Positions 1 to 64,000 of a stretch of 64,000 bases of DNA are shown here, piece by piece. Each line of letters opens with the position of its first letter. Positions within the stretch are counted from its first letter, which is position 1. The stretch covers positions 7,850 to 71,849 of the forward strand of contig NW_024468581.1 in NCBI RefSeq assembly GCF_001632365.1. Direction: 5' to 3'. This DNA comes from Laetiporus sulphureus 93-53. Its lineage: Eukaryota > Basidiomycota > Agaricomycetes > Polyporales > Laetiporaceae. Below the pieces are notes generated by a model, which saw only the letters and a program-made list of their open reading frames with translations, searched no databases and was not told the DNA's origin. Both the position numbers and the translations under genes were made by a program.

Positions 1-1913
1 CTACAAGACGACGAAATGACCAAAGGTTACCAGCACCTACTAAAAACTGGCAAGCGAGAGTTCGGAAAAGACCTTCAAGAGTGGAACTTCGAGCATGGAT
101 TGCTGCTCAGAAGAGGAAAGGTCTACGTTCCAAAAGACTCTACGCTGCGGAATGAGCTGATCGAGCTACACCATGACATTTCCACCGCCGGACACGCCGG
201 ACGATGGAAAACACAAGAGTTGATCAGCAGGAATTATTGGTGGCCAGGACTTACCATTGATGTTAAAAAGTATGTCCAAGGCTGTGTGGCTTGTCAAAGA
301 AACAAGGCGAGCAAGCAAAAGCCGTACGGACTACTACAACCTAATCCAGTACCACAAGGGCCTTGGGAAATGGTTACCTGTGACCTGATTACACAGCTAC
401 CCCCAAGCCCAGACCACAGGGGAGAAAAGAAGACGGCCATCTTGGTAATTGTCGACCGATTCACCAAACATGCTCACTACTATGCAGTAGACGACACGGT
501 GACAGCGTCTCAAGTAGCATCGATTTTCTACAATGAAGTATTCAAACTCCACGGAATCCCTCGGCAAATCATATTGATCGAGGCACACAGTTCTCAGCCA
601 AGCTATTCCAGGAGTTCTGTCAGAAACTTCATATCAAATCTACGATGTCTACAGCCTATCACCCGGAAACAGACGGACAGACCGAACGAGTCAACCAGAT
701 TCTGGAACAATATTTGCGCATGTATTGCAATTACCGACAAACTGACTGGGCTACGCTACTGCCCACAGCGGAATTTGCTTACAACAATCAAGCTTCAGAA
801 TCGACTGGTCTGTCTCCGTTCTTCATTGAGCATGGTCGACACCCCCGCATGGCACCGGATGTACTGGAAGGAATACAACATCCATCCCTGGAACACTTAT
901 TCCACAACCGCGACCAAGCACAGGAACAAGCACGTGCCGCTCTGTCATTAGCAGCAGAACGTATGAAATGGTATTTCGATCTTAAAAAGCAGGACGTTCC
1001 TTTCAAAGTAGGAGACGAAGTGCTTATCCGAGGAAAAGACCTCCATGTCAAAGTCAAAAGCCAGAAGCTTGCGACTCAAAATTATGGACCATTCAAGATC
1101 CTCGAAAAGATCGGAGCCGTATCATTCAAACTGCAATTACCAGCGGACATGAAGATACACCCTGTGTTTCACGCTTCAAAGCTAATTATGTTCCATCAAG
1201 ACTCGATCCCTGGACGCATACCTCCCCCTAACCCTCCAGTCATCATCGACGGAGAAGAAGAATGGGACGTAGAGGATATCCTCGATTCAAGAATCCGGTA
1301 TAACAAAACCCAGTATCTTGTCAAGTGGTCAGACTATGACCACAGCGATAATACTTGGGAACCACTGGAGAACCTCACACATGTCAAAGACAAAGTAGAG
1401 GAATTCCATAAGACACATCCAGACGCCCCAAGAGCTAAGCCGCGAACACGCAAAGCGCACAAAATTGCCCTGTCTGACCACCCTGATGAGTTCATGTTTT
1501 TCTTCCGCCTTCACCCAAATGCCCGAGCACCCTACAAGGGATCTCACGAAGCTGTCGGATGGGATGTCAAGTCGGTAGAGGACTTAAACATTCTCCCACA
1601 CTCCAGAATGCTCGTTGGCACCGGATTGGCGGTCGACCCCCCAAAATGGACATACATTCGAGTAGCACCCCGAAGTGGGCTAGCCCTCAAAGGAATTGAT
1701 GTCGCAGCAGGGGTAGTAGACCCGGACTACACAGGGGAAATCAAGGTTCTGCTGGTAAACACAACCAGCGAACCATTTGAGGTCAAGACAGGCGACCGTA
1801 TCGCTCAGTTCATATGCGAACGCTACGCCCCAGGAATCATTTCAGAGGCAGATAGTTCGCTCGCAAAACGAACAATACGTGGCGCCAGAGGCTTTGGCTC
1901 ATCGGGACGATGA
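1..1913 (+). pseudogene. Ty3/gypsy retrotransposon Pol 3' part: integrase, chromodomain, dUTPase (frameshifted)
   Basis: The reading frame is already open at base 1, so the element continues upstream of the window. The first frame carries the integrase zinc-binding H2C2 module (HH...C-x-x-C around 170-300) and the start of the catalytic core with its first Asp (VTCDL, about 380). The frame breaks near 574-576, where one base appears to be missing, and continues in another frame to the stop at 1911-1913. The second part has the core ending with the catalytic Glu (YHPETDGQTER, about 655), a chromodomain at about 1255-1420 (YLVKWSDYDHSDNTWEP) and then an extra domain at about 1495-1913 with all five dUTPase motifs, including APRSGLA, GVVDPDYTGE, GDRIAQF and RGARGFGSSGR. 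The chromodomain marks a chromovirus; the dUTPase is unusual. The lesion suggests an inactive copy, unless the missing base is an assembly error. Confidence 0.9.
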
Positions 1914-1918
1914 ACCTT

Positions 1919-1931
1919 GAGAAGGGGGGGA
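1919..1931 (+). other. Polypurine tract of the gypsy element
   Basis: A purine-only run (GAGAAGGGGGGGA) lies five bases after the Pol stop and directly before the TG of the LTR. This is the standard site for priming plus-strand DNA synthesis in LTR retrotransposons. Confidence 0.8.
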
Positions 1932-2502
1932 TGTCACGGTTTTACCGGACAAGTCATTAAAGGAACAAATGCTATTAAGAAGCATATCATTTTTCATCAT
2001 TTCTCGTCGCACAAGAAGTCACGTGACCTAAAGAGATAAGATAACGAGGCATCTAGTCACATGACCTCGGATCTCCCTCGGCATTGTCACGTGACACCGA
2101 GCTCCTCGGCATGGCATCATATGGCGCAATCGCCATGACACCATATTGCGTGCTCAAGAGGAGCCCCGTCTCCGTGGGTTATTATTAGGCAGCCAATCAG
2201 GATAATTGGGACACATCGTACGATTGTAGCACCATCCAGTAGAATAGCGTGTGACTCGCTTATGAAGTACTGTACAGTAGCTAGACAATCATGTATATAA
2301 GGACCAGCGAGACGAGGAGGAGACCTCAGTCTTATTCTCCTTCGTCCACCACTACCATCACAGCGGGGTCTTACCAGACACTCGCAGTGTGCTATACATT
2401 TCATTATCATCCTCACTTGTGATAGCGCCACTTGCCTCGCCAGTAAGTCATACTTTGCGACTAGCAACTAGGCCTCGTCAGTGGGCACGTCGTACCGCCA
2501 CA
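1932..2502 (+). repeat. 3' LTR of the Ty3/gypsy element
   Basis: Starts TGTCACGGT right after the polypurine tract. A likely end is ACCGCCACA at 2494-2502, an imperfect inverted match to the start, giving about 571 bp. A TATATAA box lies at 2294-2300, followed by a GGACCAGC motif also found in the related LTR at 2943-3663. The left boundary is firm. The right boundary is inferred, because the 5' LTR is outside the window. Confidence 0.7.
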
Positions 2503-2546
2503 GCTCGTCGCTGTCGGCTCTTAGCCAGGAGACCCTCAAGGGGTTT

Positions 2547-2906
2547 CTATTTTGGTTGTCTATCTTTGTCATCGGCGTGCCGTGACAGTGGCTTGCGGAT
2601 GATTCCGCGCTTTATGATGTGTGTGGTATCTACAACCCTAGCTGCTGCTCGCTGCCTGTCTGTGGACGATGCGCCTAGTGACGCAAGTGTGAGGAGCCTT
2701 CCACGCTCCTTGTTGGTTTCCTGATGCTTGTAGTGGGCGTCGAGGTCGATCCTGGGGGTGGCCTTGCGCTTTGAGGCTTTGGGCAGCTCAGAGTCTTGCT
2801 GAGGCTCACGCCGGGTAGAGATCAGATTGGAATGTGTGTCAAAAAAGCCGCGCGCTACGGCTGAAACTGCTTGTGCTGAAAATACGTGGCCACTTGTGTT
2901 AGACAC
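2547..2906 (-). other. Possible internal (gag-like) remnant on the minus strand
   Basis: An open frame of 119 codons rich in Lys, Arg and Ser, with no domain I recognise and no ATG (it opens with GTG). It lies just downstream, in minus orientation, of the minus-strand LTR at 2943-3663, which is where the 5' internal region of that element would be. I read it as a likely leftover of that element, cut off by the gypsy copy on the left. It could also be chance coding potential. Confidence 0.2.
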
Positions 2907-2942
2907 TAAGCAGGGGCACAGAAAATGTCAGATTGTTTCTAA

Positions 2943-3663
2943 TGTCACGGTAACACCGGACAAGAGATCAAAAAGACTAAAAAGGGACAGTCACGTGGAA
3001 CGTGCCGCCCTGATCCCCCTGATCCCAAAAGTATCCCCCTGAACCCTATGTGGCACAAGAGCCTGTTGACTTACTGGTCGATGTGGCAGACGCAGGAAAG
3101 GGTGAGAGATATATGAAGGAGCTGGTGAGCTCAGTGAGTGCTATGGGTAGTAGACGAGGAGAAACAATCTGAGGTTTCGTCCCTACATGGCTGGTCTTAT
3201 ATACACGTACAGCGGGCTATCTTACCTAAGCTACCTATCTACGGGTATAAGCAAATGGCCATACACGGAACAATAGGATGTCCGGAAGTAGAACAATAAG
3301 TGGGAAGATCGATGGTTGCCGCAGTAATGCGTGTGCACATCATGCCTATCTTGGTTTTCTTTTTGTTCTCCGGTGTGAACATTGTACCTATCTAGGCTTC
3401 TGGCTAAACTAATAGGAAGCGGAAGGCCGATGCATAACAATAGTCCTTGTTCCCTTTGTTCCCAAATGGGTGCCTCTATTGTATCCTGGAATAGACAGGT
3501 CCGACCGTATCATCCACGGGTCTGGACCATAACATGTGATGTGGACTATCACCTGATCTCTACGCGTCACATCTGTGGCTGAGTGGCGTGAGATATTGGT
3601 GAAGCACGTGATCTGTGGTGTGAGAAAAGTCACGTGCGGACTTTGTGGCGAAAATCTGTGACA
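2943..3663 (-). repeat. LTR related to the gypsy LTR, minus orientation
   Basis: Read on the minus strand it begins TGTCACAG and ends CCGTGACA, a matching terminal inverted pair, about 721 bp long. On that strand a TATATAA box (3198-3204) is followed by AGACCAGCC and then a CCTCAG...TTCTCCT stretch. The same order occurs in the LTR at 1932-2502, so they are related families. Flanking 5-mers (TCTAA / GGCAG) do not match, so I see no target-site duplication; it may be a rearranged or partial insertion. Confidence 0.6.
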
Positions 3664-4090
3664 GGCAGAATACATCGCATCTGTGGCAGCAGCCCGTGAA
3701 GCCATGTGGCTGCAAAGTTTATTTAAACAAATAGGCTTCAATCAGTCCCAACCTACCCTGTTGTATGAGGATAATAATTCTGCAATTGCAATTGCAAGAG
3801 ATCCTCAGTTTCATGCGCGTTCCAAACATTTTGATGTAAAATATCATTATGTGCGCAAACAGCAACAAAGGGGATGTATTAATATTGTTTATTGTCCTAC
3901 TGAAGATATGATTGCGGACATTTTTACGAAAGCACTCCCCAAACTGCGGCATCAAAAGCTATCTCGTTTGCTTGGGATGTCCATCGGCTTGCGGGAGAGT
4001 GTTGAGAAAGCTGAACCTCACGACCGAGGCTCGGGAACAAGCCGAGGTACCGAGGCCCTCACAAATGAGAGTCCGGACCAATGTGGCTGA
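3662..4090 (+). pseudogene. Ty1/copia Pol C-terminal fragment (RNase H), 5'-truncated
   Basis: Encodes the typical end of a copia polyprotein: QAEYIA at the first bases, then REAMWL, the DN pair in LYEDNNSAI, ARSKHFDVKYHY and the ending DIFTKALP. A stop codon (TGA, 3659-3661) lies immediately upstream in frame, exactly where the minus-strand LTR ends, so everything 5' of this point is gone. The frame runs on past the real end of RNase H into the adjoining LTR. Confidence 0.9.
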
Positions 4091-4241
4091 GGGATTAGAT
4101 AATATTTTCTAATGTGTACATGTATATATAAAGGAATGCCATATCGGGAAGATCCGCATCATCCCGCATCCTCCTTCATCCCGGACGCTCACCCGCGTTC
4201 CGTGTTCCTAATCTGAGGCTTAATACACATGCTCTCCAACA
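4000..4241 (+). repeat. 3' LTR of the Ty1/copia element
   Basis: Begins TGTTGAGAAAG directly after a GCGGGAGAG purine tract and ends CTCTCCAACA, so the ends form an inverted TGTTGAGA/TCTCCAACA pair. Length 242 bp, with a TATATATAAA box near 4122-4131. The boundaries are supported by the purine tract and the inverted ends; no second LTR copy is in the window for comparison. Confidence 0.75.
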
Positions 4242-4800
4242 GTCCATGGATTGGCTTTGTACATGTATAGATCATACATTGCTTGTAAGACACGGAAGAT
4301 GATCGGAGAGCTCCGAAGTCCCCGAAAAGTTTATTTAATCGCATTTTAGTGTCATCAGTTGCCTAAAGCGGGACCAGCGCCTACGTAGGCGCTCGCGTTT
4401 CGATACTCATTTTTCGTTTTGCTTTTTCGCTTCCGAAAGATGCTTTTTTTATTATTTTTGTCCAAAGGGGCCCCTCATACATCCACACACAAAGAAATTG
4501 ATTTTCTCAATTTTCTACAAGTCTGTGTCTCCCAGCCAAACACCGAGCGCGTTCGTCTGACGCCACGGTCACGTGCGTAGGAAATCGGTTCAGTGGGACA
4601 ACCTCGAGTTAAGTCTGCATCCACTATCCCGTCAGACAGACTAAAGCGCTACACAGGTCTCTGTCACATTCCTGCGCTTTGTACGTGACTGCTGCTGAAG
4701 GGGAACATTTGCGTGTTCATCCATGCCAATATGTTCCGGAATCCATGTGGTCACCGCTCGCTGAAACTCATTCTCAAGTCTAATAGGAGGGGATTGTCCA
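4242..4800. other. Intergenic, no gene seen
   Basis: 559 bp between the copia LTR and the next gene. It contains T-rich runs near 4440-4460 but no ORF or repeat that I can support. Confidence 0.6.
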
Positions 4801-6592
4801 ATGCAGCACAGCGGTTCCCCCCGAAAGTCAGAGGTGCCTCATTTTGTGCATATTCCGATGATGGCGCTCATCGTTTGCAGCCTTCCCGTTCGCTTTCTCT
4901 ACGGAGGAAGCGATCCTAAGGCTCGGCGTGCCAATGTCCATCAAATGCTGGGGCAGGGACTTTTTTCGTTCTGTCGCTGCGCGTTTACTGCCGGGAATGG
5001 GCTTCCAGCCGCTGCGGCCAAATCGCATACAGGCCATATACCTGCCGATCTGGTTGGTGGACGCCGAGGTCGAGGCGCAGATATGGGTGCAGGACCACTC
5101 CGACAAGAGCGAAACGATCGAGGTGCTTCTCGCGATTCCCTGTCATGGCGCATGCCCAAAATTGATATGGATATCTAGAGAATCGCGCGAGTGTTCTTCC
5201 AGCAGTCGTACGTTCTATTACCTGTTGCATTCTTGCTCGGTCTTCACGAACTTGTCCAAGATACGTGCCAGGTTCAGTGCTCGACATTGTTGGTAGATTC
5301 ATGCTAATCCCACCACGGCGGAAGGTTTCGTATATGAACCATTGTCCCGAATTTCCCTCAACTCGATGCTCTTTGACAGAGGCTCTACGATTCGATTCTC
5401 TGAAGACCTTCTGACACAGCGCGGCACCGAGATTCTGTGCCTGCCATTCTCTGTCACGCCATTTCCCCTTCTTGATGTTGCGCGCTCGCTATCGTACCAG
5501 CAGGCTACCATCTCGGAACAGCTTAAGTTCGATCCCTCTGCTGTGAAAGCGAATCTCGTGCGTTTTTTCTTTATGCCTACAGAGGACATATGGTAGCTCA
5601 GTATGCTACAGTTTGCAGCCTACCCGGTGCTCGTGCCTATCTATCTTGCTCAATATGAGATGCCCGCGATCGATACTGGAGATCCCTTAACGTTTACTGC
5701 TATCCTGGAAGCCTTTACTAGAAAGGTAGGAGGCCATTTAAAATCTCTAGACACAAGACTCGCGCTCTTCTTTGAGGCATCATACCATACGCTATGCTTC
5801 TCGGCCAAGTGCATGTTCCAAGCTTGCCTTCCATATAAGATATCCAGCATCGACACGAAAATTGATCAGGGTCTTCTTACAGGGTCGCATCGTCACAGAA
5901 GACCGTGACAGGGAGCAAGCTCAAAGAATACTCAACAAGGATCCAAATGGGCCTGATTTTTTCAAACGCTTCATCGACTACCTCTCTCCCAGGGAATTTT
6001 GGGTCAACGATGGGTCCAACTCAATCTCTCGGTTCGCCCCGCTCGAACTGCACGCTACGATGCCACACGTGAAACTCAGTCAGGGTGCGCTGGAGAAGTG
6101 GGTGAATGACGCAGCGGCGACCAAGGGCGCCATAGAGTCCTACCAAGCGAAGTATTTCCCATGCAGTGCCACGGAATCTGGTGTGAATGTGGTTGATTGG
6201 GACGACCTGCGGATCAGGGAGTTCACTGACGAGGAGAAGATGGCCAACCGAGTTTGGATGGACCTTGGCAGAATGTGGATGGTCAACAAAAACGTCGAGG
6301 AGGTGCACCGGTTTTATCCTCGTCGAGTACAGCGCTCACCCTGGCGTTCGTGATATAGGTGTTCGCCATGATTATGAAAGCCGCAGAAGACTCGCGGGAG
6401 ATTGACCGAGCCAGCTTCAGTCGCGAGGGCGGGGATGAGCATGCGAAGACCCCAGAGCAGCTGAAGGGGTTCCAGCGGCAGCTACAGGAGATTGATGAGA
6501 AACGGCGTCAGAGCAAACCAAGTTGGTTGGCAGAATGGGAGCTCAAGTCGTCCACTACAAGCGACGCGTCGGAGGGACAGGAGCACCGTTGA
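4801..6592 (+). CDS. Uncharacterised protein, copy A of a tail-to-tail pair
   Basis: Multi-exon gene of no family I can name. The start is placed at the ATG of 4801 because its first about 30 bases match the first exon of copy B (6689-8503, minus strand). The coding frame then resumes at 4881 after TTTGCAG. Matching segments in order: a TEEA-x4-LG start, IQAIYLPIWLVDAEVEA (about 5030-5080), a GTEILCLPF...RSL block (5425-5490), FDPSAVKANLVR (5530-5565), a hydrophobic PVLVPIYLAQYE (5620-5660), WDDLRI (6200) and a Trp/charge-rich tail. The first intron lacks a clean GT donor in the right phase, so this copy may be damaged. The pattern of a PIWxxDA block followed later by LLPVYLAxYE distantly recalls a bacterial zinc-ribbon family; that is only a guess. 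Confidence 0.5.
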
Positions 6593-6688
6593 TATTGTTC
6601 TGACATATGTACTTACATTATTGCATCCTGCATAAGCAAGCAGCGCGATGAGGCCTCTCGCATACAGTGACCCGCGGTTCTAGTGCAT

Positions 6689-8503
6689 TTATGGAGTACG
6701 CTTGCTCGGCGATTTCTCGCCCTCTTTCGCCGGCCTATCCTGGTGGACATCCTTCCACTCTCTCCACCATCTCGGCATCCACTGTTCTCTCCATCGGTTT
6801 GCCTCCTCGAGCCTCTTTTCCAGCTCCTCCACGGTCCATGATTTGAATCTAAGCTCTATTGTCCTCGCGAACAACTGAGCCTTCATCTTCATCGCTCCTG
6901 GCACGTCTATGTCTTCTTCGTCATAATCATGCTCATCGATAACGCTGATCTCGAACGGAAATCTTATGTCAGGAGCAGAGATGTTCTTTTCCTTTATTGT
7001 CTAGCGATTGCGGAGTTAAGGGCATATTGTCAAGCACGTATAGCGGAAAGAACTCACATTTATCTTCCTCTTGACAGCTACCATGTACAGATCCACGAGC
7101 AAGAACATCTCGTTCCGCAGCCTCTCTTCAAGTGTGGCAGGTCGGATCCGCAGGTCATCCCATAGTGCAGATGATGCATCTAGGTTTGCCGCGCCCTCCG
7201 ACTTGCCTTTTCTCTTCAGCCATCGCGATATGAGCTGGTTCGTCCACTCTGGCAGCGCGTCCAGCATCCGGAAGTCCAACTTAGCTGCTGAATGTGCGAT
7301 GGGGTACATGTAATCCTGCCGCTCCATGAGGAGATAGACTCCCTTGTTATGTGGGAGGCGTCTCCATTGCCTTTGGAGAAACCTGGGTCCCAGCCACGAC
7401 GGGACGAGGTATCTATCTGTGTTCTCAACGATGATGCGACCCTGAATACAATCGAGTGAGTAACTAGCGAGATATAGAAGAGGCTTCGGGGAGGGGGGAA
7501 GGATTGCTGCAAGACGCGTGCAATGATGACGGTAGTGACAATACTGCGTGTACAGCAGCGATCGCGAGAGAAGCGATTGTAATCAGACTTGCCTTCTTGT
7601 GCCACCCTTCAAGCACGACTGTGAGAGGCTGCCCTTCCCTGCTTTCGTACTCTGCCAAATACACCGGCAATAAGAGGGGAAATACTGCGAACTGCACCGA
7701 TCAGATGTCGTCTTGCCATGCCGAAGGCGTATGAAAATGATACGCACGAGATTCTCCTTCACCGAGGCAGGATCGAATCTGACTTCCTCATAAAGCGTGG
7801 TCTTGTCAGGATGAAGGGAACGGATCGCGTCCATGAAATGTAGTGGTGTACGTGTGAATGGCAGGCATAAGATGTTCTGACCTTGCTCCTTGATGTTCGT
7901 CGCGGTCGCCGGTAGATGCCAAGCTCCCCCGAGTTCTCGCGAAGCAAAAGAAAGTTTTGATAAAGGATCGTGGTCAAAGCCTGATGGCGATGGAACCAAG
8001 TGAATAAAGGAGATTTGAAGATACTAGCGTGGCACCATACCTGGGATACAACTGTGCGCTGCGTGTTATCAGAAAAGATCGGTAGAGTCTGAGCAGACGC
8101 ACGAGAGTTGATCGACCTGTGTGACCGTAATACTGTGCTGAACAGAAACCAGCCAGCGTTAGACTATACAGCAGAGCGCAAGACTTGGATTTAATCTATT
8201 TACCTTTCCAAGTTCTCCGTCCGGACTTGCATACACCCATGCAGTTGCCTCGAGGGTCATATCTATCATCCATATGGGCAGATAGACCGCTTTTACACGC
8301 AATGGCATAACGGGTATAGATCGCGGCCAGGGGAAGGCCCTCATGAGAGACCTGAGGACACCCATATGTCCGCATCTAACGGACATGGATAAATCGAGTC
8401 GTTTGCTGGCCTCCCACTCCGTCATTTCAAACGGAATCACTATAAACGTAGTCATCGTTGAGACTCATATACCTGACGAATCTAGTAGGAACCGCTGACT
8501 CAT
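6689..8503 (-). CDS. Uncharacterised protein, copy B of a tail-to-tail pair
   Basis: Minus-strand paralogue of the gene at 4801-6592; the two stop codons are only 96 bp apart. The best start is the ATG at 8501-8503, giving a short exon (MSQRFLLDSS) joined across a GTATATGAG...TTATAG intron to IPFEMTEWEA. Further blocks: VKAVYLPIWMIDMTLEATAW (about 8230-8295), ILCLPFTRTP...RSL, FDPASVKENLVR, FPLLLPVYLAEYE, LPEWTNQLISRW, WDDLRIRPAT and a Trp-rich, charged C-terminus (RWWREWKD). The splice phases look cleaner than in copy A, so this is the more likely functional copy. No catalytic motif is recognisable; the LLPVYLA segment is hydrophobic but short for a membrane span. Confidence 0.55.
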
Positions 8504-8894
8504 AACTTTCGAATGGTATTTAGGTATGTTGGAGGCATTTCTGCGTGGTATTCTTCCAGACAGCCGGAACGGTAATGTGCCCCTGCGCGATGCAAGTTGT
8601 AGCATCACTACTCAAGGTTTTCGCGTTCCAAGGCCGGCTCGCTCTGCGTAAATTGAGATGAAGCAAACAGCTAATGAGAAAATATGGGTGTGGATGAGCG
8701 TTGAACGTTGAGGTGTTGAATCTTGATGCGCCACACCCACACCGCAGAAGCGGCGAAGCCTGAGTGAGTACACCATCACGTGCACCCGAGTCCTTTCGAC
8801 TCTGGCTCTGTGGTTTTGTCGAGCATTGCGAAATCGCTTCTCTCCACGGTCTCTTCTGACTCACAGCAAGTGTCGCCCTCCCAAGCTGCACGCG
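8504..8894. promoter_or_regulatory. Divergent intergenic region upstream of copy B and the tRNA exportin
   Basis: 391 bp between two genes that read away from each other, so it must hold both promoters. I see no clear TATA box. Confidence 0.4.
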
Positions 8895-11800
8895 ATGGAA
8901 CAGAATTTGGATCAAGTCGTTCAGGCCATTGCGATTGCGTCCGATCCAACGCGAGGATCCTTGCACCAGCAGGCTTTGGAGTATCTCTCATCCATCCAAC
9001 AAAATGCCGCCAGTGCATGGCGCTTGGCTCTTGCTTTGTTCGTGGAAGCAAATCCGAATGGTTCCCGAAAATATCCAACACAAGCAAGGTTCTTTGCGTT
9101 ACGATTACTAGACGAATTTCTGGACAATCGGTGGGTCTCCGGCAATGGAACTTCTGCGCGTAGTGCGCGCGTCAACTGACTCTGCATGCCACGGTTGTGT
9201 TAGCTTTGAGCCTCTAGATGATGAGTCTTTCCAAACCTTGCGCCAGTCTTTCGTATCCTATATACAATCTGAATATCTGTACGGCTCAGCAGAAGTTGAA
9301 GCTCCTTGTAGGTCCCCGCAGTCCGAGCACTTCTGCATGATGCTGATTTCGCTCCAGTCCTACGCAACAAGTTTTCACATACTCTCACTCTATTTTTCCT
9401 GTGCACTTACATGGACAAATGGCCGACATTCTTTACTGATCTATTCGCGCTAATCCGCCCTGCGGAGTCGACCTCGCAGTCGACATTCAATCACCATGTA
9501 TCCCTCCTGTTCTTTCACATCGTACTGGAAATCTCTGGTGAAGTCGCAGATCAGATGATCAAGGCGGCTAGACCCTTCAATCAGGAACGTCACACGAGAG
9601 ATGGCAGAGTTAGAGACGCTGTGCGTGAACGAGATGCAGGCCGTATCAACGAAGCCGTTTTGACTATTGTGGCGGATGGTGCTGAGAGGATGGCCAGGTC
9701 AAGGAAGGAGGGCGCATCTGCAGATCGGGAGCTGGACACGGCTATTGAAGTAGTGGATTGGGGAGTTCGGACGTTTGCCTCTTACGTCGGTGAGTCCCTA
9801 AATGTCATTCTATTTCCTTAGGTCTGAATACACTGTCAGGCTGGATTGACATCAACCTCACTGTGACACCGACGACTGTACCGCTACTATTCAACCTTTT
9901 GTCGGATTCTTCATTGCCAATCCGCTTGGCTACTTCTTCTGCTCTTGTAAAGATCGTCGGAAAAGGCCTCAAAGAGCCGGGAGACAAGTTACAGCTGATC
10001 AAGGTTCTGTCTCTCACTCAAGTTCTCGATGCGCTCGAATCCAAAACACGAGTCCAACAAGCGGCTCGTGGTTCCGACGTTGACGAAGGAGAGGAGTCAT
10101 ATCGAGAGGCTCTCGGCAGGCTACTGAATATCCTTGGCCTGGAAATATGCAAAATCATCGATGTACGTGTTAGCGTCTTTGTCGTGGTATTTTCTGATCA
10201 TGGCTTCAGGAATCTACCATCAATGACGTCCGCTCAGATGCCAATCAGATATTGCAGCAAACGCTTCCGATCATGCTGCGTTTCATGGCGGATGAGTACG
10301 ACGATACAGGATCAACGGTCTTCCCTTTTCTCCAGACTGTGCTTTCGAGCGTGAGTCATCATGTCTCCCTGTACTCATGTGTCACTTATGGATGATCGAA
10401 TAGTACAAAAAATCGAGAAAGACGTCCTCAGAACCACTAGACGAACAGAAGAGATCCTTTCTGACGTCTTTACTCAGAGTTATCCTGCAGAAGCTCAAAT
10501 GGGAAGAAGACTGTGATCCAGAAGACATGGATGAAGACGACAAAGTTGCCTTCGAGGAACTCCGCAAGGTACTTTCTACCGTCATCAAAACCGATCAATG
10601 TTAACTAGTTGCGCAGGATCTGCGGACATTCCTGGATGCAACGCTACTCATAGAACAAAATCTGGTCACGGAAGCATTGCGAAGTCTGGTCATCAACACT
10701 TTGACAGCATATCAAAGTGGCACTCCTGTCAAGTGGAACGATGCAGAGCTAGCGGTATACTTGGTTTACAGTTTTGGAGAAATTAATAAGAGTATGTTGC
10801 CTCTGCAATGTCGATGCTTCGCTTGTTTGACAGTGCTTGTAGGCGGAAGCAAAGGACGTGCGGCGTTCTGCCAGGCTCCGGCCATTGACAGAGAAAAGCG
10901 CAAGGAGACGGATTACTCCGGGTATCCGCTAACGACGCATGGCGAATTGCTCTATGCCCTCGTACGCTCAGGTATTGCGGGGTATCCCAACAAGACTGTG
11001 GTCATGCAGTTCTTTGAGACTGTTGCACGGTATGGCGACTTCTTCAAAGTTCGGAAGGATTGTATCGTTCCAACTTTACAGGCCATGATGGACACTCGGT
11101 GAGCGAGGTATTCGAACTAGATATCCTATAGAGCTGATGACGACTGATCTAGAGGTCTGCATAATCCTGTGTCGAGCCTCCGCTCACGAGTATTCTATTT
11201 GTTCTATCGATTCATCCGAGAAAGCAAGAATGAAATTTCTCCGGAGCTTGCCGTATCATTACTGCAAGGAATGCGCGACCTGCTTTCAATCCAGGTGGAG
11301 CTGCCCGAGCTCGAGAATCCTGAGCAGCAAGATCTGTTGACAGAAGCTGTCAACAACCCGGGCATCTTTGATGCACAGCTGTACCTCTTCGAAACGGCTG
11401 GCACACTAGCTTCGCTCCTCTACAAGGCTCCGGAACAGGGTTCTGCGCTTCTTCAGTCCATTGTAAGGCCATTGCTGGCTGAGTTGTCTCTGAATCTGCA
11501 GGCGGTGAAGGGGGTAGAGGACGTGATGCCGATACTAAAGGTTCATCATATCATCATGGCTCTAGGGAATATTGCCAAAGGATTTCCAGATTATCCTTCG
11601 CCGATTCCGGCAGGATACATTCTACCACCGTTGGATGTGTTTAACGAGGTGGCGCAAGCTATTCTTGTGTCTCTCGAGGCGATGAACGTATTCAAGGTTG
11701 TGCGGGATGCGGTACGTAGCGGTGCTGGCTTTCGATGTCTCACTCTCATCTACTAGCGTTAGACACGATTCGCTTTCGCCCGTATTCTCGCTACCACTGG

Positions 11801-12714
11801 ACCGAATGTCACCAAACTCATTCCATCCTTGATGGCCAGCCTCTTGGCGCACTTCGAGCCCTCAGAACTGGTTGATTTCATGAACTTCATCGGTCTCCTC
11901 GTTCATAAACTGCAGGTAGGAGCAATCCATCCTCTCATGAAGGTTGTGTGCCGAACTTCAGAGCAGGAGGATATGTTTGATGTGCTCGACCAGCTGGTTG
12001 GACCGTTAAGTGCACATATCAACGCCATTATGTCTCAAGCGGTATCGGGAACGGATGATGAGCTTGCTCGCGCGGATACCAAGAAGGCCTATCTCGCTCT
12101 TCTGAACAACATCATGGCTTCAAAACTGCACCCTGTTTTCATATCAGAACGTGAGTTTACTTAGCGCATTGCCCGCAATCGTATTGAAAGCGCCTTAGGA
12201 AACAAAGGGCAATTGGAAGGCCTGCTGGGCAGTATGCAGCGATTAGCAGAAGACGTGTCAGACCCATTCAGCCAGAAGGCGGCCTTCACATTCTTCGCCC
12301 GATGCGTGGCCGTATGGGCACGGCCTAACCCGGACACGCAGGCACAGGTGCTACCTGGCTTCGAACGCTTTGTGTACGAGCGTCTGGTCCCTACAGCGTT
12401 CATCGCACTGTCGTCGCCGCAATTTAATGTCAAGGATGGTCAGATGCTCGTAGTATGTACAGCTACTTCTGAAGGGCTACAAGGTGATGCTCACAGGAGT
12501 CGTCGCCTAGGTGCTGCATGAGATTTGCAACTTCTTGCAAGCCATCTCAAAAGCCCGAGGGCAGGAAGCGTTCGATTTCTTCGTCGCCGTCTTCCTCCCT
12601 GCGCAAAATTGGCCTGAACCTGCTGCAATCGAGTTCGTCACAAAAATGCGGGATCTTGACGCCAAAGCGTTCCGAAAATACTTCGCTGACTTCGTTCGCG
12701 CATCACGATCATAA
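8895..12714 (+). CDS. los1: Exportin-T (Los1-type tRNA nuclear export receptor)
   Basis: Karyopherin-beta family receptor that binds mature tRNA with Ran-GTP and carries it through the nuclear pore. The ATG at 8895 opens MEQNLDQVVQAIAIASDP, the typical exportin-T beginning. It is followed by HEAT-type helical pairs spread over about ten exons: the LLDEFLDNRW segment (about 9100), MIKAARPFNQ (9550), SLPIRLATSSALVKIVGKG (9910), IFDAQLYLFETAGTLASLL (11360) and the C-terminal FLPAQNWPEPAAIEFVTKMRD before the stop at 12712-12714. Introns are about 50 nt with GT/AG ends. The frame appears continuous from end to end and the length (about 1,050 residues) suits the family. Assignment rests on overall pattern, as exportin-T has no short diagnostic motif. 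Confidence 0.85.
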
Positions 12715-12977
12715 TGCCTTCATCCTATAACATGTCTTCTATGCATCGCTTTCTCTTCTATTAGTCTACACACAAACAAACGCAATTACTTATACTGTTC
12801 ATCAACGTCTTCCTTACCGCACTGACGTATGCAATTGGATCATAATGACTACGTCGTCCGTCATGCATACTCTCGATGCGCCAGGACATTGTAATACTAT
12901 GCTGTGCTGATAGAACAGCGTATCTGTCGACCGCGAATGAGAATCCCCAGCAAGGATGAGGATTGGGAACAGATTGG

Positions 12978-13221
12978 CACGGCAGACATTTTCCGATTTA
13001 TCAGTGTGAAAAATAGTGTGGGAATGTCGGCTGATGTCTTACATTTGTGACAAAGATTTGCCAATATAGCATTTAATCGGCAAATAGTGCGCGTTCACAA
13101 CCAAAGTGAAACATTTTCGACATGAAATGCCATCGTTGCAAATATTTATCGCATGTGTAAGAAATCAGTCGAGATTCACACACAATTTCCCACATTGATA
13201 AATTGCATCACGTCTGCCGTG
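12978..13221. mobile_element. Foldback MITE with long imperfect inverted repeats
   Basis: The left end CACGGCAGAC (12978-12987) is repeated inverted at the right end (GTCTGCCGTG, 13212-13221). The inverted match continues imperfectly for about 110 bases on each side, so nearly the whole 244 bp can fold on itself. Shared blocks include TTTATCA, GTGTGGGAA, GACTGAT and TCTTACA. TGG lies on both sides (12975-12977 and 13222-13224), a possible 3-bp target duplication. There is no coding capacity. It sits between the exportin stop and the cullin start. Confidence 0.75.
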
Positions 13222-13499
13222 TGGTGACCCAGACCTCTGTTCCCGCATTCTGTACCTTAGCTTCACGTGATTCTTAGCGCTCCATCCTCGTTGGCAGTAC
13301 GCGCCGCACTCTCATCTCGTCGAACACACAGACTTGACATCTGGGGCCACATTTGCACTCGAAATATTTTGCTTTCTGTAATCAACAAACCCCTACATTC
13401 CATCGCTCCATTTCAAGTAGCTGAACCTGAGGCTGAGGAGACCGTAATGGCAGCACGTATGTTTTATGATGCTAAGGTAGCTCCCCAAATTCTCAGAGC

Positions 13500-16434
13500 A
13501 TGAATCCGCCAGCACTCCGATCGAGGGGGAAGCCCAAGATTGTAAGGAGCTCGTGTGCCAGTAGCTCCTGTGACTGACCGATTTTGGCTAGAGACCTGTG
13601 AAACGGGTATGCCGTTCCGAAATCTTCATTCCTTTCCTTCGTTGAGAGGAGGTGCGATGTAGCATGGGCCAGATATCTCCATCGACGAGACATGGTCCAA
13701 GCTATCGAAGAATATCGTCGAGATCCAGAATCATAATGCGGCGAATCTGTCCTACGAAGAAAACCATCGATACGCATACAACATGGTGTTATATCGTCAT
13801 GGGGAAACACTGTACAAAGGGACCAACAAATTAATTGCTGAGAATCTGGAGAAGCTCGCGAACGAATACATATTTCCTGCGTTTCCCAGTGGCAGCGAGG
13901 ACGATCCTCTTGAGAAGGCTCAAGCAGGGGAGACGCTGCTGAAAGCTGTGAGGAAAGTATGGGACGACCACACATCTAGTCTGTCTAAGCTGCGTGACGT
14001 TCTCAAATACATGGTATGTTGACACGTTTCTAACTGATCGACTTACTTCGATATCCTTTACTAGGATCGTGTCTACACCAAGGACGCGAAGGTGCCGGAG
14101 ATATGGGATTCTGGCCTGCTCCTTTTCATCAAGCATATATTGCGATCTCCCATCGAAGACAACCTGGTCAATGCTATCCTCACCGAGATTCATACAGAGC
14201 GCGACGGGTATGTGATCAATCGCTCGGCCGTGAAAGGCTGTGTGGACGTGCTTCTACAGCTCTTCGATGAGCGTTCCGAGAAGTCGGTGTATGCGCGAGA
14301 CTTGGAGCCTGCCGTGCTCAAAGAGAGTGAGGCATTTTATAAAAAGGAGGGCATCCAGCTGTTGGAGACATGCGATGCACCGGAATACTTGCGAAGAGTA
14401 TACTTATGCCGTTATATGCATGTTCTTTTCTTAGGCTGACTGTCTTCAGGTAGAAATCCGGTTCCAGCAAGAAGAATCGAGAGCGCACCATTACCTGTCA
14501 TCCAAGACCAGCCTGTCTCTACGACGACTTCTGGAACAAACCTTGTTGACACCACACCTGTCGACCGTACTCTCCATGCCCAACTCCGGACTAGACATGA
14601 TGATTGACACGGACAAGATCGACGACTTATCCCGCTTGTACCGTCTGTTCACAATGGCCACTATAGGCGTCCCGACCCTCAGAAAGGTTCTGAGAGAAAG
14701 TATCATTCGACGAGGAAGAGAGCTTAAGTCCGCTAGCCTGAATGCGGATGCCGATGACCTCCAAGCACAAGATGAGATGACCACTACTTCGAAGCTCAAG
14801 GGCAAGGGCAAAGCGCGTGTTGCGGCTGCTTCACAAACGCTGTCGCTTGCACTGAAATGGGTACAGGATGTGTTGGATCTAAAGGACAAGTTTGATAGGA
14901 TCTGGGTGAGTGCTTTTCAGAGCGATAGAGACATTGAGAGCGGCATGAACGAGGTATGTGATCTGTACAATGTCTCTTGGAGAGATCAAGCAGCTCTCGT
15001 TCAGGCCTTCGAGACGTTCGTCAATCAACATGAGAAGGCGTCAGAATTTATCTCATTGTTCATCGATGACAATCTGAAGAAGGGTCTGAAAGGAGTAGGT
15101 TTCAGTGCGCGTTATCCTTTCGCATAGAGGCTGAACAATACACCAGAAATCAGACACTGAGGTCGATCAGGTCCTCGACAAGACAATCACTATCTTCAGG
15201 TTTTTAACGGACAAGGACATCTTCGAGCGTTATTACAAGGGGCACCTTGCGAAGCGCCTGCTTCAGGGTCGGTCCGTCTCAGACGACGCAGAGCGCGGCA
15301 TGCTCGCCAAGCTCAAGGTCGAATGCGGCTACCAGTTCACGCAGAAGCTGGAAGGCATGTTTCATGATATGAGGATATCCGCGGAGCACATGCAATCGTA
15401 TAGGGCATATCTAGCAAAGACAACCGTAAAATCCAGCTTTTTAGAGACTTTCGGACATGGCTGATTCTCTAACAGGCGCCTGAAGTTGAGATATCAGTGA
15501 CAATCATGACCTCGACATTCTGGCCCATGTCGTACTCAGCTGCACCCTGCAATCTCCCGGATCAGCTCATCAGGGCATGCAAGTCCTATGAACAGTTCTA
15601 CCTTTCTAAGCATTCAGGACGGCGAGTTACGTGGCAACCTTCCTTGGGTAATGCCGATGTGCGCGTGAGATTCAAGGCCCGACAGCACGATCTCAACGTC
15701 TCAACTTTTGCATTGGTGATTCTGCTCTTGTTTGAGGACCTCCCAGATGGCGAAACCCTCACTTACGAGGTAGGGATTCTTAATCTTATGCTGTATGTGA
15801 CTGATGAGGTGTCCGCAGGAGATCAAAACCGCGACGGCCATCCCAGAGACAGAGCTGCAACGCAATCTGCAATCTCTCGCCTGTGCAAAGTATAAAATCC
15901 TAAAGAAGCATCCACCAGGGCGCGAGATCGACCAGAACGACTCGTTCTCATTCAACTCGGACTTCAGTTCACCACTTCAGAAGATCAAGATCAGCACTGT
16001 TGCCAGTCGCGTGGAGAACGCGGATGAACGAAAGGAGACGAAGGATCGTGTAGATGAAGAACGGCGGCATCAGACGGAGGTATGTGGAATATGTGCGTTC
16101 CACCGATTCATCCTTGCAACTGAATATGTGTAGGCATGCATCGTGCGCATTATGAAGGACCGCAAGCATATGACACACAACGATCTCATGAATGAGGTGA
16201 CGCGACAATTAGCGGGTAGATTCCATCCCGATCCCATGGTCATCAAGAAGCGCATCGAAGGACTTATTGAGGTTCGTCTTTTGATTTTTGGATTTTTTGG
16301 CAAGATGGTTGACGCACGCTGTCTGCAGCGAGACTACCTAGAACGATGTGAAGATCGCAAATCGTACAATTACTTGGTACGCCCGTTTTTATCGGCATTC
16401 GTTTGCATGAGACTAACGTCTGGTTCAGGCATGA
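13500..16434 (+). CDS. cul3: Cullin-3 scaffold of CRL3 ubiquitin ligases
   Basis: Scaffold that holds a BTB-domain substrate adaptor at its N-terminus and the RING protein Rbx1 at its C-terminus. The start ATG at 13500 gives a basic leader ([14 protein letters not shown]) split by introns. Cullin-3 hallmarks follow: [11 protein letters not shown] and [20 protein letters not shown] (13670-13790), YKGTNKLI, the cullin-homology core [14 protein letters not shown] (about 15220) and [10 protein letters not shown] (15500). At the end, [15 protein letters not shown] carries the NEDD8-accepting lysine (codon 16155-16157) and a winged-helix segment. The last exon joins YNYL to a final Ala and the stop at 16432-16434, the usual YxYxA end. 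About ten short introns; no lesion seen. Confidence 0.92.
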
Positions 16435-16616
16435 ATGGACCCGCAGTGTAGTGCAGTGCTCATCTGTATCAGTATAATATTTCAAGGGTAGCTGGCTCCA
16501 GATGCCTCACGGCTGACTCGCTCCAGCTTATCGCACTCAACATTGTCCGACAATTCTGCGTTCATAATAAATTACACTCAGCTCTAAGTCTGCATTGCTT
16601 CTAGATGTCGCAATTG

Positions 16617-18364
16617 TTACAGCTCGTCCTTCGAGTGAGTGCCGTCCTCCTCCAAGCGGCCGAATGCCTTCAGCAACCCTAAATGCACGCGAAGTCAGTT
16701 CGTACTGTCACAGTTAGCAGCGATGCTACGCACGTCGCTTCATGTCTGGGCCGATCTCATTGGGCAGAATGACGTTGTATTCTACGTATAGATCACCGAA
16801 AGCACCTTCCTGCTCGTAGATTGGCATGCCCTCGCCCTTGATTGTCTGCACAAATCCTGCGATCAATTCAGCATGCAGTGACAGGGCACTCGAGAGAGAT
16901 TGTCTGTACCTGGTTGCGTCACGCCATGTCGTTTGAGCTGTACGATGTGTCCATCTAGATGTGTGAGATTGCGTTCGAATCCTAGCAGCGCCTATGTGTG
17001 CGTTAGCTCAGCACTGTCAATGAGTAAATGAAGCAGCAATCACTTCTTCGACCCCAATCGTTTCCTTCCAGTACAACCCAGACTCCTTACGCCTCCAGCC
17101 TCCCTTGTCCCTCCTGCTCCGCACGCGAATGACGATATCTCCCGCTTCCCAGTCTGGGCTCTCGTCGCCCTCGCCCTCAAATACGACTTCATGGCCCTCC
17201 GATGCACCCTTGGGCACCTCGAGCGTGTAGTGCTGCGTGTGATCGAGGACCTTAGCGCCAGAGCAATGCGGACACTTGCGGCCGATGGTCTTGCCCTGCC
17301 CGCCACAGGAGCCGCAGGTCACCTGCGCCTGGCTGTACATGCCTGGCATGATCTGCTGGCGGATGACCTGCACGCCGCTGCCACCGCAGACCGGGCAGGT
17401 GTGGACGTCCGAAGTGGAGGCAGCGCCGGTGCCACGGCAGTGATCGCATAAGATTCGCTTCTTCACCATGAACTATAGGAGATGATGAGAAATGAGAGAC
17501 GTGTACTGTAGCAGTGGTCTCACGTCGATGTTTGCGCCTGTGTACCTGCATCGAGTATGCACGAGGTCTGTCAGTCGTGGAGTCGAGAGATGACTGCACG
17601 GTACGTACAAGTCCGACAGGCTGACTTCCATGTCGGAAACGGAGTTGGGGCCCCTGCGCTGTTGATTCGCCGGGTCTACAGGATGGTACGAATTTAGCAG
17701 ACGTCACGAGAAACCAAGTGAGCCACTAACGACCACCGCCAAAGAAGTTCGAGAAGAGGTCGAACGGATTTGCATAATGTTGGCCGCCCTCATTCGCCTT
17801 AAGGCCCTCCTGAAGGCGACAAATAACCTCGTTAAGCACACCTTTTCAGCTCATGGTTCTCATGTGAAACTCGCCTCTCCATGTCGATCGTATATTTGCT
17901 TTTTCTATCCTGGAGTCAGCGCGTCACTCCACATTTGACTGAAGACTAGGATTTACCTGAGGGTCCGAGAGGATCTCGTATGCTGTGAGCCAAAGATGAG
18001 ATGTCTGACACATGTGTCATATAAATTGCGGCGACGGACCGTGTGCAATCTCTACGAACTTTTCCTCTGAGCCTGGATCCTTGTTCTTATCCGGGTGATA
18101 CTTCCGACTGACACGTCCTTCAATCACACAAACCTCCCATAGGCAGTGCCACTCACCTAAGCCGCTTATAAGCCTTCCTGATGTCCTGCTCGGAGGCTGA
18201 ACTAGAAACTAGAATGAATTCGCACTGTATGAGCGAGCCATCCGCCAAGGTAGCAAAGTGCGCGCGCACGACTAACGCTCGAGAGCTTTGTAGAGATCTG
18301 CAGCATTCACCAAAAGTGAAAGGAAGAGCAGCCAGAACAGAACGAGCAGAAATGTCGAACCCAT
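16617..18364 (-). CDS. scj1: ER-lumenal J-protein (Scj1/ERdj3-type Hsp40) with KDEL
   Basis: Co-chaperone of the ER Hsp70 (Kar2/BiP) in protein folding and quality control. The ATG at 18364 opens a clear signal peptide (MGSTFLLVLFWLLFLSLLVNA). A J-domain follows with DIRKAYKRLSRKYHPDKN, including the catalytic HPD, then a Gly-rich stretch with FFGG. The zinc-binding region (17230-17450) has four CxxCxGxG-type repeats: CDHCRGTG, CPVCGGSG, CGSCGGQG and CPHCSG. The substrate-binding C-terminal part (LDHTQHYTLEVPKG, GDIVIRVR, GFVQTIKGEGMPIY, FGDLYVEY) ends HSKDEL with the stop at 16617-16619. Signal peptide plus retrieval tag place it in the ER lumen. It converges on cullin-3, whose stop lies about 180 bp away. 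Confidence 0.92.
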
Positions 18365-19759
18365 GGTGCCGGTAGCAGAACGTGCAACAGGCAGTGGCGA
18401 GTCTGCAAGAGCCCTAAGAGCCACGTACAACGCGCGATCACGTGCCTTCTATGATCGCGTGGGCGATGCGCGTCGCGCGAGTCTCCCTGTCTTTCCCTCC
18501 GTCTTCAAGCATATGCGATTTAAGTTCTTGAAACGGGAGTACAGCAGTCCAACTTGGATGGTACATTTTAGAAAGGATAATTGCACAGGTAGACAACATG
18601 AAGCGCATTGAATTTGTGGAGCAACGCGCTGACTTTAGGAACAGTGGTGCGCGATTTTTCGGAGAATTACGGTATGGTACATCAAAGTTGTTGTAAACGA
18701 TGCTCAATCTTGCTTACCCTTCCTTGCTGAAGCTTTACCAGTGTGGTTCCAGAAAGAGACCATGAAGCACTCCAGATGCAACAAGAAGAAGCAATGTCGA
18801 AAGCGAATATGTTACCAGTAAACTTGCAAACCATCAGCAGCTGAATCATATCAAGGTCATTCATGCTACCTTTCCGGGCTCTGCTGTGCAGGTTGAGGTC
18901 ATACCCCATTGATGGGGGGTTCCACTGCCCATGTGGTATGCAGTGCATACTTCGCATGCCCACATCGCGTAAAGGTATGTATCGAGGCACGACTTATACA
19001 TAGTCGGTGTGATGATGGCAGGGATCATGTAGATGGGAATACTGCTGAACGCTCTCTCCGGCTTCAGGTCCACTGTTTCCGTGCGCCGCGGTGAGGTGTG
19101 CGAAGATGAAGACTGCGAGAGTGGGTAGGAGGTGCATGATGGATGCGGCGGGCAATGAGCAATGAGCGTGACAAACTGAGTTGTCACGGAGGAAGCTGTC
19201 CACGGTGTCCAGGGGCCTTGAGCGGACACAACCACGTGGAGCGAGTATGTATCGATCGGCGGGGGAGATCGCATCTAACAAGTAGCAAACAGCTTGGCGC
19301 GTGGGCCATCTGTCAAGCTGGACCGAAAAGCATGGTGAGCCTTCATCCACCATAGGCGCCCTTGTCAACGACTCGAGCAGATGCGGTTCCGAAAGTCACA
19401 CGCCGGCTGGCATCATGTTCGGGAGCGAAAATAGAGTCATCCGTGCCAGCGCAGGAGCCGTTAGTGGGTGAGGGACGACCCCTCGCGTCGTGTGGATATG
19501 TTCTAGAAAACCTCGAGGCAGAGGCCGGATTATTTGTGGAGCACTTGCGCTATCATCTCCATCATGTGGACATCCTTCTGCTGGCTGCACTAGGTTCTGT
19601 ACGAATCTCTTCAACCAGTCGCTGATCAAACCATCGAAGCAGACGTTGTAACGCTGAACACTGCTTGGTAATCCATCCGGGTCCGGTCGGTCGGGATATT
19701 TTGATGACTCTCCTTGAGCGAAGCCCCGAGCATGCATAGTCGCCCGCGATCCACACACC
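18365..19759. other. Long divergent intergenic region, little coding signal
   Basis: About 1.4 kb between the J-protein and the ABC transporter, which read away from each other. It holds promoters for both and several short overlapping frames on both strands. The only one with any recognisable property is listed separately (18994-19137). Confidence 0.5.
18994..19137 (-). CDS. Possible small secreted peptide (weak)
   Basis: An ATG on the minus strand at 19137 opens MHLLPTLAVFIFAHLTAAHG, which looks like a signal peptide with a cleavage site after Ala. A 27-residue His-rich tail (HDPCHHHTDYV) and a stop follow. Only 47 codons, no family known to me. A longer spliced product using the neighbouring frame is possible. 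Chance is not excluded. Confidence 0.2.
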   Translation of the reverse strand: MHLLPTLAVFIFAHLTAAHGNSGPEAGESVQQYSHLHDPCHHHTDYV

Positions 19760-19767
19760 TATATAAC
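19760..19767 (+). promoter_or_regulatory. TATA box of the ABC transporter gene
   Basis: TATATAAC about 98 bp upstream of the ATG at 19865, the expected place for a fungal core promoter. Confidence 0.5.
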
Positions 19768-19864
19768 TGGCTTCACACAGGTCATTCCGTCTCCGCACAA
19801 AGGCGACGTGAGGTATCCATCCCTCCGACCTGTCGGAAATCCCTCCCCTCCATTCCTCCACCGC

Positions 19865-22800
19865 ATGAGCAAAACACCAGGCGACGACGAGACGCTGGCG
19901 GGCGCCGAACCGCATGCCCAACATGTGGACATCGTCCAGGCTGAGGCTGCCTTCATCGAGCTGTCCAGAACACTCTCAAGGCATTCGCGCGCGACGCAGT
20001 TCAACGATGGAAGAACAGAAAAGGGATATGAGCAAGACATCGAGAAAGCAAGAGAAGCTGACTCGGAGGAGACGTTCGACCTGCGCGAGTACCTCAGCAG
20101 CACCAATGATGCCATGCAGAGTGCTGGCATCAAGCACAAACACGTCGGTGTCACTTGGGAAAATCTTCGCGTGGAGGTGCTCGGAGGAACAGACCACAAG
20201 GTATAACCAGTTGCTTTATCGTGAGCGTTCATCACGGCTCATAAACTTGTACTATAGCTATACGTTAGAACGTTTGGACGTAGGTAGCAGCAAGAATATC
20301 TGCTGTGTCGTTGCTCACGTTTTACGCAGAGGATGCCCTGAATTTTTGGCTCACTCCATTCTTACTGCTTCAGCCACTGGTCTCAAAATTGCTTCCCTCC
20401 AAGCACGTCGAAACAACACCTATTCTTCAAGAGTAGGCGTACACCGTCAAATCGTAGCATCACGAGTATATTGACAAAATTCACAGGGAGTCGGGGCTTC
20501 TGAAGCCGGGGGAAATGTGCCTCGTTTTGGGATGTCCTGGGGCGGGCTGTACCACGTTCCTCAAGACCATGGCTAACGAAAGGCGGGAATATGCGAAGAT
20601 ATCGGGTGATGTCCGGTATGCCGGTATCAATGCGCACGAGATGGCCAAGTATTACAAGGGCGAGGTTGTCTACAACCAAGAGGGTAAGCACGCGTGAAAC
20701 GATGCAAGCCTCGTGGAGCTGACAAGCGACCCAGACGACATCCATATCGCGACATTGACCGTCTCGCAGACGCTTGCATCCGCATTGTCGCTGAAGACAC
20801 CTGGGCCAAACGGTCGCCTGCCGGGGATGTCGCGTAAGGAGTTCAACCAGACTGTCATGGACGTCTTGCTCCGCATGCTGAACATCCCGCACACGGCGAA
20901 CACGTACGTCGGCGACGAGTTCGTGCGAGGCGTGTCAGGAGGGGAGCGCAAGCGCGTGTCGATCGCGGAAATGATGGCCACGCGGGCCCATGTGCTGTGC
21001 TATGACAACTCGACCCGCGGTCTCGACGCGAGCACCGCGCTAGACTTTATCAAATCGTTGAGGGTTATGACGGATGTCCTCGGCCAGACAGTCTTCGTGA
21101 CATTGTTCGTANNNNNNNNNNNNNNNNNNNNNNNNNNNNNNNNNNNNNNNNNNNNNNNNNNNNNNNNNNNNNNNNNNNNNNNNNNNNNNNNNNNNNNNNN
21201 NNNNNNNNNNNTATGAGCTCTTTGATAAGGTCCTTGTCCTCGACAAAGGCCGCCAGGTGTACTTCGGTCCGCCCTCGTCCGCTCGCGCATACTTCGAAGG
21301 GCTCGGCTACAAGCCGCTCCCGCGCCAGAGCACGGCCGACTACCTCACCGGCTGCACGGATCCCAACGAGCGACAGTTCGCTGAGGGGCGCTCGGAGGCG
21401 GACGTCCCGACCACGCCTGAAGCGCTAGAGCAAGCGTTCCTGCAGTCGTCGTTCGCGCACGAGATGCACGCCTCGCTCGCAGATTACAAGCTGCTTATGG
21501 AGTACGACAAGGCGGACCAGGAGGCATTCCGCGCGGCGGTTGCGGCAGACAAGAAGCGCGGCGTGTCGAAGAAAAGCCCGTACACGCAGGGGTTCATCAA
21601 CCAGGTGCGCGCGCTCACGATGCGCCAGTTCCAGATGCGTGTGCAAGACCGGTTCCAGCTGATCACGAGCTACTCGCTGCATACTGTGAGTGTGAGCCCC
21701 GTGAATGGGTTCGGTGACTTTGCTGACCGAGCGGTGCGGTAGATCTTGGCGCTGATCATTGGGGCGGCGTATTTTGACCTCAAGCCTGATGCGGCAGGCG
21801 CGTTTACGAGGGGGTCGGTCGTCTTCGCTGCGATGCTTACTACTTGTTTGGATACTTTCGGAGAGGTATGCGGTCGGCTGATATATTTATACTGGCTCAG
21901 CTCATGTTTTGTGATCTGTTTAGATGCCCGTGCAGATGCTTGGTCGGCCCATCATCAAGAAGCAGGTTGCTATGATTTCCCAGTCCTAAAGGCAGTAATC
22001 TCTGATTGTTACTGTCTGCAGACGAGCTATGGCTTGTATAGACCGGCAGCGATAGCTATCGCCAACACATTAGCGGATATCCCATTCTCTGCAACGAGGG
22101 TCTTTATCTACAACGTGATCATCTACTTCATGGCGCACCTCGCGCGGTCGGCAGGCGGGTTCTGGACGTATCATCTTTTTGTGAGCAATATTCTCTTCGC
22201 GCATGGATTGTGGATATGCTGACGTATGTGCAGACGTACATCACGTTCTTGACGATGCAAGGCTTCTTCAGGACGTTCGGATTCATGTGCACCAACTTCG
22301 ACTCGGCGTTCCGCCTCGCGACGTTTTTCTTGCCGAACATGATCTTGTATGCTGGTTATATGATTCCTGTCTTTCAGATGAAGCGCTGGCTGTTCTGGAT
22401 CGTACGTATCTGTTTAGCATGCTGGCCTGCAGTCGCTAATTTCTGCACGCAGTACTATATTAATCCGATATCTTACGGTAGGCATCTGAGAATCTGCTGA
22501 TGGCCAAGCACTTATTGGTGTTCAGGCTGGGGTGCAAACATGGAGAACGAATTTATGCGCATATCCGTACGTTCAGTCCTATCTCTATCCGTTGCGCGTT
22601 TTGCTCAGTCATGGTAGTTGGATTGCGATGGCAGTTACATTGTCCCGCGTAACCCTCCAGGATCAAGCAAGTATCCGTGAGTGCCCCGATCGAGATTCGC
22701 GGAGCGAGATGATCTGATTTTTCTATGTCAGTGACTACCTCGGAATAAACCAGGCCTGCACGCTGTATGGTGGTACATCAGGGCAAAGCACGATCCCTGG

Positions 22801-25800
22801 CCGGTCGTACGTCGATGCTGGATACCAACTCGATGTTTCGAATCTCTGGCGCGAGAACTTCCTGGTGCTTGTTGGATTTTTCTTGCTGTTCCAGCTTACA
22901 CAGGTTCTTCTCGTCGAATTTTATCCTGTACGTCTGCTTGTTTTTATTTTTCAGTGGTAGCAGCTCCGTTATTTATCCCTATGTCGCGCAGCAATTCTAC
23001 GGTGCTGCGGCTGTGACTATCCACGCCAAGGAGAACAACGAACGGAAAGCACTGAATGCTCGTCTGCGGGCACGCAAGGCAGAGCGAGAGGGCAAGAGCA
23101 AGGAGGGTGTTGACATTGAGAGAGTTGGGGGAAACAAAAGGTGTGCCTGATTGAACTTCAGCTACGAGAGCTGGTACTGACCAGGTATGGCAGTGACGGC
23201 AACTTCGACTTTGAGAGCAAGACGTTCACTTGGGAGAACATCAATTACCGTGTCCCCGTAGCTGGCGGCTCGCTCAGGCTATTGCACGATGTGTTTGGCT
23301 ATTGCAAGCCGGGTACGTTGACTGCTCTCATGGGCTCGTCCGGTGCAGGTAGGTCAATTCTTGTCGGAATGCCGTCCGAAGGGTCACTCAATCCTTGCAT
23401 GAATAGGCAAGACGACTTGTTTGGATGTATTGGCACAACGCAAGAACATCGGGGTCGTGACTGGAGAACTGCTTCTCGACGGCCGTCCGCTGGGAACAGA
23501 CTTCGCGCGCAAGACTGCTTATGGTGCGCGAACACATATGAGCTAGGAAATATGCGAAGTTGCTGAATAGCGCTCTTCCAGCCGAGCAAATGGATGTCCA
23601 TGAAGGCACTGCTACCGTCCGAGAGGCCATGAGGTTCTCCGCATACCTCCGGCAGCCCTATGATGTGCCGAAGGCAGAGAAGGACGCCTACGTCGAGGAG
23701 ATGATCGAAGTGCTGGAGCTGCAGGACCTGGCCGATGCAGTGGTGTACAGTCTCGGAGTGGAGGCGCGCAAACGGCTCACTATCGGGGTGGAGCTGGCGA
23801 GCAAGCCATCGTTGCTGTTCCTGGACGAGCCAACATCAGGATTGGACGGGCAGAGCGCGTGGAATCTCGTTCGTTTCCTACGGAAGCTCGCAGACAGTGG
23901 GCAGGCGATTCTGTGCACTATCCACCAGCCGTCCTCGATGCTAATCCAGACGTTCGACAAGCTGCTTCTCCTGGAGAAGGGCGGTGAGACGGTTTACTTT
24001 GGCGGCATCGGTCCTGATTGCTACGTTCTGCGGGAGTACTTTGCTCGCTATGGAGCGGTTTGCCCGCCTAACGTCAATCCAGCTGAAGTGAGTTCACCAA
24101 ATATTGGTTTATCGTGAAGGCTACTGAACTCCCATCTCTCCGCCTTATAGTTCATGTTGGATGCCATTGGAGCCGGACTAGCCCCTCGTATCGGCGATTG
24201 TGATTGGAAAGACGTGTGGCTGGACTCTCCTGAGTATGCAGAGGCAAGGACAGAAATTGACCTGATTAAGCGGGCGGCTTTGGCCAAAGCCGTTAATGAG
24301 AACGATAAACCCGCTACCTGTAAGTTTTATTGCAGTCGCTGCATTCCTTCATGCTAATCTTTGCGTACCATAGATGCTGCGCCGTTCTGGTATCAGCTGA
24401 AGGTGGTTGTTGAGCGAAATAACACGATGCTGTGGAGGTCGCCGGATTATGTGTTCAGTCGTCTCTTCGTGCATGCCTTCATCTCGCTGTTTGTCTCGCT
24501 GCCGTTCCTGCGATTAGGCACCAGCGTTCGTGACCTGCAATATCGGGTCTTCGGCATGTGCGTGTTTCCATGTCCGTCCTTCTCGCGCTGCTTAATGTGC
24601 CGAATAGTTTCTGGGTGACTATTCTTCCGGCTATTGTCATGGGTCAATTGGAGCCAATGTGGATTTTGAATAGGCGTGCGTACATACGGTCCATTCCATC
24701 AGATTAACTGACTGATAAAAATGGTATCCAGGGATTTTCATTCGAGGTCAGTTCAGGGTGATCGTTTTCGAGTTACTAAGCGCTTACACTATGTGATGCA
24801 GAGGCGTCCAGTAGGATATACTCCCCATATGTGTTCGCCATCGCGCAGCTTATTGGGGAGATGCCATATTCTGTTCTTTGCGCTATTGTTTACTGGGTTC
24901 TGATGGTCTGTGAGCTTCCGTCACTGTACATCTAACGGTGGACTGACACGGATTCCTTGACAGGTCTATCCGATGGGATTCGGCCAAGGTTCGGCCGGAG
25001 TGAGAGGGACTTTCTTCCAGTTCCTGATCACCCTGTTCATGGAGCTGTTTGGCGTGACCTTGGGTCAGCTCATCGGTGCAATATCTCCCAGCATGCAGGT
25101 CTGTACTCATCTCGTTACGAGATGATACAATGCTCACGTTGGGACATACAGATTGCACCTCTCTTCAATCCGTTTATTGTTCTTGTCCTGGGTACCTTCT
25201 GTGGAGTCACGTTTCCATATCCCACGATGGAGAAATTCTGGCGGTCGTGGCTGTATCAGCTCGATCCGTACACTCGTACGCTCAGCTCGATGTTGTCCAC
25301 GGAGTTGCGGTATGTCCGTATACCACGCGCTGGCTGCTCCCGCTCACGAAAACCCTTCTGCCAGCGGATTAGCGATTCAATGCCAGAGCGAAGAGTTTAC
25401 GGTCTTCAACCCGCCTTCCGGGCAAACCTGCCAGGAATGGGCAGGCACCTTCGTCTCTTCCTACGGCGGGTATCTGGAGAACCCGAACGCAACCAGTTCA
25501 TGTCATTACTGTCAATATTCTGTATGTGCTCGCGTTTTGAAGTCGTTGAGACAGACTGATGGTAGCCATTGATCAGGTTGGTGACCAATTCTTTGAGCCA
25601 CTGAACATCAAGTACTCCGATCGATGGAGAGATGCGTTCATCCTGTTTTCTTTCTGCAGTATGTGCATAGTCTCCATCTCTGCTTTGTCTGACACTGACA
25701 ATCTTTATTGCAGTATTCAATATCATTATGACCATCAGTAAGTGGCGCAGCACTGAACCCTGAACACACGCTCACCCAGACCGAAATTTCTAGTCGCGTC

Positions 25801-25828
25801 GCGTTTCCTACGCTACGCCAAGCGATGA
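19865..25828 (+). CDS. Full-size PDR/ABCG-type ABC transporter (pleiotropic drug resistance)
   Basis: Plasma-membrane efflux pump with the (NBD-TMD)x2 order of fungal PDR proteins. NBD1 has the fungal-type Walker [10 protein letters not shown] (Cys in place of Lys, normal for PDR NBD1), signature [10 protein letters not shown] and Walker [12 protein letters not shown] 100-N gap then removes the stretch after it. TMD1 runs about 21600-22960. NBD2 has GSSGAG|KTT split by an intron at 23349, a degenerate signature ([12 protein letters not shown]) and Walker [13 protein letters not shown] with IHQPS. TMD2 includes [19 protein letters not shown] and ends with the Cys-containing loop [12 protein letters not shown] typical of PDR pumps. 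Stop at 25826-25828. More than fifteen short introns. Apart from the gap it looks intact; the substrate cannot be told. Confidence 0.93.
21112..21211. other. Assembly gap (100 N)
   Basis: Exactly 100 N inside NBD1 of the ABC transporter, after Walker B, where the H-loop region should be. The round size means the true length is unknown. Confidence 1.
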
Positions 25829-26698
25829 AGCGACCATTTACATTACGTTCGTTTATAATCGAGTTGGATGACAGATGAACGAACCGTCACGCATGTCTCT
25901 GGCATCTGATGCATAAGTAGAAATGCGTAGAATATGGTAAAGCCCTGTAACGGATGCACGAGTCATGGTCACCGGTTACGTACGTCTGGGATTTTATTTC
26001 ATGCTATACATCACTTTGGCAGCCGCTGTGGACACCAATACAGGTGAAGTCGAGCAACGAAGACCTTACAGGTACAGAGCACTGACTGGGTATAGAAGAC
26101 ACTATATGATACAGCCTGATGAAGGCTAATGTGACATTTTGCACCCATGGATCCTCGAATGGAATATTTGTGAAATGGTGGCAACGTTTGCTTCCACGCT
26201 GCCGGCAGTGCCACTATGCTTCCGTGCAAGACGAGCGGCGTCGTCGGTCTGGAGCTCGAAGTGATTCCACCAAGCCTTATTAGATGTTACTTAATTCCCA
26301 GTGAAGGCATTCAGAACCTTCGTGTCGCTGATCGGTCCATAGTATCGCTGGAAGTCGGCACTCACCTAGGCGACCGTATATGCTGTCTATAAATGAAGTA
26401 CGTCGAGGACCGTCGCTGTCTAGCCATTTACCGTACTCACAGTGGCAGAGATATTCGTCGGCACAACTTGAGCGCACGGCGTCGACGTTCCCACAGAAAC
26501 CCGTTGACCGCTTATATGTACTGAACCTCGTCTTTAGCTGAATCTCTCTTGTATCAGTGCAGTCGCTATATGCGCTTTGCTAGATACAGATGATGAGAAG
26601 TCAGCGTGCACGGATAACCTATCCCTCCCATGGACACTCACCAACGTACAGCAGACAATGTCATCACCGACTACGTACTGGAGCAGCATTATTTAATT
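25829..26698. other. Intergenic between convergent genes
   Basis: 870 bp between the stops of the ABC transporter and the F-box gene. A CATATAAGC motif on the minus strand near 26515 and short frames at 26280-26477 hint at a small minus-strand transcript, but I find no ATG-initiated frame that I can support. Confidence 0.4.
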
Positions 26699-28375
26699 TC
26701 ATACAAAATCCAAAACATAGACATCGCCATTAAATAGCCCTAGGCAAACCCGCCCCGTGACCTCGTCGAACGCAAGCGAGTGGCAGATATTTGGCGTGAA
26801 TGGCAGCGCTGGGTCTGAAGGTATCAGCAGTCCAACTCTGGCCCCTTTTCTTGGCTGATACCGCATAATCCTCTTGTTTTGCGTCTCCCAATTATGCTCT
26901 AACCAAATCGCACGCCCACCAGGGCCGACCTGCGCTAGCTGCGCAGATACGTGTGGTGGCATGGGGAAGTAGCTTGTGGCACCCGAGACACCGCCATTAT
27001 CCTCTCTTGCGGAGGGCGGAAGACGGAAGCGCGTGACCTGACCGATGCCGGAGGAAGAGTCGTGGAAGGAGTAAAAGATCATGACCGAGAGGCAGGAAGC
27101 TGACGGAACTGAGACGCGGCTGATGTCATGAATCTCCGAGTCTGCTCGCAGAGGCTGCTCGAACTCGGCAACGACAGGACCGAGGTCGACAAAGCGATGG
27201 TCTTCATCGTCGCTGTGATTGTCTGTGATTGGCTGGAGCATACCAGCACGTCGCTTGGTGGGGATATTGTAAATTCGGAGTACGAGCCTTGAGTGCATGG
27301 TGCCGAGTCTTGAGTGCATGGTGCCGAGTAGAAGCAGAAATCCTTCATACAAGCGTACCCACAAATTGGAGAATGACTGTTTTGGGCTGTTAGGGTACAA
27401 TACGTGTAGAAAAGACGGCATTCGTATCACTTACCTCGAAATATCGGGGGTGAACCCAACCAGAGAACATGGTCCGCGTGTCCGCGACGAACAATTGCAA
27501 TGAACAATTCCCTCCCGGAACTACCACAGTTGCAGCGATGCGACCTTCAGAAATAGCCAGTTGATGTATTACGGGGCGTATATTCGGGGCACGGGGATGG
27601 CCAGGTAGGGATATCCTCCTAAGTGGAGAAGGTGCAGGAGGAGCAAAGTAAGAGAACTCGGGACGGTCTCGCAGGTCGACGGAGTATATTATAATCACGC
27701 TATTCATAGGTTAGACTTGATGCGAAAGAGTAGTATGCACTCCGACTCACTCTGCTCCATCGTTCATGCCGACTGCTAACGTAACGGACTCCCCTCCTTT
27801 CTGCAATTCGAATGTCGAGCTCCTATATGCGCCGGGCAGCTCAATGGTAGCAGCTCGGTAGGCGTCTTGCACGTCCTCAAGCGACCACAAGACGATTCGC
27901 GAGTGCCAGCGTCGTTCCACCTGACGATGACGCTGCGCTGTCAACAGCCACTTTCCTCCCAGCAAAAACTGCATTTCGTCGACATATGGTTCGTCCGTGT
28001 CACAAACGAGCGGCGTTATGCGCTTTGCCGAGGGCGTTCTTTCACGCCAGTTCACTTCCAAGCGAATGGCCTTGATCACGATCTGTTGCAGTTCATCGTG
28101 CGACAATGACTTGATGGTGATCCCTGGAGGGACATCGAGGGGTAGTTCCAGCTGATCGGCCAAGTTGTGCCATAAGTAATCCGACGATCCAAACGCATGC
28201 AGAGCGCGACAGGTCTGTGATTGGTGACGCAGTCAGTCATAATGTAATATCGAGCACTATGCGGAATATCAGGCAGAACGGCAGAACGCACTTGCTTCAG
28301 CGAGAGTAGGTCAAACACCGATAGGAACGAGGCTATGTCCAGCAGGACATCTTCAGGTAGACTAGTGAGACCCAT
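26699..28375 (-). CDS. F-box protein with beta-propeller-like C-terminal region
   Basis: Likely substrate-recognition subunit of an SCF (Skp1-cullin-F-box) ubiquitin ligase. The ATG at 28375 starts GLTSLPEDVLLDIASFLSVFDLLSLKQV, a clear F-box with the LPxDVLxxIxxFL pattern. The rest, over five exons, has beta-rich repeats such as SRIVLWSLEDV, ISEGRIAATVV and GDVYVLDF that suggest a degenerate propeller, though no canonical WD dipeptide series is seen. Stop at 26699-26701. An in-frame duplication of seven residues (LGTMHSR twice) lies at about 27288-27330. Such F-box/propeller proteins are common in mushrooms; the target is unknown. Confidence 0.8.
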
Positions 28376-29647
28376 GGATCATGGTGATGGAAAGAGGAGT
28401 GTGAGTCAGAATGGCGAGCTATCTCGAGTTGTTATATACGATGACCGGAGGAACCCTCCGTCGTGGCTGTTCCGAGTTCACTCTATCAGGCGGAATAACA
28501 TTTTGCTGTCAGCTGAATGCGTGTTCATCAACCAATGAACTCCCAAGCAGGAGACTGTAGCGGGATACCCGGTGGTCGCCTCAACTGCGCTGGCATCGGC
28601 ACTTCCGTGTTGGATATTATCTTATCTGATTATTGTTCATCTAATCTAATCACTAGATCGGCGGACAGGGCCACCCAATGTATATACTGGCTCGCGAACT
28701 CGGAGATCTGTGAAACTTCTTGAAGCTTGTCTCAACTGTTCGAACATCATGAACACATGATCTTGAGAGGTTCGTTAGATGCCTCTGATGTCCAGTCGTT
28801 CGCGACGCGGATCATTGAGAGTGCATGCCGCCAATGTGTCCATTCACCTCTCCAGATCCCCGGGGAGGGTTGCCAACTTTTACCTGCCAGCCATCTCTCT
28901 CCCCCTTCATCAACTTCATGATCATCTTGGGCTCCAAGGAAGGTTGGGCAGTGCTGGCACTAATCTCGATGAAACTGATGCCTACCAAAAAACCTCAGTT
29001 GCCCTGCCGGAAGGCCACGACCCTGGGTAGCTCTAAGTTCTACTCGTTCGGACCTGTCCAGTATTGGGTCCCTTCTACTATCATGACCATGTCCTTCTGA
29101 CCATCCTACACCCCCACATCTGTCTTTGTACTGAGTACCATCTCCGGGCCGTCTTCGGCGGTCTCATTCATGTAAATTGAAAAAACGTAGCGTGAAGAGA
29201 AATCCACCACTTGCTTAACCGGGTAATTATCGGAGATGGCTTATCTAGTTTATAGCTACAATAATCTACTTCAGCGGCAGAAAGTGTTTGCCAGCATTGC
29301 AGACAAATTTTACAGTACCTGGGACAACATTGACTTTGAGCCACAATTTCCTCCCCATCAAAGTTTACTCTCAAAGCCGGCTCTCTTGAATATATTACTG
29401 GTGATTTCCATAGGTAAATTAACGCTGGCTAATTAACGGTGACTATATCCTCGCGGCCGAGGACACCAAGTTGTTCCCATCATCGTGCTCGACCACCCGG
29501 AACTCGTGCATTAAGGACGCTCCGGCCGGGACGTCTTGAAGCAAATTAGCACTTTCACAAAGCTACAAACAACGCCAAACCCGTCCAGTCATATAGACCT
29601 GCTTGCCCCTTTCAACGTGCACACATCCTGCAGACATACTATCGACC
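28376..29647. other. Divergent intergenic region, no supported gene
   Basis: 1.27 kb between the F-box gene and the next gene. Open frames at 28825-29100 and 29236-29436 (plus strand) have no recognisable domain and no clear splice partners. I cannot tell whether they are relics or chance. Confidence 0.45.
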
Positions 29648-31867
29648 ATGCGTACAAGACCGTTACCCATCGATCCAAACACCTTGTCAGAGCTTGAGAA
29701 CTCGTCCGACTCAGATTGGTTGGATGTCGCGAGTAGCAGAGCCTCGGAAGACACTGACTCGGTCGTCGGCTTCGACAGCGACCGCGAGCTGGGTTCCGAC
29801 CGACCGCCTTCCAGACGATCAACCAACAGCGCTGCGAGCTCGCGCGACGAAGTGCACATCTGGCAGGGATTGCTCGAGGGCGTTGAGTCACACGTAGCTC
29901 CGCTCGCGCTGACCACCCGCCTCGTGGCGCTCAGCAGCGACGACATACTTCCTCCCGACGCAGAGGCCCCCGACGAGGCGCATGACCCCGAGGAAGAGCA
30001 ACGCGTCAGGGAGGCGCTCGACCAGAGCATGGCGAGCACCCTCAGTGGCTCGCGCGGCTCTAGTTCCCTCAGCGGCTCGCACACGTCCATCGTCCACTCT
30101 CGCGACCTTCGCCTATCATTCCCTGACCCGCTCAACAGTCCGCGCGACGAGCCCCTTAACATCTCGTTTGAAGACGTCGCTCCGCCGTCTGAAGCTGACG
30201 TGGCCCCCACCGTATCGACAGACGCTAGCCTGATCAGTGCTCCTGACAGCGGCCCAGCGCCTGTGGCTGCAGATCTGGGCGAGCCTGCCACGCCAGCGGT
30301 CCCGGAGGACGACGTGCGTCCCGACTTTTACGTCGTCCTGTACGGCGCATCGTCAGCCGTGAAGTGGTCTCTCGTCGATCAGCTGCTCGACAAGGCCGCC
30401 AAGGGCTCTCATTATGTCTTGACGTCGAAGATCGTCGGCCTGATCGACGGATACGTGCGCTTCATGAGCTCGGACCACGAGAGCCTCGCCGTATCCGTGA
30501 TCGACCGCACGGAGCTGTCTGACGGTGACAAGGTAGGTGCACATCCCGCTTGCTCCTCGAACCTGACTTCATCCTCTTTCAGCCGAGCTGCGTTCCGTTA
30601 GAGAGGCCATCGCTCGCAGTCGTCTTCCTCCCAGCTCCTCCTTTATCTCTTCCAGAGCACACACTGTATCTCCCTGTTGTGGCGCAGCGGCTCAGCATGG
30701 AAGGAGTACCTCATTCGGCCGACCAGCTATTCGATGCCGAGCAGCAGTGGGAGACGCTGCACATCCCACGCAACAAGGTCGCCCGGCTGTCACCGTTCTA
30801 CACAGTCATCGAGCGGGAAGAGGTTGAGCGATCGGTTCCGAGATACGTCGCCCGCGTCCTGCGACCGCTGTTTGCGAGATCGGACCGGAAGCCGGCACAG
30901 ACGTTCCCGTCGAGGCATGCGTTGACGATGTGCGTCTCCCGTCCGCTCTCCACGTTGATCGTGCTGACTTTCTTTCGTCAGTCTCGCCGTATTGTCTGTG
31001 GTATTGGGCTATCTGATCAAGCGTTCTTTTGGACCGTCGATCATCTCGACAGAGCCGGGGGTATCGCAGCCGGTGGGGCACATCGCTGTGAGCGCGAACG
31101 CGTCACTAGCTGGTCAGACGGCGCTGTCGTCGGCTTTGGTGCCTTCGTCGCTGAAGGAGTTTGCACTCGCGGTGCTGCCTGCGCCTCTGGTTGCATCGAC
31201 CTCGTCTGGCGATGTCTCTCAGGCGCCCCACGAATGTGCCTGTGGGTGCGGTCTTGTCAGCTGGCCGGGGAAGGTCAAGGACACGACGGACATTATGGTC
31301 CGACCCACCACGCTGGCGCCCGCGCTCCGCGACACCAGCAAGACGGGCCTTGCGCTGCTCGCCGCGCAGACACACGGGCATGAGCACGGTAACAGCAAGG
31401 GCAAGGGCAAGGCGGTCGCGCGTGCGGAAGAGCCGCTGTATGCGCTGAGCATGCGGCTGGCAGACTCGGTTTCGGAATATTTCGACCTGCGAGCGGTCAG
31501 CATGACCGTGGTGCGGGAGCTGCAGGATATCGTTGATGTGTTGCGTGAGCTTGCGCATGAGATTAGGCGACAGACGGCGGCGAGGTGGCAGCATTGGACG
31601 GGCATCGCGCATGGGCTGCGTGCGCAGGTTATGGACCGGCACGGGCGGGCGCGGACGAAGGCCCAGGAGCTGCGGCAGATGGGTGGGAGGCTCGCCGAGT
31701 CGGTGCGCGGCCGGGTGGGTGCGGCGAAGGAGAACGCACGGCTGGTGAAGGATGTGTGGCAGTCGGACGCGTGGCGTTCGGGGTGGGAGGGGTCGAGAGT
31801 ACGACAGCTGGCGCAGGAGCGGAAGAAGGCACGCAGGCTCATGCGGCAGGCGGGCTTCAATCACTGA
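29648..31867 (+). CDS. Uncharacterised acidic/Ser-rich protein with one membrane segment
   Basis: Three-exon gene, about 700 residues, not a family I recognise. ATG at 29648 (MRTRPLPIDPNTL). The N-terminal 230 residues are acidic, Ser-rich and probably disordered. A folded-looking segment follows (RPDFYVVLYGASSAVKWSLVDQLL), continued across an intron (30532-30582) into PLERPSLAVVFLPAP. After a second intron (donor GTGCGT near 30930) comes a hydrophobic stretch ILAVLSVVLGYLI, a likely single transmembrane helix. The C-terminal about 250 residues are Arg/Lys/Ala-rich and helical (RELAHEIRRQTAARW...KKARRLMRQAGF), likely coiled-coil. A CACGCG motif and a His/Gly/Lys patch (HGHEHGNSKGKGK) lie between. 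The layout suggests a membrane-anchored adaptor; this is inference only. Confidence 0.75.
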
Positions 31868-32357
31868 GTGCTTGGAAACGGTAAATTCTCGAGTTGTTTT
31901 TGTTATCGGACTGCGTGTATCGCGACAGGTCGCCACCTGGCTCTCCTTCGGCTTTTTTGTTTCTCGCTGCAGCAATCCCCACTATCCTTGTATCATTCGC
32001 TCTTGTCCTATTGTATTGTGTTAGATTATAACCTGAGGAACGATGGTTCCTTGGTAAGCAGGCGGGACGTTCAATCCCATGTACAGAAACTACTTCCAGA
32101 ATGAGCATATTGTTTAAACTTTTCAGTGCGGATGAAGTTGGAGATGCGAAAGAAGATCTCGAGGCATGCACCCACCGCGTCCCTTCGCGACGCGCCCTTG
32201 AGTTATTGCGGTCACGTGATCGCGGTGGACTGTCCCAATTAGGAGGCCATCGTCGCCCCCGCACCGCCATTTCCGCAGGCTCCCGTTTATTCATCCGCAT
32301 TTTAAAGTACCATCTATTCGCTCGGCGTTGCCCAGAGAGTGATCTGCGACTACGACC
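31868..32357. promoter_or_regulatory. Intergenic/promoter region of the Gln-rich gene
   Basis: 490 bp between two genes on the same strand. CACGTGA at 32213-32219 is an E-box-like motif. Nothing else stands out. Confidence 0.35.
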
Positions 32358-33571
32358 ATGTATTCTGCACAACCGCCCGCCGAATTCTCCAACAATCCCT
32401 TCATCGATCATCCCGCCAACGCCCTCTCGCGCTACCCAGACATCACAGGCGACGACGACCCCACCTCCGGCCAATACACTTCCTGGCTGAACAAGCCCTC
32501 CGGCTCGAGTCCTGCACCCAATCCAACTGGCTATCCAGGGCAGGGCCTCCCGACAGGATACAATGGTGGATTACAGCAGCCCCAGATGCAGCCACAACAG
32601 ACCGGGTGGACTGGAGGCGGAGGATACACACAGCCCCAGCAGGGCTACGGTGTTCCTGCTGTGCAGAGTCCGCAGATGACGGGTCGGCCGGGATTCCAGC
32701 CCTCGAGCTCATTCGGGCAGCAGCTCGCAGCGCAGGTGAACGGGCCGGGGGCATACACAGGCATGCCCCAGCAGCAGCAGCAGCAGCAGCAGCCGCCACA
32801 GCAACAATACACGGACTATCCATCTCAATTCGGCGCGAACACTGGATACCAGCCGGCCTACTATCCCCAACCGCAACAACAGCCGCAGCAGCAGGGCGCG
32901 CCGTACCTCGCCGAGTTTGACCCTTATGCGCAGGCCGGCCAGGCATTCGGGCAGCAGAATTCCAGCGCTGGGACCGGCGGCTATCGGCCACCCCATCCGC
33001 GGGAGTACGTCCAGCAGCACAAAGTAGAGCTGGACAGCTGGGATGTGTATGCATGGAAGCAGGTACGTGCTGTCTATCTCCGCAGATGCCGATGCTGTGA
33101 GGCTGATGACTTTTTGACAGGCGCAGAATTGCTTTGAGGCGCTAAGGGAGGCATGGGGCGCACGGAAGCGCGAGGTGGAGGCGCGTGGGCGGTCTCTTGG
33201 AGGTGCGGGGCTTTTTGGCGGCGGGGGCTATGGTGGAATGTATGGTGGGCAGGCGCAGGAGATGGCTCGGCTAGAAAGTGTGAGCGCGTGACTGATTGAT
33301 TCTGCTTTATTGGTATGCTCATAAGCGTACTTTGCAGCTCGCAAAGGAGGCAGAGTCGAATCATGGTAAGCACTCAGCAATCTGGCACGCCATTTATTCT
33401 GACTGAACCGTGTTTCTCTCACCAGACTCAGTAGCTGCATCAGCCTTCCAGTTCCAAGAGGTCTTCAGCGGGTACAGACAATCCGGAGACCTCGCATCTA
33501 AGCGACGCGTCCGCGAGGCTATCAATGCTGCGCTAACCAGTCTGCCCGATTGGCCCTCACAGACCTTTTAG
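32358..33571 (+). CDS. Gln/Pro/Gly-rich protein with short conserved-looking C-terminus
   Basis: ATG at 32358 (MYSAQPPAEFSNNPFIDHPANALSRY). The first about 230 residues are low-complexity, rich in Gln, Pro, Gly and Tyr, with a run of eight Gln encoded mostly by CAG (about 32770-32793), and are likely disordered. An NPF motif near the N-terminus (NNPFIDHP) could bind EH-domain endocytic proteins. After an intron at about 33063-33119 the sequence becomes ordered: WKQAQNCFEALREAWGARKREVEARG, then VAASAFQFQEVFSGYRQSGDLASKRRVREAINAAL, ending DWPSQTF with the stop at 33569-33571. No named domain is recognised. The NPF motif and disorder would fit a trafficking or scaffold role, as a suggestion only. 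Confidence 0.75.
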
Positions 33572-34197
33572 CACACATCAGCACGCGAAGACGCGGCGGG
33601 CATGTTGTTTGCATTTGGTCGCTGGTTGAATATAAGGACAATTCAATTTCATATGTTTTCCAATGCAGATATATATATACCTGTACTAGTATTGTGCAAC
33701 CGTTGTACTGATCTTGTAGAGGCGTTCAGAACACATTGATGCGGACGAGAGTTTGGGAGCAAGGTTCAACGTCCAATTCTAAAGTTCATTATATTACTTG
33801 CAGGCGATCGCTCCTCAAGGTACGGAACCGGAACGATGTCTAGATTAGCTGCCATTGCAACAACAGAATTATGGTTCAGCGACGGGCATACAGAGGGTAC
33901 CGATAATACATCCTATAAAGAGTGAGGCGATATACACGAGCCGCATTGCGCATGCGATAAAAAGAGGTATAAAGAGCAGAAACAGGGAGACACGAGTACT
34001 CAAACAGAGAGACCACTCAGAGACCGGAAGGAAATATAGAGAGAATAAGGAGAGGCGGGCAGCGCGGACGGCGGAGGAGGAGGCGAATTAGGTGCGTACA
34101 CGAGGCGTGAAGGGTCGTCATAAATACAACAATAATGGAGGGACGTGAGACGCGGCGCGGAACGAAGGGGGTGCGCCGGGATGTGCGTCGTCCGCAG
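33572..34197. other. Convergent intergenic region with a purine-rich stretch
   Basis: 626 bp between two gene ends. 33955-34095 is strongly purine-biased on the plus strand (AAGAG, GAGAGA, GGAGGAGG runs). No gene seen. Confidence 0.5.
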
Positions 34198-37002
34198 TCA
34201 TCGTTTCGTGAAGATCTTGTTCAGGAGGCCGAGCACTTTCGGCACGTTGAGCTGCACGTATTCCAGGTCTAGCAGGTGCTTATTGTCTTTTTGCTAGATA
34301 TGAGCAGGAATGAATGTTAGCTTTGAACGCAAGCTGGGAAGGGGATAAACCGACCTTCTCCAGAAGGTCATCTATGTTGAGATCCATCTCCAGGATGGCC
34401 TTCTCACGACCCTTGTAGTGCAGCGCAATTATGAAAGTACCAGGCGTAGGAGAGGTGAAGTTGAAGTAGATGTTGGGTCGCCTGTCGCGAGTCGGAGCTG
34501 CATGAGACAAAGGACACTAATGCACGTGAGAGCCAACATACCTGTTGTCGGGCACATTGCTCTCGACGATGATACCCTCCTTTTCCAACTGCGCGTGCGT
34601 GAAGCGATAGGGCCCATGAACCACAGGTTTCGCCGGCTTCTTCTCCTTCCCTCCAACGGTGACGACGCCCACGCCCGTCGTCGCGCCCTTATCCTTCGTT
34701 GCAGTGAGGCGGACGTTCTGCAGGTATGCCTTGTACTGCTCGAGCTGCGTGCGGAGATAGTTGTTGTGGTCGCAAATCGTCTTGTACACCGCCTCGAGCG
34801 ACTTGGTCTCGAGCACCACCTTCTCGCGCAGGTTGCCCAGGTGCACGAGCTCCGCCGCGACCTCCTCCTGCATGAGCTTGTACCCGTCCGCGCGGTCGAT
34901 GATCCTGTACTCCTCCAATTCGCGCAGCATCTCCTTCACTTTGATGCCCTTCCGCACGAGCGTTGCGTCCTTGGTCGTCGCTGCGCGCTCAGCGATCGCG
35001 GCGAGGTTGTGCGGCTTCTTGTCATTTGTCGGAGGGAGAGACCGGATCAACTGGACGAGATTGGACTTTGTCTCCATGTAGAGCATATCTGTTGTTGATA
35101 CAGAGTCCATGAGCGCACTCTGGATGTCCTGAATAGGTGTCTCCCATCGGCTGTACAACTGCAGCTCGATGGCGCGGTTCTCCTTTCGAGGAACCTGGGG
35201 CGGTGCTTGACCAAGGTCATCGGTGAGTATGCGGAGATGTTGCTTGTCGTGGGGCGCCTAGAAGACGGCAGGTCAAATACCCGCAATTCGCATGAACTGC
35301 AAAGTAGACGTACAAGGACCTCAATGTGTTGGAGGATTAAGGAGTGCGTGTTGTACAATTCGTTAAGTGTGATGTTGATTACCAGGTCCTTCTTCGACAA
35401 AGCCATATATTGGTCCATCTAACATGCCAATGCCGGTTGAGCAACGGTCAATCTTCTGACAAGGACATGGGTCCGTACCTCAAGTGTGTCATAGAAGTCT
35501 CCGACTTCACAGAGGTTGTTGAGGAACTGGTTGATTCGTGCCTTGTTGTTCTCCACGAACGGGTTGAGAGTTATCATATACGCCTCCTTCGCATATGATG
35601 GCTTGTTAGCGAGGTTCTGTAGCATCTTCGCGATCTACGCAGCATATGATCAGAGATTTACCCATATATGAAATCGGATAATCCTACAAGAGTCAGTGTT
35701 CTTCGCGGGAACTTCGCTGGGACGCCCTCCACAAGCATGTACGCCTGAGGGGTGACTATAGCCGGGTTGATGAAACGAAGGAAGAAGAAACCACCAATCA
35801 GAGAGCATATAGCATAATCTGTCGCTTCAGGGTATTTCCTCTGAGTAAGAAGCAACGCAGTTACCATGTCAGCGCTCGAAGACGACGATCCTGATGGAGA
35901 ATCCACCCACTCGTGTGAGGCTCCTGATCTGCTTACAGATCCACCGGATCCCATACGGAACACTCTCCATGCTGTCGATGATGGTAACGAGGAAGCTATT
36001 CGCAATCTCCATGAGCATGGTCAAGCGCGGAGCGATGATAGTCTGCACATCCGCGTTCGCGCTCGCGGTCTCCGGTGGCACCCCTCGAGGGAGATTTGAA
36101 GGAAGAGAACCAGTCTCCTCCTCAATCTGGGCAATCATCTGTTCGTATACCTTGACCGGGTTGATCTCCAGGTTGAGGTCCTTGTGCTCAATGAGACTGT
36201 TGATGCGCTCGGCAAGCACGCTCTTGAGGTAGCTCTGACCAGGCCCGCGGCGAGTATATGTTGTCATCATGCGTGATACGGGCGTGTTGGCGCGGAGAAG
36301 GGAGCCGAACTCAGTGGCGGTTTCGAATTGGGAGGATAGGACGGACTGGAACATGGTCAATAGCAGATGTTCTTCGCGGCTTTCGTACTGATTTCCGTAT
36401 AGCGTGAACATGACCGTCTGTAGGAGGGTATCAATCTCGGTCAAACTGACGAGCCGACACAGGTTTGCGATATGTCGAGGCTCGGACTGCAGGAGGAAGA
36501 AGAGGTTGGAATACTGTTGGAGCTTGCGGTCGTCAGGATAATGCCCTTCAGTTGCATCAACTTCTTCTAGATGCTTCTCCACTTCGTTTTGCTGTCAGAT
36601 AGTATTGATCCGTGGCTCAGCATAACACAGCATGAGATGGACGGACCTCATCGAGCGCCATCCGATTCTGAATGAGCAGGCCGATCCGAGAGTCGAGGAA
36701 GCGGACATCGCGTTCGAGCACGAAGTTACGCTTTGACTGGGAAGAGATACGAGCTTTAAGTTCCCTAAGCCGCTTTTGTGCTAGTCGCATACAGATACGA
36801 CGCTTAAGCATACTCGGGCATGGAAATGCCAGTCTCGGAACCCACCTCGGCCCAGCTCATCCTCTACTTCGACATCCTGCTCGGCGGCCATACTAAACAG
36901 CGCGGTGACGCTGTAACGGTTCGTATTCCTGTTCGTGAGCCGTCTTGAAGACATGCCGCTTGGAGACTGGGGTGAAGTTGCAAGATCCGAATAGGACGAC
37001 AT
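34198..37002 (-). CDS. gap1: Ras GTPase-activating protein (Gap1/Sar1-type, RasGAP plus RasGAP C-terminal domain)
   Basis: Stimulates GTP hydrolysis on Ras to switch it off. The ATG at 37002 starts a short disordered leader, then a coiled-coil (about 36640-36800). The RasGAP domain spans about 36580-35420. [13 protein letters not shown] carries the catalytic arginine finger (codon 36292-36294, minus strand) and [14 protein letters not shown] is the RasGAP signature. The IQGAP-type RasGAP C-terminal domain follows (about 35150-34200): [28 protein letters not shown], then [19 protein letters not shown] and the stop at 34198-34200. About nine short introns, no lesion. A truncated, mutated paralogue reads divergently from 37730. 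Confidence 0.92.
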
Positions 37003-37729
37003 GTTTGTGTGTGGTATCAACGGGGGAACTGGTATGGTGTTGGTGGCGGTCGCGGAAGGTGTGCGCAGAAGGGAGGCAAGGCGAGGAAACCAGTTGTCGC
37101 CGATGCAAGCCTACTTGGAACGAATGAACGTGGTCGATGTCGTGAACAGTGGCGGGAGAGAGGGTCCTCGGATTATGAGTAGTTGAGAGAACTGCGACAC
37201 GGACGCGGACGGTGTTTACTCCCTTTCGGCAATTTCCTATAGAGTCCCGGCAAGGTATTATTGTTTCCTTAGCGATACCGGCCGGAGTCCCGGACAGTGA
37301 TAAGAAAATACTACTTTTTCCGCCGGGAGTGCCGGAATGTGGCCGGGACGAGCTTACGGCACGCCACACTCTGCGGGTTGCTTTCTGTCGCAGACCATGC
37401 TGCGGTCTGACGGTGTCTGTGTCCAAGCATCGCAAAGGCGTATAAAAATGCATCTCCTTCTCTCTTCCCGCTCCCACCGCAGCTAGCGCGGCGAACTGCC
37501 GCCGCCGTGAGCACTCCCGCGCAGAGCTCATTCTACATCAACAGCATTTTGGTAAAGAGATCGCGTTTCATCAAAGATGGTGCTGCTTTGTGGGTATGGC
37601 AGCAACAACATCATGATGGCTGTGCAAGATCAGATATATCATCATTCAAAAGCTGCGGCATAAAATCGTGGACCATCCTCAGGATGCCATCTCAAGCTCC
37701 CTCCCGAACCAGTTCTCTCCATTTTCAAG
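37003..37729. promoter_or_regulatory. Divergent promoter region between the two RasGAP genes
   Basis: 727 bp. Repeated CCGG-containing words (GTCCCGG, GCCGGGA, CCGGAGT) cluster at 37240-37345, and TATAAAA lies at 37441-37447 on the plus strand. An upstream untranslated or coding exon of the plus-strand gene may lie here (short frame at 37507). Confidence 0.4.
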
Positions 37730-39119
37730 ATGGCCACGTCAAGTTCCGCCCCAGAACACAGCATTGACAAGGAGACACTGGTTTTGTACTCCAAGCTATT
37801 CGGTGTCTTACGCCATGATCCCGAATTCACAGCAACCCTCTGCGAGGTTGTCGGATCGCGCAGCATCGACTCATTTCTCCAGACAGTCATGTTCTCTCTG
37901 TACGTCAGCAATCACGCCAGCGAAGATGAACTTTTGCTCCTGTCCATGATACAAGCGCTGCTCGCGTCGAGGATTGGATTCACCACAGAGCTCACCGAGT
38001 TCCTGCACACGAATACCCCTGTGTCGCGCGCGCTGACCGTCTATTCCCGCCGTGCTTCCCCGCACGATTACCTCAAGAGAGTTCTCGCCGAGCGCATCAG
38101 TCACCTGGTGGCACATGACCAGCTGAATGTTGAAATTGATCCGGTGAAGGTATACGCTCAGATGGTCGCTCAGATTGAGCTCGATGCTGGTTCTCAAGCT
38201 GGGATTCCGCACGAGGTATCGGCAGATGTCGCGGCAGAGGATTCGAACGTGCAGGCCATTATTGCACAACGCTTGACCATGCTGACCTCCATCGCCGAGG
38301 GATTTCTGTCCGGTATCATCCAATCTATCGACCAAGTATCTTACGGGTTGCGATGGATTTGCAAGCAAATCAAGCTCTTCGCACGACTAAGTAAAGTATC
38401 TCCTGAAGCACCACGTGGATCGTAACAACCTACAACTGCCCAGCGGCAATATCCTGACGCTAGCGATCGTTCCATTGCTGCTCTGCTTGCCAGTTTCTTT
38501 TTTTGCGCGTTTCATAATTCCCGCAATTATCACAGCGCAAGCATACCAACTGATTCAGGGCGTACCGCCAAGCCATCCCCAACGGACCTTGACGCTTTAC
38601 GTTAGCGCGATATTCACCATGCCGGATAAGCTTTGACGACCTCCTGCAGATTGCGAATCTGTTGACAAGCTTAGCGGCGGAGCCATCGTACGAAAACGAC
38701 TGGTACATGGCAAAGCCGAAGCCATTTGTCGACAATAACCAGAAACGCACAGATGCGTTCTTGTACAAGCTGTGTGACGTCGATGATTTCGACTCCGCAC
38801 AGGTCTGTCGATCTCATACACATGCGTAGCGCCCATGTTGATGCTTTCTGTCAGTCAAGCGCTCCGGAGGGCGATATCGTTATAAGATAACAGTGAACGA
38901 ATTGTACAACAACCAGCGATTGCTACAGCAGCACTACGATGCCGTGGTGAGTGCGAACTTGCATTCGCCGTTTGAGGTCTGCTGAAAGGGGGGTGTCTAA
39001 TAAAGGCAGCGGACGACGACGGGGTTCTGCGGCGAATCTTGAATGAGCTTGGAAGAACGCCGTCACAGCTCCCTCACTCGGAAGATTTCGCAATTGAGTT
39101 GCGTCTATCTAGCGGCTGA
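37730..39119 (+). pseudogene. Truncated RasGAP paralogue, arginine finger lost and frameshifted
   Basis: The first exon (ATG 37730) matches the neighbouring Gap1 from its SNLFFLL region onward: FLQTVMFSLYVSNHASEDELLLLSM, RRASPHDYLKRVLAERIS, NVEIDPVKVYAQMVAQIE, SYGLRWICKQIK. The arginine-finger position reads FLHTNTPVSRA, so the catalytic Arg is His (codon 38006-38008). After an intron the conserved block needs a frame change within a run of seven T (38498-38504) to read ALLASFFF and then ARFIIPAIITAQAY. Later exons match as far as FAIEL, where the frame stops (39117-39119), so the RasGAP C-terminal domain is absent. The N-terminal coiled-coil is also missing. It is probably a decayed duplicate. 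If the T run is an assembly error, it would still be a catalytically poor RasGAP. Confidence 0.8.
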
Positions 39120-39300
39120 GGTTCATGGTGCGCAAGGAGCGATGGCGTGCAGTTGAGGCGTGTAGGATAAGGTGAGAGCAGCTTTGGCGCAGAACACAAT
39201 GGACTTAACTTTCGTGCAGTGTGCATGTATGAATAAATGGTTGAAATTTGCTGAGACCGATTTGGCCGTAGTATGCAAGACTGCACTGGTTAGCGCCTGA

Positions 39301-39717
39301 GCAGTTGAATGTCCCATGGCTGCCTCGCTTGATCGACGTTCTTAGCATGCCGATGCTTCCTTTTGTGTCCTGCAGAGACCCTGAGGTGCGGATTCTTCTT
39401 CTCGTCAAGAACGAGGCTCGAGTTGTCGTTCACCCTGGCTTTGGCCCGGTAATGCTCGCGATTCACAGGAAAGAAGAAGTGTCGTAGTCTTCTCATCCGA
39501 TATTAATGCGCTGACGCTGCTGCGAAAATATTAGCCTATCTACTTGGCTCGTATGATTGCGACACTGATCAGGAGCGCGAAGCAAGTCCTGACGTACCTC
39601 GGAGTGGTTGTCTAATCTTCTCAGAGCATTCCGAGCGCCCGTAAATAAAATGTCCTTCCGATCAAACGAACTCGCCCCATTCGCCAGGTCGTCCAACACG
39701 TCCTGAATCCAAAGCAT
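39301..39717 (-). CDS. Possible two-exon small gene or relic (weak)
   Basis: An ATG on the minus strand at 39717 opens about 40 residues (MLWIQDVLDDLANGASSFDRK...LDNHSE) that run into a GT donor (GTACGT). A later minus-strand frame (39301-39496) ends WDIQLLRR at a TAA. I cannot join them confidently and recognise no family. It may also be a promoter-side fragment of the neighbouring acetate kinase locus. Confidence 0.2.
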
Positions 39718-39722
39718 TCACC

Positions 39723-41228
39723 ATGGCTGTCGCGTTGGGTCGTTGGCCGAGGCTCTGCTCATTCTGATGGTAGCGATGCCGTTCTGGCGCTTATTTCAAA
39801 GGTTTGTAGCACGCAGTTGTCAATACTTCTTCTCACTTCCAGTATCACCAATATACCCTCCTTACCAACATCTTTCACCTTCGAACATGCTTCCCACCAA
39901 GAAGGGCGTGAGGCGAAGAAAGAGAAGATTGACGGGATCGGTGATCACGCTGCCCCGTTCGCTCATTATCTCGAGAATGAGGCGGACTCAGAGATTGAGC
40001 ATAATTCCATTGTATATGCATGCCATCGCATAGTGCATGGCGTAGACTATTTCGACCCAGTCGTTATCAACGAGGTCATACTGAGAGGCTCACTGATCTC
40101 GCACCTCCGTAAGTGAAAATGTAGCTTTTAAGGTATCATGAGGCTTACACTTCCATTAGTCACAACGGGGCAGCACTTCCCGTCATGCAGATCTGCATCA
40201 AGGCGTTGCCGAGGTCGAAGTCTATTGCATATTTCGACACATCTTTTCATCGGTCCATCCCCTCCGTATTGCGAGTTATGCGATGAAGCCGGAGGTTGCT
40301 CGGAAGCGAGGGCTTAAGAAATGTGGCTTTCACGGACTTGTAAGTCATTTGCTAGCCACCTGCGTCACGTTTATTGAACATCACTCTTATGCTAGATGCA
40401 TACATTTTGGAATCAGTCCACAGAAGGTACATATTCCCTGCTGTACGTGCACACGGGCAACTCATGCCACTGTTAACGGCCCGCATCGTCTCTCAATCTG
40501 ATAATTACGCACCTCGGTTCTGGAGCATCTGCCTGCGCGATCCAAAACGGGTGCTTGGTGGACACTACCATGGGCCTTACGCCTCTCACTGGAGCGACAC
40601 GCAGCGGTGCAGTTGACGCTTCACTCGTGTTCCACCGCGCAGGGCGTGTCACGCACGATCCAAGCGCAGCAATTGACGTGCACATTACCGAAGCAGAGTC
40701 CATCCTCAATACCGAAAGTGGCTGGCATGCTCTAACGGAGACAGCAGACTTCGACGAGGTCGTCCTACGAATGAAGGAGGCACGCGCACAGGGCGACGGA
40801 CATGTGCTGGATGACTGGGAGGACGATGCGAAGTGGAAACTAGCGTTCGACCTGTTTACGGATCGGATCACCGTTTCGGTAGGGGCGTACTTCGTCAGGC
40901 TTGGGGGGGAAGTGGATGCACTGGTGTTCTCGGGTGGGATCAGGGAGAAGAGTGCGGAGTTGAGAGAGGAGGTAGCGCGGAATGCGGCGTGCTTGGGATT
41001 CAAGCTTACAGACATGCGAATGATAACGTCAGGGACAGGAACGCTGTGGTGGTGGTGGAGATGGGAAGAAAGAAGGATACTAATAAGGTTTTGCTGTGTA
41101 GGACGGAGGAGCAGGTGAGTGAAGACGATCTTCCTTGTATAGGCTCGTGGAAGACTGAGTCCTGATGAAACTATTTCTAGCTTGAGATGGCGAAGGAATG
41201 TGTCCTGGAAAATGCATTCTGGCAGTGA
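39723..41228 (+). pseudogene. ack: Acetate kinase (AckA type), apparently damaged
   Basis: Acetyl phosphate plus ADP gives acetate plus ATP, the step after phosphoketolase in fungi. Family blocks: FTFEHASHQEGREAKKEKIDGIGDH (about 39865), CHRIVHGVDYFDPVVIN (40020), MKPEVARKRGLKKCGFHG (40283), THLGSGASACAIQNG and VDTTMGLTPLTGATRSGAVD (40505-40620), and DALVFSGGIREKSAELR (40915). The last exon (LEMAKECVLENAFW) ends at 41226-41228. Two problems are visible. The N-terminal NAGSSS-type phosphate-binding motif cannot be found in 39720-39830. One base appears missing near 41018-41022, so the frame must change to read NAVVVVEMG and LLCRTEEQ. A one-base assembly error could explain the second problem but not the first. 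Confidence 0.8.
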
Positions 41229-41470
41229 TTGGCAGTTAACGTTCTATTCAATCATGAATAAGCAGCATCGAAGATCTTCTTATTGCCATTTAGAAGCGAA
41301 CGCAATGATGCAGATAGTCCGCGGTTTCTTTTTTCTCAGTGGATACGCTTGGCCGTTCAGCGGTCAGCTATGATATCGCCCCGAGATCGTGCGTCGATGA
41401 ATGGTGGCTTACGTCTGCCCATATGCTAAGCAACGGGACGAGTCGTTTTAGATACCCGATTGCGGCCAGG

Positions 41471-41479
41471 ATATATATG
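41471..41479 (+). promoter_or_regulatory. TATA-like element upstream of the P450 gene
   Basis: ATATATATG about 57 bp before the ATG at 41536. Confidence 0.3.
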
Positions 41480-41535
41480 CTGTGCAATATGCCAGCGAAA
41501 CGGGTGAGTGTCCTTTGCGCTCAGTGAATATCGAC

Positions 41536-43918
41536 ATGCCCTCCCTCCTACATAGTCTATTGCTTCTGGCTGCGACATGGTTATCATGGAGGCTGATCCG
41601 CTGGTTGTTTAGCAAGGATCCGCTGCGCAATGTTCCTGGTCCTCCTTCGAAGTCGTTTCTGACCGGTGCGCTGTTGACGTTGATATCTAAGCAGGCACAG
41701 ATCATCCCATACTTCCCTCAGGAATCTGGGTCAATACTTCAATCGCTACGGTTTGAATTTTTAGAGGGATGTTGCACTAAACTACAGTCCCGTCGTGCGA
41801 CTCAGCGGCCCTTTTGGCGTACGTATTGTAACTTCCCTTTGTAAGGACTTACAAGATGAACTCCACATCAGAGCTCGGCATTGTATGTAGCCGATCCACT
41901 CGCACTGCAGGCCATGTTTGTGAAGGACCAGGCTCTATACGACCAGTGGGATGGCATTCTCAGGCGAGCCTTCACGAGGCATGTTTCATACTACTTGCTC
42001 AATGTCGGGCAGGGCACTTGCGCTCATCATTGGCCCCAGCTTAGGAAGTGCACAAGGTTAATACACGGAGGGACGGTGTCTATTCCATAATTCTCATGGA
42101 TCACCGACAGGAGAGCAACACCGTAGACAGCGCAAGCTGCTGAATCCGGCGTTCTCGACGAACCGCTTGCATACGATGCTGCCGGCAATTTATGAGACTA
42201 TGCACAAGGTTCGTCCACATCCGGACATGGCGCGGTTCTATATTTCATCGCGCATATTCACTGCTGATGAATTGAATATTTGACAGCTTTGTGATGCAGT
42301 CGGCTCTCGCATCAGTGCGAAACCCCAGGAGGCTGATATGCTGCACTGGCTTGGACGTGCCTCCCTTCAGATGATAGGCAAGGGTGGTATGGCCCATTCA
42401 TTAGACATGCTTCTCGAAGAAAGACCCAACAAATATGCAACCGCTGTGAAAACTCTATTGTCAGTTACTCGGCCAGCTCTGATACTGCGTTCTTATCAAT
42501 GCTCACTATCTATTGGTGATAGAGCGGCAATGACGGAGCTCAGCTGGCTACAATACTTGCTGCCGATATTTACTCCCTTAGCACCTCCAGCCGTATGGCG
42601 AAAGGTCCTGGATATGCTTCCATATCGACCGATGAGGAACATGCTTCATATCATGGACACATTGGACAGCATGGCGGAGGAGATCTTCAACGCGAATAAA
42701 TCAAGGCTGCAGGGCGAAGTCACAAACGCTTCAAGCAGCGACCATGACCACCAGAGCATCATTGACACATTGAGTACGTCCAGTTTGTAAACGGCTGGCA
42801 AGAGCTCATATATCGCTGTCTTAGTGAAGGCTCACTTGGAGGAATCAGAGGACTACAAGGTGCCCGAGGAGGAGGAAATCGCACAGATCATGTAGGTATC
42901 TTGTGCAACGTGTTCAGACTGGCCGACTGACTGACTGACCTGAGTCCGTCTCAGTGCGCTGGTGATTGCAGGGATGGAGACTACGTCCAACACGACAGGA
43001 ACGGTATTGGAGTACCTCGCTCACAGGAAAGACTTGCAGGAGAAGCTTCGTAGCGAAATTCTCGAGGCCAGTAACGGTGAAGACTTGCCATATGATACGC
43101 TTATGCAATTACCCCTTCTCAACGGCGTGTACCGGGAACACTTGCGACTGTATGTGCGATGTAGATCTCATGATACTACGACACGTCTCATGGTACCGAT
43201 AGTGACCCGATTGCCCCACTCGCCATGCGGGAGTACGTGCAACCCTTTGCCACATTATTCCGTGTTGAATTGTTATCCTTCACTAGTGCCTTGGCGGACA
43301 CTGTCCTTCCCCTTTCAAAGCCTGTTCGCGGGATCGATGGAACACTTTTACGTGAATTGCCTATTGCAAAAGGAACGAAGATTATCATCGGCGTGCTCGG
43401 ATCCAATACGAACAAGGACGTGTGGGGGGATGACTCCCTGGAGTTCAAGCCCGAACGCTGGTTGTCAAGAGAGTCCTCGACCATGTCTGATGAAGATATC
43501 AGCATCCCTGGAATGTATGCGAATTTGTATGTTTGAGCTCGTTTCAGTGAAGCACCATCGACCCATGATCACGTCCTGTTAGAATGACATTCGCTGGTAG
43601 ACCAAGGTCCTGCATGTGAGTGTTGCATTTCGCAATAACCTAGAACTTACACTCATGAGCCTCATAGTGGGTTCAAGTATGCCGAAGTACAGATCAGTAC
43701 GTCGGGTTGAAACTGCCATCATAATACATGCATGGCGCTGACTAATTAAGTTATCAGAGGCTTCGTTGGCGGTTCTCTTGACGAGGTTCTCGTTTGCGCC
43801 ATCTCAAAAGCACATCTTCTGGAATGTTGCGAGTGCGATCTATCCCACCGTGGGCAAGGACAGCAACTATGTGGAACTTCCACTGATAGTGCAGCGATTG
43901 GAAGGCGAAACATGTTAG
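41536..43918 (+). CDS. Cytochrome P450 monooxygenase
   Basis: Membrane-anchored fungal P450, likely on the ER. The ATG at 41536 opens a hydrophobic anchor (LLHSLLLLAATWLSWRLI) and a hinge NVPGPPS. Later exons give ADPLALQAMFVKD, IGKGGMAHSLD (42370), the I-helix AGMETTSNTTG (about 42970; AGxxTT oxygen-binding groove), the K-helix ExxR as EHLRL (about 43138) and FKPERW (43445). The heme loop FAGRPRSC is joined across an intron to IGFKYAE, keeping the Cys ligand. That loop reads F-x-G-R-x-R-x-C where G is expected at the fourth position, and residues after it look shortened. Stop at 43916-43918. About ten introns. Probably a real gene, but the heme loop change may reduce activity. No substrate can be inferred. 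Confidence 0.75.
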
Positions 43919-44049
43919 AATTATCAGGGCTGCATGGCTGAATTGATGGTGCAGAGATGTGAATTTCCAACTCTAATAATCACATACCGTCAGAGAAATT
44001 TAGAATACGATTGCAAATGCTATCCAGGTTACTCTCTGTTTGTATTCTT

Positions 44050-45385
44050 CATGGTACACCGATGTTCGTCTATCAGAACAGTTTCATCTTCACTACTAGC
44101 CCCATCACTGCGTATCGATGTTCTAAGGGCAAGCTGAGATCGAAGAGTCCTCTGGATAACATCCCAGGCCCTCCTCGGCAGTCATTATGGACGGGTGAGA
44201 CTCCGCGCTTTGGTAATATGCTTGTTCAGAATACTAAGAGCAATTCGCAGAAAACCTTACCAAATTCTTGAGCCGCCACCGCTCGGCATTTCAATGAAGC
44301 ATGGCTCAAGGTTCTCGGCCTGTTGTCAAGATATGCAAGTCCTATTCGCCGTGTGGAGTAGCATCCATACTCACGGAGCAGAGTGCACTGACACGCCAGA
44401 TCACGCTCGAAGCAATCGCCGCTCTATGTCTACGACCCGAAGGCACTCTACTCGATTAAGTGGATGTCAGAACCAACCTCCTTATTTTCGGGCCAGGGCT
44501 CATTTCAATTCTGGATATGATCGTCATTCTTGGGGCATGCATACTTGACCCTACTGTGGCTTCGTAGGCCAATGTCAACGGTGGCAGCGGAAGATGCTGA
44601 ACCCCGTGTTTTCTGTGGCGCACATGCGCAAGATGATGCCTACATTCTACTATGTCACGTACAAGGTAATTCGCCAATGCGATGCGCCCAGTCACGCTGA
44701 TGGTAGCAAAATGGCAGCTCCGCCACGCGCTCGCCTCTCGTGTTTAATACGGGCCATGTGAGCCCGACGTCCTTGAGTGGTTAAGGCCCTGTGCGCTGGA
44801 GCTCATCGCACAAGGAGGACTTGGCTACTCTCTAACAGATCCTCTCACGATCGAATCCGCCTGCTGCGCGAGTTGGTGCCCTACGTCTTCGATCTGGGCC
44901 CGGAAGAATATCATGAGTGTGTGCCGTGCGTACTTTGCAGATGTTTTATGGGAACGCGCTGATGGTTGGTGAAGTGAGGGCGAATATGCAGGTGTCTGAG
45001 ACCGACAGGTTGCCAGAGGACCAGATGATAGCTCAATCGACTAGCCACTCACAAAACTATCATCGATTGGATGAAAGTTTGCGGCGGTGGGATCAGACGG
45101 TGCGGGAGGCGTTCATCTGATTAAGGCCCTCTCGCTCTCCCAGTGGGTTCAAGTTCGTTGAACTAGAAATGAGTCAGGTTAACCAGTTCAAATGCCCATC
45201 TTTACCATTACTCACAAATGACTATCCGCAGAGGTCCTGCTATTAATTCTCCTCTCGACCTTTACATTCGAGCAGACGGACACGCCGATCATGTGGAACG
45301 CCGCGCCGGTGCGATATTCCTCTGTGGGGAGAGAGAGCGACCATGCGGAGTTGCCGATGCGAGGGGGCTGGTGCAGGATATATTG
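44050..45385 (+). pseudogene. Second cytochrome P450, fragmentary
   Basis: Downstream neighbour and likely tandem duplicate of the P450 at 41536. Recognisable pieces in order: LDNIPGPPRQSLWTG (44150-44200), LYVYDPKALYSIK (44420-44460), QRKMLNPVFSVAHMRKMMPTFYYVTYK (44585-44670), LIAQGGLGYSLTDPLT (44805-44850), GFKFVELEMSQV (45142-45180) and a C-terminal VLLLILLSTFTFEQTD (45235-45290). They lie in different frames with stops between them. The I-helix, the ExxR segment and the exon with the heme Cys are missing. It is clearly a non-functional relic. Confidence 0.8.
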
Positions 45386-45596
45386 TGACGATGATACAGA
45401 GCATAATGGAGATTCTTGTACATTGCGATTGTAAGATATATTCAATGATGAATGGGAACCAGGTGAGAATTACGATATGCTATTATGTGGAGTGCAACGC
45501 AATCACACGACTGCGACGAGAGGACAAGAAAAAGGAAGTGAAGATGGACCGTCTGCAAGAAAATAGATATTTCACGACATGTATTCTATATTGGAG

Positions 45597-46268
45597 ATTA
45601 TCTTCGCGAAACTCTGGGAGCGGGTATGAGGCCCAGGAGGCCGAAAGTAAGAGCATATAGGCTGGAGGCTGTGAATTGTAATGGAGAGGAAAGGTTGAGC
45701 AAGATGAAGAAATGGCAGTGAAGCACAACCGCACCTGCTATCACGCCTTCGATGAGACCGAGGCCTGTCCAACGGCCTAGAGTATAGGAAAGTAATGGCC
45801 ATCCGGTGATAATGGAGAAAGTCAATATCTGTGCAAGCGAGGGCTTCAGGGATCGCTACAATATGAAGAAGCGGAAGAAATACCGGTATAACAGTAGATA
45901 GCACGCCGGACTCTCTCCAGCGACGGTACTATCCGATGCACGTAAATGAACTCTTCACAGAATATATTGGACGGAAGAACATACATCGGGCTGTTCTCCC
46001 CTGAGTAATGGCAGAGACATAATGTACATGAACAAGGAGATTGTGAGCAGTCCATTAGCCAGGCATGCTATCGTAGCGAGTCTGTTAATGCATATGAGAC
46101 CAACACGCCTTGTTTTTCGAACTGAGCGCACCTCCCCCAACCGTCTACGGAGACTTGTCCAGTGACAACCTGCCAGAACCTGAGATGGTTACCGACATAA
46201 TAGAAAGTAGCCAGTCCTCCTGGGACGATGAACTTGAGCTGTCTCAGCGTGTGGTTCGAAAGCGACAT
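45597..46268 (-). CDS. Small multi-pass membrane protein, unknown family
   Basis: The ATG at 46268 starts SLSNHTLRQLKFIVPGGLATFYYVGNHLRFWQVVTG. A GTGTTGG...CGATAG intron follows FEKQ. Next come hydrophobic segments CLANGLLTISLFMYIMSLPLL (about 46020-46080), a region around 45870-45900 and finally FSIITGWPLLSYTLGRWTGLGLIEGVIAGAVVLHCHFFILL then LIPAPRVSRR and a stop at 45598-45600. I count four to six possible membrane helices in about 190-200 residues. I cannot name the family and see no catalytic motif. Splice choices in the middle are uncertain. Confidence 0.5.
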
Positions 46269-46959
46269 GATGTGGAAGAGATCAGTGAAGGACTGTCTTG
46301 CCGCCTGTTCTAGGTGAGGCGAACACGAGTCAGCGTGAGGCTGCAGAACAGCAGACGGGTTGCTGCAGTTGGTGGGTGGTCAGTTGGACGAGGCAGTCCA
46401 CCATGGGCGGGTGAATGTCGTTATCACATGTTCCTCAGAGACACACGTCTGTCACGGTGTGACTTGCTGATCGTTCCGAATCGCCACCAGCTTTTCCCCG
46501 AGCATCTCCCTCAGATTGTCATCTGCCCCAGTGACCGTCCTGCTCCATCCTCTTGCTCTCTTTTGGTGATCCTTGTGGCTTGTACGTGGTCCGCATCTAC
46601 GTCGGATCCTCCCTCATGGTCCAAAAGACTATTCGATCACACCGATGGCAGAATGTGAACCGCACGCATCACTGACATGCGTTCGGTCTTACACTCCAAA
46701 GAAAACCCGCGCGATATTTTCTACGGATCGCATTCTATTGTCCTGCAAGACATCACAAATGGTGTATATGGGACCCAACTTCATGCGCTGTCTCGCGCTG
46801 CGACGCGACGCGTCGCGTACTGTCACACGTGACTCTTCGTGATGATCGTCGTGACCTCGACGTCACGGTCCTTACTGCCCACGTGCCCGAGTGTCATTTC
46901 CGCTGCTGCATGTAGCCTGCGAGTTTTGTGCTGCAGCTGCATGCGCTCCTCTTCTTTCC
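46269..46959. promoter_or_regulatory. Divergent intergenic region upstream of the exchanger
   Basis: 691 bp between divergent genes. A palindrome-like CGCTGCGACGCGACGCGTCGCG lies near 46796-46817 and CACGTG at 46879-46884 (an E-box). No gene supported. Confidence 0.4.
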
Positions 46960-49646
46960 ATGACCAACATGTGGTCAGGTCTTCCCAAGTTAGCTTTCGT
47001 TATCGTTCTTGTCGCCAACTGTGTTCTCTGGTCGCGCAGTCGGTATGGGCAAGTCTACTCGAGCAGCTCACGTTCCGTGCTACATATGAAGCGAGACGTG
47101 CTGGAACTAAGGTACACAAATGCTTCGTCGCGGACGCCGTTGGCGTTTGACAGCGAGGTCAGTGCTCCGTCACAAGCAATGGGGAGGCACGCTGATGCAG
47201 CAAACAGCAATGCTTTCCGATCTCTTTCCCCGTAGAGCGCCAGTGTACTCACGTTTGCGAATCGTGCCCGGACACCCGCACATTCCTATCCATTCCCTAT
47301 CTGCGCACTTATTTCTGCGCCGAAGTTTCGCTCCGACCTCTGCTTTTCACCTCATTCTTGCTTTGGCTGATCTTCCTCTTCTCCACACTCGGGATCAGCG
47401 CATCCGACTTCTTCTGCCCGAATCTTGCGACACTCGCGAACCTGCTCGGACTCGACGAGAACATGGCTGGTGTGACTTTCCTTGCCTTTGGAAATGGCAG
47501 TCCGGACGTATTCTCAACATTCTCTGCTATGAAAGCGCACTCGGGTGGGCTCGCGCTCGGCGAGCTCTTAGGCGCTGCAACGTTTGTGGTCTCGTGTGTC
47601 GTTGGCTCGCTTTGTATCATCAAGCCATTCCGCGTCTCCCGCTACAGATTCTTTCGTGACGTCGGCTTCTTCACCATTGCAGTTACCATGCTCCTCGGCG
47701 TGCTCTGGGACAGCCAGATCGAGGGCTGGGAGGCAGTGTCGCTCATCGCTCTATACATCATGTACGTGACGGTCGTTGTTGTTGGAAGCATGTGGGAGAA
47801 GCGAAGGGAGCGGCAGAGGATGTATGAAGAGCTTGTCCGTGATGAGTTCCGAGAGGAGGTGCTTGTGCACACACCTTATCACGACGAGGAACCATATCGG
47901 GATGCGCGTGAGTGGGCCTTCCCTGTCGTTTCGAACGGTAGCCCTCAAGCTCAGGCTCCCGTAGCACTACCTCCGCCAGGAGCCTCGTCAATGCTGCAGG
48001 TACCGACCTACCACTTTTCGAGGTCGCGTGCCCGCTCAAATCCCGTGCTTCCTCGGCTCGGGTTGCAAACCGACCTCCCTCCCCGTCCTCAAACGCGTTC
48101 TCCATCCCCTCATTCCTCACATGTCAGCACTCTGCCGTCGTTCTCCCTCGTGGGTGCTCTCGAGTTCAGACGGATCGTGGCGTCGCTACAGCAGGAGGCG
48201 GCCGGGTCCTCGCTCAGCATGTTCGAAAGTCCGCTGTCGCCGTACCCTGGAGGGCATTATCACCAACATCATCATACACGCTCGCGCTCGCATACACCAC
48301 CGTCAGACAACGAACAGAATCCGTGGGATGCCGCGCTGGGCGTACCGCTGAGCGATCGATCACCGCAATCCTTTTCGCATCAGCTTGAGCGTTCGCGCTC
48401 GCATTCGCCTCAGCCAGTGGCGCTCCCGATAATATCGCGCACGCCAGCATCTCCCATAGTATCGGAGGCCGAGACGGAGACGGAGACAGACTCACAGTCG
48501 CATCAGTACGTTTCACCGACACGGCGGCAGCGGATAGCACGCGTCCTCGGGCACGCGTTCCATGTCGTGTTCCCTACGCTGCATGGGATCGGGAGCAAAC
48601 CACTCCTGGGCAAGGTCGCAGCGGTGCTTGCAGCGCCCGCGGTGATGGCACTGACACTGACGCTGCCCGTGGTGGTGACGGCATACGAGGATGTTGGGCG
48701 CGAGCGCGAGAAGCTGCGCGGCGTCGCAGGCGGGGGTGAGAGCCGGTTGGTCGACTTCGAGGAGGAAGGCATAGAACGCACGCTGATCGCGGAGGACGAG
48801 GTAGCAGAGGAGATGCATGAGCTGCAATATAACAAGTGGCTGATGGCAGTGCAGTGCACCCTTGGGCCGCTCTTTTGTGTTGCTATTTTGTTCGGTGAGT
48901 GCTGCCTACCTGGAGAACGGCGTGAGATAATTCACTGACCTTGATGGACGATTAGACGGGACGAAGCATGAACCGTGGCTGCTGCTGGCGACGGGCGTGG
49001 CGGGCTTCGCTGTGGGGATCATCGTTGCAGTTTTCTCGGATCGAGGTACGCACGCCGGTGCGCAGCTGACGCGCTGTACCATGGGCTTCATGGTTGCTGT
49101 TGTTTGGATTATGGCGATTGCAGATGAGGTTGTAGAGGTTCTACAGGTTGAGTGGTCTTCGTTAATTGCATAGTCTCATCACTGATCCGACAATTCTCAG
49201 ACGTTCGGTTTCATATTTGGCTTGTCTGACGCTATCATTGGGCTTACAATATTCGCTGTTGGGAATTCTCTGGCTGATTTAGTTGCAAACATGAGTGTAG
49301 CAGTACGTACGATGCCAGCGCATCACTCTCGTTTGCTTATGCTGTCTTCCAGGTATTCGCCCCGATCATGGGCTTCTCAGCATGTTACGGCGGGCCGATG
49401 CTGAACATCCTCCTCGGCGTTGGCATCTCGGGCTCCTACATCATCCGGCAGACTGCCGAGCCGTACCCTCTGCACTTCTCCACGACGCTCATCATCACGG
49501 GCAGCGGGCTGCTCGTGCTTCTCCTTGCCACGCTGATTTTCGTGCCGTGGAACGGCTACTTCCTTCCGCGGAGCTGGGGCGTCGTCCTCATCGTGGCATA
49601 TACCGGCTTGATGATGGCCAACGTCATTGTCGAGATCATGAGCTGA
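46960..49646 (+). CDS. Cation/Ca2+ exchanger (NCLX/CCX-type, SLC24A6-like)
   Basis: Membrane antiporter exchanging Ca2+ for Na+ or H+ across an organelle or plasma membrane. The ATG at 46960 opens a signal-anchor (LAFVIVLVANCVLWSRS). A short Cys-containing lumenal segment (QCTHVCESCPD) follows, as in NCLX proteins, then LWLIFLFSTLGISASDFFCPN. The first alpha repeat is FLAFGNGSPDVFSTF...GELLGAATFVVS (about 47490-47600). A long Ser/Pro/Arg-rich cytosolic loop (about 47800-48520) separates the halves. The second alpha repeat is GLTIFAVGNSLADLVAN...GFSACYGGPMLNILLGVGISG (49240-49440). GNGSPD and GNSLAD hold the ion-binding acidic residues. Stop at 49644-49646. The frame is continuous over about six exons; it looks functional. 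Confidence 0.9.
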
Positions 49647-50380
49647 GGTGACGTGCAATTAGACAAGGCGTGTGAATGGCTGGGCTCACGAGCATTGACG
49701 ATCTGACGCCGCGTAATCTACTTATTGTATTCGATGGGATAGGGATCCGTTGGTATTTACGTCTCACCAGCATATTGTACATTGTAAGCAAGAATTAGAA
49801 TGTCATCGGCGCGCCACTGTACGAACGTCATGCATAGAACCTCACAATATCGGTCGGATGAGTGAGTTGTAGTATTGGGTCATGAAGACGTGAGTCGTAT
49901 GCCCCAAAACGTCCGCAGAATCTGGCTGGAAAGTCTGCCTTCGATTTGCTTCAAATTCTCCTTAGAGAGGCGTCACTGCGATCTGTTAGTGTGCCACAGT
50001 TCCTCTACATGGGTCCTGTCAGCATACTCTTCTGATCTATGAAATGCAAGACTTGCCCGAGCCACGAACAGTTTGTCACAGCAGAAAGACAAAGTTATCA
50101 GTGCGGATCGCCAGCGTGCCCTCATAAATGCAACGATAAAGGATCGAGATACACGATGTGAGTCGGGCTTGCTGTGCACAGATCCGAAAACATGGAGGAT
50201 AGTATCCTTCAGCGGAAAGCCCTTAGTATTGATTTGGTGCGCCAAATGCGGAACCTGGGCATTGTTATTTGGAATGTAGTCTACACCGTCACTGGCTCGG
50301 GATTATCGGACAGTTTATAAACGAGGGCGACGTCCCACTGCACGTTTCGGCCACTGTGGCCGAGGACGGCGTCGAGCTTG
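49647..50380. other. Intergenic, no supported gene
   Basis: Short frames on both strands, none with a recognisable domain. Confidence 0.4.
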
Positions 50381-50406
50381 TTCGAGACGACCTCATCGGG
50401 AGAGAG

Positions 50407-50586
50407 ATACGGAAGGAAGGAGTGAGGGTTCCTATGCCGAGGTCTACAACGTGATCATGAATGAGTACAGAGATGAGCACATACCGGTCTGTGACTTCGA
50501 GCAGATTAATGACCAACAGCTTTCATACGACTCTCTTCCTTTCCTTTATCAATGGTACAAAGTCTCCAATCGGGCATATGCAGTGG
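50407..50586 (+). other. Open segment of unknown origin, possibly a gene relic
   Basis: About 55 codons without a stop, reading EVYNVIMNEYRDEHIPVC, then ICDFEQ-like and SLPFLYQWYKVSNRAYAV, and ending at a GT donor. The composition looks protein-like and the end suggests an exon. I find no matching partner exons and cannot name it. Confidence 0.2.
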
Positions 50587-50769
50587 TGAGTATCCAGCAT
50601 ATGCTTCCTTTCTGCGCCCCATAATCTTTTTTATGATTCTGGATGTGACGTCAACACTGCTCTATGCTCATAAGTGTATATATGCGCACCTCGGGGATGA
50701 TGGACAAGGTCTTCTCATTTGGCTTTCCTTCCTCGTTAAAGAGCCCTCAATAACCTCTCCGTGGAGCCT

Positions 50770-51260
50770 CTTCGGTCCGCTCCATCCCTGTTCGACATAT
50801 ATCATGGATTGACCCAGGTGTTCCTATATTGATGTGGCTAAATGGAGTGAGCACTCGTACCTTGACTCTTGAGTTACTACATACCTGGGGAAGCCTCCTG
50901 GAACGCTGGATCCCGTGACGATTTTTAGAGACCAGCCCTGTCTCGTGTGTTGCTAGACCACAAGGTCGCGAGGGCGTCTTCGAGCCAGAGACAGGAGAGT
51001 ATATCGGGCGCACCATGTCCGGGTGCAACGACGTACAGCACGTCAATATTTGTGCTGCGGATGATGCGGTTTAGATGAGCGTAGACGAGGATAAGGCCCG
51101 GACATGTGCCCCAGTGTCCAAGGGCACGCGGGTTGATATCATCTGGAGCAAGGTCCCGCTCGCACAAGACATTGTCCTTGAAAAATATCATTGCTGTGTG
51201 CGTGCTTCAGCATTACTCGCTCCTTCAGCTGGCGTTGCAGGCTCACCCGCTGCGATATAG
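50770..51260 (-). pseudogene. xfp: Phosphoketolase (Xfp) N-terminal relic
   Basis: Phosphoketolase splits xylulose 5-phosphate or fructose 6-phosphate with phosphate to acetyl phosphate. On the minus strand from about 51195: MIFFKDNVLCERDL, then RALGHWGTCPGLILVYAHLNRII (the conserved GHWGTxPGLN block with the catalytic His region) and VLYVVAPGHGAPDILSCLWLEDAL. The frame then breaks near 50985. A second frame gives IQRSRRLPQ and HINIGTPGSIHD, the counterpart of the normal PGGFPSHVNAETPGSIHEGG block. The thiamine-diphosphate domain and everything C-terminal are absent. It is a decayed fragment of about 150 codons out of the usual about 800. Confidence 0.8.
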
Positions 51261-52425
51261 CGGGCCGCTCGCCGGAATTGAGAGATGGAGTCGAGTCCAT
51301 CTGCATTCAGCGTTCCTTTTACCTTCAACTTCAGGTAATATTGGAGAAACGAGTCTGGCAGCTGGGAGGGATCCGGAGAAGGGTTGTGCTCTGAGATCTG
51401 ACCATCCGGACATCGCGAGAGGGGGCTATGCCGTAGAGGTCGATAACAATGCAGGCAGAACGTGTGGACTCGCGCAGAACGGCATGGTCAAAGCTTGGAG
51501 CTGGCGGCTGAAAAGCTGCATGTCCTCCACAACGTCGCTCGACGTCACCCTTACAACTTGCACGCCTGGTCACTAAATGTCACGCAATGTCACAACTGGA
51601 CACGGCGCCACAAGCGCGCCCGGGCGCTTGCCGCAGTCTACTGGACATTACATGATAGCGGACGTCAAGTGTCAATTTGCAAAAGTAGTCAGCTGATTGA
51701 AATCTGCGGGCGTACGGGGTAGACGACGAGCAACATACGATAGAGCAACGTAGGCAGATGACAACTGAATGTCAACGGGGCAATTGGTAAGCACCGTGAA
51801 TGTCTGGGATCCTAACTCCGCCGGCAATGCCCGAGAATGGTCAACTTGGTTCGCCTCCGCCACATCCCAATATCCGGATTCTCTGGTCAGAGCTGACAAT
51901 GCTGGACTCATTTTCACAGTCAATGGATATCTACAGACAGGTATCCCTTTCGGATGCAATATTGCTTGCAAGCGATTCTGGCTCAGGAATTCTGAAATAT
52001 ACCCTTACCCTCGTACCGTTCAACAACGTGCCTTATCGCGTAAAAGCGCATAAGGTTTCTCGTACAACGAGTCGGCTCGTGGCTTGCTTCTTGATCTATG
52101 TCTTTTTTCGGCGGTAATAAATTGCTTCCTCATGTATTTCATGTCGAATAGCGGTGCCGTCAGGTACTTACTTGCATCCCATGGCTCTTCACCTCTATAC
52201 CCGAGCCCCTAGTACGCAGTTGCTCGGAGGCATGAAGGGCAATGTTAACGGAATCTTGCTAAGGCTGGTAGGTTGATACCCTTTTCCCTCAAGGTTAAGT
52301 TCCCGCAAATTTTAAGCTTTGATGCCTGTTTACAGTTCAGACAACGTGCCAGGACATGCGTCTTCAACCTGCGCAAAGGCGAAAGGACACTGTGGAATCT
52401 CCTCTCTTATCAACACTCCACCGCC
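51261..52425. other. Intergenic, no supported gene
   Basis: 1.17 kb upstream of the ATPase-DUF3883 array. A plus-strand frame at 51800-52117 has no recognisable domain. I found no obvious remains of a further array member. Confidence 0.45.
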
Positions 52426-55400
52426 ATGGACCTCATCAAGAGTATCAACCGAAGTCACGGCCTCGAAACGATGGGTGATCGTCCCGCAGACGACCCGATC
52501 GTTACTCTACGGGGTAAATTGGAACGCGCCTGTGACCGGTCAGCGATGTTCATCGTAATCAGTCCTGAATCTCACAAATCTCTGCAGCTTGTCGCGGGAT
52601 CTATATAACACCAAAACCCACTTCCTACTAGAGTTCATCCAGAACGCTGATGACAACAATTACGACTCCGGCGTTATACCTACGCTGCAGCTTCAACTCG
52701 AGCGTAGGCGCATGACAATCAGATGCAATGAACTGGGATTCGGTCCTGCGAACGTCAAAGCTATCTGTGATATTGGTGGCAGTACGAAGACAAAGGACAA
52801 GATCGTTCAGGGCTACATTGGTAAGTCACCGCTAACTATGGGCGTCTGGACAACGTATTCATCGCGTCATTTTTAGGTGAAAAAGGAATAGGTCTGAATA
52901 CATTCGTTGGCACCCGTTCTATTTCTGATGGCCCCAACAGGATTCAAGGCCGTCTTTGTTGTTGCCACGAAGGTCCACGTGGCGTCCAACCTTTACACAT
53001 TCAGGTTCGATCGCGATGGACCACTTGGTATGATTAACCCCATTTGGGACAACTCACATGCTGTGGAGCCAAATTGGACGACATTTCGTTTGGACATCGC
53101 AGAGGAGGAACATATGGGAAACCTGAACAAGCAGCTGCGCGAGCTTCAGCCTTCCCTGTTGCTCTTCCTCCGCAAGCTGCGTTCAGTAGATTTGCATGTC
53201 GCTGCCAACCGGAATAATCCTGCGAGGTCCATTAAGATCTCCCGCAATGACCCAGCACCCGATGTCGTCGAGTTAGAGCGCTCGGAGGATGGCGCGAGTA
53301 TTCTGAAGCGCAGGTATATTATCGTGAAGCGGACCACTGTAACGGACCCGGAAGAGCCGAAGAGAGAAGGCATTGAGCGCAGTGAAGTTGTACTGGCATT
53401 TCCGATGACCGCTGAGCAAGAGCCGCTGTTTGAGGATCAGTACATTCACGCTTTCCTTCCTATGAGCCGGTATGGATTCACCGTATGTTCCATCAGCCAC
53501 ACCTCCTCTATCCGCACTTACAGTATGATACCAGTTCGTGATACAAGCAGACTTCCTCACTACATCGAGCCGCGAGTCTATACTTGCCGACTCGAAATGG
53601 AACCAGCAACTATTCGTCGGCATCAGTGATGCATTCGTGGATGCCGTGCAGCGATTTCAAGAGCATCCTATCCTAAAGGATGTATGGATTCGCTTCATAC
53701 CGATGCAAATCAAGGACCCGTTCTGCAAAGTCGCCGACAGGATCATTACTCTGCTCAAGCACCGCAATGTTTTACGTGCTAGTGATGGCACATTGAGCCA
53801 GCCCGTGTCACTCCTCATCCCTCCTCGCCAATTCCGCGATGACGAAAATGAGCCTCTCATTCCCTCACAGTACCTGCCGAAAGGCCTCCGCTATCTCTCT
53901 GATTCGTACGACGTGCATGGCGACAGCGCGTTTTTCTCCACGTTGGGCGTGCGCACAATGTCAGACCAGGACTTCTTAAATGGCCTCAAGCGAATGGGCA
54001 CGGCTATCGGGAGCCAATCTGATCGTTGGCAAGAGACTGTTTGTCGCTGCCTGAATGGGAGGATCCCAAAGACAAGGAAGGGTAAATTTAGACCTGAGAT
54101 ACTGGATCTTGAGATTCTGCCTCTCAGTGACGGTTCTTGGGCTGCCGCTAAAACTGCCCATCGGCATGTTTTCGTGGCCAATCTAGACGGCTTCGCTGAG
54201 CTGAGGCTGTCAAGCATCAAGGAGGGAATCGAGGAGGGCTCGTTTAGGCATCGATTCTACGCTGCATTGGGAGTCAAGCGTGCAGAACCCGCCCTCATCG
54301 CCGAACAGATATTGCAGATACGGAGCCAAGTGTCCGCAGAGACTCTTGTCCGATATGCCCGATTCTTCTATGAGCATCGGAGGTTGCGCGATCTCCCTTC
54401 TCCTGCAGACCTGCAGGTCGTGGATGAACAAGGTCTACGGGCTAGCGGTAAAGAGCTTTATCTAGACGTGCCGGATAGCAAGGGTACAGAGAGAACCCCT
54501 CTGCGTACCATCCTCCCTCGCACCGCTCGGTTCCTCCATCCAGCTTATACGGAGACCTATCACGACCGCTATTGGATACTTTGGCTTCAGGACAGTCTCG
54601 GGATAAACGTCGCTCCTCGACTCATCTCCGGGAAGCTATCCCCAGAGTTTCAGACCATGGCGCGATCAATGGAGACTTTGAAATTCCTCTTGGTTCTTCG
54701 AGAGTATTGGCCTCAACTGTCTCGGGGCATCTCGCAAGAAGGCAAAACACAATTGTCTCAAACAGAGGTAAAGTGTGAAGATGGCAGGCATTTGCTCGGC
54801 ACTACTGCGTTGAAGCGAAGTGCCCTACAGCGCATGCCGAGCAGCTACCTACACTTCTTGCCAATCTCGAATGCAAACAGTGGGGCGTGGAACTTCCTTG
54901 CTGAACTTGGCGTCATGATCGAAGCGAACCTCTCGACGTTCATCAAGCTTATCCTTCAGTTGCAACGCACGGCATGCAACGACTTGTCTTTGATAGTGGA
55001 GCTGTACAAACAACTGAATGCAAGATTTGACGAAGATTCAAACGCCATTCGGTAAGCTCTATAAGATGGTTCGTTGCCACACTGTATGCTCATGTCACAC
55101 GGTGAAGCGTCGCTTTTCAGGATAATCCTCTCATATATGTTCCTTCAGTGAACACCGACGGTCGGGGTTCATGGATCGCATTTCGAGACGCCTACTGGGA
55201 CGGGCCTCCATCTATGACCTCCAAAGTCGTACTGAAGCATTCCTATCCCCTGTTAGAAGACTTCTTCCATTCAAAGCTGTGCATGCGACATGCGCCCTTA
55301 CAGGTTCTCGTCGATGAGTTCAAGTCCTTAGCGGTGAAGTGGAATAACAAGATCCTGACTGAAGCTGTGGCCACAAACGTCGAGGACAAACTTCTTGATA

Positions 55401-57187
55401 TCACCGATTGTTTGGTCCAAGATCCATATGTTGCTTCCATTCTCTCTGAGATTGCAGAGCTGCCAATCTTTCCGGTATGTCAGCCTGGAAAGAGTTCAAA
55501 GCGTGTTCTTCAGCGCATCCATGAGTTCTACGTGCCCGATCAGGCTGGCAAATACGCAGAGCAGTTTGAAGATAAAGTTCCGCTATTGGCTGTTTCTCCC
55601 AAGCTGTCGGTTGTTAGCATACAACCGTTATTTAACTGCCACACGTGGAAACAACCGGCTCGGTACCTTGAGAGATGTATTTCCGCACAAACAGTTGCCC
55701 ATGGAACGCGGAAGGTGGACATGCCGGTTACGCAGCAATACATACGCAGACTTGAGTATCTCGAGAGGTGCGCCCTCCGCCGTTTTACGGGACCCTGCTT
55801 AACATTCATTCGTGACAGGGAATTGTACCACAAACGGTCTTCGAGGATTCCGACCGATCAGATGGAGTTTTTGCGAAAGATGGACAATCTAACAATCGAG
55901 ATCGTGGGATCGATCTCGTCAAGTTTGACTCTGGAAGAGCACGTTGTCCAAACCAACGCTACTTCCTCAATCCAAGAGGATGACGATCGTGTGTCTATAT
56001 TCGTGGCACAAGCCTCCGCCAACAACGAAAGGAAACGCGATCGCCAGGTATGCAGCCGTCTCGCAGAACGTCTCGACTTGGATGGGATGAGACTGCAACG
56101 TTTGTTTGAAACGCCGGTGGACGAACTGGAGGAGCTATTAGATGAACAGGGAGTATTTGCCATTCCGCCGGAGGCAGAACGCATACGCAAAACTTCCTGG
56201 CTTACTACCGACACCATGACCAACGATCAACCCCTAACTTCCCCCCGACGTGTCGCAAAACCCGAAGAAACAGATTTACAGATGGAGCCTCCGCCAACTC
56301 TTGCTTATGTACCGCCACATGCTCGCAATCCTGTGAAGAGAAAGCGTGATAAACTTGATGATCTCGAAGAGAATATCCGGGATTTGCGAATGAAGCTATC
56401 TTCCTCGTCGAAATTCACGCAAGGCGAAGTCCGCACTCCAGGCTCGTCTCCTCGCCCTGTTCAAACGGCGAGGGAGATCGCGCGATTTATGAGTGCTCCC
56501 GTCAGTCCAGGAAAACTCGCATCATCTCCCGGGAAGGAATCGTCGGCAAGGGCAGTCACCGCTGTTGCACCGTCAACCGCAAGTGATCGCGTCAATGGAA
56601 TTCTAGGTGAACTCTATGTGAGATAATCCCACTGTTCTGCCGTACACAGAATTTCTGATTGTGCTGGATCCCAAAGGTGTACGAGCTTCTCCGCGAACTA
56701 ATTGGTCTTGACTTCGATGAAGAGAATTGGACTAGCGAGCTCCGTGGCGAAGTCCACGACCTGGCACCTTTCAGTGGGGATGCTCTGGCCGATTTCAGAT
56801 ACAAGGACAGCAGCGGCATCCTAACGGGCTTATGGTATGGAGAGAAGATTAGAACCGCCTGGGCAGGCATGTGGCCGACGTATCACCTCGAGGTCAAGGC
56901 AACGAGCGGCTCTGCGCGCGAGCGCTTCCATGTGAGCCAGAGGCAACTGGATGCGGTCAGTAAATGTCATCAATTTTTTGGTGCATCGTCTGATAAGCTC
57001 TGTGCAGGCGCAGCACTTGACGAGTCTGTCCGACTCGTCAGGAATAATTCCGACAGATGTCTACGTGATCATCCTCGTAACCGGAATCCGCAGTGCATCC
57101 CCATCTCATATGGTGTTCATTGATCCCCACAGATGCATCTATCATGGCGATTTGTTGATTCAATCGGATGTCTACCTTTCGTTGTAA
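52426..57187 (+). CDS. GHKL-ATPase / DUF3883-like protein, array member 1
   Basis: About 1,400 residues. Exon 1 (52426-52538) starts MDLIKSINRSHGLE. The N-terminal Hsp90/sacsin-like ATPase has FLLEFIQNADDN (N box, about 52630), AICDIGGSTK, and GEKGIGFKAVF, whose GEKGI is on a 15-nt microexon (52877-52891). A long middle region (53530-56500) is shared only with its neighbour. Near 56200-56590 it becomes Ser/Pro/Lys-rich with RKRDKLDDLEENIRDL. The C-terminal domain (56590-57187) has GELYVYELL, FSGDALADFRYKD and YHLEVKATSG then FHVSQRQLD, i.e. the Glu, Asp and E-x-K of a PD-(D/E)XK fold. Ends DVYLSL at 57185-57187. Arabidopsis NO VEIN has the same domain pair. No lesion seen; acceptor choices near 55115 and 55795 were set by comparison with member 2. 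Confidence 0.85.
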
Positions 57188-58452
57188 TGATTCAGCCGAT
57201 GACGCGCTCAATGAATCACACATCACTTCACACCAGTGTGTGCTAACCGTTAATAGACAGGCGCTCTATCACGTCCTGCCACAGGTGACGCCACAAATGA
57301 CAATGTTGAATTCTTGTTTAATACGCCAGTGTTGCCGGACAGTGGTAGCAAAACTGATAATTTCCACGCACACGACTGTGCGTGTGCTCCAGCTGTGCAT
57401 CCTTTGTTGAACAAGGACGGCCTACATAAACTGCAGCCTGACGCGTGATGATGAGTCACGCCGCGCCGGGACGTGTCGATCAACACACCATAAAATATCG
57501 GTCGACCCGCGTGGAATAAGTGAGAGGTTGTTCGCAAGAACGCAACACCGCGAGCACTGCCGATGGCCGAGTTTGGGCATGCGGGGCTGCGCGCAGTGCC
57601 ACCGGCGCAGGCATTCTGATCAACTCGAGTCCCTTTTTCCCTCAACGAATTCGCTGTGGTAGTATGCTCAACGCTTGCCCGCTGTCACAGACAAATGCTA
57701 TCATTCGCGCATCCTGCGTCATGCTTTCGGGGATCTCAATCGCTGGATGATGGATCCTTCACAAGCGCGACTAATGCGGAAGAGAGACTGGACAACATAT
57801 ATTCTTAAAAAAAAACTTGACCCGATCCTGGATAGCTATTCACCGGCTTCGAGTCTCTACTAGGCGCGGTTACCCGTCGATGTGACGCTCGTCAATGATG
57901 GATAGCCGTAGTCCGCCAATTGCACATGCATCGTTCAGTAACTGATTTGCTACGGAGGTATCAGCCTGGTCTCAACAGATCAAGAGAGAAGGATGCTCTA
58001 GGAAAAAGTTCATGGTGCGGCCCTGGTGTTAGCCAGCCGCTACCTTCCTGTCTCGTGGGCGCGGTCTCGTGGGCGCGAAGAGTGAGAGGCCGGTTAGGGC
58101 CACAAACGACTGGGGAGTTCAGTACCACAGGTGCGTATTTATATGATTTTCCGCCCTTCCGTGCTCTCCCGCTCCGTTTTCAGGTACCGCCCTGCGACGC
58201 GTTTCACCTCCCCACGCGTTGAGCGCGCGCCGCGTTCCACCAGAAGTGCCGTCACTCGGTCACTTCGAACGGATGCAACAGGGCCGAACAGGCACTGTCT
58301 GGCACATTCCAAATCGGTAACAAGTAACAACATGTTGGGATGCCTTCGCGGATACCATGCGGTTATTAGGTTTGATGTCGAAACGTCAAAATTTACGCAC
58401 ATATATAAGAGGGTCTACAGCAGGTCGATGCTCGGTTCCTCACACTCTCGCA
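57188..58452. promoter_or_regulatory. Spacer between array members 1 and 2
   Basis: 1.27 kb with no supported gene. TATATAAG at 58402-58409 is the likely TATA box for member 2 (ATG 58453). A word CAGCCTGACGCGT at about 57432-57444 has a close relative (TAGCCTGACGCGT) at 63445-63457 in the next spacer, so spacers probably derive from the same duplication. Confidence 0.5.
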
Positions 58453-61400
58453 ATGGACCTCATCAATAGCATCAATCGCAGTCATGGACTGGGCAGCATT
58501 CGCGAAACCCTCGAAGCAGAGGATCCAATTGTCGTATTGCGGGGCAAATTGGAACGAGCTTGTGAACGGTGAGCGACTTCTCTTGTGCACACTTTTCGTG
58601 CCTGACGGATTCGTGTAGCTTGTCCAAAGATTTGTACAATACGAAGACTCATTTCTTGCTCGAGTTCATCCAGAACGCGGATGATAACGCTTATGGGCCC
58701 GGTTCAGTTCCGACTTTGCAGCTCCAACTGGAAGGTCGCCAGATGACGATCAAATGCAACGAGCAAGGCTTTACGCCTGCTAATGTGAAGGCGATATGCG
58801 ATATAGGTGGAAGCACGAAGACGAAGGATAAGTTGATACAGGGATACATTGGTGTGGTTTTATGGATATCTCCGCTAGAAATCTCTGCTGACAAACTTAC
58901 TTAACATCTGAACTCTAGGCGAGAAGGGAATAGGTTAGCTTGATGCCTGTCGTGACACACATCATGTTGTTGATTGCTGCCGTAGGTTTCAAGGCGGTGT
59001 TTGTCGTCGCATCCAAAGTGCATGTCGCGTCCAACGCCTATACTTTCAGATTTGATCGCGATGCGCCACTGGGCATGATCAATCCAATATGGGACGCCAC
59101 TCACAATGTTGATCAGGGCTGGACGACATTTCGGTTGGACATAGCGGAGCACGAGCATATGGGAAAGCTGAGTAAGCAGATAGGCGAGATACAGCCGTCC
59201 CTACTGCTCTTTCTCCGTAAACTGCGTTCAATCGGAATGCGGGTGACCACCGCAAATTATCCACATATGCGGACAATCAGCGTTGCGCGGAATGATCCCG
59301 CTCCGGACATCGTCGAGCTAGAGCGCTGGGAGAACGGAACGAGCGTGCTGAAATGCAGGTACATTGTGATCAAGCACATGGTCTCGACCATCCTCGACGA
59401 GCCGAAGAGAGAGGGAATCGGACGGAGCGAGGTCGTGTTAGCGTTTCCTATGACATCTGACGAGCAACCGATACTCGCGGATCAATACGTTCACGCATTT
59501 CTTCCTGTAAGCCAATATGGCTTCGCCGTGCGTATATTATCTGTCTACTCGGTTTTTTTGTCTTATGTTTTTTGAGGACAGTTCGTGACTCAAGGAGACT
59601 TTCTAACCCCATCAAGCCGGGAATCGATCCTAGCAGACTCCCGATGGAACGAGAGGCTATTCTTGGGCATCAGTGATGCCTTCTTTATCGCCATTGATAG
59701 GTTCCAAGACCATCCGGTCCTCAAAGATGTCTGGATTCGTTTTGTTCCTTTACGTCCCAAACAGCCCTTTGCTAAGGTGGCAGAACGCATTGCATCTATG
59801 CTCGCGAAGCGCGCTGTACTGCGGTCCACGGATGGAGCGCTTTGTCATCCTATCCACCTGATCGTTGTTCTAAGAGAATTGTGCGACCTTGATGGGGAAC
59901 CCCTCATCCCTGCGCAGTACTTGTCCGGCAAACTCCGTTACCTCTCAAAATCCTATAACGTGTCCCAGGACATGATCTATCTGCAACGGCTCGGTGTGCG
60001 CACCATGAATGACCAAGACTTCTTTGATGGTCTCAAACGAATGGGTAACCAAATCTCTCGACAATCCGACTCCTGGCACGAACTCGTGTGTGGTAAATTG
60101 CACGACAAGATCACGAAGGGCAAGCAAGGGAGGAAAGCTAAACCTGCAATCCTAGATCTAGTAATCCTCCCTCTGAATGATGGCTCTTGGGCGTCCGCGA
60201 AGTCTGCCCCGAGCCATGTCTTCGTCTCCGACTTGAAGGAGTTCAAGGAGTTGCAACTCTCGAGCATCAGAGAGGGCATCCCAGAGACGTCTTCCAGATA
60301 CCGGTTCTATGCCGCTCTCGGGGTCAAACCTGCCGGACCAGCTCTCATCGCAGAACGCATTCTGACCTCGCAAACATCGACTGCTCCCGAGACGCTATTG
60401 CGTTATTCCCGATTCTTCTTTGAACATCGGCGAGTTCGTGGTATGCCTTCTGCCTCGACTCTCAAAGTCGTGGACGAACGCGGGCTCTTGGCAGATGGCA
60501 AAGAATCATACCTGGATCTATCGAATGACAAAGAGACTGAGACAACCTCGCTGCGCAGTATACTTCCCTCGACCGCTCGATTCCTACATCCGACCTACAC
60601 CGATACTTACCAGGACCGATATTGGACAATGTGGCTACAAGACAGTCTTGGTGTCAACACAGCTCCTCGAGTCGTGTCCGGACGACTATCACTGGAATTT
60701 CAGATGATGACGCAAACGCTAGAGACATCTCGCTTGCTCTTGGTCCTCCGGGAGTATTGGCCTCAGATGTCTAGAAAGCTCTCTCAAGAAGGTAAAACCC
60801 AATTGTCGCGAATGATTGTGACATGTGAAGATGGCAGATACCCACTCGAAACGACTGCATTGAGGAGGAGGGCTCTTCAAAGCCTTCCCAATGGTCACAT
60901 TCGTTTCTTGCCTATGTTGAACGCAAACGACCATGGATGGAATTTCCTTGGAGAACTCGGCGTCATGATCGATGCCGATTTGGGTACATTCATCAAGATT
61001 CTCATACATCTGCAGCAGACGAAATGTCAAGAGGAATCCTCGATTATGGAAACCTATAAGCAGCTCAACGCTAGGTTCCACGACAATCCTGGTGCTATCT
61101 GGTGAGCTCTACGCGATGGTGTTCCGCGAGACAATCAATGTTCATCCATTTGCATAGTTCCGCGTTCAAGGACTATCCCTTACTCTATGTCCCCCGAGCA
61201 CGCGAAGGTGGCTCGCATACATGGCTTGCGCTTCGCGATGCATACTGGGACGGCCCACGGTCGCTCCGTTCTAAGGTGCTCGTGAAGCGTTTGTATCCGA
61301 CACTGGAGGACTTCTTCAGAGACAAGCTCGGAATGCAAAACGCCTCTTTGCAGACTCTTGTAGATGAATTCAAGAACCTCGCTAATCAATGGAACGGAAA

Positions 61401-63191
61401 ACCGTTGCCTGAGTCGACCATTCTCAACATTGAGGGCAAGCTCCTTGAGATCACTGATTATCTTGTCCGAGATATGAAGGCGGCGTCGACTTTGTCACCA
61501 CTCGCACAACAGCCGATCTTCCCTGTTTTTCTTCCTGGGAAGAGAGATAGTCCAAGGCTACAAGCCATGGGCCTGTTCTACGTCCCAGACAGGAGCGGTA
61601 AGTACGCCGATCACTTCCTTGATCGAGTACCCCTCCTGGCCGTGTCCGCGATGCTTTCGATTGTTCGGATACAACCCTTACTGGACTCTGTTATCTGGAA
61701 GCAATCAGCACTGTATCTCGAGAATTCGGTCAGATCGCAAACCAAGGCGTCTGGAACAAGAACAGAGGACACTCAGGCAATGCAGCAATTTAAAAGCAGG
61801 TTGGAATACATCGAGAGGTGTGTATTCTGTTGCGCAATGCATGCTGTTGCTCACACCAAGTTCGTAGAGATCTTTACCACAAGAGAGGCTCTTCCGAGCA
61901 GATGGAGTTTCTACAGAAATTGGACACAATGACGGTTACGGTCGTTGACTCCATCCTTTCCACGTTGACTTTAGGAGGGCATACTGTAACTTCCAATGCA
62001 AACTCCTCGATTGAAGAGCAAGTAGGACGTGTCGCTATACTCGTAGCAAGGGCTTGTACGAACAGTAGCAGGAGGCGCAACCGAGAGATCTGCAGCCTCC
62101 TTGGCACCCGCTTGGGCTTGGATAGGATGAGCTTACAGACGTTGATTGATACACCACTTGACGAGGTCGAGGAGATGTTGGACGAGCAGGGTATTACAGC
62201 CATCCCAGCAGAAGCCCGTCGTCTACATTGTCATGCCCGCTACGAAGATGGCACTCTTGTCGATGCTAGCCCCCGAATCCTTTCTACAGAATCATCAGGA
62301 GCTGCGGCCATTCGTCTCTCATCAGCAGGCACACAAGGTCATCGCAGAGCGAAGTCAAACGTGGAAGCTGAAAAAACAAATGTGGACGTGCGGACTTTCC
62401 GGGCAAAAGCGGCAAAATCGTTGCTTTCATCCAGCCAAGTCCTGAGTGCAGGTTCTTCGCGGTTTCAAGCGCGCACCGCGGGCAACCTCGCCGCTCCTAT
62501 CAGTGCAGGAAAACATGGGAAGTCATCTGGAAAAGCATCAGAAAACAAGGATATGGCCGTCGCCCCATCGGCTGCAAATGATCGTGAGAACGGCATCATG
62601 GGCGAATATTTTGTGAGTAGCGTCGGGCTGTCACTTTTCAGATGTGTACTAATCACGTCACGCCGTGTAGATCTATGAAGTGCTGCAGCAGACTTTAGGA
62701 GCTGATTTCAATGAGGAGAATTGGACGAGCGAGCTCCGCGGCGAGATCTCCGGCTTTACGCCTTTCCAGGGTGATGCTCTGGCCGATTTCAGATACAAGG
62801 ATGATAAGGGCATATTGACAGGCTTATGGTATGGGAATCAGACTAAGTCCACTTGGGCAGGTAGGTGGCCAACATACCATCTCGAGATTAAGACAACGAG
62901 CGGGTCTGCGCGTGAGCCCTTTCATGTGAGCCAAAGGCAAATGGAGATGGTCAGTACCTGTCAATGAGTCCGACTACATATGCATACTTAGTAACAGATT
63001 GTTTGCAGGCATTGCACTTGACAAGCCGGACGGACTCGCCCGGAATAGTTCCAACCGATGTCTACGTGATCATCCTCGTCACCGGGATCCGTGGTGCATC
63101 CACTTCTTACGTGGTGTTTCTTGATCCCCACCGACGCATCTATGATGGGAATTTGTCGATTCAGTCCGATGTCTATCTCTCATTGCTATGA
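58453..63191 (+). CDS. GHKL-ATPase / DUF3883-like protein, array member 2
   Basis: Tandem paralogue of the gene at 52426 with the same exon order. It starts MDLINSINRSHGLGS. ATPase motifs: FLLEFIQNADDNAYG, ICDIGGSTKTKDK and GEKGIG with the 15-nt microexon at 58919-58933. The long central exon (59585-61105) matches member 1 throughout (LGVRTMNDQDFFDGLKRMG, LPLNDGSWASAK, DRYWTMWLQDSLGVN). An apparent frame change near 61820 is an intron (GTGTGT...GTAG, about 50 nt). The C-terminal domain has GEYF joined to IYEVL, GDALADFRYKDD, YHLEIKTTSG and FHVSQRQM, then DVYVIILVTGI and the stop at 63189-63191. All catalytic-looking residues of both domains are kept, so both functions are likely maintained. 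Confidence 0.85.
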
Positions 63192-63907
63192 TACTGCTAC
63201 TGACATACTCAGTGAAGACACGACACACAGCCGCTTGAAACTTCTTGCCATAATTTGATTGTAAAGCACTCTTCTTGGCTGATACCGCGAATGACAATGA
63301 TGATTTCATGTATTGCGCGAGTGCCTAAAGCTGAGGATTGATAGAACGAATGGTGATCTCCTACGCATAAAATTCTACGTGCATTTTAGTAGTGCAGCCC
63401 TGTTACAGGAAGCGGTGGCCTCACATGCAGGTCTGCGTGCTGGATAGCCTGACGCGTACAGTCACATTGCATCACAGCTTGTCACGCCGTGTGTACAGTG
63501 AATCGGCGAGAGTGCCTCCTCATCCTCGTCCTCCTTTGTAGCTCAGTCACTTTGATGTGTACGGACTATGCTCAGCTCCAGGCCTTCCCCTTTCAGGACT
63601 CGCTGACAGCGATCATCATTAAATTAACAACTATCCTTTGCCAGTAATCTACCGTGCAGCTATCACAATCCATAGTACCTGGTAGTCTACTTCTTTCTCT
63701 TAGAGCTCGAGCCCACGATTGAAGATGTAAGTCGTCATTCACCCAGATTGGAGCCAAGCGGCATGCTCTGCCGCTCGAATATGCGGGCGCTCTTGTACAC
63801 AGTGTGGTCTTTGAGTTTGATGTCTCATCACAGCCTCGGCAACGTGCACAATTCTTGTCCAAGTCTATATCGCGAAGACAAGAAGGCTGGATTCTGGCAC
63901 TTCAGCC
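63192..63907. promoter_or_regulatory. Spacer between array members 2 and 3
   Basis: 716 bp, shorter than the previous spacer, with a related word at 63445-63457. No gene supported and no clear TATA box. Confidence 0.4.
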
Positions 63908-64000
63908 ATGGACCTCGTCACCAGTATTAATCGTAGCCACGGCCTCGACGACAATATCAACATACGGCCCCCGGACGACCCAATCGTCGTACTTCGGGGT
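63908..64000 (+). CDS. GHKL-ATPase / DUF3883-like protein, array member 3 (cut by window end)
   Basis: The ATG at 63908 opens MDLVTSINRSHGLDDN, the same first-exon start as members 1 and 2, followed by DDPIVVLRG at the last bases. Only 31 codons are visible, so whether the gene is complete is unknown. Its presence shows that the tandem array continues past the window. Confidence 0.8.
   Translation, partial: MDLVTSINRSHGLDDNINIRPPDDPIVVLRG

Follow-up and report, generated by a model that had tools for sequence, protein, structure and literature searches.

A tandem array of Tiamat-like genes in Laetiporus sulphureus pairing a GHKL ATPase with a predicted nuclease domain, and a HET-fused clade of relatives in Pezizomycotina

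What might three large, tandemly repeated ATPase genes do in a wood-decay mushroom? The question is raised by a locus of Laetiporus sulphureus 93-53 at which, within the window (the whole 64,000-nucleotide stretch analysed), two complete paralogues, N1 and N2, and the start of a third, N3, lie head-to-tail on the + strand. Gene models and database proteins both bear out this arrangement, which had been read from open reading frames in a preliminary description. N1 (52426..57187, 1445 aa) and N2 (58453..63191, 1430 aa), spliced by script, have nine exons each, GT-AG introns at eight positions in common and a third exon of 15 nt. The exons of N1 are 52426-52538, 52588-52820, 52877-52891, 52941-53482, 53535-55051, 55108-55767, 55819-56617, 56677-56955 and 57008-57187, and those of N2 are 58453-58568, 58619-58851, 58919-58933, 58986-59527, 59582-61101, 61158-61817, 61868-62612, 62671-62949 and 63009-63191. 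The N2 protein is letter-identical to database protein P0001, and P0002 equals N1 except for a 59-aa N-terminal extension. N3 places the first 93 nt of its exon 1 inside the window (63908..64000) and is intact past the edge, ending at 68924 in extended window coordinates; its protein (1530 aa) is letter-identical to P0003. All three copies share the eight intron positions and are 57-61% identical. An unspliced six-frame match to N3 carries one TAG, which the gene model places at the end of an intron. A mid-domain query against the assembly found three places and a C-terminal query seven, all on contig C72, with no additional close copy in either case; bacterial-type promoter, Rfam and tRNA searches returned nothing useful.

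The array is old, because dS between N1-N3 is saturated (dN 0.30-0.35), and a recent burst of copies was rejected on the same ground. In the tree the Laetiporus copies form one clade adjoining Fomitopsis/Rhodofomes relatives. The family itself occurs widely across Dikarya and prokaryotes, and therefore only the triplication is lineage-specific. The lineage-specific expansion suggested earlier thus holds as a triplication with a clade of its own, but the expansion is old and the family widespread.

The N-terminal part of N1-N3 is an Hsp90/sacsin-type GHKL ATPase, encoded by exons 1-4 (approximately aa 1-300; 52426..53482 in N1 and 58453..59527 in N2). A TRAP1 match (6.5e-07) and a sacsin ATP-binding model, above cut-off in all three copies, support what the motifs had indicated. 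Against the Pfam family SACS (PF25794, cut-off 32.8 bits) N2 scores 33.9, N1 30.4 and N3 29.8, and SACS and HATPase_c_3 are the only Pfam families listed for N1-N3 at E up to 1. Membership of sacsin proper was rejected because HEPN, DnaJ and ubiquitin-like families are absent from that listing. A short ATP-binding profile run against the assembly also matched sacsin-like genes of another subfamily on contig C54, an inverted pair separate from the array, and gave a weak match on C20.

Resemblance to sacsin and Hsp90 is consistent with a housekeeping role in quality control or development, in which the proteins would be sacsin-like chaperones or NO VEIN-like regulators with a C-terminus binding nucleic acid structurally and no part in immunity. 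The low dN relative to saturated dS suggests long purifying selection between the copies, and sources name many relatives NO VEIN or Sacsin/Nov. The missing sacsin-associated families argue against such a role, as do the catalytic conservation and the domain fusions described below, and we consider it decidedly unlikely. The GHKL fold class is also common to the MORC family, from which a MORC-like silencing of chromatin or transposons through the ATPase might be proposed; SACS and HATPase_c_3, however, are all that Pfam gives for these proteins, and such silencing is highly improbable.

The C-terminal domain of N1-N3 is predicted to be of PD-(D/E)XK type and nuclease-like, as first surmised. 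In N1 it spans part of exons 7-9 (56579..57187, start approximate) and in N2 it lies at 62574..63191 (start likewise approximate). The catalytic D and ExK are in place in all three copies; by sequence, the D, E and K codons are at 56791-56793, 56890-56892 and 56896-56898 in N1 and at 62785-62787, 62884-62886 and 62890-62892 in N2. The motifs quoted in the preliminary description are present, with ALADFKY and IEVKATGG as the N3 variants, and its statement that key residues are kept is true of every copy. The fold class comes from predicted models of relatives, not of N1-N3 themselves (pLDDT 91 for a bacterial protein and 93.5 for P0230), for which a fold search returned mainly PD-(D/E)XK enzymes in its high rows, with weak Foldseek E-values. 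Sequence searches of the PDB with N2 or with two NOV_C profiles gave chance-looking hits only. PF13020 (NOV_C) does not match N1-N3 at E up to 1, and a search of the Laetiporus genome with it found nothing, presumably because these domains have diverged too far and are interrupted by introns; the same family is over the Pfam cut-off in the relative P0070. The claimed NO VEIN domain pair is linked through relatives, but PF13020 itself misses the three copies.

Outside the HET clade discussed below, 78 of the 84 unfused fungal proteins carry the complete D..[DE]xK signature (78/91 unfused fungal rows overall), which points to catalysis and away from a purely structural C-terminus. One form that catalysis might take is restriction-like cutting of foreign or selfish DNA or RNA, with self DNA spared. 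Restriction enzymes and resolvases are among the fold neighbours of the relatives' models, and a passage of one paper terms DUF3883 a novel REase domain, encoded in an operon alongside R-M components (PMC3710099). The addition of a HET domain in relatives, however, points to death as the output, and restriction-like cutting, although compatible with the reading we prefer, seems somewhat unlikely.

On sequence comparison, the closest named family that we found for the array proteins is prokaryotic TmtA, which we take to be the Tiamat anti-phage protein. Millman 2022 is reportedly the source paper for Tiamat. TmtA profiles from PADLOC match P0001 (N2) at 5e-81, P0002 (N1 with its extension) at 8.3e-81 and P0003 (N3) at 1.2e-71. 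These matches fall mainly over the N-terminal half; in the controls L009 and L032 the match is nearly full-length. The same profiles also match all five of the other fungal proteins scanned, among them three with a HET fusion. Among six prokaryotic relatives scanned whole, NOV_C is above cut-off in 6/6, SACS in 4/6 and TmtA in 6/6. A fungal NOV_C profile matches the C-terminus of 5/56 prokaryotic ORFs (domain E < 0.001), and a profile-profile comparison gives 97.6% (E 2.7e-12). In N1-N3 and prokaryotic relatives alike, GHKL, middle and NOV_C-like parts are laid out in a single protein of ~1500 aa, and a quick tree separates fungal from prokaryotic rows with support 98. Replacement of NOV_C by HNH in some prokaryotic members is no more than suggestive, because the matches are weak (4/44 at E up to 0.01), with both inspected scores (20.4 and 18.4 bits) below the cut-off of 21; L014 matched no family. 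Tiamat stands among systems of unknown mechanism in an excerpt of a 2023 paper (PMC10482375).

Here we report a clade of Pezizomycotina homologues with an extra C-terminal HET domain (PF06985) and a decayed nuclease site, and it is this clade that is new. The nuclease-like domain is detected in 110 of the 115 HET-fused members listed, and within these 110 the catalytic D is never retained and the K is retained in six, while W1295 (105/110) and F1317 (108/110) persist and T1296, S1297 and R1300 also remain conserved. The ATPase residue E54 is retained in 113/115. Many independent fusions, with the nuclease site lost anew every time, are unsupported: a tree using 55 of the 115 HET rows has three changes of HET label, all within one clade, and the correlation between fusion and site loss therefore represents one or few events. 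Fusions in P0030 (HAM1) and P0227 (alcohol dehydrogenase) are likely gene-model joins and were excluded as evidence on effectors. A HET domain is not listed for N1-N3 (Pfam scan, E up to 1), and the five HET exon matches in the Laetiporus assembly include none on C72. In excerpts of two papers the HET domain is reported to be sufficient for induction of cell death (PMC10197012, PMC12881547). These patterns suggest an effector handover, from nuclease to HET, on a single receptor scaffold; HET fusion, like the TmtA match, would be unusual for a chaperone.

The retained W, T, S, R and F residues beside a lost D and K fit retention for binding, and the NOV_C-like domain may be viewed as a nucleic-acid sensor for which nucleic acid is the trigger; in the HET clade catalysis would have been lost because binding suffices and HET does the killing. 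Sensing alone, however, leaves the strong D..ExK conservation of unfused members without an account, and we think this unlikely, if compatible with the preferred reading.

Based on the gene structure, family, residues, HET fusion and active-site loss, all obtained by computation, we propose that the array comprises three full-length fungal members of the TmtA (Tiamat-like) family, which are probably gated-nuclease immune or non-self receptors. Each protein starts with a GHKL ATPase, continues through a long middle region and a fast-evolving linker, and ends in the PD-(D/E)XK nuclease-like domain. The dimer gating, trigger, substrate and outcome are what we infer: the middle region would sense a trigger, the GHKL dimer would change its ATP-bound state, and the nuclease domain would be freed to act on nucleic acid, with damage to the invader or to the fungal cell. 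In the Pezizomycotina clade a HET death domain sits on this platform and the nuclease site has decayed. The TmtA match and the HET fusions in related moulds suggest an inherited device for immunity or for the recognition of non-self, lending support to the defence role first raised as a possibility. More tentatively, and at a little under even likelihood, fungi may possess a conserved branch of a bacterial anti-phage system that had not been linked to it before. It would kill or restrict through a gated PD-(D/E)XK nuclease in Basidiomycota, while one lineage of Pezizomycotina would have passed the effector role to HET and let the nuclease decay, so that bacterial anti-phage immunity and fungal non-self recognition meet on one receptor scaffold; the Laetiporus array would be a diversified receptor cluster of this type.

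If so, the family would tie the cell-death immunity of fungi to bacterial anti-phage immunity by a further route, alongside the gasdermins, TIR-like HET domains and PNP_UDP discussed in passages of a 2025 review (PMC12881547). It would also offer a natural comparison of nuclease and HET on one scaffold, helping to work out how the Tiamat family acts, and concrete candidate non-self recognition loci in wood-decay mushrooms.

Among known systems, sacsin shares with N1-N3 the GHKL ATPase type (PF25794, above cut-off in N2), but the array proteins have a single SACS stretch. The domain pair of plant NO VEIN is the same by name, a name also given by sources to many fungal relatives, whereas N1-N3 lack a PF13020 match. 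SPARDA is Argonaute-linked and is not known to have a GHKL ATPase. The likeness of its effector chain (9qcc, 9vx6) is in fold only. The HET-fused ascomycete homologues have the GHKL, middle and NOV_C-like parts of N1-N3, but with HET added and the catalytic D gone in 110/110. TmtA/Tiamat agrees in its N-terminal GHKL ATPase, long middle, NOV_C-like C-terminus and length of ~1500 aa; unlike it, the Laetiporus genes are eukaryotic, intron-bearing and tandemly triplicated, with a C-terminus under the PF13020 threshold.

Gene models spliced from the sequence bear out the three tandem, head-to-tail paralogues seen in the preliminary description. N1 (52426-57187, 1445 aa), N2 (58453-63191, 1430 aa) and N3 (1530 aa), which runs from 63908 to 68924 in extended coordinates, sit on contig C72 of the 38.6 Mb assembly. 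Each has nine exons, including a third exon of 15 nt, and eight GT-AG intron positions are common to all. The database proteins P0001 and P0003 are identical to the N2 and N3 models, respectively, and P0002 differs from the N1 model solely by a 59-aa N-terminal extension. Searched against the whole assembly, a mid-domain query matched three places and a C-terminal query seven, every one on C72, and these two queries found no further close family member there. By eye, reading frames upstream of the array (window 47196-49646) resemble a sodium/calcium exchanger gene, and a cytochrome P450-like frame lies beyond N3 on the opposite strand.

The copies share 61, 57 and 57% pairwise identity, with dN of 0.30-0.35 and a whole-gene dS that is saturated and not computable. 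In the only stretches with computable dS, the GHKL and NOV_C-like parts give a dN/dS of 0.09-0.17 and the linker one of 0.32-0.75; identity between copies is 20-31% in the linker (N1 aa 1157-1285) versus 61-73% in the end domains. A tree built from 104 first-round homologues, out of the best 120 of 552, unites N1-N3 in one clade with support of 100, adjoined by two Fomitopsis/Rhodofomes pairs. Because dS is saturated and the copies form one clade beside these pairs, the triplication is, judged from sequence, lineage-specific as had been proposed, yet old. Among the matches listed, some other basidiomycetes also have at least two members on contigs of equal length, which serves as a stand-in for location on a single contig: Rhodofomes (P0005/P0007), Amylostereum (P0016/P0024), Cristinia (P0037/P0044) and Auriculariales (P0054/P0055/P0059).

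The GHKL ATPase assignment of the N-terminus also stands. The NCBIfam sacsin ATP-binding model is above its cut-off in all three copies, the Pfam SACS match is near cut-off, and a profile built from 15 relatives picks out Hsp90-type structures among PDB entries (TRAP1, 6.5e-07; sacsin 5v47, 0.0097). E54 (P0001 numbering throughout) is conserved in 94/98 unfused fungal, 113/115 HET-fused and 55/56 prokaryotic rows among the matches listed, fungal rows shorter than 1300 aa and the unusual rows P0034, P0048, P0081 and P0082 being left out. We take the conserved ATPase residues to be the GHKL N-box and lid.

Two giant sacsin-like genes elsewhere in the assembly (contig C54, about 47-54 kb on the + strand and 57-66.9 kb on the - strand) form an inverted pair with 91.7% identity across 6967 bp; each has a 57-bit sacsin ATP-binding match. 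They belong to a different subfamily from the array. A BTB-like stretch was read by eye in this pair. Also by eye, the window holds two facing RasGAP-like frames of similar protein sequence (34517-36594, -; 37664-38425, +), perhaps a gene and its diverged inverted partial copy, and a chromodomain-bearing Ty3-type integrase end that leads into a dUTPase-like tail (537-1913).

Precomputed Pfam annotation placed HET (PF06985), a fungal cell-death domain, in 10 of the best 120 of 552 homologues. With a second search using those ten as queries (best 120 of 2300), HET occurs in 115 proteins among the matches listed, and lies C-terminal to the NOV_C-like domain in 5/5 proteins checked. The NOV_C-like domain is detected in 110 of the 115, and its catalytic D1316 is retained in none of these 110 (T 62, S 18, A 15, P 12, other 3) and K1351 in 6; among unfused rows, D is conserved in 81/91 and the complete D..[DE]xK in 78/91. 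HET-fused rows retain W1295 (105/110), F1317 (108/110) and R1300 (105/110). G1271 is down to 4%, Y1389 to 8%, and S1364 and P1360 to about one third; position 1349 is D or E in 75/110, and an acid falls somewhere within 1313-1319 in 24/110. These counts speak against loss at the active site alone. HET-fused proteins form one clade in a tree with 55 of the 115. The triad is complete in 0/7 unfused members within it in which the domain was found (P0080 retains the D) and in 78/84 unfused members outside it. Because HET-fused proteins fall in one clade, whose seven unfused members with the domain also lack the complete triad, the sequences indicate that the proposed handover from nuclease to HET is one or few events, with fusion and decay in either order.

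Two ascomycete homologues have long C-terminal extensions, with PF28131 in P0073 and an FG-rich tail in P0075; neither NOV_C nor HET was detected in these extensions, which may represent alternative effectors or errors of gene prediction. Within the Laetiporus assembly, PF06985 has five exon matches, on C38, C37, C6 and C4, two of them lying roughly 5 kb from each other on C38, in opposite orientation.

ATP would close the GHKL dimer, the middle region would sense a trigger, and the C-terminal effector would then be freed across the flexible linker. HET is described in two papers as sufficient for cell death induction and a distant relative of TIR (PMC10197012, PMC12881547). The combination, in relatives, of a death domain with a decayed nuclease site would be in keeping with a death or defence output of the Laetiporus nuclease. 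The earlier reading of an ATP-gated effector system is, as a whole, partly supported and also strengthened. Neither a link between the fungal family and Tiamat nor HET fusion with nuclease loss was found in the partly accessible literature, subscription papers and preprints aside; since these lie outside the check, the HET-bearing branch with a predicted dead nuclease site is provisionally new.

PADLOC TmtA models of the anti-phage system Tiamat match P0001 (5e-81), P0002 (8.3e-81) and P0003 (1.2e-71), the best stretches ending at residues 363-728, and likewise match 5/5 other fungal proteins, of which three are HET-fused. Bacterial and archaeal genomes yielded at least 80 loci when scanned, and ORFs were read in 56. 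The last 360 aa of 44 ORFs (3' end closed, at least 1000 aa) matched NOV_C in 26, HNH_2 in 4 and Mrr_cat in 3 at E up to 0.01; both HNH_2 matches examined fall under the cut-off. HNH-like C-termini may replace NOV_C in the prokaryotic relatives L014, L036 and L038, as a sub-threshold HNH_2 match (L036, L038) or a motif found by regular expression (L014, L036); the TmtA match was confirmed in L014 and L036. According to a 2025 paper on plant-associated metagenomes, 100% of Tiamat systems were on plant sequences (PMC12409356). In a quick unrooted tree that combines 20 fungal with 47 prokaryotic rows, the fungi occupy one side of a branch with support of 98. The Laetiporus genes are further members of an already known family.
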